From Bacteroidota bacterium (GTDB taxonomy: Bacteria > Bacteroidota > Bacteroidia > UKL13-3), in contig CANHGM010000018.1 of NCBI GenBank assembly GCA_947460345.1, forward strand, positions 1-59,530: a DNA stretch of 59,530 nucleotides. The letters run 5' to 3'. Shown here in pieces: positions 1-59,530 of the stretch. Below the pieces are notes generated by a model, which was not told where the DNA came from, did no database searches, and saw only the letters and a list, made by a program, of their open reading frames with translations. A program made the translations under genes and the position numbers. Positions within the stretch are counted from its first letter, which is position 1, and each line of letters opens with the position of its first letter.

Positions 1-992
1 ACAGTTGTATGCAAACTTTCATATCCATTAGCTTTGGGAGTAGAGATCCAATCTCTAAACCTAGCTGGGTTGGGCGTATACATATCTGTTACAATACCAT
101 AAGATTTGAAGCAATCAGATTTTTCATTTTCCCAAGATGAGTTAACAATAATCCTAATGGCAAACAAGTCATACACTTCTTCAAAAGGAATGTTTTGCTT
201 GTTCATTTTTTTCATGATACTATATATACTCTTGGGTCTACCCTTGATGTCGAAGGAGATACTTGCTTCATCTAACTTGGCTTTAATAGGCTCAATAAAA
301 TGCTTGATAAATTTATTACGCTCGAGTTTAGTTTCAGAAAGTTTTTCAGAGATGCTTTTATATAGTTTAGATTCGGTGTATTTTACAGCTAAGTCTTCAA
401 GTTCAGTTTTAATACCGTATAAGCCTAATCTATGGGCAAGAGGTGCATATATATATATAGTTTCAGAAGCAATTTTAAGTTGTGTATTTCTACTCATACT
501 ATCAAGCGTTCTCATGTTGTGAAGTCTATCAGCTAATTTGATAAGAATAACTCTAACATCATCACTTAAAGTAAGAAGCATCTTCCTAAAATTTTCGGCT
601 TGAACACTACCCGTGCTGCCATCATATAAAGAGGATGAAATTTTAGTAAGACCATCAACAATAGTAGCTATTTTATCGCCAAATTGGAATTTGATATTTT
701 CAAGAGTGATATAAGTATCTTCAACTACATCATGTAAAAGTGCACACACAATACTGGTTGGGCCAAGACCAATTTCTTCGGCACAAATTTGAGCAACTGC
801 TATAGGGTGGTATATATAAGGCTCGCCACTTTTTCTTCTCATATCTTTATGAGCTTCTAGTGCTAGATTAAAAGCACTTCTAATCATCTCTTTGTCACCC
901 TTTTCTAAATTTGATTTGCAAACCCTTAAGAGTTGTTTGTATCTTCTAAGAATTTCTTTTTTTTCTGAAATTTCCTTTGTTACTTCTTGCAT
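1..992 (-). CDS. rsh: RelA/SpoT bifunctional (p)ppGpp synthetase/hydrolase, N-terminal part (cut by window edge)
   Basis: This is a stringent-response enzyme that makes and degrades (p)ppGpp in the cytoplasm. About 330 codons are present and the reading frame runs off the left edge. Seen on the minus strand: the HD hydrolase domain with YIYHPIAVA, the HDxxED signature in LLHDVVEDT, and KLADRLHNMRTL. The start of the synthetase domain follows, with RPKSIYSIMKKM, DLFAIRII and FRDWISTPKANGYESLHTTV. Both catalytic halves look intact as far as they go; the C-terminal TGS/ACT region lies outside. The ATG at 992 fits because a TATTTTTG element lies at 1001-1008, 8 bases upstream. A 13-base AT run (447-459) encodes part of ETIYIYAP. 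The gene is divergent from the polysaccharide operon. Confidence 0.95.
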   Translation of the reverse strand, partial: MQEVTKEISEKKEILRRYKQLLRVCKSNLEKGDKEMIRSAFNLALEAHKDMRRKSGEPYIYHPIAVAQICAEEIGLGPTSIVCALLHDVVEDTYITLENIKFQFGDKIATIVDGLTKISSSLYDGSTGSVQAENFRKMLLTLSDDVRVILIKLADRLHNMRTLDSMSRNTQLKIASETIYIYAPLAHRLGLYGIKTELEDLAVKYTESKLYKSISEKLSETKLERNKFIKHFIEPIKAKLDEASISFDIKGRPKSIYSIMKKMNKQNIPFEEVYDLFAIRIIVNSSWENEKSDCFKSYGIVTDMYTPNPARFRDWISTPKANGYESLHTT

Positions 993-1000
993 AGCTTGTG

Positions 1001-1008
1001 CAAAAATA
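1001..1008 (-). promoter_or_regulatory. -7 promoter element of the RelA/SpoT gene
   Basis: On the minus strand the bases read TATTTTTG, matching the Bacteroidota -7 consensus TAnnTTTG. Only 8 bases separate it from the ATG at 992, so the transcript is probably leaderless or nearly so. No clear TTTG box was seen 19-21 bases further upstream. Confidence 0.45.
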
Positions 1009-1067
1009 CATAAAATTAATACTGTATTCTTCAATATCCAGACTTAAATATGTAAGAATTAATAATT

Positions 1068-1098
1068 TTTGTTTTTACCCTCCAATAGATTAAATTTG
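1068..1098 (+). promoter_or_regulatory. Bacteroidota-type promoter of the polysaccharide operon
   Basis: TTTG (1068-1071), a 19-base spacer and TAAATTTG (1091-1098) match the phylum's primary sigma-factor consensus exactly. Transcription should start near 1104, about 20 bases before the ATG at 1125. Confidence 0.7.
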
Positions 1099-1124
1099 CA
1101 ACTTTTAAAAGAAACAAAAAACAT

Positions 1125-1868
1125 ATGAAGAAAGGTATATACCTTTTATTATTGATCACTTTAATTGCGTCATGCATTCCTAAAAAGGAATTTTATTATT
1201 TTAATAAAAAAGCTAAGACAAATACAAAAGATTCAATTTTTGAAAGAATAGAATCTGTTGAAATACCCTCTCACACTTTGTCTTCAGGCGATGAAGTTGA
1301 GATTGAAATAAATCCCATTAATATTATTGTTGACAGAAGTCAAAACGAAAAGGATATTAAAAAGCCTACATATATTGTTAATCAAACAGGATTTATCACT
1401 TTACCAATTTTAGGGAATATAAATGTAACAGGCTATACCACAAAAGCTTTACAAGATACCTTATTAAAAGTATATTTAAAATATTACAAAGAACCATACG
1501 TATCAGTTAACTTTAAATCATTCAAAGTGGTATTAATGGGTGAGGTTAGAAGACCAGGAACTATAACTATTCTAAATGACCATGCATCTTTGATAGATGC
1601 CATAAGTTTGGCTGGAGATTTAACAGACGATGGAAAACGTATTAATGTAAAGGTTTTTAGAAAAGAAAACAACAATTCTTATAAAGAATATATTGTTGAT
1701 TTGTCATCTATCTCTGCATTTAAATCAGATGCTTTTTATTTAAGAAGCAATGATATTGTGTATGTTTCTGCAATTAATGCTAAAAGATTATATTCAAGAA
1801 TTCAAATTGCTACTATTGCTGCAACTTCTCTTAATCTATTAATTTCAATTATTTCTCTAAAAAAATAA
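1125..1868 (+). CDS. Wza-like polysaccharide export lipoprotein
   Basis: This is an outer-membrane channel component for export of capsular or exopolysaccharide. A lipoprotein signal peptide ends in LIASC, with the lipidated Cys at residue 17. A poly_export domain spans about residues 50-150 (HTLSSGDEVEIEI, PILGNINVTGYTTKALQDTL), followed by an SLBB-like segment (VVLMGEVRRPGTITI, SLIDAISLAGDLTDDGKR). The C-terminal 25 residues are hydrophobic, as in the membrane-spanning helix of Wza. At 247 residues it is short, typical of Bacteroidota Wza proteins with one SLBB. It is the first gene of the operon; the kinase gene starts 3 bases after its stop. Confidence 0.9.
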   Translation: MKKGIYLLLLITLIASCIPKKEFYYFNKKAKTNTKDSIFERIESVEIPSHTLSSGDEVEIEINPINIIVDRSQNEKDIKKPTYIVNQTGFITLPILGNINVTGYTTKALQDTLLKVYLKYYKEPYVSVNFKSFKVVLMGEVRRPGTITILNDHASLIDAISLAGDLTDDGKRINVKVFRKENNNSYKEYIVDLSSISAFKSDAFYLRSNDIVYVSAINAKRLYSRIQIATIAATSLNLLISIISLKK

Positions 1869-1870
1869 AC

Positions 1871-4426
1871 ATGTCGAGTCAAGAAGATTCTCTCACATCA
1901 GGTATAAGTTCTAAATATAGTTTTAGACCCATTATATATTTAGTAATTAAAAATTGGTACTTGTATGTTTTGTCTTTTGTTGTTTTCTTTGCCATTGCAT
2001 TTTTAATCAATAAATATACTACACCTACATATAATGTTAAGTGTTCTATCCTTATTAAAAACTCAAAAGGTAATACATTGCCTGGAGGTCCCAATTCACT
2101 TTTAGAAGATAAAAATCTTTCTTTTGTTAAATTATCAACAAATATTGCTGATGAAAAAGAAATTTTGACATCAAGAAGCATGATATCTGATGTATTAGAT
2201 AGGTTAGATTTTTGTTTATCTATATTTGAAATTGGTACAATTAAAACAAATGAATTATATAAAAACGCACCAATAAAAATCGAGTATAAATTATTAGATT
2301 CAACCTATCACAGCAAGTTTATTTATATAAATACTTTAAATAAAATTGAATATGAATTAACATATATTGATTCAGATAATAAATCAATTTCATTTAAATC
2401 TAAATTTAAAGATATTTTAAATACACCTATTGGACAATTTGTTATTTCACAAGCCAATAACCCCAAATATTTCAAAACAAAACATGAGTTTAAATTTAAT
2501 ATAGTTCCTAAAGAACTTTTGGTTTCAAAATATACTGGAATATTAAAGTTAAAAAACATTAAAGAAACCTCAGTAATTGACATCAGCCTAGAAACTACTA
2601 ATGCTCAAAAGGCGATAGATTTTCTTGCTAAATTATGTGAAGTATATTTAGAAAAAGAGTTAGATGAAAAAAATAAAATTTCAGACAATACTTTAGATTT
2701 TATCAATACTCAACTTGAAGAGATTTCAAATTCTTTATCAATAGTTGAAGGAGATTTACAAAAGTATAGAGAAGAAAAAGGGATCATTGACATCGGTGTA
2801 GAAACATCAAGATTTGCAGAAAATTTAAATAAAAGTGAAGAAGATAAATACACTGTAGAAAACAAACTAAGCAATTTAGAATTATTATACGAATATTTAG
2901 TTTCAAAAAGAGATATTTCTATATTAGCTCCTTCTTTGTTTGGTATAGATGAGCCTTTGTTAATGCCTTTATATGTGAATCTTCAAGGACTTCAAACAAA
3001 AAAGGGCGAATTTAAACTGACTAATACAGAAAAAAACCCAACTGTTATTGCTTTAAACTATGAAATAGAACTTGCTAGAAAGAGTTTAATAGAGAATGTT
3101 TTGAATGTAAAAAAATCATTATTGAATTCAGCAAAGTCAATTGGTAAACATATCATTAAGTTTGAATCTGCTATTAAAAAAGTTCCTCAAACTGAAAGAG
3201 AACTCATTTCAATTAAAAGAAAATTTACTTTAAGCGAAAATATATATATATATTTACTGCAAAAGAAAGCAGAACTTGGCATCACAAAATCTGCTAACTT
3301 AACTGACAATAAGGTTCTTGAAACTCCTTATTTGTTAGGCAAAACAGCTCCTAACAACAGTCAAAATAATATTATAGCTTTTGTTGCTTCTTTATTAGTG
3401 CCTTCTGTAATTATATATTTAATTAATATGTTGGACGACAAAATAAGAAATAGATTTCAAATTGAAAGATCATCTTTAGTTCCTTTAATTGGTATTATAA
3501 GTCATAATTTTAAAAAGACTAACTTAGTAGTTAAAGAAAATCCAAAATCTCATATCGCTGAATCTTTTAGATCTATTCGAACAAATTTGCAGTTTTTAGC
3601 AAGTGATGTAGATAAAAAAGTAATATTGGTTACTTCTACAGTCGGAGGAGAAGGGAAATCGTTTTTCTCAACCAACTTAGCCTCTATTTTTGCCTTTGGT
3701 GATAAAAAAGTCATATTAATAGGTCTTGATTTAAGGAAACCAAAATTATATTCTGATTTTAAAACAGGTAATGATTTTGGGATGACCAATTACTTGATAG
3801 GAAAAGCATCATTAGATGAGATAGTTTTTAATACTGAAATTGATAATCTAGATTTTATACCTGCAGGACCAATTCCTCCAAATCCATCTGAATTAATCAG
3901 TAGTGAAAAACTACCATTTTTACTTGAAAAATTAAAAGAAACATACGATTATATAATATTAGATACTCCGCCATTAGGTTTGGTAACTGACGCAGCATTG
4001 TTAATGGATTATAGCAATATTAATTTATATGTGATGCGTGAAAATTATTCTAGACTTAATTATATCCAATCTGTTAATGGTATAGTAGAAACAAGAAGGT
4101 TAAAAAATACATGTATCGTTCTAAACGATTCAAACATTTATTCAAGTTCTTATAGATATGGATATAGTTATGGCTCAGGCTATGGCGGCTATGGCGGCTA
4201 TGGCGGCTATGGCGGCTATGGCGGCGGCTATGGTGGCTATATTTCAGGCTATGGTGGCTATGGTGGCTATGGTGGCTATGGTGGCTATGGTGGATATGGC
4301 AGCTATGGTTATGGTGCCGGCTATGGCTATTATGAAGAAGATGACAAACCTAAAAGCTTACTCTCTAAAATTGGAGATTTCTTAAAAAAATCACTTAATA
4401 TAAATACTAAAAAAATAAAACAATAA
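1871..4426 (+). CDS. Wzc-like polysaccharide co-polymerase / tyrosine autokinase (BY-kinase)
   Basis: This inner-membrane protein couples polysaccharide chain-length control to a cytoplasmic tyrosine kinase. It has a Wzz domain with a membrane helix near residues 27-48, a long periplasmic coiled-coil region, a second helix near 503-523, then the kinase. Kinase motifs seen: Walker A GGEGKS with K596, Walker A' in LIGLDLRKP with D620, and Walker B in IILDTPP with D698. The C-terminus carries about 23 Tyr within some 75 residues, built on a GGY repeat; this replaces the usual short Tyr cluster that is autophosphorylated. It ends in a basic segment. A 14-base AT run near 3240-3253 encodes IYIY. 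The dehydrogenase gene starts 3 bases downstream. Confidence 0.93.
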   Translation: MSSQEDSLTSGISSKYSFRPIIYLVIKNWYLYVLSFVVFFAIAFLINKYTTPTYNVKCSILIKNSKGNTLPGGPNSLLEDKNLSFVKLSTNIADEKEILTSRSMISDVLDRLDFCLSIFEIGTIKTNELYKNAPIKIEYKLLDSTYHSKFIYINTLNKIEYELTYIDSDNKSISFKSKFKDILNTPIGQFVISQANNPKYFKTKHEFKFNIVPKELLVSKYTGILKLKNIKETSVIDISLETTNAQKAIDFLAKLCEVYLEKELDEKNKISDNTLDFINTQLEEISNSLSIVEGDLQKYREEKGIIDIGVETSRFAENLNKSEEDKYTVENKLSNLELLYEYLVSKRDISILAPSLFGIDEPLLMPLYVNLQGLQTKKGEFKLTNTEKNPTVIALNYEIELARKSLIENVLNVKKSLLNSAKSIGKHIIKFESAIKKVPQTERELISIKRKFTLSENIYIYLLQKKAELGITKSANLTDNKVLETPYLLGKTAPNNSQNNIIAFVASLLVPSVIIYLINMLDDKIRNRFQIERSSLVPLIGIISHNFKKTNLVVKENPKSHIAESFRSIRTNLQFLASDVDKKVILVTSTVGGEGKSFFSTNLASIFAFGDKKVILIGLDLRKPKLYSDFKTGNDFGMTNYLIGKASLDEIVFNTEIDNLDFIPAGPIPPNPSELISSEKLPFLLEKLKETYDYIILDTPPLGLVTDAALLMDYSNINLYVMRENYSRLNYIQSVNGIVETRRLKNTCIVLNDSNIYSSSYRYGYSYGSGYGGYGGYGGYGGYGGGYGGYISGYGGYGGYGGYGGYGGYGSYGYGAGYGYYEEDDKPKSLLSKIGDFLKKSLNINTKKIKQ
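4181..4303 (+). repeat. In-frame 9-bp tandem repeat encoding the Tyr-Gly-Gly tail
   Basis: A run of TATGGNGGN units lies inside the kinase gene. The first block (4181-4228) uses TATGGCGGC four times and then a 12-base variant. The second block (4229-4303) uses mostly TATGGTGGC and is interrupted once by an ISG insertion. The 9-base unit keeps frame, so copy-number changes would lengthen or shorten the tail without breaking the protein. The block is much more GC-rich than its surroundings. Confidence 0.9.
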
Positions 4427-4429
4427 GTT

Positions 4430-5722
4430 ATGAATTATGATATTTTAGTTAAAAAAGAAAGTTCAATTGCTGTAATTGGTTTAGGTTATGTAGGTTTACC
4501 TATTGCTTTAGAATTTGCAAGAAAATTTAAAGTTATCGGATTTGATATCAATCAATCTAGAATTGATTTGATGAAAAAAAATATTGATCCAAGCAATGAA
4601 TTAGACAGTAGTGATTTTGAAGGATGCGATATTAAATTTACATCAGATTTAGAAGACTTGAAAACATCAACTTTTTTTGTAGTTGCTGTTCCAACACCTA
4701 TAGATGAGCACAAAAACCCTGATTTAAAACCTTTGTTAAGTGCTTCTAAAACAGTAGGGAAAGTTTTAAAGAAAAATGATATAGTAGTATTTGAATCTAC
4801 TGTTTATCCAGGATGTACTGAAGAAGATTGTGTCCCAGTTTTAGAAAAACTATCAGGATTAAAGTTTAATATAGATTTTGAAGTAGGGTATTCGCCTGAA
4901 AGAATCAATCCTGGCGATAAAGAGCACACCTTAACTAAAATAAGGAAGATTGTTTCAGCGAGTTCAAAAAATTCACTTGAAATTGTATCAAAAGTTTATG
5001 GTTCTATTATCACCGCAGGCATATATGAAGCAACAACAATTAAAGTAGCTGAAGCTGCTAAAGTTATTGAGAATACACAAAGAGATGTAAATATTTCTTT
5101 AATGAATGAGTTGTCTTTGATATTAAATAAAATGAATATCAATACATATGATGTATTAGAAGCAGCCGGAACCAAGTGGAATTTCCTGAAATTTTTTCCG
5201 GGTTTAGTTGGAGGGCATTGTATAGGAGTTGATCCTTATTATTTAACATACAAAGCTGCTGAAATTGGTTATCATTCAAAAGTAATCATGGCAGGCAGAA
5301 GTACTAATGATGCTATGGGTGGACATATTGCAAGACAAATAATTACACAGCTGATTCAAAAAGAAAAGAATATTAAGAAATCTAAAGTGTTAATAATGGG
5401 AGCTACTTTCAAAGAAAATGTTTCTGATATAAGGAACTCTAAAGTAGTTGATATCATAAATGAACTTAAGTCTTTTTTTATAAATGTAGAAGTTTCTGAC
5501 CCTAAAGCTGATAGCGATGAGTTACAACATGAATATGGATTTAGCTTAGTGAATAACTTAGCAAATGACTATGATGCAATTGTTGTTACGGTTAACCATA
5601 ATGAATATTCTAATTTGAATGAAGACTATTTTAAATCAATTATGAAAAGTGATGGTATTTTATATGATGTTAAAGGAATATATAGAAAATCTATCTCAGA
5701 ACTAACCTACTTAAGTTTATAA
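4430..5722 (+). CDS. UDP-sugar 6-dehydrogenase (TviB/WbpO-like)
   Basis: It oxidises a UDP-hexose or UDP-N-acetylhexosamine to the uronic acid for polysaccharide synthesis, using two NAD+. The N-terminal Rossmann motif is VIGLGYVGLPIA. The catalytic Cys264 lies in GGHCIGVDPYYLTYKA, preceded by KFFPGLV; this form is typical of the TviB/WbpO branch, which acts on UDP-GlcNAc or UDP-GalNAc, rather than of plain UDP-glucose dehydrogenase. The C-terminal UDP-binding domain (MGATFKENVSDIRNSKVVDI) is complete, and 430 residues is the usual length. Substrate is inferred, not proven. The last base of its stop is the A of the next gene's ATG. Confidence 0.9.
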   Translation: MNYDILVKKESSIAVIGLGYVGLPIALEFARKFKVIGFDINQSRIDLMKKNIDPSNELDSSDFEGCDIKFTSDLEDLKTSTFFVVAVPTPIDEHKNPDLKPLLSASKTVGKVLKKNDIVVFESTVYPGCTEEDCVPVLEKLSGLKFNIDFEVGYSPERINPGDKEHTLTKIRKIVSASSKNSLEIVSKVYGSIITAGIYEATTIKVAEAAKVIENTQRDVNISLMNELSLILNKMNINTYDVLEAAGTKWNFLKFFPGLVGGHCIGVDPYYLTYKAAEIGYHSKVIMAGRSTNDAMGGHIARQIITQLIQKEKNIKKSKVLIMGATFKENVSDIRNSKVVDIINELKSFFINVEVSDPKADSDELQHEYGFSLVNNLANDYDAIVVTVNHNEYSNLNEDYFKSIMKSDGILYDVKGIYRKSISELTYLSL

Positions 5723-6765
5723 TGTCTAAAATATTAGTTACAGGTGCAGCAGGATTTGTTGGTTACCATATGGTAAAAAAGTTGCTTGCCCAAGGCTATG
5801 AAGTTGTAGGATTTGATAATCTAAATACATATTACTCAGTTAAGTTAAAATATGATAGATTAAATGAATTGGGGATTGTATATCATTCTCAAAAGAATGA
5901 ATATTTTAATCAATCTTTTGATTTTTATCATGGAAGTTTAGAGAATAAAGAATTGATATTTAGTATTTTTGAAAAATATAACTTTGATTATGTAATACAT
6001 CTTGCTGCTCAAGCTGGGGTAAGGTATTCATTAGAAAATCCGCAAACATATATAGATAGCAATATTACAGGGTCATTAAATATACTAGAAGCTTGTAGGA
6101 CATATAAACCTAAACACTTAGTATTTGCTTCTTCTTCTTCAGTATATGGTTTAAATACTGTTTATCCATTTAACGAAAACCATTCTACAGATCATCCCAT
6201 TTCATTATATGCAGCTACTAAAAAAGCAAATGAAATGATGGCACATACTTATGCTCATTTGTTTCAGTTACCTGTAACAGGTTTGCGTTTTTTTACAGTT
6301 TATGGCTCTTGGGGTAGACCTGATATGGCTCCTATTTTATTTGCTAAGAATATTTTGAACCGAAAACCTATTCAGGTATTTAATAATGGTGAAATGTATA
6401 GAGACTTTACTCACGTTTCTGATATAACTGAATCTATTTTAAGACTTTTACCTGTTAGTCCGAAGATCAATACCTCACAGAATACTGATTCACTCCCTTC
6501 ATCTGAAAGTTCGGCTCCATATAAGATATTTAATATTGGGAACAATAATCCCATTAAGTTAATTGATTTTATAACTGAATTAGAGAATGCACTTGGTGTT
6601 GAAGCAATTAAGGAGTATAAAGAAATTCAACCAGGCGATGTGGTAAAAACTTTTGCTGATTCTTCTTCGCTTTATAAGGCAATAGATTTTAAACCTACTA
6701 CTTCACTTAAAGATGGTATTCAAGAGTTTGCTTCATGGTTTAAGACATATCATGGTACCATTTAA
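5722..6765 (+). CDS. NAD-dependent sugar-nucleotide C4-epimerase (CapI / UDP-glucuronate 4-epimerase type)
   Basis: A short-chain-dehydrogenase epimerase acting on the product of the preceding dehydrogenase, for example uronate to galacturonate. Seen: the Rossmann motif VTGAAGFVGYHM, FDNLNTYY as in CapI-type enzymes, a Ser-rich SSSSVYG, and the catalytic YxxxK (Y163, K167) in YAATKKANE. TVYGSWGRPDMAP also fits this family. Length 347 is normal. It overlaps the dehydrogenase by one base (TAATG), so the two are probably translationally coupled. It is the last gene of the operon; no flippase, polymerase or glycosyltransferase follows. Confidence 0.88.
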   Translation: MSKILVTGAAGFVGYHMVKKLLAQGYEVVGFDNLNTYYSVKLKYDRLNELGIVYHSQKNEYFNQSFDFYHGSLENKELIFSIFEKYNFDYVIHLAAQAGVRYSLENPQTYIDSNITGSLNILEACRTYKPKHLVFASSSSVYGLNTVYPFNENHSTDHPISLYAATKKANEMMAHTYAHLFQLPVTGLRFFTVYGSWGRPDMAPILFAKNILNRKPIQVFNNGEMYRDFTHVSDITESILRLLPVSPKINTSQNTDSLPSSESSAPYKIFNIGNNNPIKLIDFITELENALGVEAIKEYKEIQPGDVVKTFADSSSLYKAIDFKPTTSLKDGIQEFASWFKTYHGTI

Positions 6766-6796
6766 ATAAATATACTTAGTTTAGATATTTAATGAC

Positions 6797-6831
6797 AAAA
6801 AAAAACCGATGAAATTAATCATCGTTTTTTT
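6797..6831. terminator. Bidirectional terminator between convergent genes
   Basis: An A tract (6797-6805), the stem CGATGA (6807-6812) / TCATCG (6819-6824) with a 6-base loop, and a T tract (6825-6831). It can stop the polysaccharide operon on + and the OmpA-family gene on -. Confidence 0.75.
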
Positions 6832-6847
6832 AATTCAATCTTTTTTA

Positions 6848-9619
6848 TTAGAAAGTCAGACCGGCTCTTATGCCAAAGTATCTTACAAAACTCCCGTAGT
6901 TGTAAAAAACACCCCCTTGCAAAATCTTCATAATGACATTGGCCCCAATATGGAAATAACCACCACTTCCATAAGTGTCTTTTATACTCTTAGGTGTAAA
7001 AATAGGTATATAATAAAAAACCTCAGGATTAGCAACCACACCATTTGCAGCTTTTAATATATATCTGAATCCAATAGGAATAGTAATAAGGCCTCTTATG
7101 CCATCATTCACTTGGTTTTTTGAGTTTCTAAATTTAGAATTAAATAAATGCCAATCATAACCAACACTAAAACATAATGGTTTTTTAATTGAAGATGTCC
7201 AAAGTTGTCCATAAGTAAGTCCCCATGAAGTTGCAGCAGAAGAATCATCAGATTTAAATTTTGTTCCACCGTATGCATTTATATATGTTTCTCTTCTTTC
7301 TTTGTTTACAAATGTAACACCAACCCCAAATGTCGAATTGGTTGGTCTGTAAGCAAAAGTCATTAAACTAGCAGCAAATGTTTTGTAATGAAATTCTTCC
7401 ATATCTATAGCTTCACCCCATTTCCCATCAAATTTTGGTTTGAAATTATCATTTCCATAATCTTCTTTTTTTCTGGTTTTATAATTTTTGTCTATATATA
7501 TAACTTTATCGCTGCAATAGCTACCATCAGGTAAACCGCCAATTTTAGCAGCTTTTTGAAGAATGGTTAACATATCAAACTTAGCAGAGTCATTTTTTTT
7601 ATCATCTTCTTTTTGTTCTATTTTGGTATAATATCCAGAACCTTCGTTAGGTTTAATTTCAGTTATTTTTACTTCTACTCTTCTATTTTTTGCTCTGCCT
7701 TCATCATTGTCGTTAAATCCTATAGGTGGTTGAGTCTCACCATAACCCACAGCTGCAATTCTGTTTTCAGAAATGTTTTTACTAACTAAGAATGTTTTTA
7801 CACTTGTTACCCTTTCTTGAGATAGTTTCAAATTGGCTTCATCACTACCAACATTGTCAGTATGGCCGCCTAATTCTATCACAATATCACTGCGGCTCAT
7901 GATGTTTACTATTTTTTCAAGTTCTACTTTAGATTCTTCTTTGATAGTAGCTTTACCATAATCGAAGAATATACTTTTAAGTTCGAATTTATCACCAATT
8001 TTTATACGAGTAACTTTATAATTGACAATAGCTTCTAGACTGTTTTCTTCGCTAAGCCAGTCTGATTTTTCTTTATATACTGATAAATCTATTTGTGCAA
8101 CAGCAACTTTATAGTCTTCTACTAATTGTTGGTATTTTTTTAATTCTTCTCCAATTTCAGTTGATTTAGATTCTATTAATTGTTGTAATCTGGCATAGTA
8201 GCTATCAAGTTTCACTTTCAAATCATTAATAATAGTAATCTGTTCGCCCATCTTGTCTTGAATTGAAGCTTTTGATTGATATAATTCTGGTTTGGTTAAA
8301 TCTAAAATATCTTGAAGGAATAAATAGCCTTTCATGTCTATCACAACTAAATATTTTTTACGTGCAGGGAGAGAAACATAGTATTTGCCATCTTTTTCAG
8401 CACTTGAAATATGAGCCACTTCTTTATTGGTTTCAAAATCTAAATATTTTAATACCACACCAGCTGCAGAGTCTACTTCATTGGTAACTGTACCTTTGAC
8501 TGTAAAAGTTTTTTCAGGACGCATGCTTAAAGGCATGATAAATTCAAATAAGTCATATCCACCATACCCATCAGGAGCATCATATATGGTTGTATAAGCT
8601 TTGTTCCCAGAGGCTGGAATGGTCATAAATTTATCATCTTCTAAAGTATTTATATATCTGCCTAAATTTACGGGTTCGCTCCAATTAGTCCAACTGTCGT
8701 CCATTCTTTTACTCATATATATATCAAAACCCCCAAAACCATTAGGTTTGTTAGAACAGAAATATAGTGTTTTATTATCAGCAGCTAGAATAGGGCTGTT
8801 TTCTCTAAAACCTTTTTTGTTGATAGCTTTGCCAATATTCATAGGAGTAGACCAACCATTTTCACCTAAAAAGCTAATGAAAATATCAGCTTCATCTTTG
8901 TCTTCTCTGTCGCTACAAAAAACCAAAGTTCTACCATCAGGACCTAAACAAGCATGAGCTTCCCGGTTTTTAGAATTTATGGTACCACCCAAGTTACAAG
9001 GCATAGACCAACCCGAGCCAGTCTTAACGCTATAGAACAAGTCACCATCTCCAAAAGTACCGCTGAAGTTACCAAACATAATAGCTGTATTTCCATCACT
9101 ACTGGTACTCATCACTGATTCATGATTAGTCGTATTCCAATTTTCAACATTTGTAGGCGAACTCCATGAACCGTCATTTTGTTTTTCACTCATAAATACA
9201 TCTTCTCCGCCTTTTCCAGCAGTATAATCACTTCCTATATAATATAATTTCTTACCATCGCTTGAAACATGAGTAAAATATTTACTTTTACCAGTATTTA
9301 TTTTATTACCTAAATTGACCAAACGAGTTTCATCATCAGGTCTTTCTAGTAACAAAATCCAAAGGTTGGCAGTGGCCGTATCCGCAGTAATGTTTTTTGA
9401 CTTATATAATTTTAAAGCTTCAATGGCTTTGTCAAATTGGCGTTGAGAAAAATAGCATTTAGATAGAGGTAAATATTTTGAAGGAGTAGTTTTAACTTCT
9501 CTTTCATATTTAACCATAGCTTTTACATATTCTTTCTTTTTGTAAAACTCGTCGCTTGTTTGGGCATTGATGCTCCAATAACTTAAGAGCAAACCTAAAA
9601 ATAGTAGTTTTTTTTTCAT
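6848..9619 (-). CDS. OmpA-family envelope protein with TPR, PD40 propeller and C-terminal barrel-like domain
   Basis: A large cell-envelope protein that should bind peptidoglycan. In order: a signal peptide ending near NAQ; TPR-like helices to about residue 110; a PD40 beta-propeller at about 115-365 with repeats such as GPDGRTLVFCSDRED and ADNKTLYFCSNKPNG; a carboxypeptidase-regulatory-like fold (FTVKGTVTNEVDSAAGVVL); a coiled coil; and an OmpA domain with SIFFDYGKATI, ELGGHTDNVGS and RRVEV. About 240 further residues look like outer-membrane strands and end in a terminal Phe (FGIRAGLTF), which is unusual after an OmpA domain. The first ATG is at 9619; a TTG nine bases upstream is less likely. 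The first part resembles T9SS PorE architecture, but identity is not established. Confidence 0.85.
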   Translation of the reverse strand: MKKKLLFLGLLLSYWSINAQTSDEFYKKKEYVKAMVKYEREVKTTPSKYLPLSKCYFSQRQFDKAIEALKLYKSKNITADTATANLWILLLERPDDETRLVNLGNKINTGKSKYFTHVSSDGKKLYYIGSDYTAGKGGEDVFMSEKQNDGSWSSPTNVENWNTTNHESVMSTSSDGNTAIMFGNFSGTFGDGDLFYSVKTGSGWSMPCNLGGTINSKNREAHACLGPDGRTLVFCSDREDKDEADIFISFLGENGWSTPMNIGKAINKKGFRENSPILAADNKTLYFCSNKPNGFGGFDIYMSKRMDDSWTNWSEPVNLGRYINTLEDDKFMTIPASGNKAYTTIYDAPDGYGGYDLFEFIMPLSMRPEKTFTVKGTVTNEVDSAAGVVLKYLDFETNKEVAHISSAEKDGKYYVSLPARKKYLVVIDMKGYLFLQDILDLTKPELYQSKASIQDKMGEQITIINDLKVKLDSYYARLQQLIESKSTEIGEELKKYQQLVEDYKVAVAQIDLSVYKEKSDWLSEENSLEAIVNYKVTRIKIGDKFELKSIFFDYGKATIKEESKVELEKIVNIMSRSDIVIELGGHTDNVGSDEANLKLSQERVTSVKTFLVSKNISENRIAAVGYGETQPPIGFNDNDEGRAKNRRVEVKITEIKPNEGSGYYTKIEQKEDDKKNDSAKFDMLTILQKAAKIGGLPDGSYCSDKVIYIDKNYKTRKKEDYGNDNFKPKFDGKWGEAIDMEEFHYKTFAASLMTFAYRPTNSTFGVGVTFVNKERRETYINAYGGTKFKSDDSSAATSWGLTYGQLWTSSIKKPLCFSVGYDWHLFNSKFRNSKNQVNDGIRGLITIPIGFRYILKAANGVVANPEVFYYIPIFTPKSIKDTYGSGGYFHIGANVIMKILQGGVFYNYGSFVRYFGIRAGLTF

Positions 9620-9772
9620 TGTATCCAAATGTGTTAGTTAAGTATTGCAAAGCAAAGGAATTCATACGTATAAATGTATAACATATTAATAGTATTTTGA
9701 ATAACATATGCAAGGTATTGACAGCATATTCAATTTTATGATTTTTGTCATGTTATTTAGATTTGTTATAAA

Positions 9773-9780
9773 TAAATTTG
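9773..9780 (+). promoter_or_regulatory. -7 element before the porin/Rieske/imelysin operon
   Basis: TAAATTTG followed by C matches the TAnnTTTG consensus and would give a leader of about 50 bases before the ATG at 9837. A TTTG exists further upstream at 9744, but its spacing (25) is longer than normal, so this call is moderate. No iron-box operator was recognised by eye. Confidence 0.4.
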
Positions 9781-9836
9781 CATCATGTTATTAAAAACAG
9801 TTTAATTTGTACTGTTTAAAATCAATCTAAATAATT

Positions 9837-11060
9837 ATGTTAAAGTTAAGATTTGCAGCACTATGTATATTAGTTGCTCTTAAAAGTCAAGTGTCATCTC
9901 AAATAATTACCCATGAAGATTCGCTGGCGGCAGGTCTTCAAATTAAAGGGAACAGAGCTACAGCTATATCTGGTTATGGTGAAATTGTATATAATCAAGA
10001 TTTTAAAACCAAAACAGGTAAAACGGATTTGAGAAGAAATATATTATTTTTAGGTTATAGATACAATGATAAGTTAACTTTTTTTTCGGAGATGGAACTC
10101 GAACACGCCAAAGTAGAATCAGGGGCACCTTCAGGTGAAATTAGTATGGAACAATGTTTCATCAAATTTGATGTCAACAGATTAAATTATATAGTTGCTG
10201 GTTTATTTATTCCTAGAATTGGTATCATCAATGAAAACCACTTGCCAACCACTTTTAATGGTAACGACAGACCCATGACCGAAAGGATGGTTATCCCAGC
10301 TACATGGAGAGAAATTGGCGTGGCTTATTATGGTCAAACTAGAGCCATACCGGGTTTAAATTATAATGTATCATTAATGAACGGACTAGATGCTCAAAAC
10401 TTTACATTAGAAACAGGTATTAGAGATGGAAGAGGAGAAGGTTCTTTGGCCAGCTCGAGGCAAAAAGCCATACATGCTTCAGCATTATATTTTTATGGAC
10501 CATGGCGAATACAAGCCTCGGGTTTGGTTGCTGGTAGTATTGGATTAGACAATAAAAATGCTGACTTTGTTGGGTTAAACACAGGATGGATGGGAACAAC
10601 TGTATATCTTGGCGATTTTAATGTTCAATATAGAAAAAAAGGATTGACTATTAAATCATTGGTTTCATATGTTTCAATACCAGAAGCAGAGAAAATAATT
10701 ACTGCTTATGCAAACAATGTAGCAACTGCATATATGGGAAGTTATATAGAAATTGCAAAAGATATTTTATATAAAAAACATAATGGTTCTAAACAGTTCA
10801 TACCATTTGTAAGATATGAATATATAGACATGAATCTTTCACTATCAGCTAAAGCCATTGAAAATAAGTACTATACCCAAAACCATATATTTGCAGGTTT
10901 TACATATATGCCCGCTAGAGGTGTAGCAGTGAAGCTAGATTACCACTATATAGCTAATGGTGAGTTTAATCAAAGACTTATAACTGTTCCTGAACCATTG
11001 GCTAGACCCTATTACACACAACAGCATTTTATGAATTTAGGGGTTTGCTATTCATTCTAA
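9837..11060 (+). CDS. Outer-membrane porin-like beta-barrel protein
   Basis: A 407-residue barrel with an N-terminal signal peptide (cleavage near SQVSSQ). It has alternating amphipathic strands throughout, for example TDLRRNILFLGYRYNDKLTFFSE, given here only as a strand example, and a final strand ending in Phe (MNLGVCYSF). Features such as SGYGEIVYN, FSEMELEHA and GLFIPRIGIINENH resemble the phosphate-selective or OprP-like porins found in Bacteroidota. It is first in a close-packed operon, with the Rieske gene 9 bases downstream. Its probable task is passage of the ion or small ligand handled by the periplasmic proteins of the operon; the ligand is not known. Confidence 0.75.
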   Translation: MLKLRFAALCILVALKSQVSSQIITHEDSLAAGLQIKGNRATAISGYGEIVYNQDFKTKTGKTDLRRNILFLGYRYNDKLTFFSEMELEHAKVESGAPSGEISMEQCFIKFDVNRLNYIVAGLFIPRIGIINENHLPTTFNGNDRPMTERMVIPATWREIGVAYYGQTRAIPGLNYNVSLMNGLDAQNFTLETGIRDGRGEGSLASSRQKAIHASALYFYGPWRIQASGLVAGSIGLDNKNADFVGLNTGWMGTTVYLGDFNVQYRKKGLTIKSLVSYVSIPEAEKIITAYANNVATAYMGSYIEIAKDILYKKHNGSKQFIPFVRYEYIDMNLSLSAKAIENKYYTQNHIFAGFTYMPARGVAVKLDYHYIANGEFNQRLITVPEPLARPYYTQQHFMNLGVCYSF

Positions 11061-11069
11061 AAGATATAT

Positions 11070-11504
11070 ATGAAATTAAGTAGAAGAAGTTTTTTATCTA
11101 ACAGTTGTAAATCGTGTGGAGCCATGATGCTTGCAGGAACAATTGCAAGTACACTAGAATCGTGTAATACATTAGCCGTATATAAAACCAGTTTAAACAA
11201 TAACGAAATTTTGGTTCCGGTGGCTGAAATGCTTGACATACAAAGAAAAATTATAAGAGCCAGCAATTTAGAATATGACATTTTATTGGTCAAAAAAACA
11301 GAAGCCCTTTATACAGCCATGGTATTAAAGTGCACACATGAAGATTGGTTATTATCTGCAGGAGAAAAATCAATTAATTGTACAGCACATGGGAGTGTAT
11401 TTGATTTTGATGGAAAAGTACTAGTGGGCCCTGCTATTAACCCATTGACCATATTGCAAACACATATAAATCAAACCAATATTCATATAAAAATAAATAA
11501 CTAA
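11070..11504 (+). CDS. Rieske [2Fe-2S] protein with Tat-type signal
   Basis: A small exported electron-transfer protein. The N-terminus has a twin-arginine signal (SRRSFLS) and then a hydrophobic stretch. The cluster ligands are clear: C88-T-H90 and C104-T-A-H107, separated by 13 residues, followed by GSVFDFDGKVLVGPA as in Rieske folds. It is 144 residues, a Rieske domain only. It is not next to cytochrome b or c1 genes, so it is not the bc1-complex subunit. It sits between a porin and an imelysin gene, and its stop shares a base with the imelysin start. Electron transfer to or from the di-heme protein of the same operon is an inference. Confidence 0.88.
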   Translation: MKLSRRSFLSNSCKSCGAMMLAGTIASTLESCNTLAVYKTSLNNNEILVPVAEMLDIQRKIIRASNLEYDILLVKKTEALYTAMVLKCTHEDWLLSAGEKSINCTAHGSVFDFDGKVLVGPAINPLTILQTHINQTNIHIKINN

Positions 11505-12556
11505 TGAAAAAATTTGTATATATAATAATTGGCATCTTCTTAGTTGGTTTTCAACAATGCAAAAAAAACAAAACAGTTGACAAAAGTGTTGAAATAGCAA
11601 ATGAAATACTATATGATTTTCCTTCAAAAGTTTTAATTCCAAACTTATATCAATTAAATCAAGAAGCAAAGAATTTGTTATCATCTGTTGAAATTTTTGT
11701 AAATAAAAGTGATGAATCTAATTTGAATACAGCACAGAATGCATGGTTGAAAACTAGGGTTGAATGGGAAAAATCAGAAGCTTGTTTGTTTGGACCAGTT
11801 TCTACGCTAAACTTAGATCCTGCTATAGATTCATGGCCTGTAAACTTTGTTGAAATTGATTCGGTCATTAAAGGTAGCATAAGTTTTTCGGATACTTATA
11901 TTGATAATTTAGCAAACACATTAAAAGGTTTTCATTGTATTGAGTATATGTTGTTTGGAAAAAGTAAATCAAGAAAAGCTTCAGATTTGACAACAAAACA
12001 AAAAGATTATTTGGTTGCAGTAACCAAACATTTAAATCGAATTACATTTCAAATGCATCATGAGTGGATTGAAACGGGGAATAATTTTTCTCAAAATATA
12101 ACCTTAGCTGGAACAAAATATAGTATATATAAAACCAAAAGAGAAGCTTTGTTAGAAATTACTAAAGCCATGAGTGAAATTATAGCTGAAGTTGGATTAA
12201 GTAAAATTGATGCACCATTTGCAGCACAAGACTCTACACTAGAAGAATCACCATTTGCATTAAACTCATGGCAAGATTTTAAAAACAATATATTAGGAGC
12301 AAGAAATGTATATACATCTTCAAGTCATAATGGCGTTCAGAAATTTGTAACAGAATATAACAAATCATTAGATGCGACTATCCTTCAAAATTTTGATATA
12401 TGTTTAAAATCTATAGATTCGTTTAAAGAACCATTTGGAAGAAGTATATACTCTCAACCCGCAGCTGTTCAATCGTTGCAGTCACAATTGTCGGCTTTGA
12501 GGTATAATTTAGAAAGTGAATTGGTGCGTTTAATTGAAGCAAAAATTATTGAGTAA
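11504..12556 (+). CDS. Imelysin-family (M75) periplasmic lipoprotein
   Basis: Imelysin-like proteins are linked to iron uptake (IrpA/EfeO relatives), and most are thought to bind rather than cut substrate. Seen: an N-terminal signal with a likely lipid Cys in GFQQC, the conserved WP region (DSWPVNF), and the hallmark GxHxxE motif in GFHCIEYMLFG (H144, E147). Helical repeats fill the rest; the length of 350 fits the family. It overlaps the Rieske stop and the di-heme gene start by one base each (TAATG). Co-location with a di-heme oxidoreductase is a known arrangement for this family, supporting an iron role. Confidence 0.88.
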   Translation: MKKFVYIIIGIFLVGFQQCKKNKTVDKSVEIANEILYDFPSKVLIPNLYQLNQEAKNLLSSVEIFVNKSDESNLNTAQNAWLKTRVEWEKSEACLFGPVSTLNLDPAIDSWPVNFVEIDSVIKGSISFSDTYIDNLANTLKGFHCIEYMLFGKSKSRKASDLTTKQKDYLVAVTKHLNRITFQMHHEWIETGNNFSQNITLAGTKYSIYKTKREALLEITKAMSEIIAEVGLSKIDAPFAAQDSTLEESPFALNSWQDFKNNILGARNVYTSSSHNGVQKFVTEYNKSLDATILQNFDICLKSIDSFKEPFGRSIYSQPAAVQSLQSQLSALRYNLESELVRLIEAKIIE

Positions 12557-13938
12557 TGATTAAAAATATATATAGCTTTTTTGTTGTTTTATTTTTAATT
12601 TCAATTATATATGCTTGTAGGCAATCTAAACCTTTTGATAGTGATGAATATAATGAGGTTTTTACTGCAGATTATCACACGGCGATAGATGATGGTGCTG
12701 GTGCTTATGCTCATCCATTAATTGGATTGTCGGCAAGAGAAGAAGCCTTTCATGATTTAGGCGATGGTTTTTTTGAAACCAATTTTGTTCCAAACCAAGC
12801 TAACTATCATGCCAGTGGCTTAGGTCCTTTATATAATAATATTAGTTGTGTTAGTTGTCATCCATCAGATGGGAGAGGAAAAGCACCATTACCTGGAGAA
12901 GTAATAAACTCAATGTTATTTAAATTGGCATTATCAGGACTTGACAGCAAAGGATTTCCTAACAAAGTACCTGGCTTTGGTGGGCAGTTACAAGACAAAG
13001 CAATTATAGGATCTGCTATTGAAGGGAAAGTTGATGTTCAATATATTGAAAGTAATTTTCAATTTCCAGATGGTGAAACTGTAAAACTAAGAAAACCAAT
13101 ATATACACTTACCAATTTGTATCAACCCATTTCTTCGCAAGTGATTGTATCCCCAAGACTTGCTAGGCCTGTATATGGTGTAGGTTTTTTAGAATCTATC
13201 AGTGAAGAAAGTATATTAAAAAATGTTGACGAAATGGATGTAGATGGGGATGGTATTTCGGGCAAAGCAAATTATGTATATGATTTTGTGAATAATAAAG
13301 AAAAAGTGTTGGGAAGAATTGGCTGGAAAGCATCAGTAGCTAATATCAAAAGCCAAGTGACTAGAGCTTTAAACGAAGATATTGGTATTACTAGTTCAGT
13401 TGTTCCAGATGAACAAATAAAAGGACAAATACAAGAACCCAATTCTTCAGGTATTGAATTGCCTGACTCAATTGTTGATGCCTTAACTTTTTATATTAGA
13501 ACTTTAAGTGTTCCTGCTAGAAGGGATGTTAAGAACCAACAAATCATCCAAGGTAAAAAATTGTTTAGCATTGCTGGATGTGCCAGCTGCCATACCCCAA
13601 ACCATCAAACAGAAATAAACCCTGCATTTAAACCACTTTCAGGATTAAATATATTTCCATATACTGATTTGTTATTGCATGATATGGGGTTAGACTTAGC
13701 TGACGGATTTAGTGAATTTGAGGCCAAAGGCAATGAATGGAGAACGCCACCATTATGGGGTATTGGGCTAACACAAAAAGTAAATGGACATAATAATTTT
13801 TTACATGACGGCAGAGCCCGCAATTTTACAGAAGCCATATTGTGGCATGGAGGAGAAGCCATAAAAGCTAAAACAAAATTTGTAAATTACACTAAAAATG
13901 AAAGATTGGCTTTGATTAAATTTTTAGAAAGCTTATAG
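12556..13938 (+). CDS. Di-heme oxidoreductase (DUF1111, cytochrome c peroxidase-like) lipoprotein
   Basis: A periplasmic protein with two covalent c-type hemes. The lipobox ends at Cys21 (IIYAC). The heme sites are C98-V-S-C101-H102 (SCVSCHPSDGRGK) and C342-A-S-C345-H346 (CASCHTPNH). RTPPLWGIG and FLHDGRARNFTEAILWHGGEA near the C-terminus are typical of DUF1111. In other bacteria this family neighbours imelysins in iron-regulated operons, where a ferrous/ferric oxidoreductase role is suspected. Its one-base overlap with the imelysin gene indicates tight co-expression. A role in redox of iron delivered through the upstream porin is inference. Confidence 0.9.
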   Translation: MIKNIYSFFVVLFLISIIYACRQSKPFDSDEYNEVFTADYHTAIDDGAGAYAHPLIGLSAREEAFHDLGDGFFETNFVPNQANYHASGLGPLYNNISCVSCHPSDGRGKAPLPGEVINSMLFKLALSGLDSKGFPNKVPGFGGQLQDKAIIGSAIEGKVDVQYIESNFQFPDGETVKLRKPIYTLTNLYQPISSQVIVSPRLARPVYGVGFLESISEESILKNVDEMDVDGDGISGKANYVYDFVNNKEKVLGRIGWKASVANIKSQVTRALNEDIGITSSVVPDEQIKGQIQEPNSSGIELPDSIVDALTFYIRTLSVPARRDVKNQQIIQGKKLFSIAGCASCHTPNHQTEINPAFKPLSGLNIFPYTDLLLHDMGLDLADGFSEFEAKGNEWRTPPLWGIGLTQKVNGHNNFLHDGRARNFTEAILWHGGEAIKAKTKFVNYTKNERLALIKFLESL

Positions 13939-13959
13939 TTTTATATATATATTCGCTTC

Positions 13960-14805
13960 ATGATTCATTGGTGCAGAAATATATATATACTTATCTTGTT
14001 TTACGGATGTATGGTTTTTAGAACGGAAGCAGCAAAACCTAAGATATTGTTGATACATGGTATGTTTTTAAATAGTCAATGTTATGATGAATGGGTGCAA
14101 ACATTAAATTCAAAAGGGTTTGACTGTTATAATATTTCATGGCCTACTAAAGAAGAATTAGGGATGGCAAACAGAACCACGACTTCACACCCTGAAATAG
14201 CGAAGTTAACACTCACTAGAATTGTAAACTATTACGATAGCATCATTACAGCGATGCCTGATACCCCATATTTAATTGGACATTCTATGGGTGGTTTGGT
14301 AGTACAATTGTTGTTGCAAAGAGGTAAAGGGAAAGCTGGCGTAGCCATTTGTTCAGCCCCACCTAAGGGTATAAAGTCTTATAAACTTTCATATATAAAA
14401 GCAAACAAACCGGCTTTGGCTTTATTTAAGTCTACCAAACAAGCCTATTTAATGAGTTTTAAAAAATATACTTATGCATTAGCCAATATGCTAATTAAAG
14501 AAGAGCAAAAAAATACTTACAGAAAATGGTTAATGTATGAATCAATGAAAGTATGGAAAGCACCATTAACCAAAGAAGCAAAAATAGATTATAGTAAAAG
14601 TGTAAAACCACTGCTATTAGTGAGTGGAACAAAAGATGTCATTACGCCCAGTATATTGTCAGATAAAACGTATCGTAAGTATAAAAAATACAATCGAAAA
14701 GTTGTTCAAAAGGTATATACCAATAGAGGGCATATGATATTGATGGAAACGGGTTGGATGGATGTATTGAATGATATATCGTTGTGGCTATTGAAACAAA
14801 GTTGA
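13960..14805 (+). CDS. Alpha/beta-hydrolase, exported
   Basis: A lipase/esterase-like hydrolase with an N-terminal hydrophobic segment that probably directs export. Oxyanion-hole region ILLIHGMF; nucleophile S109 in IGHSMGG; probable acid D226 in VSGTKDVITP; His258 in NRGHMILME. The triad is therefore complete. It lies 21 bases after the di-heme gene and so may be the last gene of that operon, although its chemistry has no obvious link to iron. Substrate unknown. Confidence 0.8.
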   Translation: MIHWCRNIYILILFYGCMVFRTEAAKPKILLIHGMFLNSQCYDEWVQTLNSKGFDCYNISWPTKEELGMANRTTTSHPEIAKLTLTRIVNYYDSIITAMPDTPYLIGHSMGGLVVQLLLQRGKGKAGVAICSAPPKGIKSYKLSYIKANKPALALFKSTKQAYLMSFKKYTYALANMLIKEEQKNTYRKWLMYESMKVWKAPLTKEAKIDYSKSVKPLLLVSGTKDVITPSILSDKTYRKYKKYNRKVVQKVYTNRGHMILMETGWMDVLNDISLWLLKQS

Positions 14806-15009
14806 TTTGCTTTGTTTAATTTAATAGTATTTTAAAGAAAGAGCTTATGGAACAAAATTGTTTCATAAATATATTTATGTTACTTATATAGAATTTAGTA
14901 ACAGATTTATCTGTTGTTTTGATGTGTCCAGTCAAAAGTACAGCTTGTTTATATTCAGAAACTCAAATAGATATATACCTATTTAGATTTGATTAAACAA
15001 AGTGAATGG
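14806..15009. other. Intergenic region with -7 element before the TPR gene
   Basis: About 200 bases without a gene. TAGATTTG at 14984-14991 matches TAnnTTTG and places transcription start just before the ATG at 15010, which argues against the in-frame TTG at 14989 being the start. No hairpin terminator is obvious. Confidence 0.4.
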
Positions 15010-18000
15010 ATGACAAACATACCCTATTATAAGTTTATAGAACATAAACATTTGATAAGCAAAAAGATATATCTTGCTATCGCCTATTTTTTACTATTTA
15101 ATATTTCTTATTCTCAAAAGCCTGTTTCAATAGACCATGCATCAAATGATTATTTTAATGCTTTAGAGTTATTCACAAATCAAAAGTATAATGCAGCATC
15201 TAATTTATTTCAATCAGGAATAATAAAAAATCCTAACAGTGCATTTTATATAGATTCAAAATATTATATAGCTTTATGTAGTTATGAGTTGTTTCATCCA
15301 GATGCCAAGGCACAGTTTGAATATATATATACTCATTTTAAGAATCATCCTAGGGGCAATCAATCAGCTTTTTATATTGCTAAAGTACTATTTAGAGATA
15401 AAAAATATAAAGATATATCTGAAAAATTAGAGAACATAGACATTTCTATATTAGACCATAACGAAGAAAGTGATTATTGGTTTATGAAAGGGTATTCATA
15501 TTATAAATTAAACCAATATGATGAAAGTAAAGCTGCATTTGCTAATATAGTATTAGACTCAAACAAGTATTATTATGATGCCAATTATTATAAAGGATAT
15601 ATACATTATTTAAAAGAAGAATATGATCTAGCTGAACAGTGTTTCAAAAGAGTAATATCTCATGCATATTATGGTCAGGTAGCACCCATGTATATAGCAC
15701 AGATATATATGAAGCAAGATAAATATAAAGAAGCTTTAGAATTAACAGATACGATAACCAGAGCTGAAATTTTATATGATGCTTTACATATAAGTGCTAT
15801 TTGTGCATATCACATAAAAGATTTTTCTAAATCAGTAGATAAATATCAGAGATATTATAAAGCTAACAAACCAATGAATGATAGTGATTGGTATATGTCA
15901 GCCAAAAGTAACTTAAAAACGAATAGTTTACCCAACAGTATTTATAATTTCAATAAAATAAAACCCTCGAAGGATTCTTTTTATCAAGTGGTTTTATATG
16001 ATTTGGCTTATGCTTATTTACAATCTGGATTAAAAGAAAATTCTAGGTCAGCCTTTAATATGGCTTATAATTTACCTAAAGATTCTATACTCACAGAAGA
16101 AGCGGGATATTATTTTAACTTACTTTCAGTCGAATTGTATCATGAAAATGTAAAAACAATAGAATCTATTTTAGATTATATACAGAAATATCCTGAAACG
16201 GCTCATTCAGAAGAGTTAAAAGACATGTTGAGTGGTTTGTTGCTCAACTCAAAGCAATTCCAAAAGACCATTGACATCTTATCTAAAATACCTAACAAAA
16301 CAGAGAGAGTTAAGATTGTTTTACAAAAAAGTGCATATTGTAGAGGAGAAGAATTATATGCATTAAATAATTACCCATTAGCCATTGAGTATTTTAATTT
16401 GTCACTTACATATCCTATAGACAATAGATTTAGAGCCCTTGCTGGCTATTGGCTGGCCGAGATAGCCTATAAAGAAAACCAATACGAAAATGCTATTAAA
16501 TTATATAGTGATTTTATAAAAACAGAAGAAGCATCTAAATCAGTTCACTACAGTACCTGCTTTTATAATATAGGATGGTGTTATCTAAAATTAAATAATT
16601 ATAATAGGGCAGCTTCTACATTTAAAGAGTTTAATGAATTGGCTGATTATTTAAAGAAAGACCAAAACATGTTGATTGATGGTCATATTAGGTTAGCTGA
16701 TTGTAGGTTTATGCTTCGTAATTATCAAGATGCTCTTAACGAATATAATTGGGTTATTTCTAAAGACAATTTATATCATGATTATGCATTGTTTCAAAAA
16801 GGAATACTATATGGCTTGTTAAACAAACCATATGAGAAAATAAACACCTTAACCAAAATAGTAGATGTATATGAAGAAAGTGATTATTTAGAAAAAGCGA
16901 TATACGAACTCGGTTACACTAATTTTTACTTAGACAAACTTGATGAAGCTCATGATTGGTTTGATCAATTGATTAATAAAAAGAAAGGTATAAATGACAT
17001 CAGAAGAGCTCATTTAAATATAGGCTTAATTTTTAAACGTCAAAATAAAAATGCTAAAGCCATAGAAGAATTTAAGTATATAGTGACTAAATATACACAA
17101 AGCGAAGAAGCAAAAGAAGCACTTATATTTTTGAAACAGTTGTATATAGAAAATGGGGAGATTACTCAATATAATGATTTTGTAAAAACAGTACCTGGTT
17201 TGTCTTCAGAAATATCAGATAACGAAGCTGACATATATGAATCACTCACTTTTGCCATTAAAAAATCAGATACAACTTCTGCTTTACTGGCTTTAAATAC
17301 TTATATAAGTCAGTATCCTGAAGGTACTAATATCTTAAATGCCCATGTTCAAAGAGGGGATATATACTATAAACTAAAAAAATATACTGAGTCGTTGGTC
17401 GACTATGAATGGATTGCTTCAATTAGTTCTAATGAATATTCAGAAAGAGCTGTTAAAAATTGTGCTACTATAAACTACTCAAACAAAAACTACTCACAAG
17501 CTTTTCCTTATTTTCAAAAATTAGAAACTTTGGCATCAAGTCCTGACCACATGCTTATATCGTTGAACGGACAAATGAGATGTGCACAGAAACTTAAAAA
17601 CACTTCAGATATAAAAGCAAGTTGTGAAAAGCTATTGGCTAGAAAAGATATTCCTAAAGATATATTAGCTGAAGCCAGATTTGAATTAGCCAAAATAATA
17701 TATACCGAAGATAAAAAAGCTGCTTTTGCTATGTATAAAGAAATACTAAAAGGAGCTAAAAATATTAAAGCGGCTGAAGCAAAATATATGATAGCTCAAA
17801 TACAATACGATTGGAGCGATACTTTGGCCTGTAAAAAGACCATAAAAGAGCTCAACAGAGACTTTTCAGATTTCGAATTTTGGGTTGCTAAAGGGTTTAT
17901 TTTACTTGCTGATAATTATATACTAATGAAAGATACTTTTCAAGCTAAAGCTACATTAACTAGTATTTTAGAGAATTTTGAAACAGACCCTGATGATCCT

Positions 18001-18105
18001 GAAGATTTAAGAAAAATAGCCCAAGATAAATTAAATTTATTGCAAGTGAAAGAGCAATTCATTACCCCAACTAAAACTGAAGAAATTGAAACACAAGATG
18101 AATAA
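15010..18105 (+). CDS. Large tetratricopeptide-repeat protein
   Basis: A 1031-residue exported TPR protein. A hydrophobic signal (IYLAIAYFLLFNISYSQ) is preceded by about 17 residues. Most of the chain is TPR/Sel1-like helical pairs with recurring Tyr- and Ala-rich units (YDESKAAFANI, YDLAEQCFKRV, YENAIKLYSDF, KAIEEFKYIV). No catalytic motif is seen, so a scaffold role at the envelope is likely. The last codons overlap the ATG of the next gene, an outer-membrane barrel, so the two are probably made together and may form a complex. The start at 15010 is the only ATG before the signal; the -7 element lies just upstream. Confidence 0.8.
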   Translation: MTNIPYYKFIEHKHLISKKIYLAIAYFLLFNISYSQKPVSIDHASNDYFNALELFTNQKYNAASNLFQSGIIKNPNSAFYIDSKYYIALCSYELFHPDAKAQFEYIYTHFKNHPRGNQSAFYIAKVLFRDKKYKDISEKLENIDISILDHNEESDYWFMKGYSYYKLNQYDESKAAFANIVLDSNKYYYDANYYKGYIHYLKEEYDLAEQCFKRVISHAYYGQVAPMYIAQIYMKQDKYKEALELTDTITRAEILYDALHISAICAYHIKDFSKSVDKYQRYYKANKPMNDSDWYMSAKSNLKTNSLPNSIYNFNKIKPSKDSFYQVVLYDLAYAYLQSGLKENSRSAFNMAYNLPKDSILTEEAGYYFNLLSVELYHENVKTIESILDYIQKYPETAHSEELKDMLSGLLLNSKQFQKTIDILSKIPNKTERVKIVLQKSAYCRGEELYALNNYPLAIEYFNLSLTYPIDNRFRALAGYWLAEIAYKENQYENAIKLYSDFIKTEEASKSVHYSTCFYNIGWCYLKLNNYNRAASTFKEFNELADYLKKDQNMLIDGHIRLADCRFMLRNYQDALNEYNWVISKDNLYHDYALFQKGILYGLLNKPYEKINTLTKIVDVYEESDYLEKAIYELGYTNFYLDKLDEAHDWFDQLINKKKGINDIRRAHLNIGLIFKRQNKNAKAIEEFKYIVTKYTQSEEAKEALIFLKQLYIENGEITQYNDFVKTVPGLSSEISDNEADIYESLTFAIKKSDTTSALLALNTYISQYPEGTNILNAHVQRGDIYYKLKKYTESLVDYEWIASISSNEYSERAVKNCATINYSNKNYSQAFPYFQKLETLASSPDHMLISLNGQMRCAQKLKNTSDIKASCEKLLARKDIPKDILAEARFELAKIIYTEDKKAAFAMYKEILKGAKNIKAAEAKYMIAQIQYDWSDTLACKKTIKELNRDFSDFEFWVAKGFILLADNYILMKDTFQAKATLTSILENFETDPDDPEDLRKIAQDKLNLLQVKEQFITPTKTEEIETQDE

Positions 18106-19777
18106 AATAAAGATATTTATATATGCTATGGCATTTGTGATTACTCAATCTGTTGTAGCTCAATCAGACAATATGCAAAGAGACACTGTAGTGATAAAAA
18201 GGACCTATAAGCCTGAGATAAAAAAAGGAGATAAGTTCTACAGTGCACCATTGCCCGAAACTGCCTATATAGCCCCGCCAGTAATCAATTACACCCAATT
18301 GACTGATCCCAAAGAATTGGCTTTGATTCCTAAAGTTCCTCAAATAAAATCATTGACTTTGCCTAGCGTAAAAAATCAAAAATTATATGGAAATTATATA
18401 AAAATAGGGATAGGTAATTTTATGGCTCCTCTGTTAGATGTATCTTTAATGAATTTGAGGTCTAAAGAAATTGCAGCTGGTGTAAATGTTCATCATTTTA
18501 GCAATAATGGGATCACTCTCGCTAAAAAGTGGAGCGAAAACAAAGCAGATGCCTATCTGACTAAGTATTTTGATACATATACTTGGAAATTGAATGCTGC
18601 TTATAACAGAGATGCTAGAAAGTTTTATGCCTATGAAAAGAGTTTAGAAAATGTGATTGATAAAAGTATGTTAAATATACACCAACAAATATTTGACATA
18701 TCCTCATCAATTGATAATAATAATATATATACCAAGAGTGAGCAGTTTAAATATTATATAGGTGTTAAATATTCTTATCTTGATAATCAATATAAATTTA
18801 AAGAGCAAAATTTTAATATTAATTCAATTATAAGTAAAACTGTTCGCAACAACCCATTTAAACTTAAAAGTGAAATAGATTTCAATGGTTTTGAGGGCAA
18901 TTATTTATATAATAGAATATTTGTTAAACTTAACCCAACTTATAAATTGCTAACTAAAGATTTTACAGCAGAGTTTGGTATAAAAGCAGTTTATGTATAT
19001 TCTGAAAATGTAGTGGTGCCATCAAGTAAATATTATTTTTATCCTGATTTAAAAATTGATTATAAATTTAAACAATGGCCATTAAATGCATTTGCAGGTG
19101 TAAATGGAGACAATAATAAAATTACTTGGAGGAGTTTGACTCAAGACAATCCATTTATGTCAAAAAATATATTCTTAGGTAATGCTCAAACCAATAGAAT
19201 ATTCTACGGACTACACGGACAAATTTCTTCTAAATGGACTGCAGAATTCAATGGGTTTTACTATTATAATACCACACTCCCTGTATACTATATGACCTAT
19301 CAAAGTAATTTTAAAACAGATAGTTTGTCATCATTTTCAATATTGTATGATAAAATGAATTATCAGCAATATCAAGTAAATATTTCATATCGTCAGTCAG
19401 AGAAATGGTATTTTAGTATGGTTGGGAATATGTATACATACAACTTTAAACAAGACAGTTTAGGATTGCCATATCCTACTGCAACCATTGATTTACATGC
19501 TAAATACACAATGGATCAAAAGATTTTATTTAAAGTAGATATTCTGGGAATGACCAGAAGGAAAATAGGATTTGCAGATAGTAATTTAACAAATTTCAAA
19601 CCTATAGAAAACATTAAGGGATATGTAGATTTGAGTTTGTCAGTAAATTATAAATATTCACAACATGTTTCTGCATTCGTACAATTTAGAAACTTGACCA
19701 ATAGTATGTATGCAAGATGGTATAACTATCCTGTAAATGGGATTAATTTTTTAACAGGAATTAACATTACTCTATAA
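18098..19777 (+). CDS. Outer-membrane beta-barrel protein (TonB-receptor-like)
   Basis: A 559-residue protein with a cleaved signal (ITQSVVAQ), a short plug-like N-terminal stretch rich in Pro (YKPEIKKGDKFYSAPLPE), then long alternating strands to the end (ITL). This resembles the barrel half of a TonB-dependent receptor without a carboxypeptidase-like or full plug domain. The ATG at 18098 lies inside the last codons of the TPR gene (8-base overlap), which favours it over a TTG four codons upstream. Paired with the TPR protein it may be part of a two-component envelope complex. Ligand unknown. Confidence 0.75.
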   Translation: MNKIKIFIYAMAFVITQSVVAQSDNMQRDTVVIKRTYKPEIKKGDKFYSAPLPETAYIAPPVINYTQLTDPKELALIPKVPQIKSLTLPSVKNQKLYGNYIKIGIGNFMAPLLDVSLMNLRSKEIAAGVNVHHFSNNGITLAKKWSENKADAYLTKYFDTYTWKLNAAYNRDARKFYAYEKSLENVIDKSMLNIHQQIFDISSSIDNNNIYTKSEQFKYYIGVKYSYLDNQYKFKEQNFNINSIISKTVRNNPFKLKSEIDFNGFEGNYLYNRIFVKLNPTYKLLTKDFTAEFGIKAVYVYSENVVVPSSKYYFYPDLKIDYKFKQWPLNAFAGVNGDNNKITWRSLTQDNPFMSKNIFLGNAQTNRIFYGLHGQISSKWTAEFNGFYYYNTTLPVYYMTYQSNFKTDSLSSFSILYDKMNYQQYQVNISYRQSEKWYFSMVGNMYTYNFKQDSLGLPYPTATIDLHAKYTMDQKILFKVDILGMTRRKIGFADSNLTNFKPIENIKGYVDLSLSVNYKYSQHVSAFVQFRNLTNSMYARWYNYPVNGINFLTGINITL

Positions 19778-19781
19778 AAGC

Positions 19782-20969
19782 ATGTCAGCAACCATAGCAA
19801 ATCTAAAAAAAATAGATACGCCATTTTATAATGACGAAAGCAAATATGCTTCAATTAAAAACCTGGTTTATTTTTTAGTAACAGGAACAATAGATGAAGA
19901 ACGTGTAAGAAATGCCGAAATTGAACGTAAGAAAATGAATGCATTTTTTAAGAAACTTTCAAAGAAAAAGTTCTTATTTTTGCCATCATATTCTAACAGC
20001 AAAATCATGACATTAGGAATTTATATAAACGAACTGCTTTTTGATCAGAACTGTGTGGTTGTTCCAGGGCTAGGTGGATTTATTACAAGAAGAGTGCCTT
20101 CTCAGATAAATCCAGTTTCAAATAAAATTACACCACCGGGCAAAAAAGTAGCGTTCAATCAAGGGCTAAATATTAATGATGGGTTGCTTGCCAAGCATAT
20201 TTCTGAAAAAGAACAAATTACATACGAAGAAGCTTTAGAAAAAATAAATGGTTTAATATTAGAACTTAAAAAGACATTATTTGAAACTAGAACCATCCAT
20301 TTAGAAAATGTAGGTTCTTTTTATATGGATTTTGATGAAGTGACCACCTTTCATCCTGATGTAGACTTAAATGTTTCAAAAGAAGATTTTGGTTTGGTTA
20401 CCTTGTCAGCATTACCTGTTCAAAGAATTAAAGACGAAAAGCAAAAGCATAAAATTAAAACCAGAGTAGATCAAAGAACTAAGTCTATAGAAGCAACTAG
20501 AAAGCGAATTGCACCTAAGGTGGCTATTTCTATTGCGGCATGTTTGGTTTTGGGTTTATTGTCTTTTTTCTTCTTACCTTCAATGGATAAGATTCATATG
20601 GCATCTTTTTCTTTAAATCAAATATTTGATAACAACAGCCAAAGCACTGAAGTAAAAGCAACAACTATAGTCAAACAATTATTCCCAATTACAGAAACAC
20701 AGGTTCAAACAATTCAGTCAGCTCAAGCAGCACAAGCATCTGATACAACATGGTCTGTACTAATTAAGTCTTTCCCTTCAGTATCAGAAGCCAGAGTTTG
20801 CATAGACGATTTTGCAGCTCAAAAAATAGAAGCTAAATTTTCGTTAAGAGAAAACAATCAAACTTGGGTTTCAATAGTGAAAACTGGAGACAAAACAAAA
20901 GCTCAACAATGTATAGATGCTTTGAAAGTTTCATACACCACAGCTAAAATGATTGGCAAAAAGAACTAA
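19782..20969 (+). CDS. CCDC81-type HU domain and SPOR domain protein
   Basis: A Bacteroidota-specific protein with a prokaryotic CCDC81-like HU region (LGIYINELLFDQNCVVVPGLGGFITRR, shown as the domain start), a single membrane helix (VAISIAACLVLGLLSFFFLP, near residue 250) and a C-terminal SPOR domain that should bind denuded peptidoglycan (about residues 320-395). Thus it probably links DNA or a cytoplasmic partner to the cell wall. Family members usually begin near the Met of MTLGIYI, which is at 20010 here. The roughly 75 residues ahead of it, starting 4 bases after the barrel gene's stop, are extra and basic. Either the long form or an internal start is possible. Confidence 0.8.
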   Translation: MSATIANLKKIDTPFYNDESKYASIKNLVYFLVTGTIDEERVRNAEIERKKMNAFFKKLSKKKFLFLPSYSNSKIMTLGIYINELLFDQNCVVVPGLGGFITRRVPSQINPVSNKITPPGKKVAFNQGLNINDGLLAKHISEKEQITYEEALEKINGLILELKKTLFETRTIHLENVGSFYMDFDEVTTFHPDVDLNVSKEDFGLVTLSALPVQRIKDEKQKHKIKTRVDQRTKSIEATRKRIAPKVAISIAACLVLGLLSFFFLPSMDKIHMASFSLNQIFDNNSQSTEVKATTIVKQLFPITETQVQTIQSAQAAQASDTTWSVLIKSFPSVSEARVCIDDFAAQKIEAKFSLRENNQTWVSIVKTGDKTKAQQCIDALKVSYTTAKMIGKKN

Positions 20970-21100
20970 ACGTTTTGTAGCAATTTATGCTTTGAAATAG
21001 AGGTATAATATTTTTATTGAAATGAATGCTTGATTATTTAGCATTTTATGTATTATTTTGCAGCCCTTAAAAAAATAAAGAAATTAATTAAATTATTCAT

Positions 21101-23230
21101 ATGGCGATATTAACAAAGATTAGAAACAGAGCGGGATTGGCAGTAGGATTGGTTGGATTTGCACTCGTAGCATTTGTGGTTTCAGATGCAATTAATAATA
21201 ATATTGGAATTTTCAGAAGCCAAGATATGAATGCCGGAGAGGTGAATGGCAAAAAAATATCATTTGTAGAATTTGAACAAAAATCTAAAGAAATGGAGGG
21301 CGAGATGATGCTACAAAGAAATTTAGAGACCATTGATCCTCAGACCAGAGAAATGATAAAAGAACAAGTGTGGAATACATTTGTAGAAGAGCAAACAACC
21401 AATGTTGAATATGAGAAAACGGGTATTGCAAATATGTCAGACGAAGAATTGATGGATATGATTAACGGTCCAAATCCTGATCAAAATATACAACAAACTT
21501 TTAAAGGTCAAGATGGTAAATTTGATAGAAATATTTTGAATTATTTCTTAAAAAAACAAATCAACGAAGACGCAAAAGCGAAAGCACAATGGATTTTATT
21601 TGAAGACGGATTACGTAAACAAAGAATCAGTCAAAAATATGCTATGTATGTAAAAGCAGGAATGAACGTTAACAAATTAGAAGCTAAAGAAAATTATAAT
21701 AACGGTAATAATTCTAGAAATTTCAAGTTTGTTGCATTGAATTACAACACTGTTTCAGATTCAAGTATTAAATTAACTGATGAAGATTACAAAAAATATT
21801 TCCAAGCTAACAGTTATAAATTTAAACAAGAAGCTTCTAAAGACATCAAATTTGCTTTGTTTGATGTGAATCCATCATCAAAAGATTCACAAGAAGTATT
21901 TAGTAAAGTAAATAATGTATTAGCAACTTTCAAAAATGCTGTTAATGATTCACAAATAAAAGCAGGTTTACCTGAAGTTGTTTTTGATACAAACTATTAT
22001 GCATATAAAAATCCTAATAGAAAATTCCCTGATGCTGCTATAGAAGATTCTTTATTTTATGCACCTATTGGTAAAGTTGTTGGACCATATTATTCAAATG
22101 GAGCTTACAAATTAGCTAAATTAATGGGAGTAAAAGAAGATTCAGCTTGGACTATGAAAGCTAGTCATATATTGGTGCCTTTAAAAAGTAAGTCAGTAGT
22201 TGATAGTTTAGCTGCAAAAGCAGATGCTGAAAAAATACTAGCTGAAATCAAAGGAGGAAGAACATTTGAAGAGATGGCTATGGAAAAAGGAACAGATGGG
22301 ACTAAAGATAAAGGTGGAGATTTAGGTTGGTTTAGAGAAGGCGATGGATTTGTTAAAGAATTTACTGATGGAGTAAAGCCACATGTTAAGGGTGATATGT
22401 TTATTTTGAAAACACAGTTTGGTTATCATATTATTAAAGTTACTGAGAATAAAACCAGAAGAATGATAAAAGTAGCCAATTATGAAGAAATATTAGAAGC
22501 ATCATCAGAAACTCAAACCAAAGCACAATCTAAAGCTAATGAGTTCCGTTCTAAAGTTTCAAATATGGAAACATTTGAAAAAGTAGCTACCGATATGGGA
22601 TTGATTTTAAGAAATGCACCTAAAGTGAAATCAGGTGATAGATTTGTTCAAGGATTAACTGACCCTAAAGAAATTATCAGATGGGTGTTTGAAAATAAAA
22701 AAGGTGATGTAAGCGATGTGATTTTTTCTGATAATAAATATATCATTGCTATTATTACTGGTTCACGTGAAAAAGGAATACCATCATGGGAAGATGTGAA
22801 AGATGAAATAACTCCTGAAGTGTATAAAATGAAGAAAGCTGAAACCTTTATAGTAAATTTTGAAAAGGCTTTAGGTACATCTAAACAACCGCTTGAATTG
22901 GCATTAGCTCTTAAAACAGTTGTTCAAGATGCCACAAACCATAGATTCAACAACCCCAATATTCCTTATGCTGGAAATGAGCCTAAATTATTAGGTACAG
23001 CATTCGGAATGAAACAAGGTAAGTTTTCTAAAATTCTAGAAGGAAATAATGGAGTATATGTTGTATGGGTTGACCAAATTGTTAATTCAACCAATGCACC
23101 AAAAGATTTTAAAGACATTCAAAAAGAAATGACTCAACAATCATCAGGTAGTGGTGAATATTTAGCTAAAGCTGCTATTAAAGAAAATGCAGTGATAGTT
23201 GATAAAAGATATCGCATCAGCGGATCTTGA
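21101..23230 (+). CDS. ppiD: PpiD-like periplasmic peptidyl-prolyl isomerase
   Basis: A membrane-anchored chaperone that helps fold outer-membrane and secreted proteins. N-terminal membrane helix LAVGLVGFALVAFVVSD, a SurA_N-type region (MNAGEVNGKKISFVEFEQ), then a parvulin domain near residues 345-455 (MKASHILVPLKS, GGDLGWFREG, FGYHIIKVTENK). A second, degenerate parvulin-like segment follows, as in PpiD of Bacteroidota. Length 709 is normal. It is transcribed alone, with a strong terminator 25 bases after the stop. The large envelope-protein load in this window makes such a chaperone a fitting neighbour. Confidence 0.9.
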   Translation: MAILTKIRNRAGLAVGLVGFALVAFVVSDAINNNIGIFRSQDMNAGEVNGKKISFVEFEQKSKEMEGEMMLQRNLETIDPQTREMIKEQVWNTFVEEQTTNVEYEKTGIANMSDEELMDMINGPNPDQNIQQTFKGQDGKFDRNILNYFLKKQINEDAKAKAQWILFEDGLRKQRISQKYAMYVKAGMNVNKLEAKENYNNGNNSRNFKFVALNYNTVSDSSIKLTDEDYKKYFQANSYKFKQEASKDIKFALFDVNPSSKDSQEVFSKVNNVLATFKNAVNDSQIKAGLPEVVFDTNYYAYKNPNRKFPDAAIEDSLFYAPIGKVVGPYYSNGAYKLAKLMGVKEDSAWTMKASHILVPLKSKSVVDSLAAKADAEKILAEIKGGRTFEEMAMEKGTDGTKDKGGDLGWFREGDGFVKEFTDGVKPHVKGDMFILKTQFGYHIIKVTENKTRRMIKVANYEEILEASSETQTKAQSKANEFRSKVSNMETFEKVATDMGLILRNAPKVKSGDRFVQGLTDPKEIIRWVFENKKGDVSDVIFSDNKYIIAIITGSREKGIPSWEDVKDEITPEVYKMKKAETFIVNFEKALGTSKQPLELALALKTVVQDATNHRFNNPNIPYAGNEPKLLGTAFGMKQGKFSKILEGNNGVYVVWVDQIVNSTNAPKDFKDIQKEMTQQSSGSGEYLAKAAIKENAVIVDKRYRISGS

Positions 23231-23252
23231 TTTCTTTAAAAAATATTAAATT

Positions 23253-23285
23253 AAAACCTGAGCTCAACACTCAGGTTTTTTTTAT
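23253..23285 (+). terminator. Rho-independent terminator of ppiD
   Basis: Stem AACCTGAG (23255-23262) / CTCAGGTT (23270-23277), 7-base loop, then a run of T. A perfect 8-bp stem. Confidence 0.85.
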
Positions 23286-23482
23286 GTTTATTCTGTAATA
23301 AATTGGGTTTATAGATAAGTAGTTTGCTTATCTTTTAAAGCTTATTCAAAGACATTGTATAGATTAAAGACATAAGTAATTATCCTAAGCATTGGTTTTG
23401 TAGTTTAAAAGCGATTAATTCACATTTGAGCTTAGGTGGATAACAAAGTATATCTAGCCTATAACTTTATAGTTTAGTGGTT

Positions 23483-23490
23483 TATTTTTG
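23483..23490 (+). promoter_or_regulatory. Possible -7 element of polA
   Basis: TATTTTTG followed by C fits TAnnTTTG, 27 bases before the ATG at 23518. No good TTTG box lies 19-21 bases further upstream. The rest of the roughly 230 bases between the ppiD terminator and polA shows only a loose inverted repeat (CCTAAGC near 23384, GCTTAGG near 23430). Confidence 0.35.
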
Positions 23491-23517
23491 CCATATTAAG
23501 AACGTAAATTAATCAGT

Positions 23518-26313
23518 ATGAATAAACTTTTTCTTTTAGACGGTATGGCATTAATATATAGAGCATATTTTGCTTTTAGCCAAAACCCACGAATTACTTC
23601 AACCGGACTAAATACTTCAGCAACTTTTGGATTTTGTAATACTTTGCTTGAATTGCTTTCAAAAGAAAAGCCTCATTATATGGCTGTTGTATTTGATACT
23701 GCTGCTCCAACAGAAAGGCATATTGAATATGAAAAGTATAAAGCCCATCGCGAGGAAATGCCAGAAGATTTAAAGAAAAGCATTCCATATATATTTAGGT
23801 TATTAGAAGCAATGAATATACCTGTGATAACTATGGATGGCTATGAAGCAGATGATATTATTGGTACATTATCAGTTCAAGCAAAAGAAAAAGGATATAT
23901 AACTTATATGATGACCCCTGACAAAGATTTTGCTCAATTGGTTGATGAAAATGTATTTATATATAAACCAGCTAGGATGGGCAACGGAGTAGAAGTGATG
24001 GGTGTACCAGAAGTTTTAGCTAAATGGGAGATAACTGACGTAAAACAAGTGATTGATATTCTTGGTTTGTGGGGTGATGCTTCTGATAATATTCCAGGTG
24101 TGCCAGGGGTTGGCGAAAAAACTGCCAAGGTTTTGATTGCACAATATGGAAGTATGGAAAATATATTGGCCAATACACACCAACTGAAAGGCAAGCAAAA
24201 AGAGAATTTTGAGAACTTTAAAGAACAAGCATTGATGTCGAAGCGTTTGGCTACCATTAATTTAAATGTACCAATAAAGTTAGAAGATATTGACATAACC
24301 GTTGAGCCATATAATAATGAAAAACTAGAACCATTATTAGCCGAACTTGAATTTAGAGCTTTAGCAAAAAAAATGTTAGGGTCTAATATATCTCAAACAG
24401 AACAAACACCAGTAAAGGCAGGTGTAGCAGGAGAAAGTGATTTGTTTGGTCAAATTTTAAACAAAAAAATTAAAGAAGAAGATTATACTGAAACGCCTGT
24501 TTATAACACCATAGAAAACACTCCGCATGTATATATATTAATTGATACACAAGTTAAAAGGGCTGCTTTAATAGAATCGCTATTGAATCAAAAAAGTATA
24601 TGTTTTGATACAGAAACCACAGCCATAGATCCAATGTTTGCTGAGATAGTTGGACTTTCATTTTCATATAAAGCACATGAAGGATATTATATACCTTTAC
24701 CCGAAGACAAAGCTGAAGCAACTGCCATACTTCATGAATTTAAACAAGTTTTTGAGAATGAAAACATTGAAAAAATAGGTCAGAATATTAAATATGATTT
24801 ATTGATTTTGAATCATTATCAAGTAGCTTTAAAAGGGCCATTATATGATACTATGTTAGCTCATTATTTAATAGAGCCAGATATGCGTCACAATATGGAT
24901 GCATTGTCTATGGCATATATTGGTTACAAGCCTGTTTCTATTACTGAACTCATTGGTAAAAAAGGTGCTGGTCAATTGAGTATGCGTACGGTAGACATCA
25001 ATTTAGCTAAAGATTATGCTGCTGAAGATGCTGACATAACCCTACAACTAAAAGAAATATTAGCACCCAAAGTTATTGAAAAAGAAGCATCAAAATTGTT
25101 GAACGAAATAGAACTTCCTCTCATTGAAGTTCTTGCTTCTATTGAGCAAAATGGAGTGAAAATAGATGCTGGTTTTTTGAATATATATTCTGAGGAATTA
25201 GATAAAATAATAAAAACAGCTGAAGCTGTTGTATATGAAAAAGCCGGAATTAAATTTAACTTAAGTTCACCTAAACAATTGGGTGATGTGTTATTTGAAC
25301 ATTTGAAATTAGAACCCAAACCAAAGAAAACTGCCACAGGTCAATACAAAACAGATGAAGATGTATTGCAAGGTTTAGCTTCTTATGAAATTGTAGAACA
25401 TATACTCAGGTTTAGACAATTGAGTAAGTTAAAAAGCACTTATGTGGATGCTTTGCCTAAACTTATACATCCTGTTACAGGCAGGGTTCATACTTCATTT
25501 AACCAAGCAGTTGCTGCCACCGGAAGGTTAAGTAGTGATAGACCCAACTTGCAAAATATACCTATCAGAACGGATGAGGGAAAAGAGGTAAGAAAAGCAT
25601 TTGTTACAGTTGATGATAACCATGTATTGCTCAGTGCAGATTATTCTCAAATTGAATTGCGAATTATAGCTGATATCAGCGGCGATGAAAATATGCTTGA
25701 AGCATTTGTGAATGGATATGATATTCACACGGCCACAGCGGCTAAAATATATAATATTCATATGGAAGAAGTAACCAAAGACCAACGTAGGAATGCTAAG
25801 AGTGTAAATTTTGGAATTGTATATGGAATTTCAGCTTTTGGTTTGTCGCAAAATATTGGTGTTCCTAGAAAAGAAGCAGCAGAAATTATAGACAATTATT
25901 TTAAGACCTACCCTAAAATTAAAGAGTATATGAATACTACAATTGATTTTGCGAAGGAACATGGATACGTGCAAACTATTAAAGGAAGAAGAAGATATTT
26001 GAGAGATATTAACTCTGCGAATGCCAATATCAGAGGTTTTGCTGAACGCAATGCGATAAATGCTCCGATTCAAGGCAGTGCCGCAGATATGATAAAAGTA
26101 GCTATGATCAATATATATCACCGTTTGAAAAAAGAACAATTACAGAGTAAAATGATTTTGCAAGTACACGATGAATTATTGTTTGAAGTGCCACTGAATG
26201 AAGTAGAAAAAATGAAAGAATTGGTGGTGTATGAAATGACCCATGCTATAGATATGAAAGTGCCTATAGTTGCTGAAGTAGGGGTAGGAAAAAATTGGCT
26301 TGAAGCACATTAA
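23518..26313 (+). CDS. polA: DNA polymerase I
   Basis: Replication and repair polymerase with all three activities. The 5'-3' flap nuclease occupies about residues 1-290 (FLLDGMALIYRAYFAF, GWG-type helix-hairpin region GVPGVGEKTAKVLI). The proofreading domain keeps its acidic residues D364 and E366 in FDTETT, with QNIKYDLLIL and YAAEDADI, so proofreading should be active, unlike in Taq. Polymerase motifs: A DYSQIELRIIADIS, B KSVNFGIVYGIS, C QVHDELLFEV. Length 931 matches the family. RpiB follows 49 bases downstream. Confidence 0.98.
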   Translation: MNKLFLLDGMALIYRAYFAFSQNPRITSTGLNTSATFGFCNTLLELLSKEKPHYMAVVFDTAAPTERHIEYEKYKAHREEMPEDLKKSIPYIFRLLEAMNIPVITMDGYEADDIIGTLSVQAKEKGYITYMMTPDKDFAQLVDENVFIYKPARMGNGVEVMGVPEVLAKWEITDVKQVIDILGLWGDASDNIPGVPGVGEKTAKVLIAQYGSMENILANTHQLKGKQKENFENFKEQALMSKRLATINLNVPIKLEDIDITVEPYNNEKLEPLLAELEFRALAKKMLGSNISQTEQTPVKAGVAGESDLFGQILNKKIKEEDYTETPVYNTIENTPHVYILIDTQVKRAALIESLLNQKSICFDTETTAIDPMFAEIVGLSFSYKAHEGYYIPLPEDKAEATAILHEFKQVFENENIEKIGQNIKYDLLILNHYQVALKGPLYDTMLAHYLIEPDMRHNMDALSMAYIGYKPVSITELIGKKGAGQLSMRTVDINLAKDYAAEDADITLQLKEILAPKVIEKEASKLLNEIELPLIEVLASIEQNGVKIDAGFLNIYSEELDKIIKTAEAVVYEKAGIKFNLSSPKQLGDVLFEHLKLEPKPKKTATGQYKTDEDVLQGLASYEIVEHILRFRQLSKLKSTYVDALPKLIHPVTGRVHTSFNQAVAATGRLSSDRPNLQNIPIRTDEGKEVRKAFVTVDDNHVLLSADYSQIELRIIADISGDENMLEAFVNGYDIHTATAAKIYNIHMEEVTKDQRRNAKSVNFGIVYGISAFGLSQNIGVPRKEAAEIIDNYFKTYPKIKEYMNTTIDFAKEHGYVQTIKGRRRYLRDINSANANIRGFAERNAINAPIQGSAADMIKVAMINIYHRLKKEQLQSKMILQVHDELLFEVPLNEVEKMKELVVYEMTHAIDMKVPIVAEVGVGKNWLEAH

Positions 26314-26362
26314 TGATAATTTAAATATATATATAATAACAACCTATAACCACTTTACCTAA

Positions 26363-26791
26363 ATGTTAAAAATTGCCATCGGAGGAGACCACGCAGGTTT
26401 CGAGTACAAAAAAGAAATTTCTGCTCTATTAAATTCACAAGCAGTAGTTACAGATTTTGGTCCTAATAGCACCGATTCATGTGACTATCCTGACCATGCC
26501 CACCCACTTGCTGAAGCTGTTCAACATGGAACATGCGACTTTGGTATTCTTATATGTGGCAGTGGAAATGGTGTTTGTATTACGGCCAATAAACATGTAG
26601 GCATTAGAGCTGCTTTATGTTGGAATGTAGAATTGGCATCGTTAGCCCGTCAGCATAACAATGCCAATGTATTGTGTTTGCCAGCCCGTTTTATAGACTT
26701 ACCTATAGCCAAAGAGATTACCCTTACTTTTTTATCTACTGCATTTGAAGGTGGCAGACACCAAAAAAGAGTGGAGAAGATTGATTTGTAA
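26363..26791 (+). CDS. rpiB: Ribose-5-phosphate isomerase B
   Basis: Interconverts ribose-5-phosphate and ribulose-5-phosphate in the pentose phosphate pathway. Seen: IGGDHAGFEYK, DYPDHAHPLAEAV, the catalytic Cys65 in ILICGSGNG, and NKHVGIRAALCW. Length 142 is that of the RpiB/LacAB family. It lies shortly after polA, on the same strand, perhaps co-transcribed. No terminator was seen before the convergent CHU_C pseudogene. Confidence 0.96.
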   Translation: MLKIAIGGDHAGFEYKKEISALLNSQAVVTDFGPNSTDSCDYPDHAHPLAEAVQHGTCDFGILICGSGNGVCITANKHVGIRAALCWNVELASLARQHNNANVLCLPARFIDLPIAKEITLTFLSTAFEGGRHQKRVEKIDL

Positions 26792-26813
26792 AAAGAATAT
26801 TAAAAATAGGTTT

Positions 26814-27290
26814 TTATCTCATCAGCATCAAATAACCACCTAAGTTATTACCCATAGGTTGGTTTTTATAGGTGCCTGTGTAGTCAATCACATATATATA
26901 TATATTCCACTTGCACAAGGTTTATTGTTATAGGTACCATCCCATCCTTTTGTTAAGTCAATGCTTTCATACATGAGTGAACCCCAACGGTCATATATGT
27001 ATATGTGATAACTGCTAACAAACATACCTTTTACTAAAAATAAGTCGTTGGTGTTGTTGTAATTGGGTGAAAAGGCATTGGGAATAAAAATACGAGGTGG
27101 GCAACTTTCCTCTATCCTGATGTCTTTAGTTGATAAGCATCCCAACGTGTCAGTCATGCTTAAATTAAGGGTGATATTTCCTTTTCTGTTTGGACCGTAT
27201 TTGTAATCAGAATTAAAACCAATATTGACCGCTTAGAAACTTGGGTTTGTATTAAGGTTATAGCCTGGTTTTTAACAACTAGGACATTGT
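26814..27290 (-). pseudogene. Decayed remnant of a secreted protein with gliding-motility (CHU_C) C-terminal domain
   Basis: Only the C-terminal part remains. Reading 27290 to 26814 one finds PKD-like sequence (GYNLNTNPSF, then GFNSDYKYGPNRKG), then the CHU_C domain: PRIFIPNAFSPNYNNTND, YDRWGSLMYES and GWDGTYNN. Two in-frame stops break the upstream part (after CPSC and after NPSF). Within the final GIYIY stretch an AT dinucleotide run of seven units (26892-26905) shifts the frame. With one unit fewer the protein would continue as YVIDYTGTYKNQPMG and end in GGYLMLMR, a normal domain end. The intact protein would have been exported by type IX secretion. Nothing recognisable lies upstream of about 27290. 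Confidence 0.8.
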
Positions 27291-27435
27291 GCATATATAT
27301 AATTAGATATAAAAATTATATAAAAAAAACTAAATGATATTTCTTCACTGATGCAAAAATACTTATGATTTAAATGGTAACTTCTTTTTTAGTATATATA
27401 TTTATCATCCCAATACCACAAATCATAAAAGGTAT
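27291..27435. other. AT-rich intergenic stretch, nothing recognised
   Basis: About 145 bases of very AT-rich sequence between two gene remnants. No reading frame, hairpin or promoter is convincing. Confidence 0.4.
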
Positions 27436-27690
27436 TCATGAAGTAATTAATTTAATATTTACTGTGAGAATTCTAACGATTAAAAGTACAAGCATAATAG
27501 AACTCAAAAGAGCCAATCCAACAAGACTCATCAACTTATTAGGTGTTTTATAAAAGATTGAAATCAATAATAACTGTTGACCTATAAAAGGTAAAAAGAT
27601 TAATGGATCTAATACTGAAATAGGATTGGAAATAAAATTTTGAATAATCTCTATATATATGTATAAATAAATATAAATCGGTGTTGGTCT
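27436..27690 (-). pseudogene. Fragment of a small membrane protein without a start codon
   Basis: An open frame of 84 codons encodes a plainly hydrophobic sequence (DPLIFLPFIGQQLLLISIF, then KLMSLVGLALLSSIMLVLL) that looks like two membrane helices. There is no ATG, GTG or TTG near its 5' end, and a stop lies just upstream at 27691. In another frame the upstream DNA reads NTWVIYNGVKTNTDLYLFI, which would join well to the membrane part by a frameshift at the AT-rich run near 27652-27662. It is therefore probably a broken gene; family unknown. Confidence 0.45.
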
Positions 27691-27724
27691 TTACCCCATT
27701 ATAAATAACCCATGTATTGGTATT

Positions 27725-28168
27725 CTATACACAAATATTTATAATTTTTTTCATTTTATTTTGTTTCTTCATTTTATCTGAGATGTTAAAATCTTGATTA
27801 CAATCCTTGCAAAAATAAGTGTTACGTATATTGCCTAGTGGAACCACAAAAAGGAAAGATAAAAAAGCAAAAAAAGTTTTCTTCAATTTGTTTTTACCCT
27901 TTCCATATTCAGTGTTAATTGACTGGCAAAAGGGGCATGTGATAGCTTGTTCAGTATTGGGTTTTGTTAAAAAAAATTGGGCCAAAGTAAAGTCTTTTTC
28001 TTCAATCATCACTTGAATGCCTGAACCCAACATTCCATTAAAACCTGGCATCAAGTTGGTAAAATTTTGGTTGGTTAAAAAGCATTCAATACCTTCATTT
28101 TCTAATTGGTCTTTTAGGAAATTTGCTTCTATTGGAGAATAACAAGTGGTAAGTGTTACAATGCTCAT
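27725..28168 (-). CDS. DUF2007-type protein with zinc ribbon
   Basis: A small cytoplasmic protein of 147 residues. The N-terminal 65 residues fit the DUF2007 putative signal-transducing fold (CYSPIEANFLKDQLENEGIECFL, where the region after CYS is diagnostic). Next comes a split zinc ribbon, CPFC at about residue 88 and CKDC near 125, with a hydrophobic stretch between them (FFAFLSFLFVVPLG). The tail is Lys-rich. Function of the family is unknown. It precedes the membrane-protein fragment on the same strand. Confidence 0.65.
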   Translation of the reverse strand: MSIVTLTTCYSPIEANFLKDQLENEGIECFLTNQNFTNLMPGFNGMLGSGIQVMIEEKDFTLAQFFLTKPNTEQAITCPFCQSINTEYGKGKNKLKKTFFAFLSFLFVVPLGNIRNTYFCKDCNQDFNISDKMKKQNKMKKIINICV

Positions 28169-28173
28169 AATGG

Positions 28174-28728
28174 TTAAGGTGTTTGTATTTTCTTAGGCAA
28201 CAAATGAGCTTTTAAATAAAGTGGATGCTTGGGTGTACCATCTTTTGATAATTCAATACAATATAATTTTGAAGAAATAAAATCAAGTAATTCTAATGGG
28301 TTTTGATGGGTAAGAATTTTTTTAACAATATGTTTATTTCCCCATGCACATATAACTTTATCCACTTGTTCGGCTATTTGCTTTATATACATATAATTTT
28401 CTTCTCCAATTGGCTCTTCAGTATTAAGTAAGTCTAATGGCTTGGTAGCCCTGTATGAAAATAGATTACAAACATAAAGTCCGCCATAGCCCCATTCTTT
28501 AGCGTATCGTATACATCTTCTTATCGTTGGGTCGTTGTTAGTTTCATCAGCGGTTGATGGGTTAAGCATAATAAACATCAATTTTGGTAATTGATTGTTC
28601 CAAATTCTGGTAAGTGAATATCTATACCTTCTGCAAGAGGATAAAACTGCAGATATGTTCATGTGTTCATCCGAATCAAATAGTTCAATATTTTTATGTT
28701 TAATATTTAGATTTGTTTTATACTTCAT
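28174..28728 (-). CDS. DUF1643 family protein
   Basis: Recognised by the family hallmark MLNPSTADE followed by NDPTIRRC, then GYGGLYVCNLFSYRATKPLDL and VICAWGNKH. The family is found in bacteria and phages and its role is unknown. The start at 28728 (184 residues) is preferred: a TTG eight codons upstream is in frame, but the -7 element TATATTTG lies at 28750-28757 on this strand. The stop is 5 bases before the DUF2007 gene's start, so the two are probably one transcript. Confidence 0.8.
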   Translation of the reverse strand: MKYKTNLNIKHKNIELFDSDEHMNISAVLSSCRRYRYSLTRIWNNQLPKLMFIMLNPSTADETNNDPTIRRCIRYAKEWGYGGLYVCNLFSYRATKPLDLLNTEEPIGEENYMYIKQIAEQVDKVICAWGNKHIVKKILTHQNPLELLDFISSKLYCIELSKDGTPKHPLYLKAHLLPKKIQTP

Positions 28729-28867
28729 ATAGTCTAATAAACATATATACAAATATACAATATACTTTTATATACTTCTTTATTTGATTACATTTATCTT
28801 TTAAGAAATTAACATTGTATCGTTTTGCAGATTATCGATGGGCGGGCTTTCCATGAAGAGACATACT

Positions 28868-28912
28868 ACAATCCCGATAGCTATCGTGATGACAAGCGGA
28901 GTCGAAACCCAG
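28868..28912. repeat. Palindromic repeat-like element
   Basis: A small GC-richer island in AT-rich surroundings. It centres on a perfect 12-base palindrome CGATAGCTATCG (28875-28886), followed by GATGACAAGCGGAGTCGAAA. Palindromes and TTCGACTCCGCT-type words like these are common intergenic repeats in Bacteroidota genomes, from general knowledge. No protein is encoded convincingly. Confidence 0.5.
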
Positions 28913-28958
28913 CCTATTGCCAATGTGCTATTACCAGCTGGCGTTTTCTCCTTTGTTA

Positions 28959-30317
28959 TCATTCTTTGATGAATTTTTTCGTGTATTTATTTTGTCCTTG
29001 TGTAATTGCTAAAATATATATGCCTTTGGTTAAATTAGAAATGTCAATACGGTTTTGATTTTGTGATATGATTAGAACTTGTCCAAATAAGTTGCTTATT
29101 GAAAGTTCATTTATGTTGTTTGGGGAAACATTTATATTTAATTCTGTCTTAGCTGGATTTGGATAAATTGAAATATTATCATTTAAATTATTTAGCCCAA
29201 GAGGAGCCGAACACAAACCATGAGTTCCTAATTGATTTCTATATGGACTGTTTAGCATGGCAGTCTGCATTCTTGTAGCTTGGTCTGTAGTGAACATATA
29301 CTTGTAGGGATCCCAAGGATAATCCATAAAATTCATAAACATTTCTCCTTCTGGTGCATTTGTCGGGCTGCTACATGAGCCAACATTTAATGGATAAGTT
29401 GGTGCTCCAACATTTTGTGCTGCTGCTGGTGGCGTATCGTCACAGTAATCCGTGACACAAGCCCCATCACCCCAAATATGTCTGAGTCCCAAATAATGTC
29501 CAACCTCGTGTGTAAGTGTTCTACCTTCAACCATTGGGGAACCATAAATACCACTTGGATATAAATTATTAGAACCAATTACTTTCGCAAAACACCAAAT
29601 TCCATCGGTTGTATCGGTCGAATTATTAGGCACGCCCAATAAGCCACTTAAAGGAGGGACCGATGATACTCCGGTATAGTTTAGAGCACTGTTTTTATCT
29701 GTAATCCAAACATTAAGATATTTAGTTATGTCCCAAATGGTCTGAGGCTTAAGAATATTGTCAAGATAGGACTTCATGGTAGCTTGAGTAGCATAACTAC
29801 TCGGATTTGGCAAATTCAAAGACAGGTAATTAATTCTATTGATTCCTGGTTCGGGTAATAAATTACCGTTAGTATCTTTTGTTGCTAAACAAAATTGAAT
29901 TCCAACGTCCGCTATTTTTACCCTACCGTTACTATCAGTATTAGCAGACGGTAATGATTGCGTGATTACCCAATTTACAAAAGCATTAGAAGGATAATTG
30001 GAAGAATTAAATCCGTTGCCACTAAAGTCTTGATTTAAAACAGTTATCTGAGAATTGATTTGACCTTGTGAGATATTAGGAAAAGTTCCAATAGGCTGTC
30101 CGCTATGTATTACATGAAATATAATTGGAATAGTATAAACTGTTGAAGATTGCCTTTGGCTTTTTTGTTTAGTTTTGTATTCTGAAATTAATTTTTGAAA
30201 CTGATTTTCCCATACTTCAATGGGTACTGAAGTTCCGCAAGATTGGTTTTCTAGTTGAGCGTGAATTGTCAGGTTAAAAAGTAATAATGAAATTGTAGTC
30301 AGTAGATTTTTTTTCAT
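28959..30317 (-). CDS. Secreted M43 (pappalysin-like) zinc metalloprotease with T9SS sorting domain
   Basis: An extracellular protease. Signal peptide to about residue 20 (NLTIHAQ). The zinc site is HEVGHYLGLRH with H270, E271, H274 and H280, followed by the Met-turn in MNFMDYPWD. Cys residues around the active site (CVTDYCDDTPP) fit the family. The last 70 residues form a type A T9SS sorting domain (ISIYPNPAKTELNI, LTKGIYILAI, ending KKFIKE), so the protein should cross the outer membrane by the type IX system. Length 452 is usual. It stands alone on the minus strand. Confidence 0.93.
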   Translation of the reverse strand: MKKNLLTTISLLLFNLTIHAQLENQSCGTSVPIEVWENQFQKLISEYKTKQKSQRQSSTVYTIPIIFHVIHSGQPIGTFPNISQGQINSQITVLNQDFSGNGFNSSNYPSNAFVNWVITQSLPSANTDSNGRVKIADVGIQFCLATKDTNGNLLPEPGINRINYLSLNLPNPSSYATQATMKSYLDNILKPQTIWDITKYLNVWITDKNSALNYTGVSSVPPLSGLLGVPNNSTDTTDGIWCFAKVIGSNNLYPSGIYGSPMVEGRTLTHEVGHYLGLRHIWGDGACVTDYCDDTPPAAAQNVGAPTYPLNVGSCSSPTNAPEGEMFMNFMDYPWDPYKYMFTTDQATRMQTAMLNSPYRNQLGTHGLCSAPLGLNNLNDNISIYPNPAKTELNINVSPNNINELSISNLFGQVLIISQNQNRIDISNLTKGIYILAITQGQNKYTKKFIKE

Positions 30318-30410
30318 CGTTAAGATTTTAAACGTTAGACTATCAAAATTGTCAAAGGTTTATTTGTTGTCAAGTCTTAAGCTAGGCTTGCAGGTATCAT
30401 AGATATATAA

Positions 30411-30738
30411 ATGATAGAATTCGAATTTTTAGAAACAGAGAGGTTGTTGCTAAGAAAACTAACAGCAGATCAGTATAAGTACCTCTTTGAAACATATACT
30501 GATGCTGAGTTGATGGCTTTTTTTGGATTTGAAACTGAAGAGCAATTACTTTAAGAAAAAGTTAAATTCACAAATGGGAATACTACCTATCGAATGACGT
30601 ATGTATTGTTTCATTTGATTGAAAAAGCATCTAAAAAAAATATAGGTGATTGTGCTTTACACAATTGGTATGCTGTACATTACAGGGCTTAACTAGCATA
30701 TAATATTTTGCATGATGAAGATAAAAGAAAAGATTATT
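30411..30738 (+). pseudogene. Broken GNAT (RimJ/RimL-type) N-acetyltransferase
   Basis: Translation from the ATG at 30411 gives MIEFEFLETERLLLRKLT, an unmistakable GNAT start, then FETYTDAELMAFFGFETEE. An in-frame TAA at 30552 interrupts it. Homologous sequence resumes (TTYRMTYVLFHLIEKASKKNIGDC, a long beta-strand region, abbreviated here) to a second TAA at 30690, then LAYNILHDEDKRK, where homology ends. The acetyl-CoA-binding C-terminal half is missing and the sequence runs directly into a truncated gene on the other strand. Confidence 0.8.
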
Positions 30739-30940
30739 GGCCATTGAATAGGCTGTCTTTAGTTGTTTGAGATTCTTTTGTATTGCCACCTGTTTTTAAA
30801 ATCACTAAAGTATACATTTTTATGCCGTAGTCATCTGAGCCAAGAGATTTGGCTAAATTAGAATCATAGTTTGTGTTTTGACATTTAGCATTAAAGTTTG
30901 TAATTATTATCAATGTTAAGATGTATATATATTTAATCAT
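30734..30940 (-). pseudogene. Truncated YCII-domain exported protein
   Basis: A 68-codon frame starts with a signal peptide (IYILTLIIITNFNAKCQ) and continues as the first part of a YCII-related domain (YDSNLAKSLGSDDYG, YTLVILKTGGN, DSLFNG) before a stop. Intact relatives continue for about 70 residues after this point (a stretch beginning DSLF-x-GH), which is absent. It meets the broken acetyltransferase end to end at about 30734, so one deletion probably removed the 3' parts of both convergent genes. Confidence 0.6.
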
Positions 30941-30949
30941 GGTTGATAT

Positions 30950-31417
30950 TTATTTGTTTCTGAATGTTAAACCGTTGGATATTTTATCGATGGCCTCTGC
31001 CATTCTTTTTACTTTTGTTATATCTGTTTTGGCTGTGTATATCCAATCTATATATTCTTTTTGTTGCCCTTCTGTAAGTGTATTGAATTTTTGTGTCGCT
31101 TGGTAATCTTCATTTAAACAAAGTAAAAATTCTTCGGGTATATATATAGGAGAATTATCGGCATATAACACAACATGAACAATATCGCCAGCTTCTTTTT
31201 TTATCTTTTTTCTGATAGCTGCTTTCACTGGTAAAAACAATTGTCCATTTCCCATAGGCATTAATTTAACTTGTTTCAATTCAAAATGGTCTATGCTTCC
31301 AGAAACTTTTACCCAACCAAATGGTGCATTTTTATCTTGTAATACTTCAGGAATTGCTGCAAACGTCCATCCACCTTTGCCCGGGTATTTTTCCAGTATA
31401 TATGTTTTATTTATCAA
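30950..31417 (-). CDS. DUF1905 / YdeI-OmpD-associated family protein
   Basis: A soluble 155-residue protein. The N-terminal half is the DUF1905 barrel (KYPGKGGWTFAAIPE, WVKVSGSIDHFELKQVKLMPMG as the core) and the C-terminal helices fit the YdeI/OmpD-associated region (ALTEGQQKEYIDWIYTAK-like, with KRMAEAIDKI). The role is unknown. No ATG fits the conserved start, and a TTG at 31417 is the only likely initiator; an in-frame stop lies upstream. A paralogue lies at 34972. It is close behind the YCII fragment on the same strand, with 9 bases between. Confidence 0.7.
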   Translation of the reverse strand: MINKTYILEKYPGKGGWTFAAIPEVLQDKNAPFGWVKVSGSIDHFELKQVKLMPMGNGQLFLPVKAAIRKKIKKEAGDIVHVVLYADNSPIYIPEEFLLCLNEDYQATQKFNTLTEGQQKEYIDWIYTAKTDITKVKRMAEAIDKISNGLTFRNK

Positions 31418-31480
31418 AGGTTTTTAGATGACAAAGTTTTTATTGTAATAATGTTTTACAAATATATATATACTTAAATA

Positions 31481-32458
31481 CTACATCTCAAATTCAAAAG
31501 TTTTATCTAAATATTCTTTTTGGTATATAGGTTCTGTTTTGTTTAATGTTTGTCCATTCAGCACTTGCTCATAAACTTTTATATAATTTTTTGCCATTAC
31601 CTCAGCTGAAAATAAATCAGTGGCATATTGGTGTATATGGTCAAAATTATACGAAGCGTTTTTGATGGCGTTAGCCAAATCGTCAGCATTGTTAGCTAAA
31701 TAGCCTACCTCAGGCAAAATAAGTTCAGGTAACGACCCATAGGTGGTTCCATATACAGGGCATCCATGGTACATACTTTCAAACATAGACAAGCCAAATG
31801 TTTCTTGACATAAAGTAGGAAAAATTAAACCTGTTGATTTAGCCATAATCTCATTTTTACGATCACCTGCAATCATTCCATTAAAATGAACTGAAGTTGA
31901 AAAAATGTTTTTGATAACTACTTTTTCTATTGGGTTGTTCCCCATTACTTCCAGGTTTTTGTTTGCTTTATTTGCTATCGCTATCGCACCATCTATATTC
32001 TTTATTTTCCAACGGGTCTTGGCTAAAAAATGCAAATAATCTTTTTTCTGATTTTTGTTATATATACCGTATTCACTATAGTCTAAACCATGGTATACAA
32101 CAGCCTCAGCAGCATGGCATTTAGCTTGGTTATGCGAAACAAAAACAGAATTGATACTATACGACTCGCCTGGGTCAGCCACACCATGTATCGTGTTTAT
32201 ATACGGCACTGATAAAAAATCTTTATATGGGTCGTGAAAGTGAACAATATCATAGATGTCTCCGATTTGTTTTTCGACGGGTTTTGATGGGTCTATCAAT
32301 TGAATATTAATTTTACTACTTACTGAACCCATTGCACAAAGTATAGTAACCTGATGACCAATTTTTTGCAAACTGTTAGCCAACCAATATACAACCCTTT
32401 CGGTTCCGCCATAGTCCTTAGGTGGTACTACCGAATTTTTTACTAATAAAATTTTCAT
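31481..32458 (-). CDS. GT4-family glycosyltransferase
   Basis: A cytoplasmic GT-B sugar transferase, 325 residues. The N-terminal acceptor domain has VPPKDYGGTERVVYWLANSL and IVHFHDPYKDF. The C-terminal nucleotide-sugar domain has the EX7E-type motif in CQETFGLSMFESMYHGCPV and GSLPELI. It is short for the family, and the NDP-binding domain looks compact but complete. It stands alone between DUF1905 and T9SS-cargo genes, not in the polysaccharide operon, so donor and acceptor are unknown. Confidence 0.85.
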   Translation of the reverse strand: MKILLVKNSVVPPKDYGGTERVVYWLANSLQKIGHQVTILCAMGSVSSKINIQLIDPSKPVEKQIGDIYDIVHFHDPYKDFLSVPYINTIHGVADPGESYSINSVFVSHNQAKCHAAEAVVYHGLDYSEYGIYNKNQKKDYLHFLAKTRWKIKNIDGAIAIANKANKNLEVMGNNPIEKVVIKNIFSTSVHFNGMIAGDRKNEIMAKSTGLIFPTLCQETFGLSMFESMYHGCPVYGTTYGSLPELILPEVGYLANNADDLANAIKNASYNFDHIHQYATDLFSAEVMAKNYIKVYEQVLNGQTLNKTEPIYQKEYLDKTFEFEM

Positions 32459-32467
32459 TTAAACAAT

Positions 32468-32475
32468 TATATTTG
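32468..32475 (+). promoter_or_regulatory. -7 element immediately before a T9SS cargo gene
   Basis: TATATTTG followed by C matches TAnnTTTG and ends 8 bases before the ATG at 32484, so the transcript would have almost no leader. Confidence 0.45.
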
Positions 32476-32483
32476 CAAATAAC

Positions 32484-33695
32484 ATGAAGAAAATCTACAT
32501 CCTATTATTTTTTATCATTAACTCTTTTGCTTTAAAAGCACAATTTGTTAAATTTTGGATTATTGAACCTAAAGCAGGTCTATTTGCTTTAGTCAATTTT
32601 TATACAACCACAGAAGATTTTTCGAATTATCGAATTTCTGTAGATGGGGGAGTTGATACTCCGCTTAAAAGTTTGCCTATTTTTGTTGGTAATATAAATG
32701 TAAAAGGAAGAGAAACAATAGCCTTTACTTATCCAATGGGTAAAACAGATGGTTCAATTTCGCTATACTTACCTGGAGATACAGTCAATCATATTAGAGG
32801 TAAATTATATGATTATTGCCAATGGGGTTCTGCTGGGCATCAAAACGAAGACAGTGCAGAAATATTGGGATTATGGAAAAAAGGAACATTTATAAATGTA
32901 GCTCCTCCATTTTCTTTTAAATGCGATGAATGGAATTTTGGCGTGCAATGTTGGCAAGGGGTAAAATTGCCAATTATAACTATGAGGTTTGCATACGTAA
33001 GTCCATGGAACAATACTTTCTGTATAAGAAATTCAGGGGTTAGTAATATGGATATTTCTAATGGTTCTATCTGTATCAATGGAACTTGTTACGATACCTT
33101 AAGCAAAGCTCCTGTTGAGATAGTTAAAGGTAAATTTGATATAGCTAAAAACGATTCATTAGTATTAAGGGTTACTACACAAAAACTAGATACTGTGAAT
33201 GGTTCATTAGCATTGTTTGCATTGACAAATCAAAAATCTGATACCACCAGTTTGTTAGATTTTGTTCAATGGGGGCAAGGCAACCAAGCTTATGCAACGC
33301 TGGCACATCAAAAAGGAATTTGGGACAGTTTGTCTTTTGTAACTATTAACCATCGGGAAGATTCATTAAGATATATAGGCGATTTTACTAGACAACAAGT
33401 TGGTGTTAATTATTGGAAAAGCTTTAATCCAACTAATATCGGGTTATCTCAATTAGTACCCAAAATTGTTACAGTGAATCCTAATCCAACTACAAATTAT
33501 ATATATATTCAAGAAGAAAATATAGTTGAATTTACAATATGTGATTTGCAGGGTAAAGTAATGTTAAAATCAAAATCGAATGAAGTATTACAATCAGTTT
33601 CATTGATAGATTTAGCACCTGGTATATATATGCTTACCATCACAGATAAAAATGGCAGAACAGGCAATCAAAAAATTGTAAAATTGGCTGAGTAA
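32484..33695 (+). CDS. Secreted protein with T9SS type A sorting domain
   Basis: A 403-residue protein with a signal peptide (NSFALKAQ) and a C-terminal Por sorting domain (VTVNPNPTTNYIYI, VEFTICDLQGKVM, LAPGIYMLTI, ending VKLAE). It should therefore be exported through the type IX system and anchored or released at the surface. The middle has two similar beta-rich modules (NFYTTTEDFSNYRISVDGG and NTFCIRNSGVSNMDIS regions) that recall lamin-tail-like surface domains; this is tentative. The aminotransferase gene begins 1 base after its stop. Confidence 0.8.
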   Translation: MKKIYILLFFIINSFALKAQFVKFWIIEPKAGLFALVNFYTTTEDFSNYRISVDGGVDTPLKSLPIFVGNINVKGRETIAFTYPMGKTDGSISLYLPGDTVNHIRGKLYDYCQWGSAGHQNEDSAEILGLWKKGTFINVAPPFSFKCDEWNFGVQCWQGVKLPIITMRFAYVSPWNNTFCIRNSGVSNMDISNGSICINGTCYDTLSKAPVEIVKGKFDIAKNDSLVLRVTTQKLDTVNGSLALFALTNQKSDTTSLLDFVQWGQGNQAYATLAHQKGIWDSLSFVTINHREDSLRYIGDFTRQQVGVNYWKSFNPTNIGLSQLVPKIVTVNPNPTTNYIYIQEENIVEFTICDLQGKVMLKSKSNEVLQSVSLIDLAPGIYMLTITDKNGRTGNQKIVKLAE

Positions 33696-33696
33696 T

Positions 33697-34956
33697 ATGA
33701 AAAAAAGAGAGTTCCTAAAAACAATGGCTCTTGCCTCATTATCAATTCCAGTTTCAGCTACTTCACTTGACAGTTTCTTGGCTTCATACCAGCATCAAAA
33801 TGTTACAGAAGATGATCAATTTTGGCTCGCCATTAGAGGTAATTATTTACTCAAACCTGAGTATATAAATTTAGAAAATGGGTATTATTCTATGTTGCCT
33901 CAACCAACATTAGAAGCATATATGGCTCAAATTAAATATATGAATCTTCACGCATCCCATTACATGCGTACACGCATGTCAGATGATAAACTTATCGTTC
34001 GTCAAATAATGGCAAATTTCTTAAAATGTTCGATACAAGAAGTAATAATCACTAGAAATACAACAGAATCTCTAGACACCATCATATGCGGACTTGATTG
34101 GCAAAAGGGAGATGAAGCTATTATGGCCGAACAAGATTATGGTTCGATGTTAGACATGTTTAAGCAACAAGCCAAGAGATATGGAATTGTCAATAAGTTT
34201 GTTTCTGTTCCTAACCACCCAAAGAATGATGAAGAAATTGTAGCCTTGTACGAACAAGCCATAACGCCACAAACAAAGCTTATCATGGTATGTCATATGA
34301 TTAATATTACAGGCCAAATTTTACCAATAAAAAAAATATGTGAGATGGCTCATAAACATGGGGTAGAAGTGATGGTTGACGGGGCTCACGCAATTGCTCA
34401 TATAGATTTTAAAATTTCAGAGTTAGACTGCGATTATTATGGCAGTAGTTTACATAAATGGTTAAGTGTTCCGATTGGAGCAGGATTGCTTTATGTAAAA
34501 AAAGAAAAAATACAAAAGCTTTGGCCATTGTTTGGAGAAGCAGGTTATGCTGATGATGACATTAGGAAACTGAATCATACAGGCACACATCCTATGCACA
34601 CTGAGTTGACTATTATACATGCCATCAATTATCATCAAAAAATAGGAACTAAACGCAAAGAAGATAGGTTAAGGTTTTTACAACAATATTGGACCTCAAA
34701 AGTTAAAGATATACCTAAGGTGGTTATAAATACACCACTTGATAATTCACGCTCATGTGGCATAGCTAATATTGGAATTAAAAATATGCCTCCAGCTGAA
34801 ATGGCTAAAATATTGTTGGAAAAATATAAGATTTGGACAGTAGCAATTAACAATGAGAAGGGAAAAGTTGTAGGTTGTAGAATTACTCCTAGTGTGTATA
34901 CTACAACTTCAGAGTTGGATGTTTTTGTAAATGCAATTAAAGAAATGAGTGCTTGA
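33697..34956 (+). CDS. Class-V PLP-dependent aminotransferase-fold enzyme, exported
   Basis: Similar to isopenicillin-N epimerase/cysteine desulfurase-fold proteins. The pyridoxal-phosphate Lys is K254 in SSLHKWLSVPIGAG; the cofactor-contacting D228 and H231 lie in VMVDGAHAIAH; NTTESLDTII binds the phosphate region. The N-terminus (MKKREFLKTMALASLSIPVSA) is a signal-like stretch with a KRE rather than RR pair, so export is likely but the route is unclear. Length 419 is normal. It is almost fused in transcription to the T9SS cargo gene before it and has a DUF1905 gene 15 bases after. Substrate unknown. Confidence 0.87.
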   Translation: MKKREFLKTMALASLSIPVSATSLDSFLASYQHQNVTEDDQFWLAIRGNYLLKPEYINLENGYYSMLPQPTLEAYMAQIKYMNLHASHYMRTRMSDDKLIVRQIMANFLKCSIQEVIITRNTTESLDTIICGLDWQKGDEAIMAEQDYGSMLDMFKQQAKRYGIVNKFVSVPNHPKNDEEIVALYEQAITPQTKLIMVCHMINITGQILPIKKICEMAHKHGVEVMVDGAHAIAHIDFKISELDCDYYGSSLHKWLSVPIGAGLLYVKKEKIQKLWPLFGEAGYADDDIRKLNHTGTHPMHTELTIIHAINYHQKIGTKRKEDRLRFLQQYWTSKVKDIPKVVINTPLDNSRSCGIANIGIKNMPPAEMAKILLEKYKIWTVAINNEKGKVVGCRITPSVYTTTSELDVFVNAIKEMSA

Positions 34957-34971
34957 GGATAATTTAATTCT

Positions 34972-35466
34972 ATGGTATCTTTTAAAACTACTTTATTAAA
35001 ATTTGGTCAAAAAGGAGAAAAGACGGGTTGGACATATATAAACTTAGATATAGATTTAATAGCTAAATTAAAACCCAATACTAAAAAATCTTTTAGGGTT
35101 AAAGGGAAAATTGATCAGTTTTCAATCAAAGGTGTAGCTTTAATACCTATGGGTGATGGAGAATTTATTATGGCTATTAATGCTGAAATGAGAAAGCACC
35201 TTAGAAAAACAGAAGGAGCTCAAGTGCAAGTTGAATTGGCATTAGATATAAAATCTTTTAAAATGGATGAAGATTTTATTTCTTGTATAGAAGATGACGA
35301 AGAAGCTAATACTTTTTTTAAATCATTTCCATTATCGCATCAACATTATTTTTCAAAATGGATTACTTCAGCCAAAACAGCTGATACCAAAGCCAAAAGA
35401 ATAGTTAAAGCTTTAAATGCTTTGGGAAGAAAAATGAATTATGCTGAAATGATCAGAGAGAAATAA
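34972..35466 (+). CDS. DUF1905 / YdeI-OmpD-associated family protein (second copy)
   Basis: A 164-residue paralogue of the protein encoded at 30950-31417. Shared pattern: GEKTGWTYI at the start, a DQFSIKGVALIPMGDGEF core, MRKHLRKTEGAQVQVELAL, and a C-terminal helical part with HYFSKWITSAKTADTKAKRI. It is the third gene of the T9SS-cargo/aminotransferase run. The two copies are clearly diverged from each other, so this is an old duplication or separate acquisition. Function unknown. Confidence 0.7.
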   Translation: MVSFKTTLLKFGQKGEKTGWTYINLDIDLIAKLKPNTKKSFRVKGKIDQFSIKGVALIPMGDGEFIMAINAEMRKHLRKTEGAQVQVELALDIKSFKMDEDFISCIEDDEEANTFFKSFPLSHQHYFSKWITSAKTADTKAKRIVKALNALGRKMNYAEMIREK

Positions 35467-35519
35467 CCATTGATTTTAAAACAGTTAGATTATTTTTTTG
35501 TAAAGTGCATAAGATGTGG

Positions 35520-35550
35520 TTGATAGTTTACACGTTGAAATGTAAGTTTG
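35520..35550 (+). promoter_or_regulatory. Promoter of the OmpA-domain gene
   Basis: A TTG at 35520-35522, a 20-base spacer and TAAGTTTG (35543-35550) followed by C. The ATG at 35557 is only 6 bases after the -7 element, so the mRNA is probably leaderless. Confidence 0.5.
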
Positions 35551-35556
35551 CAGCAC

Positions 35557-37206
35557 ATGAAAAAACGCTACTTCTCATTTATTATCATTTTCTTTTTCTT
35601 TAATGCAATCAATGCTCAACAAAGCAAAGTTTCGCATGTAGTCCTTTTTAATTCTGGTAAATTTGAAATTACTGAAGCTGAAAAAGCGAGATTAGACTCA
35701 CTTTTAGGTGTAATCAAAAGATGGACAAATTATAAATTGTCGTTATATGGCCATACCGATGATGTTGGCTCAGACGAAGTAAATGAGAAATTATCTCAAA
35801 ATAGAGTAAAAGCTGTTTATACCTATTTGATGAACCATCAATACGATACTTCAAAAATGGCAACTAAAAGTTTTGGAGAAAAAAATCCGGTAGCAGATAA
35901 TAATGACTCGGTTAAGAAAAGCCTTAACAGATCTGTTGAAATGGTAATGCAACGATATGATGCCAAAAGAGTTTTGAAATTAAATGATGGTATAGAAGTG
36001 ACATTGCCAGAAAAAACTTTTGGTACTATGTTTAATGATGATATTGAATTTCAAACGGTAACAGCTTCTACCATGGAGCAGTTGGCTAAAACTAATTTTA
36101 CAACTTTAGACGAAAAAGGAAATCCTCTAGCTACAATTGGTATGGTTTCTTTAAAACCGTTCAATATCAAAAATAAAGAAGTGTCTAAAGACCGTAAGTT
36201 GGCTTATAATGTAGTGATGTCAAGTAAGAATGTGAACGATACCTTTTTTGTTTATACTGGTCAACTGTTGAAAGATAAAATAGTTTGGACTAAAAATGCT
36301 GCAAAAGTTGAAAAATCTGTTGTAAAAGGAATATATATATATAGCTATACTGTTCCAGCAGGATATGATTATTTTAGCTGCAGCAGACCATACAGCTTTG
36401 GTTCTGATTTATGCATGTGTAACGATCCTTTTATTGCTAATAATATTCAAAAAGAAAACGGTGTGGGTTTATATGATAAAAGCACTTTTAGGTCAGACAG
36501 AGGAATTGTAGTTACTACCGATTCTAATGACATTCCTTCTATTTCAATAGTTGATGCCAAAACTACTGAAAGCAAAATGATGATAAAAGCTTTTGAGAAT
36601 ATTGGGAATAAATATGTAAAAGATTGTGAAATTTTTGAAATCAAATCTAAAGATGGAAATGGGTTCATAGGCTCTGTATATTTTACTCGCCCTGCTGACG
36701 AACCATCAGAAAAATACAAACTATTCTATTTAAATATCAGTGATTCTTTAAATCCAGAATGGAAATCGATTGAAGAACCTAGTGCTGCTCCTTATTATAC
36801 TAAAACTTGCAGCACTTATACTACATCTATTGGCAAACCGGGTATATATATGTTTGCCAGTGCTAGTGCTGAATTTGACCATAGTGTAAAAATCAAAATT
36901 AAGAAAATGGAAAGACCATCATTCTGGGTTTTATATAAAGATAAAAAGAATCAACCTACTGGCCACTTATATCATACAGGTGAAGGTGAAAAAATATATA
37001 CTGTACAAATGGCTGGTGCAGAAAAGAATACTTCTATGATTGTTTTTGCTTATAGAAAAGGCGTTTTGTATTACACAACTGTTGCATTTAAAGATTTAAA
37101 ATTCAAAAAGAAAAAAGGGTATTATTCTATTAAGAAAAAAGATTTTGCTCCTTACGAAAAGAAATCTGATAAAAAAATAAACAGATTCGCAGCCAGATTT
37201 AATTAA
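35557..37206 (+). CDS. Protein with N-terminal OmpA-like peptidoglycan-binding domain
   Basis: A 549-residue envelope protein. After the signal peptide (FFFNAINAQ) an OmpA domain comes first: HVVLFNSGKFEITEAEKARL, LYGHTDDVGSDEVNEKLSQ, and RSVEMVM. This order is unusual, since OmpA domains are normally C-terminal. About 400 residues follow with beta-rich content, a Cys-containing segment (SCSRPYSFGSDLCMCND) and a basic tail (KKKKGYYSIKKKDF); no known family was recognised there. An AT run of 13 bases at 36331-36343 encodes GIYIYS. It may anchor an unknown extracellular or periplasmic module to the cell wall. Confidence 0.8.
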   Translation: MKKRYFSFIIIFFFFNAINAQQSKVSHVVLFNSGKFEITEAEKARLDSLLGVIKRWTNYKLSLYGHTDDVGSDEVNEKLSQNRVKAVYTYLMNHQYDTSKMATKSFGEKNPVADNNDSVKKSLNRSVEMVMQRYDAKRVLKLNDGIEVTLPEKTFGTMFNDDIEFQTVTASTMEQLAKTNFTTLDEKGNPLATIGMVSLKPFNIKNKEVSKDRKLAYNVVMSSKNVNDTFFVYTGQLLKDKIVWTKNAAKVEKSVVKGIYIYSYTVPAGYDYFSCSRPYSFGSDLCMCNDPFIANNIQKENGVGLYDKSTFRSDRGIVVTTDSNDIPSISIVDAKTTESKMMIKAFENIGNKYVKDCEIFEIKSKDGNGFIGSVYFTRPADEPSEKYKLFYLNISDSLNPEWKSIEEPSAAPYYTKTCSTYTTSIGKPGIYMFASASAEFDHSVKIKIKKMERPSFWVLYKDKKNQPTGHLYHTGEGEKIYTVQMAGAEKNTSMIVFAYRKGVLYYTTVAFKDLKFKKKKGYYSIKKKDFAPYEKKSDKKINRFAARFN

Positions 37207-37209
37207 TTT

Positions 37210-37878
37210 ATGTCAGAAACTCAAACAGATTTGTCTGTTGAAATTTGGAGTGATATCATGTGTCCGTTTTGCTATATAGGCAAAAGTAAGTTTGAGCAAG
37301 CTTTAAAAAGCTTTACTAATAAAGACAGGGTTCAGGTTACATGGAAGAGTTATCAGCTTTCTCCAGACATGAAATCAGAACCTGGTAAAAACATCAACCA
37401 ATACTTAGCAGAACATAAAGGAATTTCTATTGAAGAAGCCAAACGCATGAACGACTATGTGACAGAAATGGCTGCACAGGTTGGGTTGAAATATAATTTT
37501 GATATAAGCATATTAGGTAACTCGTTTGATGCACATAGGTTTTTACATTATGCCAAAGAAAAAGGCAAACAAAACGAAGCAGAAGAACTGATTTTTGCAG
37601 CCTATTTTACAGAAGGAAAAGATATAGCTGATATTCACACATTAATAGACATTGGTGAGAAATTAAATCTTGATTCATCAGAGGTTAAATATATGCTTAA
37701 AAATAATATATATGCTGAAGATGTAGCTAATGATATTGCCGAAGCCAATCAGATAGGTGTAAGAGGGGTTCCGTTTTTTGTGTTTGACAGAAAATACGCC
37801 GTATCAGGTGCCCAAGATAGTCAAGTTTTTGCTGATATTCTTTTGAAGTCTTTTGATGAAATGAATCAAAGCGAATAA
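37210..37878 (+). CDS. DsbA-family oxidoreductase (FrnE-like)
   Basis: Thioredoxin-fold protein with the active-site C18-P-F-C21 in WSDIMCPFCYIGK. The later parts GNSFDAHRFLHYAKEKGKQ and GVRGVPFFVFDRKYAVSGAQ, with the cis-Pro in GVPFF, are typical of FrnE/2-hydroxychromene-2-carboxylate isomerase-like members. There is no signal peptide, so it acts in the cytoplasm, probably in thiol redox or stress defence. Length 222 is normal. It starts 3 bases after the OmpA gene and may be its operon partner. Confidence 0.92.
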   Translation: MSETQTDLSVEIWSDIMCPFCYIGKSKFEQALKSFTNKDRVQVTWKSYQLSPDMKSEPGKNINQYLAEHKGISIEEAKRMNDYVTEMAAQVGLKYNFDISILGNSFDAHRFLHYAKEKGKQNEAEELIFAAYFTEGKDIADIHTLIDIGEKLNLDSSEVKYMLKNNIYAEDVANDIAEANQIGVRGVPFFVFDRKYAVSGAQDSQVFADILLKSFDEMNQSE

Positions 37879-38315
37879 TTTGTTGACTTTCTTTTTTGAT
37901 TATCTATTTGGGTTTAATTTCTATAGTTGATTAACCTAAATAGCCTGCATGGCTATATAGTTTTTAGTTAAACAAATATATACAAAGATTTTTACGGGAA
38001 AAATACAAAAAATGTATTAATCCCAAAAATTAATAAAATTAATATATAAAAATAATGTTCTAATTATATATACAATCAAAAAAACAATACATATAAAAAC
38101 CAATAGTATATAAATATTTGATAGCTTTTCTTTGATTGACATTTTTTTTGATAGTAAGTATATCTATCAAATATATATGTTATTATTAAAATAAATGTAA
38201 TTTTAAATTATCCTATAGGATTAAATAGGATATATTTGAATAAACTAAAATTTTTATCATAATTTACTGTGCTAATAAAATTTACATTTACAAGAATTAC
38301 AATAGTGCATTTTTA
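37879..38315. other. Long very AT-rich intergenic region
   Basis: About 435 bases with no credible gene. It contains the word TTTGATAG twice in direct orientation (38117-38124, 38147-38154) and once inverted (CTATCAAA, 38164-38171). The outer pair extends to an 11-base inverted repeat (ATATTTGATAG 38114-38124 with CTATCAAATAT 38164-38174). A second palindromic word TCCTATAGGA lies near 38211-38220. No function can be assigned. Confidence 0.4.
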
Positions 38316-38638
38316 TTATAATTCCTTTAACCAAGAATCAAGGTCATTGTTTTTGATATCATCTTGTTCAGACTTGTCATATATAGAAAGTAAATAAATT
38401 TTAGTTTTAATAATTTGAACATGAGTTATTACTCTTGCTCCTCCGCTTTTACCTTTCCCTATAGATGCAATAGCAATTCTAATTTTATAACAATTATGAC
38501 CAATATTGGTTCCTTGTTCTGGATATTCCTTCAATGAAGAAATTAAAACAGCAAAATCTTCTTTAAGTGAAGGGTATTTTTTAGCAAGTCGTTTTAGTTG
38601 CTTACCAAATAAGCAGTAACTTCAATACTATAATTCAT
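38316..38638 (-). pseudogene. RelE/ParE-type toxin gene with a frameshift
   Basis: The 3' part encodes a good RelE/ParE C-terminus (GTNIGHNCYKIRIAIASIGKG, then SGGARVITHV and YLLSIYDKSEQDD). Upstream, in the same frame, the sequence continues as FGKQLKRLAKKYPSLKEDF. The natural start ATG at 38638 overlaps the end of the antitoxin gene and gives MNYSIEVTAY in another frame, ending at a stop soon after. One extra T in the TATTTGG stretch (near 38612) would join the two into an ordinary toxin of about 107 residues. So the toxin appears inactivated by a single-base deletion; a sequencing error is the other option. Confidence 0.7.
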
Positions 38639-38834
38639 TTAAAAGTTGTTCAGCCGATTTTAGTTTAATCTTTCCTTGTTTAGCCAAAATTACTTCTTCT
38701 ACTGAAGCTTTAAATTCTTTTAAAAATTGTGCTTTTTGAGTGCTAATGGGTTCAGCTTTTACAAATGAAAGGCTATTTAACAATTCCATTACAAATTCTG
38801 CTTTGTTATCTTTAATGTCTAATAAAACTTTCAT
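38628..38834 (-). CDS. Antitoxin of the RelE/ParE-type module
   Basis: A 68-residue acidic-then-basic small protein (VLLDIKDNKAEFVMELLNSL and LKSAEQLLNEL) of the type that precedes RelE/ParE toxins in Bacteroidota. The start of the toxin gene overlaps its last 11 bases. The frame is intact although the partner is broken, consistent with loss of toxin first. Its DNA-binding fold is not clear from the sequence. Confidence 0.65.
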   Translation of the reverse strand: MKVLLDIKDNKAEFVMELLNSLSFVKAEPISTQKAQFLKEFKASVEEVILAKQGKIKLKSAEQLLNEL

Positions 38835-39065
38835 GTTTTTGTTTTTACTTTATATATTGAAATATTATGTATAAGTTGAAATTTATACTTGTTATTCAAA
38901 ATTAAAGAAAAAAAATTATAATTTATTTTTAATATATTTAAGATGTTGATCATTGATTCGCCAAAAGTACAAATTAGTAGCTCCCTTGATAAGGTTTATA
39001 GAATTGCATTTTATTTAAAGGTTTTGAAATCTAATTTAGAACTAATAAAAAGCTGTGAATTTGTT

Positions 39066-39095
39066 GCCATTTTTTATGAGCCTAATAAAAATGGC
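39066..39095 (-). terminator. Terminator-like hairpin after the tandem Ddl gene
   Basis: Inverted repeat GCCATTTTT (39066-39074) / AAAAATGGC (39087-39095), just beyond the stop at 39104 on the minus strand. It is weak because the stem is A/T-rich. The region 38835-39065 beyond it shows no convincing gene. Confidence 0.45.
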
Positions 39096-39103
39096 CACAA
39101 TTT

Positions 39104-41800
39104 CTATAACTCATTTTTTGTACTCTTTTCTAACCTCTCAGTTCCAAATTCTAATATGCTATCAATAAAGTCATAGGGCTTATAACCTTCTAAAGCACAT
39201 TGGTGAAAAATGCAGGTAGCTGGCGTCATTCCTGGTAAACTGTTTACTTCTATAATGTTTACTTCCACATCACTTTTATTATATACTTTTACAAAAGCAT
39301 CTATACGAGCATAACCTTCTACTTTTAATAATTTGGCTGCTTTTTTCAGTTCTTGCCTCACCAATTTAGATATATGTTTTTGCACTTTTTTATCAGGATT
39401 ATATCTAGCTGGGGTTATGTTTTGTCCTTCTCCTGCCAAGAATTTTTCCTCTAAACTTAAAATAGCTCCATCTGCTAATGTTTCAGACGGTTCAAACATT
39501 TCATATTTTATATGACCGTCTTTGTCATATTTAGTAAGCAAACCACCTGTGATTTCTAAGAAATGAGAATGGTTGCTCTTTTCAATTAATTTCTCTATCA
39601 AAAAATAATCTTTCTGTGGAAACTCTTCTTTGGGTTGTAGTTTTAATAGTTCAACTGCATCAGCTGGCAATGTTTCTTTTTCTCTAAACATGGCTTTGGC
39701 AAATGCTTTAAGTTCTTCATTGTTGTTTAGTTTTTTTACTGCACTGCTACAGCCATCATCAGCGGGTTTGGCTATTAACGGAAACCCAATGCGGGTATCT
39801 ACCAATGTCATTTGCGTTTTTGCATCTGATGCCCAATCTTCTTTCTTTATAATCATACTCTCAGCCACTATAAAGCCATGGTTTCTGAGTATATTATTGG
39901 TGTCGTATTTATTAATGGTTGTTTTAGAACTTTCAACGCCTGAGCCATTAAAAGGCAACTGTTGTTTGATTAGCAATTTTTGAATTTCTCCATCTTCTCC
40001 CGGTCTGCCGTGCAATGCTATAAATACTCTATCAGCAATTTCTGAAAGTTCGTTAGTTTTTATTTTTATAGGTTTAAAATGGGCTTGTGGTCCTGCATAT
40101 TTTTCAGTGATGCTTTTACATGCTTCTTTAATTTCTTCTAAAACCGGGTGTATTTTAAAATGATTGATTTTCTCTCTGATATCATCTGCATTGTCTTTAA
40201 GCATAATGTTTACAGGTATCTGCCACAACTCAAATTTCTTATCGTTGCCAGTTAAGAAAATAGGGGTAGGTATATATTTACTACTAGATGAAAGTTTCTC
40301 ATATATATTTCTGCCACTTTCAACGGATATATGTCTTTCGCTGCTATATCCGCCCATTATCACCGCAACTCTTATTTTATTTTGAGCAGACTCGTTGTTT
40401 TTTTGTATATAATGGTCAAGTAGTTTTAATAGTCTAATACATTGGTGGTTGTTTGCCCATTCTTTGCCTCTTTGGTCTAAAGACGTGCGAATGATATATG
40501 TTAAAAACTGTGATGGGTTTAATCCAATTTCAGCTGCTTGATGAAAGAAAAAAGACGATGGCATCATTCCGCTAGTGGTATTCGGGTCGTTTAGGTATAT
40601 AGTCCCGTCATCACTTATAAAACCATCTATTCTAGCATATACTTTACAACGCATCAAGTTAAACAATTCACTGCATTGTAATCTGATTTCATGTATATAT
40701 TTTTTGTCAATATCTATTGGGGTAACTTTTCTCGAAAGACCCGGTAAGTATTTGCTGCGGTAATCAAAAACTTCTTTGTTCTTAACTATTTCAGTGGGTG
40801 GTAAAGCTATTGGTTGATTGTGCTCATCTTGAATCACAATGCATGAAAATTCTTTCCCACTGATAAATCCTTCAACAATAACTTCATGTTCTGTGTTTAC
40901 AGCTTCTAAAACTATTTCTTGATTTAATACAAAATGTTTTTCTAATAACTTATATAAATCTTCAGGATGATGAATTGTTTTGTCAATTGCTAATACGGGC
41001 ATTCCCAAGCCTTCACGTATATCAGCTAACGAACGTATATATTTTATTTTTTCATCAACAGTATATGCGTCCCATTCTTTTTTAGTAATTTTTTTAGTAA
41101 AAAATGCATGGTCAATTGATTGCTCAAAAGCTGAGAAATTATTGCTATCAACTACACTGATACCTATGCTTGAACCTTGATTGGCTGCTTTTACCACACA
41201 AGGAATACCCACTGTTTCAATACATTTTTTATATATTTCTTTTTGCTTTGCTAAGCCGCTATTCCATGAGGCTCTTTCAATGGTATAATATTTTGGAGTG
41301 GCAAATCCTGCCATTTGTTGTAATGGCTTTTGTACTGCTTTGTTAATGCCAATAGTAGATGCAATAATACCTGAACCACTATAAGGAATACCAAGCCATT
41401 CTAATAAACCTTGTATGGTGCCGTCTTCAGCTTTTTGTCCGTGTAGGGCAAGAAAAGCAAAATCTATAAGTTCTCTTAATTGCTCTAATTTTATAGGTTT
41501 CCCAATTTCTTTTAATAAATCTGCTTGTACCTCATGCGATATATTCCCAATACTTTCAGCATAAATCTGAAAACCATGTTTTGAAGGAGCAATGGCATCT
41601 AAAGGTGGATAAAAATCTCTAATTGAACCTTTGTATATATACTGCCAATCTAATAAACATATATTTCCCCATGAGTCAACAAATAAAGGAATGGCTTCAA
41701 ATAACGATTTGTCTAAGTTGTCATATACTGTTCTACCTCCTGCAAAAGATACTTCTCTTTCTCTAGAAACGCCTCCAAAAAAAATACCTACTTTAATCAT
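39104..41800 (-). CDS. Tandem (double) D-alanine--D-alanine ligase
   Basis: An 898-residue protein made of two Ddl/ATP-grasp units, against about 310-360 residues for a usual Ddl. The first unit begins VGIFFGGVSREREVSFAGG and has FLALHGQKAEDGTIQGLLE. The second begins VAVIMGGYSSERHISVESG and has FIALHGRPGEDGEIQKLL. The second keeps the canonical metal/product motif EVNSLPGMTP; the first has a diverged form NDPNTTSGMMPSS. So the second is the safer catalytic unit and the first may differ in substrate or be structural. It should supply D-Ala-D-Ala for peptidoglycan in the cytoplasm. Start at 41800: a TAAATTTG -7 element at 41825-41832 overlaps an upstream ATG at 41827. Confidence 0.87.
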   Translation of the reverse strand: MIKVGIFFGGVSREREVSFAGGRTVYDNLDKSLFEAIPLFVDSWGNICLLDWQYIYKGSIRDFYPPLDAIAPSKHGFQIYAESIGNISHEVQADLLKEIGKPIKLEQLRELIDFAFLALHGQKAEDGTIQGLLEWLGIPYSGSGIIASTIGINKAVQKPLQQMAGFATPKYYTIERASWNSGLAKQKEIYKKCIETVGIPCVVKAANQGSSIGISVVDSNNFSAFEQSIDHAFFTKKITKKEWDAYTVDEKIKYIRSLADIREGLGMPVLAIDKTIHHPEDLYKLLEKHFVLNQEIVLEAVNTEHEVIVEGFISGKEFSCIVIQDEHNQPIALPPTEIVKNKEVFDYRSKYLPGLSRKVTPIDIDKKYIHEIRLQCSELFNLMRCKVYARIDGFISDDGTIYLNDPNTTSGMMPSSFFFHQAAEIGLNPSQFLTYIIRTSLDQRGKEWANNHQCIRLLKLLDHYIQKNNESAQNKIRVAVIMGGYSSERHISVESGRNIYEKLSSSSKYIPTPIFLTGNDKKFELWQIPVNIMLKDNADDIREKINHFKIHPVLEEIKEACKSITEKYAGPQAHFKPIKIKTNELSEIADRVFIALHGRPGEDGEIQKLLIKQQLPFNGSGVESSKTTINKYDTNNILRNHGFIVAESMIIKKEDWASDAKTQMTLVDTRIGFPLIAKPADDGCSSAVKKLNNNEELKAFAKAMFREKETLPADAVELLKLQPKEEFPQKDYFLIEKLIEKSNHSHFLEITGGLLTKYDKDGHIKYEMFEPSETLADGAILSLEEKFLAGEGQNITPARYNPDKKVQKHISKLVRQELKKAAKLLKVEGYARIDAFVKVYNKSDVEVNIIEVNSLPGMTPATCIFHQCALEGYKPYDFIDSILEFGTERLEKSTKNEL

Positions 41801-41824
41801 ATGCTTTTTCAAAATAATGTATGG

Positions 41825-41832
41825 CAAATTTA
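41825..41832 (-). promoter_or_regulatory. -7 element of the tandem Ddl gene
   Basis: TAAATTTG on the minus strand, 24 bases before the ATG at 41800. It decides against the ATG at 41827, which would fall inside the promoter. Confidence 0.4.
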
Positions 41833-41913
41833 AGGGCTGTACTTTACCAATATAATAAGTTTTAGAAATTATTTACTTGCTATTTTTCTTATTCATATTG
41901 TTATTTTCGCAGA

Positions 41914-42963
41914 ATGAATCACGAGCTATACATGAAAAGGTGTTTGGAGCTAGCTGCCAAAGGTGCCGAAAATACATTGCCCAACCCCATGGTAGGCTGT
42001 GTAATTGTATACAAAGATTCTATAGTAGCTGAAGGATATCACCAAGAATATGGTGGACCTCATGCCGAAGTAAATGCCATCAACAACCTAACCGATAGAA
42101 GTATTCTTCCTCATTGCACCGTTTACGTAAATTTAGAACCTTGTAGCCATTTTGGGAAAACACCTCCATGTGCTGACATGCTCTTGTTGCTTGGGGTTCA
42201 AAAAATTGTTATAGCAGCTAAAGACCCACATGCTTTGGTGGCAGGCAATGGAATTAAAAAACTTGAAGATGCGGGGGTGGAAGTGATTGTTGGTGTTTGC
42301 AGTGATGAAGCCATGGCTTTAAACAAAGTTTTTTATCAAGTACATCAACACCATAAACCATATATCACGCTCAAATGGGCTCAAACTCAAGATGGGTTTA
42401 TAGGTAAACACAATTCCGATTCAGACTTTAGCGAGAAAAAAATAATTACAGGTAAAATGGCCCATAGGTTTGCTCACCAACTCAGAGCTACTTGCGATGC
42501 TATAGTTATTGGTTCAAATACAGCCAGGAACGACAATCCATCGCTTACCACCAGACTTTGGCCAGGCATTAATCCTCTGAGGGTTGTGGTTTCTAAAACA
42601 TTAGAATTGCCCACAGATTTAAATATATTTAACCAAGATGCACCAACGGTTATTTTTACTCAACAATTGCCTGATGAAAATATATATCAAGTACCTATAT
42701 ATGCCATAGATTTTACTAAGAATATTTCCTCTCAAATTGTTGAAAAATTATACTCCGAACACCAAATTCAACATATATTAGTAGAAGGAGGTAGTAAGCT
42801 GATAGAGACTTTTTATAACGAACAAAACTATCACGAAATTTTTCAAATGATCAATAAAAATAAGTTTTATATATCAGGTGTTGAAGCTCCACATATAAAG
42901 GAAGCCTTTAAATTGGTAAACGAGTGGGATGATGATCAACTCTATCAATATATAAAAAAGTAA
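41914..42963 (+). CDS. ribD: Riboflavin biosynthesis deaminase/reductase
   Basis: Bifunctional enzyme of flavin synthesis: deaminates the pyrimidine and reduces the ribosyl side chain. The N-terminal deaminase has H50-A-E52 in PHAEVNA and Cys77 and Cys86 in LEPCSHFGKTPPC. The reductase half has LKWAQTQDGFIG, ATCDAIVIGSNTARNDNPSLT and ILVEGGSKLIETF. Length 349 is usual. A TATTTTCG element ends 4 bases before the ATG, suggesting a near-leaderless start. LigA begins 6 bases after its stop. Confidence 0.96.
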   Translation: MNHELYMKRCLELAAKGAENTLPNPMVGCVIVYKDSIVAEGYHQEYGGPHAEVNAINNLTDRSILPHCTVYVNLEPCSHFGKTPPCADMLLLLGVQKIVIAAKDPHALVAGNGIKKLEDAGVEVIVGVCSDEAMALNKVFYQVHQHHKPYITLKWAQTQDGFIGKHNSDSDFSEKKIITGKMAHRFAHQLRATCDAIVIGSNTARNDNPSLTTRLWPGINPLRVVVSKTLELPTDLNIFNQDAPTVIFTQQLPDENIYQVPIYAIDFTKNISSQIVEKLYSEHQIQHILVEGGSKLIETFYNEQNYHEIFQMINKNKFYISGVEAPHIKEAFKLVNEWDDDQLYQYIKK

Positions 42964-45072
<2,109 letters not shown>

Positions 45073-45099
45073 GGTATAATATATAAAAGTGTTTTTTTA

Positions 45100-45567
45100 A
45101 TGAAGTTAAATTTATTCATATTATTATTATTAGTTTACTTAATCTTTTCAAGTTTTCTTATTGATGTATATATAAGTAAGAATTTTGTATATAAGACATT
45201 GAAATACTATGCATCAATTGCCAAAAAAAATTATATAAAAAGTGAAAATCTAAAAGAAGAAGTTGTGAAAGGAAGTGTTTTTAAAGAAGAAAAATATGCC
45301 ATTTATTATTTCAGAATTTCAAACACAAAATTAGATATTCTTAATGGGAGCAATTTGTTGGAACGAAGCTTTAAAATTAATGCTAAAAAGAAATTACCTG
45401 CTGGTGATCAAGAATTTACTAGATACGAATTTAAAGACAGTAAAGGGAAGGACGGGCATCTTGATATATATACTCCGTTTGAACAAGAATATGTTCATTA
45501 TTTGAACTTTAGATATAAACGTGAGTCTACAACCTACTTTTCTAATGAATCGTTTCGTAGCGATTAA
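45100..45567 (+). CDS. Unrecognised small anchored or exported protein
   Basis: 155 residues. One N-terminal hydrophobic segment (FILLLLVYLIFSSFLIDVY), without a clear cleavage site or lipobox Cys, so it may stay membrane-anchored. The rest is soluble, basic and Tyr-rich (YKTLKYYASIAKKNYIKSEN, YRYKRESTTYF-like). No family was recognised. It starts 28 bases after ligA and may ride on that transcript. The preceding bases contain no ribosome-binding site. Confidence 0.55.
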   Translation: MKLNLFILLLLVYLIFSSFLIDVYISKNFVYKTLKYYASIAKKNYIKSENLKEEVVKGSVFKEEKYAIYYFRISNTKLDILNGSNLLERSFKINAKKKLPAGDQEFTRYEFKDSKGKDGHLDIYTPFEQEYVHYLNFRYKRESTTYFSNESFRSD

Positions 45568-45576
45568 TTAAGTTTT

Positions 45577-46098
45577 TTACTTGACATTAATTTCCAATCT
45601 TCTACCCAAACCAGTCTCAATAATTTTACTCAAAGTAGCAAGTTCAATATCTGAACGGTCATTTTCAATTCGTGATATATATGATCTAGATGTCCCACTT
45701 ATCAATGCCAATTCTTGTTGAGTCATTCCTGCTTTTAATCTTGCTTCACGAACCAAACGTCCAATTTTTATCATTAAATCCATTTTTTCTGGATGGCTGT
45801 ATTTTAAAAGAACATCAGCACCAATTTCAAAAGGAACTTGTTGCTTTTCCCTATTTCTCAGAGTAATATATTGCTCCACATTTGACCATGAAATTGTGTT
45901 TCCAACAAGTTTAACCTTTTCAAATTCGCTCTGATTATATAGAATATATGCAGGTGAATTCTTATCGATTCCAATTTCACCAAAAACCTTTCTAAAATCA
46001 ATAATTCTGGATTCTCCATTGTTGAAAACAACAGAAATTGCTAAGTCTTTAATCCAATTGATTTTTAAAATCCTTGGTATTTTTATGTTTTGTCTCAT
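45577..46098 (-). CDS. DUF2442 domain fused to XRE-family helix-turn-helix
   Basis: A 173-residue regulator. The N-terminal 90 residues fit DUF2442 (ISVVFNNGESRIIDFRKVFG, TISWSNVEQYITL). The C-terminal 65 residues are a Cro/XRE helix-turn-helix (GRLVREARLKAGMTQQELALI, SGTSRSYISRIENDRSDIE). It overlaps the upstream DUF4160 gene by ATGA, and the two form a known two-gene module that resembles a toxin-antitoxin or autoregulated pair. The HTH part probably represses its own promoter. Confidence 0.82.
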   Translation of the reverse strand: MRQNIKIPRILKINWIKDLAISVVFNNGESRIIDFRKVFGEIGIDKNSPAYILYNQSEFEKVKLVGNTISWSNVEQYITLRNREKQQVPFEIGADVLLKYSHPEKMDLMIKIGRLVREARLKAGMTQQELALISGTSRSYISRIENDRSDIELATLSKIIETGLGRRLEINVK

Positions 46099-46331
46099 TT
46101 TAGTTGCGGGTTAAGTTCATAAAATACTTCCAATGCCCAATCTGAATTGCCTGACAACCAATCGAAAACTAACTTTAATTGTTTGTTTGGTAAGTCACCT
46201 GCATAAATCACTCCGTCTTCAATCTTAATTAAAACTTCATATTCGTTGTATTGTGCGTGAATATGTGGTGGTCGATGATCTCCGTTGTATATACAGATTT
46301 TGATTCCGTTAAATATGTCGATTGTTGGCAT
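46095..46331 (-). CDS. DUF4160 protein
   Basis: A 78-residue protein with the family signature GIKICIYNGDHRPPHIHAQYN, i.e. conserved D-H-x-P-P-H-x-H. The family usually sits beside DUF2442 proteins, as here, and could be the toxin or enzyme half of the module. The ATG at 46331 gives the usual MPTI start; a TTG two codons upstream is less likely. Its stop overlaps the next start (ATGA). Confidence 0.78.
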   Translation of the reverse strand: MPTIDIFNGIKICIYNGDHRPPHIHAQYNEYEVLIKIEDGVIYAGDLPNKQLKLVFDWLSGNSDWALEVFYELNPQLK

Positions 46332-46385
46332 TGACAATTTTATGTCAAAGGTATCTAATTAGATACAATTTTTCAATGAAATTTT

Positions 46386-46595
46386 TCAAAGAATTTGTTT
46401 TTCAGCTTCTATCATAGCCATTGCTTTACTTCTTGAAACAGCAGGCTCTTTGTCTTTCTTGCTTTCATCATATAACTTAATATCTTCTAATTCTTCTAGT
46501 TCAGAAATAAGTGTTTTAAATTCTTTCATAGTAATAACAGCAGAAATTTTTTTACCTTTTTCGTCGGTTATAAAATTAGGGTGAATGGCTATCAT
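46386..46595 (-). CDS. Orphan antitoxin-like protein (Phd/RelB-type)
   Basis: A 69-residue acidic protein typical of Bacteroidota antitoxins: IHPNFITDEKGKKISAVITMKEF, LISELEELEDIKLYDESKK, ending in MAMIEAEKQIL. No toxin gene follows on either side: the next gene on this strand is the unrelated DUF4160 protein. A -7-like TTTGCA is close to the start. Possibly a remnant or a partner of a toxin elsewhere. Confidence 0.6.
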   Translation of the reverse strand: MIAIHPNFITDEKGKKISAVITMKEFKTLISELEELEDIKLYDESKKDKEPAVSRSKAMAMIEAEKQIL

Positions 46596-46842
46596 TGTCT
46601 TATTATTTGCAGTTATAATATATATTCAAATGAGTTTGATTTGTCGTTTTAGACTTTATCAACGTTATTACAAAAATACAAAATAATCTCATTACATTTT
46701 TCTGAGAATTTAGTTCTTTGAATTATTCTTTTAACAATTCGGAAATTGAAGAATAGCAGCAAAAGACTAGAATTAATTTGGGGCTTTTATTAAGTAATAG
46801 TTTGAATAGATAATCCTATTGAATTGAATATAAATATATAAT
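46596..46842. other. Intergenic, nothing recognised
   Basis: About 250 AT-rich bases between the orphan antitoxin and the barrel gene. No open frame, tRNA or strong hairpin was found by eye. Confidence 0.4.
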
Positions 46843-47661
46843 CTACTTCTTTCCCAAATCTACCACCATACTCAACCTAGGCGAAAAACCTAGAACTGTA
46901 TGGTAGTTAGCAGACATGTCAATCTTCATTATCTTATAGGTATAACCCAATCCAAATCCTAAGTTTAGTGGGTTGGTGCTTAAGCCCATTCTGAATTGAT
47001 ATTTTTCTACAGGTTTGTATTCTAAGCCACTTCTTAAACTAAAACCCAAATTGGTTTGGTTCATGCCCTCCACAGTGGCATTTACTTTTTCTGAGAACTT
47101 ATAGCCAATGCCCATTTTATAGATACCCGGTAAAGTTTCGTTTAGTTTTTGAGAAAGCACTACTTCGTTTGGGTTGTATATATGTAAACCTATCACCATG
47201 TTTTTAGTGGCTTCGTATTGTATACCAGCCTCTACTAAAAAATTTCTGGTCTTACCATAGTTCTCTGGTTGGTTGGTGACGATATAGTTTAGCTTTATAC
47301 CTATTGAAATGGTTTTAGCCAACACTTTTCCGTAAGCCAATCCAAATTGTTGTCTGTTAAATGCACCTCCCCAAGTGTTAATTCCTAACCCAACAGTACC
47401 ACTTTTGGTGGGTAAAGCCACTGCAAAACTTCCTCGAGATAAATCTTTAAGCAGGTATAAATTTTCAGCATATATACCAATGGAAGTTTGTTTTAATTTG
47501 CCCAATCCAGCTTGGTTATTCATAGTACTCCAAACATCACTATGAGTAGCTGATGCATTACCCAAGGCCCAACTTCTAGCCCCTACAGGTAAGGCTTCTT
47601 GTGCCATAGTCATCAAACTTTGACAGACAATTAATATAACTATATATATGGTTTTATGCAT
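46843..47661 (-). CDS. PorV/PorQ-like outer-membrane barrel protein
   Basis: A 272-residue barrel. A signal peptide (TIYIVILIVCQSLMTMAQ) is followed by PVGARSWALGNASATHSDVWSTMNNQAGL, whose pattern is typical of PorV/PorQ and FadL-like proteins in Bacteroidota; beta strands follow to the C-terminus (RLSMVVDLG). PorV helps shuttle T9SS cargo, but identity cannot be fixed here. The ATG at 47661 lies right at the end of the T tract of the upstream terminator. Nine further upstream codons are formally open but are part of that hairpin, so they are not coding. Confidence 0.72.
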   Translation of the reverse strand: MHKTIYIVILIVCQSLMTMAQEALPVGARSWALGNASATHSDVWSTMNNQAGLGKLKQTSIGIYAENLYLLKDLSRGSFAVALPTKSGTVGLGINTWGGAFNRQQFGLAYGKVLAKTISIGIKLNYIVTNQPENYGKTRNFLVEAGIQYEATKNMVIGLHIYNPNEVVLSQKLNETLPGIYKMGIGYKFSEKVNATVEGMNQTNLGFSLRSGLEYKPVEKYQFRMGLSTNPLNLGFGLGYTYKIMKIDMSANYHTVLGFSPRLSMVVDLGKK

Positions 47662-47697
47662 AAAAAAAACACCTACTTGCTTTAGCAAATAGGTGTC
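47662..47697 (-). terminator. Terminator between htrA and the barrel gene
   Basis: Stem ACACCTA (47669-47675) / TAGGTGT (47690-47696) with an inner TTGC/GCAA, then eight T on the minus strand (47662-47669). It is 37 bases after the htrA stop and touches the next start codon at 47661. Confidence 0.85.
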
Positions 47698-47734
47698 AAA
47701 TATAAGAAGTGATTTTCTAACGAATAAATAAAAA

Positions 47735-49198
47735 TTATTTTGTGTCTAATGGAATAGCGTAGTATCCTTTGGTACCATCAGGATTAATGCCCGATAACAA
47801 GGCTACTTCTTTTTTCTCTTCTAATGATTTCTTCACGTCTTGCACTGTATATACTGGTTTTTTGTCAATATGAGTTATAACAAATCCTTGTGGCACGTTT
47901 ACTTTTTTAAATGCATCGCCTACTTTGCTCACTTTAACGCCTTGTGTAAGCTTTAATTTTAGTTTTTCATCTCTGGTAAGTCCGCTAAATTCAGTTCCTT
48001 TTAAAGAAGTTTTTTCAGGATTTACTAATTTGTTTTCAGTAGTTGTTTTACCGTCTTTGCCTTTTAATATTACATCAAAAAGTTTAGATTCGCTACCTCG
48101 TTTGGCTTCTACTTTTAGAACCTGCCCTGGGCGGTGACGAGTCACTTGCTCTTGCAATTCAGGCGTGGTGTTCACATCAATATTGTCTATTTTGGTAATA
48201 ACATCTCCTTCTTTTAATCCAGCTTTTTCAGCAGCAGAGTTGTCGTTTACCTTTTCTATATATACCCCTCTAATATCTTTTAAGCTTTTTTCATCGGCAA
48301 GTTTTTGGTCTACATCTCTAATCTGAATACCTAAAAAGCCACGTTGCACCTCACCAAAATCTTTAAAATCTTGAACAACTTTTTTCACAATTTCAATGGG
48401 TACTGCAAATGAATATCCAGCATACGAACCAGTTTGACTTGCTATAGCTGTATTAATTCCGATGAGTTGTCCTTGTTTGTTTATCAAAGCACCTCCGCTA
48501 TTACCTGGGTTAACAGCTGCATCAGTTTGAATAAATGCTTCAATAGGAGCATCGCCTTCTAACAATCTAATATTTCTACCTTTGGCACTTACAATTCCAG
48601 CTGTAACTGTTGAGGTTAAATTAAATGGATTGCCCACTGCTAATACCCATTCTCCCACTCTCACATTATCACTGTTCCCAAATTGTATAAAGGGTAAAAC
48701 TTTTTCATCTATTTTTAAAAGTGCTATATCTGTATTGGCATCTTTACCTACCAATTCAGCAGTATAGCTGCGTTTGTCGTGAAGTATCACTTCTATTTTA
48801 TCAGCTCCATCTATTACATGGTTATTGGTTACTACATAACCATCATCGCTGATGATAACGCCTGAACCACTGGCTTGTTGTGGGCCTTGCGGCTGTCCAA
48901 AAGGTGATTTGTCTCCAAACATACCAAATGGATCAAACGGCGAACTTCCTCCTTGTCCTTGTGGTGTTTCATTAATTGTAGTTTTGATATGAACTACTGT
49001 AGGGGTTGAAAGTGCTGATGCACCAACAAAATCAGGCATTTCTGACAATTTACTTGCTGGTAGCGAAGCAAAATAAGCTCTTTGTTTTTCTTCGAAGGTG
49101 TAATTTTTTTCTTTATCAAATGCTTTTGATAATCCAATAGATGCAGCTCCACCAACCACTGCTGCCAAGAATACGGTCATTATTTTTTTTAGTTCCAT
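47735..49198 (-). CDS. htrA: HtrA/DegP-type periplasmic serine protease
   Basis: Protein quality control in the periplasm. A membrane segment lies near residues 7-22, then the trypsin-like domain with H127 (TNNHVIDGAD), D157 (TDIALLKID) and S234 (NPGNSGGAL). A Gly/Pro/Gln-rich linker occurs at about 80-110. The first PDZ domain (RGFLGIQIRDVDQ, GLKEGDVITKIDN) is clear and a second, shorter one ends the protein. Length 487 is usual. Its own promoter lies upstream and a strong terminator follows. Confidence 0.95.
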   Translation of the reverse strand: MELKKIMTVFLAAVVGGAASIGLSKAFDKEKNYTFEEKQRAYFASLPASKLSEMPDFVGASALSTPTVVHIKTTINETPQGQGGSSPFDPFGMFGDKSPFGQPQGPQQASGSGVIISDDGYVVTNNHVIDGADKIEVILHDKRSYTAELVGKDANTDIALLKIDEKVLPFIQFGNSDNVRVGEWVLAVGNPFNLTSTVTAGIVSAKGRNIRLLEGDAPIEAFIQTDAAVNPGNSGGALINKQGQLIGINTAIASQTGSYAGYSFAVPIEIVKKVVQDFKDFGEVQRGFLGIQIRDVDQKLADEKSLKDIRGVYIEKVNDNSAAEKAGLKEGDVITKIDNIDVNTTPELQEQVTRHRPGQVLKVEAKRGSESKLFDVILKGKDGKTTTENKLVNPEKTSLKGTEFSGLTRDEKLKLKLTQGVKVSKVGDAFKKVNVPQGFVITHIDKKPVYTVQDVKKSLEEKKEVALLSGINPDGTKGYYAIPLDTK

Positions 49199-49234
49199 AA
49201 TTTTTAATTAGATTTGATTTACGTTGTTGCTTTA

Positions 49235-49267
49235 CAAATGTAGTGCCTTGTCATATAGTTTTACAAA
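49235..49267 (-). promoter_or_regulatory. Promoter of htrA
   Basis: On the minus strand: TTTG (49267-49264), a 21-base spacer and TACATTTG (49242-49235), 36 bases before the ATG. Similar words (TTTTACAAA) occur twice here. The rest of the 310-base intergenic region to 49507 is AT-rich with no gene. Confidence 0.5.
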
Positions 49268-49507
49268 ATGTCATACTATATTATATGTTTTCTTGAAATA
49301 AGAACGCATTTAACAATTTAAAAGTATCATTGTATAAGTATAATTTTTGTAAAAAGCTAGTTTTCAGAAATTAAAAATATAAGTATATACATAAATATAT
49401 ATGATTGGTTTTTTTTAAAATTCTCATAAAAAAAATGATTTTAAGTTTTTTTTTCTATGGAATTAAAATGGTTTTAATATAAATTGCACAATTATTAAAC
49501 TTAATTT

Positions 49508-50260
49508 ATGAATAATATCAAAACAATAATAGTTGACGATGATAAGGCTAACCTTAGCTTAATGAAGATATTATTGGAAAAAAATTGTCCTGAATTGGAA
49601 GTTCTAGAATATTGTAGTTCACCTGAAGACGCCGTTGAAGCCATCACCAATTACAGACCTGATTTAGTTTTTATTGATATTGAAATGCCTGGTCTTACAG
49701 GCTTTGAATTGATAGAGCAATTAGGTAATGAAGAATTTGATGTGATATTTGTTTCAGCTCACGATGAGTATTCGCTTAAGGCTTTTAAATACTCAGCAAT
49801 TGATTATTTAATTAAACCACCTAAAGTTGAAGATATAAAAAAAGCAGTTGAAAGGGTAATAGAAAAAAGGAAATCTAATGTTACGCTTCACCATCTGAAA
49901 GAACTGACCCGTCAACTTAAATCTTATATACATGATAAACCTAGGATTGCTTTAAACACGCATGAGCGAATATTTTTTGTGAATGTTGAAGATATTGTGA
50001 GATGTGAAGCATCTGGTGTATATACAGTCTTTCATTTAGCAGATGGTAGAAAACATATGATATCTAAAAACATCCAAAAATTTGAAGCTGTATTGTTACA
50101 ATATGGTTTTTATAGAGCACATCGTTCTCATATGATTAATATGTCTTATGCAAGAGAATATGTGAAAGAAGGAGAAGGTTACTTAATTATGAGTGATGGA
50201 TCTAAAGTAGAAGTGAGTCGGTATAGAAAAGATGAGATATTGAAAAGACTTGGGAAATAA
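49508..50260 (+). CDS. LytTR-family response regulator
   Basis: A two-component DNA-binding regulator. Receiver domain residues 1-120: acidic pocket D10-D12, phospho-acceptor D57 (VFIDIEMPG), S83 and K103 (DYLIKPP). The LytTR domain covers about residues 150-250 (RIFFVNVEDIVRCEASGVYT, FYRAHRSHMINM, MSDGSKVEVSRYRK). No histidine kinase is next to it; in this phylum the kinase is often elsewhere. Its stop shares a base with the next gene's ATG, so it is co-translated with a secreted protein. Confidence 0.95.
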   Translation: MNNIKTIIVDDDKANLSLMKILLEKNCPELEVLEYCSSPEDAVEAITNYRPDLVFIDIEMPGLTGFELIEQLGNEEFDVIFVSAHDEYSLKAFKYSAIDYLIKPPKVEDIKKAVERVIEKRKSNVTLHHLKELTRQLKSYIHDKPRIALNTHERIFFVNVEDIVRCEASGVYTVFHLADGRKHMISKNIQKFEAVLLQYGFYRAHRSHMINMSYAREYVKEGEGYLIMSDGSKVEVSRYRKDEILKRLGK

Positions 50261-50775
50261 TGTTAATATTGAAGTATATATATATTGCTTGTTTTGCTTA
50301 TGTTTTCTTATCAGCTAAAAATCCAAGTTATTATATGGTCACTGGTAAAATTACCTATACTTCTGAGTATTGTGGTGGGGCGGCACCATCTGAAGATTTA
50401 TTAAAATTACTAGAAACACCCAAACCGTTTGCATATAAAAGAATGTATTACAGACCGGGTAAATATAACCATGCTAAAGTTAAAGCTGCATCTATCGTCA
50501 CAGATAGTTTAGGTTTTTTTAAAGTAAAACTTTCTGCCAATGATTATGTTTTTTTTGATGAAAATAAGTTAAAAGTTTTAGTCATTCCTCAAAATACTAT
50601 ATACGAAATATATGACACTGCTTGTTTGAAAGCAACCTATATAGCTGGTGATTTTAAAGTCAATAAAAAACAAAAAAACAAAAAAGTATTGTATAATTAT
50701 CATATATACTGTACCTATCATAAACCTTGTGTAAGTTATTCAGGGCCATTGCCACCTATGGCAGCTCCTAGATAA
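50260..50775 (+). CDS. Secreted protein of unknown family, coupled to the LytTR regulator
   Basis: 171 residues with an N-terminal signal (YIYIACFAYVFLSAKN). The mature part contains TGKITYTSEYCGGAAPSEDL, TDSLGFFKVKLSAN (a CarboxypepD/Cna-B-like turn) and a few Cys, and ends PMAAPR. It seems to be a small beta-sandwich envelope protein; I cannot name the family. The A of its ATG is the last base of the regulator's stop. The convergent permease gene ends immediately after it. Confidence 0.65.
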   Translation: MLILKYIYIACFAYVFLSAKNPSYYMVTGKITYTSEYCGGAAPSEDLLKLLETPKPFAYKRMYYRPGKYNHAKVKAASIVTDSLGFFKVKLSANDYVFFDENKLKVLVIPQNTIYEIYDTACLKATYIAGDFKVNKKQKNKKVLYNYHIYCTYHKPCVSYSGPLPPMAAPR

Positions 50776-52005
50776 TTATTCGTATCTTAAAGCTTCAATA
50801 GGAGAGAGTCTAGATGCTTTGTTGGCTGGTATAATACCCGCTATTAATCCAGTGCCTATGCACACCACCAAGCCTAATGTTATCCAATTCCAAGGAATAA
50901 TAAATCCTCCACCAACCAAATTTCCAATCACGTTTCCTAAGGTTAGGCCTAATACTATTCCGCCTAAACCTCCTAAAACACATATCACAATAGCTTCTAT
51001 CAAAAACTGATTTCTGATATTTGATTTAGTGGCTCCAAGTGCTTTTCTGGTTCCTATTTCTCTGGTTCTTTCTGTTACAGAAACCAACATAATATTCATT
51101 AAACCAATGGCTGCACCTAATAGGGTAATAAAGGCAATAAAAGCTGCAAAAAGTGTAACCATACTTAAGTTTTCAAATAGTTTTTGTGTAATGCTGTCAC
51201 TTCTTAAAATCTCAAAATTGTCAGGTTGGCTTACTCTTAATCTTCTCAGGTTTCTCATCATACTTCTCGACTCTTCCATGGCAGCATCAAGCATCAATGG
51301 GTCTTTAACCATAATTGAAATGACATAGCTAGAGTTTTGTCTTTGAAAATTACTACGAGCACTTTGAACAGGTAAAAGTGTGAGTCTGTCGCCACCGAAT
51401 CCCATAGAACTGCCTTTGCTGGCAAGTGTTCCAATAATTTTATATTTTTTATCAGCAATGATTATGGGCATGCCAATGGGGTCAATATTTTTATATAGTT
51501 TATCTCTCAATTCTTTTCCAATAATGGCAACCATTGCACTGCCTTTTATTTCTTGGTTTGAAAAGTTACGCCCTTCTTCTAATTCATAGCCAGCAGTTGT
51601 CAGATAGTTTTCGTCTGTACCCATAATCATCACATTGGGGTCGGTTTTTTTGTTTTCATACCTCACGGTTCCATTCCAAGAACCCGTGAAAGCTATAGAA
51701 ACTACTGAAGGAAACGTGTATCGTTGAGTGAATTTTTGTGCAATATCAAATGTAATGGTTTCGAATGCTTGTTGCTTCTTGCCTCTATTGCCAAACCGCA
51801 TATTCGAACTCGAGTTTTTTATATTAAATGAATTGGCTCCTAAACTACTAAACTGATTGGTAAGTCCGCTCTTGATACCATCTATGGCTGTTAGTATTCC
51901 TACTAACGCCATAATTCCAATAGAGATAATTAAAGCTGTAATAAAAAATCGAGTCTTGTTAGACTTTATGGCATCAACAGCTATTTTTACATTTTGAACA
52001 AACAC
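50776..52005 (-). CDS. MacB/FtsX-type ABC transporter permease
   Basis: A 409-residue inner-membrane permease: an N-terminal helix (TRFFITALIISIGIMALVGIL), a periplasmic MacB_PCD domain (GANSFNIKNSS, GTDENYLTTAGYELEEGRNFS), and three C-terminal helices with the FtsX motif TERTREIGTRKALGATKSNIR. Such proteins work with a separate ATPase, which is not encoded nearby. The start is a GTG at 52005; the nearby ATG is out of frame. It may export a lipoprotein, peptide or drug. Confidence 0.9.
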   Translation of the reverse strand: MFVQNVKIAVDAIKSNKTRFFITALIISIGIMALVGILTAIDGIKSGLTNQFSSLGANSFNIKNSSSNMRFGNRGKKQQAFETITFDIAQKFTQRYTFPSVVSIAFTGSWNGTVRYENKKTDPNVMIMGTDENYLTTAGYELEEGRNFSNQEIKGSAMVAIIGKELRDKLYKNIDPIGMPIIIADKKYKIIGTLASKGSSMGFGGDRLTLLPVQSARSNFQRQNSSYVISIMVKDPLMLDAAMEESRSMMRNLRRLRVSQPDNFEILRSDSITQKLFENLSMVTLFAAFIAFITLLGAAIGLMNIMLVSVTERTREIGTRKALGATKSNIRNQFLIEAIVICVLGGLGGIVLGLTLGNVIGNLVGGGFIIPWNWITLGLVVCIGTGLIAGIIPANKASRLSPIEALRYE

Positions 52006-52052
52006 ATGGCAAATTAAGTATATATATGGTTAATTATATTATCTTTTTTCTA

Positions 52053-52060
52053 TATATTTG
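52053..52060 (+). promoter_or_regulatory. -7 element of the sirtuin gene
   Basis: TATATTTG matches TAnnTTTG and ends 11 bases before the ATG at 52072. Confidence 0.4.
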
Positions 52061-52071
52061 AAAATAATATA

Positions 52072-52761
52072 ATGAAAAAGAAAATAATTGTTTTAACTGG
52101 TGCTGGTATAAGTGCTGAAAGTGGCTTGCAAACATTTAGGGGAAGCAATGGTTTATGGAATGGGTATAATATATATGAAGTTGCCTCTCCTCAAGGTTGG
52201 CAAAAAGACCCAGCTATGGTTTTAGATTTTTATAATATGAGAAGGAGGGAAGTAGCAAAAGCAAAACCCAATTTAGCACATAAAGTTTTGGTCGAACTAG
52301 AAAAGAAATTTGAAGTTATTATTATCACTCAAAATATTGATAACCTTCATGAACAAGCTGGGAGTTCTCATATTATTCATTTGCATGGTGAAATTATTAA
52401 AGCACAAAGCACCACTAATCCTGAATTAATATATAATATAGAATTTGAAGATATTGAAATAGGACAAACTTGTGAATTAGGAAGTCAACTCAGACCATTT
52501 ATTGTGTGGTTTGGTGAAGCTGTGCCTATGATAGAAAAAGCTGTACATAAATGTGCTGATGCTGATATATTAATTGTTGTAGGAACATCTTTGCAGGTAT
52601 ATCCTGCTGCAGGTTTGATTCATGAAGTGCCATCTGTATCAAAAAAATATATCATAGACCCAGAGGCTGTTCATGCTTCACCTTTTAAAAATATTGAATA
52701 TATAAAAGCAACAGCAACAGAAGGGCTGCCTATGTTGGTGAATCAGTTGCTACATGATTGA
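52072..52761 (+). CDS. Sir2-family NAD-dependent protein deacylase without zinc site
   Basis: Removes acyl groups from lysines using NAD+. NAD site GAGISAESGLQTFR (residues 9-22), ITQNIDNLHEQAGS, catalytic H105 in LHGE, and VGTSLQVYPAAGL. The YxxR motif (Y54, R57 in FYNMRRRE) is that of class III sirtuins that prefer succinyl or malonyl groups. The four zinc Cys usual after the catalytic His are absent: this region (residues 107-145) has only one Cys. Length 229 is compact. The convergent prmA ends 12 bases inside its 3' end. Confidence 0.9.
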   Translation: MKKKIIVLTGAGISAESGLQTFRGSNGLWNGYNIYEVASPQGWQKDPAMVLDFYNMRRREVAKAKPNLAHKVLVELEKKFEVIIITQNIDNLHEQAGSSHIIHLHGEIIKAQSTTNPELIYNIEFEDIEIGQTCELGSQLRPFIVWFGEAVPMIEKAVHKCADADILIVVGTSLQVYPAAGLIHEVPSVSKKYIIDPEAVHASPFKNIEYIKATATEGLPMLVNQLLHD

Positions 52762-53595
52762 TTGTTTTTGATACAACAACGTTGTCCATTCTTTATCCGT
52801 AGATTTTTGATTCAATTTTGTCAAACCTTGACTTAAAGCAGCTTCATTTATTGCTTCTACATCTTGAACATAAAAGCCACTCATCAATAGCAGTCCTTGT
52901 GGTTTAACTATAGCACACATATGCGGCATGGTACTTAACAATACATTTTTATTTATATTGGCTATAACAATATCGTATGCATTCCCTTTAACTAAACTTA
53001 TATCCCCTTGTTTAAAAGTGACACCAGAGATGTTGTTGAGATTAAGATTTTCTTCAACATTCTCAAATGCCCAATCATCTATATCATTTGCATATACGGA
53101 GGCAGCTCCAAGTTTTATGGCCAATACAGACAATATTCCGGTGCCACAACCATAGTCAAATACGGATTTGTCTTTAAAATCAATGTTTAGCATGGCCTCC
53201 ATCACCAGTGAAGTGGTGTCGTGATGGCCGGTACCAAAAGTCATTTTGGGTTGAATAATTAAATCATATAATATGTCAGCTTTTGCTTCATGAAAAGGAG
53301 CTCTAATATATATACTATCAGCAATTGTTACAGGTTGAAAAGAGCTTTCCCATTGGGCGTTCCAATTTTGAGGAGCTATGGTATTTTCTTTAATAGAGGC
53401 AGGATCTATTTGCAATTGAACTAATATCTCTGATAAAATTTCTTGGTTAAACATATCTAATGGAATATATACTTGTATAAATGATTCATTATCTACAAAT
53501 CCTTCATAGCCTTCATGACTAAGCAAAGCAGTTAATAATTCAAAATTGTCAGCAGTTGTATATATGTTTATTTCTTTGTAGTCTACGTTTGTCAT
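52750..53595 (-). CDS. prmA: Ribosomal protein L11 methyltransferase
   Basis: Methylates L11 using S-adenosylmethionine. Motifs: KMTFGTGHHDTTSLVMEAM, the SAM-binding FDYGCGTGILSVLAIKLGA, ANDIDDWAFENVEENL, and IVIANINKNVLL (NPPY-like position). Length from 53595 is 281, normal for the family; the additional 20 codons upstream are excluded because TATATTTG, the -7 element, lies at 53601-53608. Its 3' end overlaps the sirtuin gene by 12 bases on the other strand. Confidence 0.92.
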   Translation of the reverse strand: MTNVDYKEINIYTTADNFELLTALLSHEGYEGFVDNESFIQVYIPLDMFNQEILSEILVQLQIDPASIKENTIAPQNWNAQWESSFQPVTIADSIYIRAPFHEAKADILYDLIIQPKMTFGTGHHDTTSLVMEAMLNIDFKDKSVFDYGCGTGILSVLAIKLGAASVYANDIDDWAFENVEENLNLNNISGVTFKQGDISLVKGNAYDIVIANINKNVLLSTMPHMCAIVKPQGLLLMSGFYVQDVEAINEAALSQGLTKLNQKSTDKEWTTLLYQKQSIM

Positions 53596-53600
53596 GTGTG

Positions 53601-53608
53601 CAAATATA
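53601..53608 (-). promoter_or_regulatory. -7 element of prmA
   Basis: TATATTTG followed by C on the minus strand, only 5 bases before the ATG at 53595; a leaderless mRNA is likely. Confidence 0.45.
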
Positions 53609-53682
53609 TACAAGTGTAGTATAAATATAATTCGATTGTTACTCTTTTTATTCAACTTTTATTTTGTCAATATATATAAATA

Positions 53683-53770
53683 GTCATGCTGAATTTATTT
53701 CAGCATCTAAATGGTTGCTGTTTTAGAATATTGTTGCAAATCAGATACTGAAACAAGTTCAGGATGACAG
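53683..53770. repeat. Intergenic palindromic repeat (REP/MITE-like)
   Basis: Two arms of about 26 bases face each other: GTCATGCTGAATTTATTTCA followed by GCATCT (53683-53708), and AGATACTGAAACAAG followed by TTCAGGATGACAG (from 53743). With a few mismatches they pair along their full length around a 34-base loop. This is a widespread intergenic element in Bacteroidota, from general knowledge. No coding potential. Confidence 0.8.
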
Positions 53771-53825
53771 CTCTGGATAAATGAGTTTTTGAAATTGTTA
53801 TATATAAACAATATAAAATATTTTC

Positions 53826-54884
53826 TCAAATAGCATTTCCACTCTCAGAATAGTATTTCTTTTTCAGCCAAAAAGCGGCTTTCACTAATGTAATTAACAC
53901 AGGCACCTCAACCAACGGGCCAATAACGCCTGCGAATGCTTGACCACTGTTGATGCCAAAAACACCAATAGAAACAGCGATGGCCAATTCAAAATTATTG
54001 CCTGATGCCGTAAAAGAAATGGCTACATTCTCAGCATAGATAGCACCTAATGCTTTGCATATAAAAAAGGTCATGGTAAACATGATGATAAAAAATATCA
54101 CCAAAGGCAATGCTATTCTCAACACATCCATGGGTATATCAACGATCATTTGACCTTTTAAACTAAACATCACAATAATGGTGAACAATAAAGCTATCAA
54201 AGTGATGGGTGAAATTTTAGGTATGAATTTTTGGTTATACCATTGTTCACCTTTGCGTTTGATGAGTAAATATCTGCTTAGTATCCCTGCTATAAATGGA
54301 ATACCTAAGTATATAAAAACTGTTTTGGCAATTTGACCTATGGTGATGTCTATATATAAAGATTTGATTCCGAATAAAGGAAGCATAATCTCTAAATAAA
54401 AATAAGCATAACTACTAAAAAACAGTACTTGCAACAAACTGTTGATGCCTACTAATCCGGCTACATATTCTCTATTACCTTGGGCTAATTCATTCCACAC
54501 TATAACCATGGCAATACAAGGAGCTAAACCTATAATGATAAGCCCAGTTAGATATTCAGGATAGTCTTTAAGAAAAAGCACAGCAAGAGAGAACATTAAA
54601 AAAGGGCCTATAATACAGGTGATAAAAAAGGAGGCCGAAAGCAATTTGATGTTTTTAAACAAGGTGGGGATTTTCTCTAACTTAACTTTAGCCAAAGGCG
54701 GATACATCATCAATACCAAGCCTATTGCCAAAGGTATATTGGTTGTGCCTGATGAAAAAGAATTGATATATGTTGCTGATGAGGGAATGAAATAACCAAT
54801 TAAAATTCCGATAACCATGGCTAAAAAAATCCAAAGCGTTAAATATTGGTCGATAAAGTTTAATCTTTTGTTGGGTTGTTCCAT
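53826..54884 (-). CDS. acr3: Arsenite efflux transporter, Acr3 family
   Basis: A ten-helix inner-membrane carrier that exports arsenite. Diagnostic motif [16 protein letters not shown] with the essential C123; also [16 protein letters not shown] and [16 protein letters not shown], typical of Acr3 rather than ArsB. Length 352 is normal. There is no arsR, arsC or arsM beside it, so regulation is not visible. Confidence 0.93.
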
Positions 54885-54971
54885 AACTATAAGTTCAATA
54901 TTGCAATATTACGATAAAAATTAAAAAAAAGTTTAAAAGATTACCCACTTTTTACTTTTCACTTTCGTATA

Positions 54972-54979
54972 TATCTTTG
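54972..54979 (+). promoter_or_regulatory. -7 element of the heme-lipoprotein operon
   Basis: TATCTTTG followed by C, matching TAnnTTTG, 15 bases before the ATG at 54995. It also explains why a TTG at 54977 is not the start. Confidence 0.45.
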
Positions 54980-54994
54980 CAATATATAATATTC

Positions 54995-55471
54995 ATGAAA
55001 AAAATAACCTATTTCACTTTTCTAGTTTTTTCAACAGCTGTATTTTTATACTCATGTAAACATACAGTTAATAATAATACAAATTTAACAGATACTCAAG
55101 CAAGCAAGCATCTTTCTAACAAAAGTAGAAGTATGTCAGACAACTGCTTAAGTTGCCATAAAAGTGGAGGTAGTGGCGACGGTGTTTACACACTTGGCGG
55201 AACAGTTTTCAAAGACGATAAAAAAACCATGCAACCCAATGGCTTTATAAAATTATACACAGGGCCCAATGGAACTGGTACTTTGCTAAAAACTATAGAG
55301 GTAGATGCCTTGGGCAATTTTTATTCAGATGCCAATTATAATTTTTCTTTACCTATATATCCTTCAGCAGAGACAGCAGCTGGGGTTAAAAAATTTATGA
55401 GCACTTCTATCTCCAGCGGTGCTTGCAATTCTTGTCATGGTGTTTCAACAGATGTAATTACAGTTCAATAA
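54995..55471 (+). CDS. Exported lipoprotein with two c-type heme motifs
   Basis: 158 residues; lipobox ends in LYSC with Cys21. C51-L-S-C54-H55 near the start and CNSCH (in GACNSCHG) near the end are c-type heme-binding motifs, so the protein probably carries two hemes and transfers electrons at the envelope. Between them is a beta-rich stretch (PNGFIKLYTGPNGTG, VDALGNFYSDANYNF). It is the first of three close genes with another heme-motif lipoprotein (1 base apart) and a DUF5777 barrel. Confidence 0.8.
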   Translation: MKKITYFTFLVFSTAVFLYSCKHTVNNNTNLTDTQASKHLSNKSRSMSDNCLSCHKSGGSGDGVYTLGGTVFKDDKKTMQPNGFIKLYTGPNGTGTLLKTIEVDALGNFYSDANYNFSLPIYPSAETAAGVKKFMSTSISSGACNSCHGVSTDVITVQ

Positions 55472-55472
55472 T

Positions 55473-55847
55473 ATGAAATATATTTATACTTTACTTATTT
55501 TATCGGCAATACTTATTGCAGGTTGTTATAACGACAGCGAAGAATATCTTTATCCTACAAGTAACAATACTACTTGTGATACCGTGAATGTGGGTTACGA
55601 AGCGGTAATCAAACCTATATTTGATAGTTATTGCAACAACAGTGGTTGCCATAACACTGCTTCAGCATCTAGCAATATCATATTAGATAATTATGCTAAA
55701 GCAAAAGACGGGGTTCAAAACAAAACAGTTTTGTGCAGTATTGAGTGGACTGGTTGCTCTCAAATGCCTAAGAGTTCTCCAAATAAATTAGATGCATGCT
55801 ATATATCTCAAATTAAAGCTTGGAAAAACCAAAACTACCCTCAATAA
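55473..55847 (+). CDS. Small lipoprotein with CX4CH heme-like motif
   Basis: 124 residues; lipobox LIAGC with Cys18. It has C54-NNSG-C59-H60 (FDSYCNNSGCHNT), a CX4CH form seen in Bacteroidota cytochrome-like lipoproteins, instead of the usual CXXCH. The QMPKSSPNKLDACYISQIKAW region could supply the distal Met ligand. Probable mono-heme electron carrier. The next gene starts 8 bases after its stop. Confidence 0.7.
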   Translation: MKYIYTLLILSAILIAGCYNDSEEYLYPTSNNTTCDTVNVGYEAVIKPIFDSYCNNSGCHNTASASSNIILDNYAKAKDGVQNKTVLCSIEWTGCSQMPKSSPNKLDACYISQIKAWKNQNYPQ

Positions 55848-55855
55848 TATTTACC

Positions 55856-56749
55856 ATGAAAAAAATTATACTTTTATTCTCTATACAATTGTGCTCGTTT
55901 TTAGTGGTGAATGCTCAAGACGATTTGCTTTCTGGATTAGAAGATTCAACTGTTCAACAAGCTAGACCCTTAACTGCCTTGTTTAAAAGCAGTAGGTTGG
56001 TTAATGGACATACCACAGAAACTGCAGCTAAAAACCACCTCGATTTTAAAATTCACCACCGTTTTGGTAAAATTAATGATGGTGCTTATAAACTTTGGGG
56101 TTTAGACAATGCTGATATGATGTTGGGATTTGAATATGGTGTCACTAAAAAATTCACTGTAGGGTTTGTTAGAAATACTTATTCAAAAATGTATACTGGT
56201 TCTATTAAATATAAGTTTTTTGGTCAAACTGGTAAAGGCAAAAAATCATATCCATTCACCATGACTTATTATGGTAATATGTCAGTGAATTCATTGACAT
56301 GGAAAGACCAAGGAGTAGATCCTACACGTACCAATTATTTTTCATCTAGACTTACTTATATCAACCAATTGCTGTTTGCTAAGAAGTTTGGTGAGTATAT
56401 GACCATTCAATTAATGCCTATGCACTATCACCAAAATTTGGTTACCTATGCAACAGAGCCTAATGATTTATTTGTGATGGGAGTAGGTGGAAGTTTTAAG
56501 ATGACTAGGAGTTCAAGATTTAATATTGAGTATTTACCTATATTGAACAGAGATTCAAGAAGCACAACGGTTAACTCGCTTTCTATAGGAGTTGATATTG
56601 AAACAGGAGGCCACGTTTTTCAATTGATTATGAGCAATAGCAGAGGTATGGTTGAAAATTCAATCATTCCGTATACAACCGGAAAATGGAGCAAAGGTGA
56701 TATTTATTTCGGGTTTAATTTGTTGCGTTACTTCAGTATGAAGCGATAG
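55856..56749 (+). CDS. DUF5777-family outer-membrane barrel protein
   Basis: 297 residues with a signal peptide (SFLVVNAQ). The region ALFKSSRLVNGHTTETAAKN followed by LDFKIHHRFG is diagnostic of DUF5777; strands fill the rest, ending in NLLRYFSMKR. The family accompanies c-type cytochrome lipoproteins in this phylum. A start 12 codons further upstream lies inside the preceding gene and would add no signal, so 55856 is preferred. Function unknown; perhaps the outer-membrane scaffold of the electron-transfer set. Confidence 0.82.
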   Translation: MKKIILLFSIQLCSFLVVNAQDDLLSGLEDSTVQQARPLTALFKSSRLVNGHTTETAAKNHLDFKIHHRFGKINDGAYKLWGLDNADMMLGFEYGVTKKFTVGFVRNTYSKMYTGSIKYKFFGQTGKGKKSYPFTMTYYGNMSVNSLTWKDQGVDPTRTNYFSSRLTYINQLLFAKKFGEYMTIQLMPMHYHQNLVTYATEPNDLFVMGVGGSFKMTRSSRFNIEYLPILNRDSRSTTVNSLSIGVDIETGGHVFQLIMSNSRGMVENSIIPYTTGKWSKGDIYFGFNLLRYFSMKR

Positions 56750-56770
56750 AAATCGCTATCGTATTTTTAG
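56742..56770 (+). terminator. Weak terminator after the DUF5777 gene
   Basis: AGCGAT / ATCGCT with a short loop, or CGATAG / CTATCG, spans the stop codon and is followed by a T-containing stretch (GTATTTTTAG). The stem is short. Confidence 0.4.
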
Positions 56771-56809
56771 ACGTTTTCCCTTAATATTGCGTTTAAAATA
56801 ATTTTATCA

Positions 56810-58426
56810 ATGAAAAAGATTTCCTTATGGATGATAGTGGTGGTATGTCAATTGGCCACTGCTACTCAAGCACAAAAAATTAAGAAAGCTCCTGAAAACT
56901 GGCAAAATCTTGATTTAAAAACAAATAAAGTATATGGTGTAAGTACCAATGAGTCTTACGAAAAACTACTCAAAGGAAAACAAGGAAAAACCATTGTTGT
57001 TGCGGTGATAGATGGTGGAACAGATATACATCATGAAGATTTGATGGGCAATTTGTGGGTGAATGAAAAAGAAATTCCAAACAATGGTATAGATGATGAT
57101 AAAAATGGATATATAGACGATATCAATGGATGGAATTTTATAGGTGGTAAAAACGGTACCAACGTAGACCACGACACCTACGAATACACCAGATTGTATG
57201 GTAAATTCAAAAAGAAATACGAGAAAATAGATTCAGTTACGGCTGCTCAAGACCCAAAAGAATACAAACTTTGGTTGAGTGTGAAAGAAAAATATGAAAC
57301 AGAACATGCCAGCAGTTTAGCGGTGTTAGAAAGATTTCAATCTATAAGCAGAGGAATTGAAAATATATTTAAAAGATTAAAAACCCGTGAACCAAAACTT
57401 GAGGATGTGGTTGCCTTACCAGCAACTTCAAAAGACGATTTGAATGGAAAAAGTGCATTGGTTAGATCGCTCAGTGGTGGTGGTAACACACAAGCTTTGG
57501 TTGACCAAATAGAGAGCATCAAAGAACATTATGGCAAAGAAGTAGATTTTTATTTAAATGTAAACTACAACCCAAGAACTATAGTGGGAGATACTTATGA
57601 AGCAGCCAATCAAAGAAACTATGGTAATAATGATGTGAAAGGACCAGATGCAGGCCATGGCTCACATGTGGCAGGTATTATCGCAGCACTTAGAAATAAT
57701 GGAATAGGAATAGAAGGGGTGGCGAACAATGTAAAAATAATGGTGATAAGAGTGGTGCCTGATGGCGATGAAAGAGATAAAGACGTTGCTAACGGAATTT
57801 TATATGCAGCACTTAACGGAGCTTCTATTATCAATATGAGCTTTGGTAAGAATTATGGTTACAACAAGAAAGCAGTGGATGATGCTGTAAAAATTGCCAT
57901 GAGCAAAGATGTATTGATGATACATGCTGCGGGCAATAATGCAGAGTGTAATGATTCAGTTCCACATTTCCCTTTAAGAGAATATGAAAATGATTCAAAC
58001 TTTGCTAAAGCATGGATAGAAGTAGGTGCCTCAACCTGGAAAGAGAAGAAGTTTTTAGCAGCAGATTTTAGTAATTACGGAATGAAAACGGTAGATGTTT
58101 TTGCACCGGGTTTAGATATCAACTCAACTGTGCCTGACAGCAATGAATATAAAGAGTATAGCGGAACCAGTATGGCTGCTCCTGTAACGGCAGGTGTAGC
58201 AGCTGTAATTCGCTCATACTATCCTGAACTTTCAGCAGAGCAAGTAAAAGAAGCTATTGAAAAATCAGTAGTGGTTGTTAAAGGTAAAGTTTTATTGCCA
58301 GGTAGCGAAAAAAAGAAAGTGAAGTTTAAAAATCTATGCAAAACAGGTGGAATTGTAAATTTATATAAGGCATTAGAATATGCAGCTACTATGAAACCCG
58401 TTGCACCTCCAACCCCTAAGAAATAA
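56810..58426 (+). CDS. Subtilisin-family (S8) serine protease
   Basis: An exported protease, 538 residues, with a signal peptide (ATATQAQ). Catalytic D68 (VAVIDGGTDIHHED), H283 (GHGSHVAGIIAAL) and S454 (SGTSMAAPVTAGVAA) are all present. The distance from Asp to His is 215 residues against about 32 in subtilisin; the insertion holds a calcium-like loop (GIDDDKNGYIDDING) and a helical segment. There is no Por sorting domain; a Pro/Lys tail ends the chain, so it is probably periplasmic. Methionine aminopeptidase starts 3 bases later. Confidence 0.93.
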   Translation: MKKISLWMIVVVCQLATATQAQKIKKAPENWQNLDLKTNKVYGVSTNESYEKLLKGKQGKTIVVAVIDGGTDIHHEDLMGNLWVNEKEIPNNGIDDDKNGYIDDINGWNFIGGKNGTNVDHDTYEYTRLYGKFKKKYEKIDSVTAAQDPKEYKLWLSVKEKYETEHASSLAVLERFQSISRGIENIFKRLKTREPKLEDVVALPATSKDDLNGKSALVRSLSGGGNTQALVDQIESIKEHYGKEVDFYLNVNYNPRTIVGDTYEAANQRNYGNNDVKGPDAGHGSHVAGIIAALRNNGIGIEGVANNVKIMVIRVVPDGDERDKDVANGILYAALNGASIINMSFGKNYGYNKKAVDDAVKIAMSKDVLMIHAAGNNAECNDSVPHFPLREYENDSNFAKAWIEVGASTWKEKKFLAADFSNYGMKTVDVFAPGLDINSTVPDSNEYKEYSGTSMAAPVTAGVAAVIRSYYPELSAEQVKEAIEKSVVVVKGKVLLPGSEKKKVKFKNLCKTGGIVNLYKALEYAATMKPVAPPTPKK

Positions 58427-58429
58427 GTT

Positions 58430-59218
58430 TTGGCTATTACATTAAAAAATTTAGAACAGATAGAAGGCATCAGAAAGGCTAGCATACTAGCAGCTGAGAC
58501 GGTTAAGTATTTATCGCAGTTTGCCATACCCGGCAATGCTACTGAGCTTATCGATCAAAAATGTAGAGAGTTTGTTGGCGACCATAAAGCCATTCCAGCT
58601 TCGTTAAATTATAAAGGTTTTCCGGCCTCGTTGTGCACTTCTGTGAATGATGTGATATGTCATGGAGTGCCATCAAAATATCAACTTAGAGAAGGTGATA
58701 TTATCAATATAGATGTAGCGGTGATTTTAGATACATATTTTGGAGATACCTGTTCGATGTTTGCCGTAGGAGAAATTAATGATTCGGCAAAGAAAATAAT
58801 AGACGTTTCTAGAGAGTCGTTGAGAATAGGCATAGCAGAATGTGTGGCGGGCAATCATTTAGGCAATATAGGCTTTGAGATAAACAGATATGCCAAAGCC
58901 AATGGATGTTCGGTGGTGTATGAGTTTTGTGGACATGGGGTAGGGCTTAAATACCATGAAGAGCCAGAGGTTAACCATGTGATGCATTCGCGTAACGAAG
59001 GACCTATTTTAAAACCAGGCATGGTGTTTACAGTAGAACCTATGATAAACTTAGGAAAAGCAAGAGCTAAAATTGACAGAAAAGATGGTTGGACAGCAAG
59101 GACAATAGACGGAAAACTATCGGCACAATTTGAGCATACGATATGCATTACCTCAACCATACCCGACGTTTTATCGGATATTGAGGGAGCCTTTGAGAAG
59201 CCAAAAAGCATCTTTTAG
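58430..59218 (+). CDS. map: Methionine aminopeptidase, type I
   Basis: Removes the initiator Met from nascent proteins. Seen: VNDVICHGVPS with H78, metal ligands D95 (INIDVAV) and D106 (GDTCSMF), GHGVGLKYHEEP, FTVEPMINLGKA, and a C-terminal FEHTICI Glu. Length 262 is normal. The start is a TTG at 58430; the N-terminus then reads MAITLKNLEQIEGIRKA as in the family, and no ATG is available upstream. It lies 3 bases after the protease gene. Confidence 0.94.
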   Translation: MAITLKNLEQIEGIRKASILAAETVKYLSQFAIPGNATELIDQKCREFVGDHKAIPASLNYKGFPASLCTSVNDVICHGVPSKYQLREGDIINIDVAVILDTYFGDTCSMFAVGEINDSAKKIIDVSRESLRIGIAECVAGNHLGNIGFEINRYAKANGCSVVYEFCGHGVGLKYHEEPEVNHVMHSRNEGPILKPGMVFTVEPMINLGKARAKIDRKDGWTARTIDGKLSAQFEHTICITSTIPDVLSDIEGAFEKPKSIF

Positions 59219-59280
59219 GTATATAAAAACAAATTCATTTCACTAGAAGTCAGGTTGTTTAAGGCTTTTTGCAATTTTTT

Positions 59281-59311
59281 TTTGTCAGGAAAGATACTTC
59301 CCATAATTTTG
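59281..59311 (+). promoter_or_regulatory. Promoter of tRNA-Ser
   Basis: TTTG (59281-59284), a 19-base spacer and TAATTTTG (59304-59311). The tRNA begins at 59317, 5 bases after the -7 element, about where transcription should start. Confidence 0.7.
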
Positions 59312-59316
59312 TACCC

Positions 59317-59404
59317 GGAGAGATGGCAGAGTGGTCGAATGCGGCGGTCTTGAAAACCGTTGACTGTTAAAGGTCCAGGGGTTCGAATCCCTTTCTCTCC
59401 GCCA
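59317..59404 (+). tRNA. tRNA-Ser (anticodon UGA)
   Basis: 88 bases with a long variable arm. The acceptor stem GGAGAGA pairs with TCTCTCC; the anticodon TGA is at 59351-59353 in the loop of CGGTCTTGAAAACCG; the T arm is CCAGGGGTTCGAATCCCTT. Discriminator G and CCA are encoded (59401-59404). Decodes UCA and related Ser codons. Confidence 0.97.
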
Positions 59405-59405
59405 A

Positions 59406-59530
59406 GATTAAAAGCCCACGCGTTGCGTAGGGCTTTTTTGTTTTTGAGCAAGTCTGAAAGCTCTGCTTTCAAGCGTAGCGAAAAAACAAAAAAGCCCTTA
59501 AGGCTCTGAAAGAGACTTAGGCTTTTAATC
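59406..59530. repeat. Large imperfect palindrome after tRNA-Ser, running to the window edge
   Basis: GATTAAAAGC (59406-59415) is mirrored by GCTTTTAATC at 59521-59530. Inner parts also pair (AGGGCTTTTTTGTTTTT near 59429 with AAAAAACAAAAAAGCCCT near 59480), and a small GAAAGC-TCT-GCTTTC hairpin sits in the middle (59456-59470). The two halves look like the same terminator unit in opposite directions. A gene may lie just outside on the minus strand. Confidence 0.6.
59411..59441 (+). terminator. Terminator of tRNA-Ser
   Basis: AAAGCCC (59411-59417) pairs with GGGCTTT (59430-59436), with an inner ACGC/GCGT and a GTT loop, then a T run. Confidence 0.85.

What the first reader, a model, noticed from the sequence alone, without database searches (positions are those of the whole stretch)
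4181..4335. Tyr-Gly-Gly tandem-repeat tail on a Wzc-type kinase, in two codon-marked blocks
BY-kinases normally end in a cluster of a few Tyr that are phosphorylated to switch oligomer state. Here about 23 Tyr sit on a GGY repeat encoded by 9-base units. One block uses GGC-GGC, the next GGT-GGC, indicating two separate rounds of amplification. Slippage would change Tyr number in frame, giving a tuneable kinase tail that could set capsule amount or chain length. The GGY pattern also resembles low-complexity phase-separating sequences.
Basis: partly seen in the sequence, partly recalled or inferred. Interest (0 to 1): 0.65.

Follow-up and report, generated by a model that had tools for sequence, protein, structure and literature searches.

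The report
Amplified Tyr-Gly-Gly tail on Wzc kinase
A Bacteroidota capsule-export tyrosine kinase carries an unusually long, recently re-amplified tyrosine/glycine repeat tail, a length-variable and differently spaced version of the phosphorylated tail that such kinases normally have, which makes it a natural test of whether tyrosine number and spacing tune sugar-polymer export.

Summary
ORF 1871-4426(+) is an 851-aa PCP-2a/Wzc BY-kinase with intact catalytic motifs; residues 755-851 form a tail with 23 Tyr and 33 Gly. Eleven Y-G-G units fall into codon-marked blocks (5x TATGGCGGC; 1+4x TATGGTGGC plus one GGT-GGA). The coordinates given hold 18 Tyr, not about 23.
Tyr/Gly-rich tails are standard in Bacteroidota BY-kinases: 104 distinct tails sampled have 4-26 Tyr, and (YG)5Y occurs in 61/395 genomes. 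The uncommon feature is spacing of 3: (YGG)4Y occurs only here in 395 sampled genomes, while the usual spacing is 2 (YxY). In 46 of 50 testable tails synonymous codons are scrambled, pointing to old repeats kept at peptide level; this one is DNA-homogeneous, so recently amplified. Relatives vary in copy number (8 vs 17 Tyr at 98% core identity).
Most likely mechanism: multi-site autophosphorylation tail of an octamer-monomer switch, with proximal and distal YxY clusters joined by a slippage-prone GGY spacer/substrate. Phosphorylation and tuning are inferred. The acidic Tyr pocket (Wzc E675) is not conserved in this lineage. Precedents: Wzc Y-tail, pneumococcal CpsD (YGX)4. New variant of a known kind.

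The parts
1871..4426 (+). wzc-type PCP-2a BY-kinase, 851 aa (Wzz domain, kinase domain, Tyr/Gly tail)
   Evidence: Pfam Wzz and AAA_31; NCBIfam TIGR01007 eps_fam 1.2e-49 over cut-off; PDB Wzc 7nhr 1.2e-44; AF2 model matches CapAB/Wzc kinase folds
3560..3580 (+). ExxRxxR oligomerisation motif, residues 564-570 (ESFRSIR)
   Evidence: first Glu and Arg of the motif invariant in 104 relatives
3647..3661 (+). Walker A GEGKS (residues 593-597), Lys596 aligned to Wzc K540
3722..3742 (+). Walker A' GLDLRKP (residues 618-624); first Asp replaced by Gly, as in most Bacteroidota sampled
3956..3973 (+). Walker B ILDTPP (residues 696-701)
4061..4063 (+). Tyr731, aligned to the Tyr-pocket residue E675 of E. 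coli K30 Wzc
   Evidence: Glu at this place in Etk and CapB1/CapB2
4142..4174 (+). proximal YxY cluster SSSYRYGYSYG (residues 758-768), resembling the start of the E. coli Wzc tail
4181..4225 (+). block 1: five TATGGCGGC (Y-G-G) units
4229..4237 (+). single TATGGTGGC unit before the YISG interruption (4238-4249)
4250..4294 (+). block 2: four TATGGTGGC units and one TATGGTGGA
4295..4333 (+). distal mixed cluster YGSYGYGAGYGYY (residues 809-821), partly spacing 2
4334..4345 (+). acidic EEDD after the last Tyr pair; recurrent in relatives
4358..4393 (+). predicted amphipathic basic C-terminal helix ('foot'), residues 830-841
   Evidence: AF2 helix, pLDDT about 62; hydrophobic moment P = 0.043
1125..1868 (+). 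wza/OPX outer-membrane polysaccharide export protein
   Evidence: Pfam Poly_export and SLBB
4430..5722 (+). nucleotide-sugar dehydrogenase (TviB-like)
5722..6765 (+). NAD-dependent nucleotide-sugar epimerase
   Evidence: the four-gene order is kept in G052 and G032-G034

Best explanation
This is the C-terminal autophosphorylation tail of a Wzc-type tyrosine kinase that switches a polysaccharide co-polymerase between an octamer (unphosphorylated tails docked in the neighbour's active site) and dissociated subunits. In the Bacteroidota lineage the tail is a Tyr/Gly repeat with a short acidic-then-basic amphipathic end. In this genome the middle of the tail has recently been rebuilt by in-frame tandem amplification of a 9-bp TAT-GGN-GGC unit in at least two rounds, giving Tyr spacing 3 between a proximal and a distal YxY cluster. 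I expect the YxY clusters to be the preferred docking and phosphorylation sites, and the GGY stretch to be a flexible, length-variable spacer carrying extra, lower-affinity phosphoacceptors. Shown: gene identity, catalytic motifs, the repeat and its codon blocks, conservation of Tyr/Gly tails, length variation between relatives, predicted disorder. Inferred: phosphorylation, octamer cycling, division of labour between clusters, effect of repeat number on polymer output.
For: Kinase identity and fold; equivalents of Wzc E508, R511, K540, D564, R566 and D642 invariant in 104 of 104 relatives and present here. Tyr-bearing, mostly Gly-rich tails in all 104 distinct sampled tails; the 37 (YG)5Y places whose coordinates I could compare all lie in BY-kinase genes. 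Scrambled synonymous codons in 46 of 50 testable tails argue for selection on the peptide; homogeneous, blocked codons here argue for recent amplification. Tail length changes faster than the core: 13 close pairs show 27 residues net change in 726 tail residues against 4 gap columns in about 8,800 core residues; 20 of the 27 come from L031/L019. Tail predicted disordered, pLDDT about 30. The genome has LMW-PTP and CpsB/PHP-type phosphatases and wza next to wzc. Literature: octamer/monomer cycling and control by extent of phosphorylation (PMC8285477, PMC11986026), oligomerisation control by the tail in VpsO (PMC7485978).
Against: No phosphorylation or phenotype data for this protein. GGY spacing does not satisfy the i-2 (YxY) pocket rule of the published ratchet, and the pocket Glu (E675) aligns to Tyr731 here and to Phe/Tyr/Met in 87 of 104 Bacteroidota kinases sampled, so details of the E. 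coli mechanism may not transfer. The phosphatase genes lie on other contigs, so their pairing with this kinase is a guess. Length differences come mostly from draft assemblies, where repeats can collapse.
Confidence: 0.62

Rival explanations
1. Contingency (tuning) locus: slippage of the 9-bp units changes Tyr number within populations and so sets capsule amount or chain length.
For: Near-perfect 9-bp units in two codon blocks; copy number differs between a 98%-identical pair of kinases, 8 vs 17 Tyr; a second tail with two codon blocks, L085.
Against: 8 of 13 close pairs have identical tail length; 46 of 50 testable tails have scrambled codons that would damp slippage; no strain or read data; no link to output measured. 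In E. coli about four phosphorylations already dissolve the octamer (PMC11986026), so extra Tyr may be redundant.
Confidence: 0.15
2. Neutral low-complexity drift: the tail only has to be a flexible Tyr-bearing linker; GGY versus GY is a mutational accident without effect.
For: Composition and length vary widely across relatives while Tyr richness stays; spacing-3 majority tails arose at least twice (L001, L047).
Against: Tyr and Gly are kept across the phylum under codon scrambling; spacing 2 is the commonest in 84 of 104 tails; GGY is kept in sister L003 with scrambled codons, so it has persisted.
Confidence: 0.17
3. The Tyr/Gly low-complexity tail forms condensates or clusters that concentrate export complexes.
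For: Composition resembles Tyr/Gly-rich phase-separating sequences (general knowledge); predicted disorder.
Confidence: 0.06

Closest known systems
E. coli Wzc (PCP-2a BY-kinase) tyrosine-rich tail
   Same: Single-chain Wzz + BY-kinase, intact Walker motifs and ExxRxxR, Tyr-rich C-terminal tail beginning with a similar SSxYRYG stretch, wza neighbour
   Different: Tail about 97 residues with 23 Tyr against about 20 residues; mostly spacing 3 in the middle; Tyr-pocket Glu E675 replaced by Tyr; Walker A' first Asp replaced by Gly; extra C-terminal amphipathic helix
Streptococcus pneumoniae CpsD (YGX)4 repeat
   Same: Tyr-Gly repeat with Tyr spacing 3 as the tail of an autophosphorylating BY-kinase (title of ref. 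18 in PMC4574921)
   Different: CpsD is a separate cytoplasmic kinase with a membrane partner CpsC; four repeats rather than eleven YGG units; no DNA-level amplification blocks known to me
Bacteroidota Wzc/Ptk1-type kinases with (GY)n tails
   Same: Direct relatives; Tyr/Gly tails with acidic-basic ends; P. gingivalis Ptk1 has a Tyr-rich cluster and autophosphorylates (PMC4082711)
   Different: Mostly spacing 2 with scrambled codons; (YGG)4Y only in this gene among 395 sampled genomes, and in sister L003 (G052) outside that sample
Vibrio cholerae VpsO
   Same: Amount and position of tail phosphorylation control oligomerisation and polysaccharide output (PMC7485978)
   Different: Six tail Tyr, no repeat

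Membership tests
Wzc / PCP-2a BY-kinase | N-terminal Wzz domain plus C-terminal BY-kinase domain in one chain | tested here: met
Wzc / PCP-2a BY-kinase | Walker A Lys, Walker A' second Asp, Walker B Asp, ExxRxxR | tested here: met
   first Asp of Walker A' is Gly, as in 84 of 104 relatives
Wzc / PCP-2a BY-kinase | Tyr-rich C-terminal tail | tested here: met
   23 Tyr in residues 757-821
Wzc / PCP-2a BY-kinase | Polysaccharide export neighbour (wza/OPX) | tested here: met
Wzc / PCP-2a BY-kinase | Tyrosine autophosphorylation | not testable with these tools
   needs an assay; active-site residues intact only
Wzc YxY ratchet (PMC11986026) | Tyr at i-2 throughout the substrate tail | tested here: not met
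   11 of 22 Tyr intervals are 3 and 5 are 2; YxY only in flanking clusters
Wzc YxY ratchet (PMC11986026) | Acidic pocket residue E675 | tested here: not met
   Tyr731 here; Phe/Tyr/Met at 87 of 104; Glu in K30 Wzc, Etk, CapB1, CapB2
CpsD-type (YGX)n tail | Tandem Tyr-Gly-X repeat as kinase tail | tested here: met
   11 YGG units
CpsD-type (YGX)n tail | Split kinase / membrane activator pair | tested here: not met
   single 851-aa chain
Contingency (slippage) locus | Repeat number varies within a species | not tested
   only one genome of the genus held; between-genome variation seen in relatives only
Phase-separating low-complexity domain | Condensate formation | not testable with these tools
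   only predicted disorder

The most novel reading that the evidence does not exclude
Bacteroidota BY-kinases use a different tail-docking rule from E. coli Wzc: the acidic Tyr pocket is lost, and long Tyr/Gly repeats of variable number and spacing act as a counting tail whose repeat number, changed by in-frame slippage, sets polymer output; the window gene is a lineage caught just after such an expansion with a switched spacing (3 instead of 2).
Probability: 0.13. Interest if true: 0.68.

Novelty: new variant of a known kind. Interest (0 to 1): 0.42.

Why it matters
How the number and spacing of tail tyrosines control the octamer cycle of capsule co-polymerases is an open question worked on mainly in E. 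coli with a handful of Tyr. Bacteroidota supply natural variants from 4 to 26 Tyr, with spacing 2 or 3, and a near-identical pair differing 8 to 17 Tyr, on a kinase whose pocket lacks the acidic residue that the ratchet model relies on. That makes the model directly testable across lineages.

Tried and rejected
Chance low complexity: rejected by run length and codon statistics. Tail of many Tyr as unique: rejected by the census. Pseudokinase: rejected, catalytic residues intact. Paralogue duplication: only one full BY-kinase in the genome; the other match is a weak P-loop hit. The named-genome scan found 14 relatives only; they were used as the alignment for folding. DNA alignment A1 took the wrong end of the loci because those loci are not turned to the match strand; it is replaced by the tail DNA. 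No paper in the library was found that pairs 'YGYGYG' with bacterial tyrosine kinases (one unrelated hit). The original CpsD (YGX)4 paper is not held, so only its title is cited.

Full report
WHAT IS THERE. The reading frame 1871-4426(+) encodes an 851-aa protein with a Wzz domain and a BY-kinase domain, closest by sequence to solved Wzc and CapAB. It is the only full BY-kinase found in the 3.0-Mb genome. It sits in a tight four-gene set: wza/OPX (1125-1868), wzc, nucleotide-sugar dehydrogenase (4430-5722) and epimerase (5722-6765). The same four genes in the same order occur in G052 and G032-G034, which are also the relatives sharing GGY elements in the tail. In E. coli, Wzc phosphorylates the UDP-glucose dehydrogenase Ugd (PMC2516531), so the neighbouring dehydrogenase is a possible second substrate (inference).

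THE TAIL. From residue 755 the tail reads NIYSSSYRYGYSYGSG-(YGG)5-G-YGG-YISG-(YGG)5-YGSYGYGAGYGYYEEDD and ends in a basic, amphipathic stretch. Codons: five TATGGCGGC units, then TATGGTGGC units, segregated more than chance (P = 0.002). GGC makes 22 of 33 Gly codons against 16% in other genes of the window (P = 1.4e-10), and all Tyr are TAT. AlphaFold2 gives a confident kinase domain, a tail at pLDDT about 30 over residues 758-828 and a C-terminal helix at 830-841 with modest confidence (residue numbers converted from the construct, which starts at residue 517). The kinase model matches CapAB and Wzc structures.

HOW COMMON. I collected 104 distinct BY-kinase tails from the family and the phylum. 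All bear Tyr and nearly all are Gly-rich; Tyr number runs from 4 to 26 with a median of 12. Spacing 2 is the commonest interval in 84 tails and spacing 3 in only two, the window and a Cytophagales MAG (L047). Among 395 Bacteroidota genomes the pattern (YG)5Y occurs in 61 and (YGG)4Y only in the window; the closest relative outside that sample, G052 (L003), also has a run of YGG. For 37 (YG)5Y places in genomes present in both searches I compared coordinates by eye: all lie in or directly at the end of BY-kinase matches. So a long Tyr/Gly tail is a lineage trait; the GGY run is the local variant.

AGE OF THE REPEAT. In 46 of 50 tails with enough repeats, neighbouring units share codons no more than permuted ones, so the DNA repeat has decayed while the peptide repeat stayed. 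L003 carries the same GGY peptide with mixed codons (16 GGT, 14 GGA, 10 TAC). The window, L035, L018 and L085 are the exceptions; L085 also shows two codon blocks (GGC then GGG). I read this as an old peptide design repeatedly refreshed by local tandem amplification, most recently here.

COPY NUMBER. L019 and L031 kinases are 98% identical with no gap in 700 core residues, but have 61 and 41 tail residues, 17 and 8 Tyr; the DNA shows a clean in-frame difference of 20 codons. Over 13 close pairs, five differ in tail length: 27 residues net in 726 tail residues against 4 gap columns in about 8,800 core residues, though one pair supplies 20 of the 27. These are draft genomes, and collapse of repeats in assembly is possible. 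Within-species data were not available: the genus has one genome.

MECHANISM. In E. coli, the tail of one protomer enters the next protomer's active site; phosphorylation proceeds from the C-terminus, each step places the i-2 Tyr in a pocket containing E675, and after about four phosphorylations the octamer falls apart (PMC8285477, PMC11986026). A 2026 study of the K-12 protein found many different site combinations rather than one order (PMC12881504). In V. cholerae VpsO, tail phosphorylation controls oligomerisation and output (PMC7485978). The catalytic residues needed are intact here and invariant in 104 relatives. Two points differ. First, GGY gives spacing 3, which cannot satisfy the i-2 rule except in the flanking clusters (761-767 and parts of 812-821). 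Second, E675 aligns to Tyr731; the relatives have Phe, Tyr or Met at 87 of 104, while Etk, CapB1 and CapB2 have Glu like K30 Wzc. So either the Bacteroidota pocket works differently or spacing is less constrained. A spacing-3 repeat is not without precedent: the CpsD tail of S. pneumoniae is called a (YGX)4 repeat domain (title of ref. 18 in PMC4574921; the paper itself is not held). My best reading is that the YxY clusters do the docking while the GGY stretch lengthens the tail and adds acceptors. Phosphatases of both known types exist elsewhere in the genome, but pairing is a guess.

VERDICT. Observation confirmed; interpretation partly supported. It is a member of the Wzc/BY-kinase family by every feature testable here, and a new variant in tail spacing and recent amplification. 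Tuning of capsule by slippage and phase separation remain possible but untested.

Noticed in passing
L085 tail (G015:C24): A (YG) tail in another kinase of the family also has two codon blocks (GGC run, then GGG run), an independent case of codon-marked amplification.
   Followed up: partly
window 3722-3742 and relatives: Walker A' first Asp (Wzc D562) is Gly in 84 of 104 Bacteroidota BY-kinases sampled, including this one; the second Asp is invariant.
   Followed up: partly
L091, L092, L094, L095, L097, L106, L107 tails: A separate tail style, YYGGGGYYYYGGYY with many adjacent Tyr pairs, in part of the same family.
   Followed up: no
window 39104-41827 (-): 907-aa protein with more than one match each to D-Ala-D-Ala ligase N- and C-terminal domains, possibly a tandem fusion of two ligases.
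   Followed up: no
window 11070-13938: Adjacent Rieske protein, imelysin (M75) and di-haem oxidoreductase genes, downstream of a protein at 9837-11060 without a Pfam match.
   Followed up: no
window 1125-6765: The wza-wzc-dehydrogenase-epimerase set seems to stand without glycosyltransferases directly beside it, also in L120, so the rest of the polysaccharide pathway probably lies elsewhere.
   Followed up: partly
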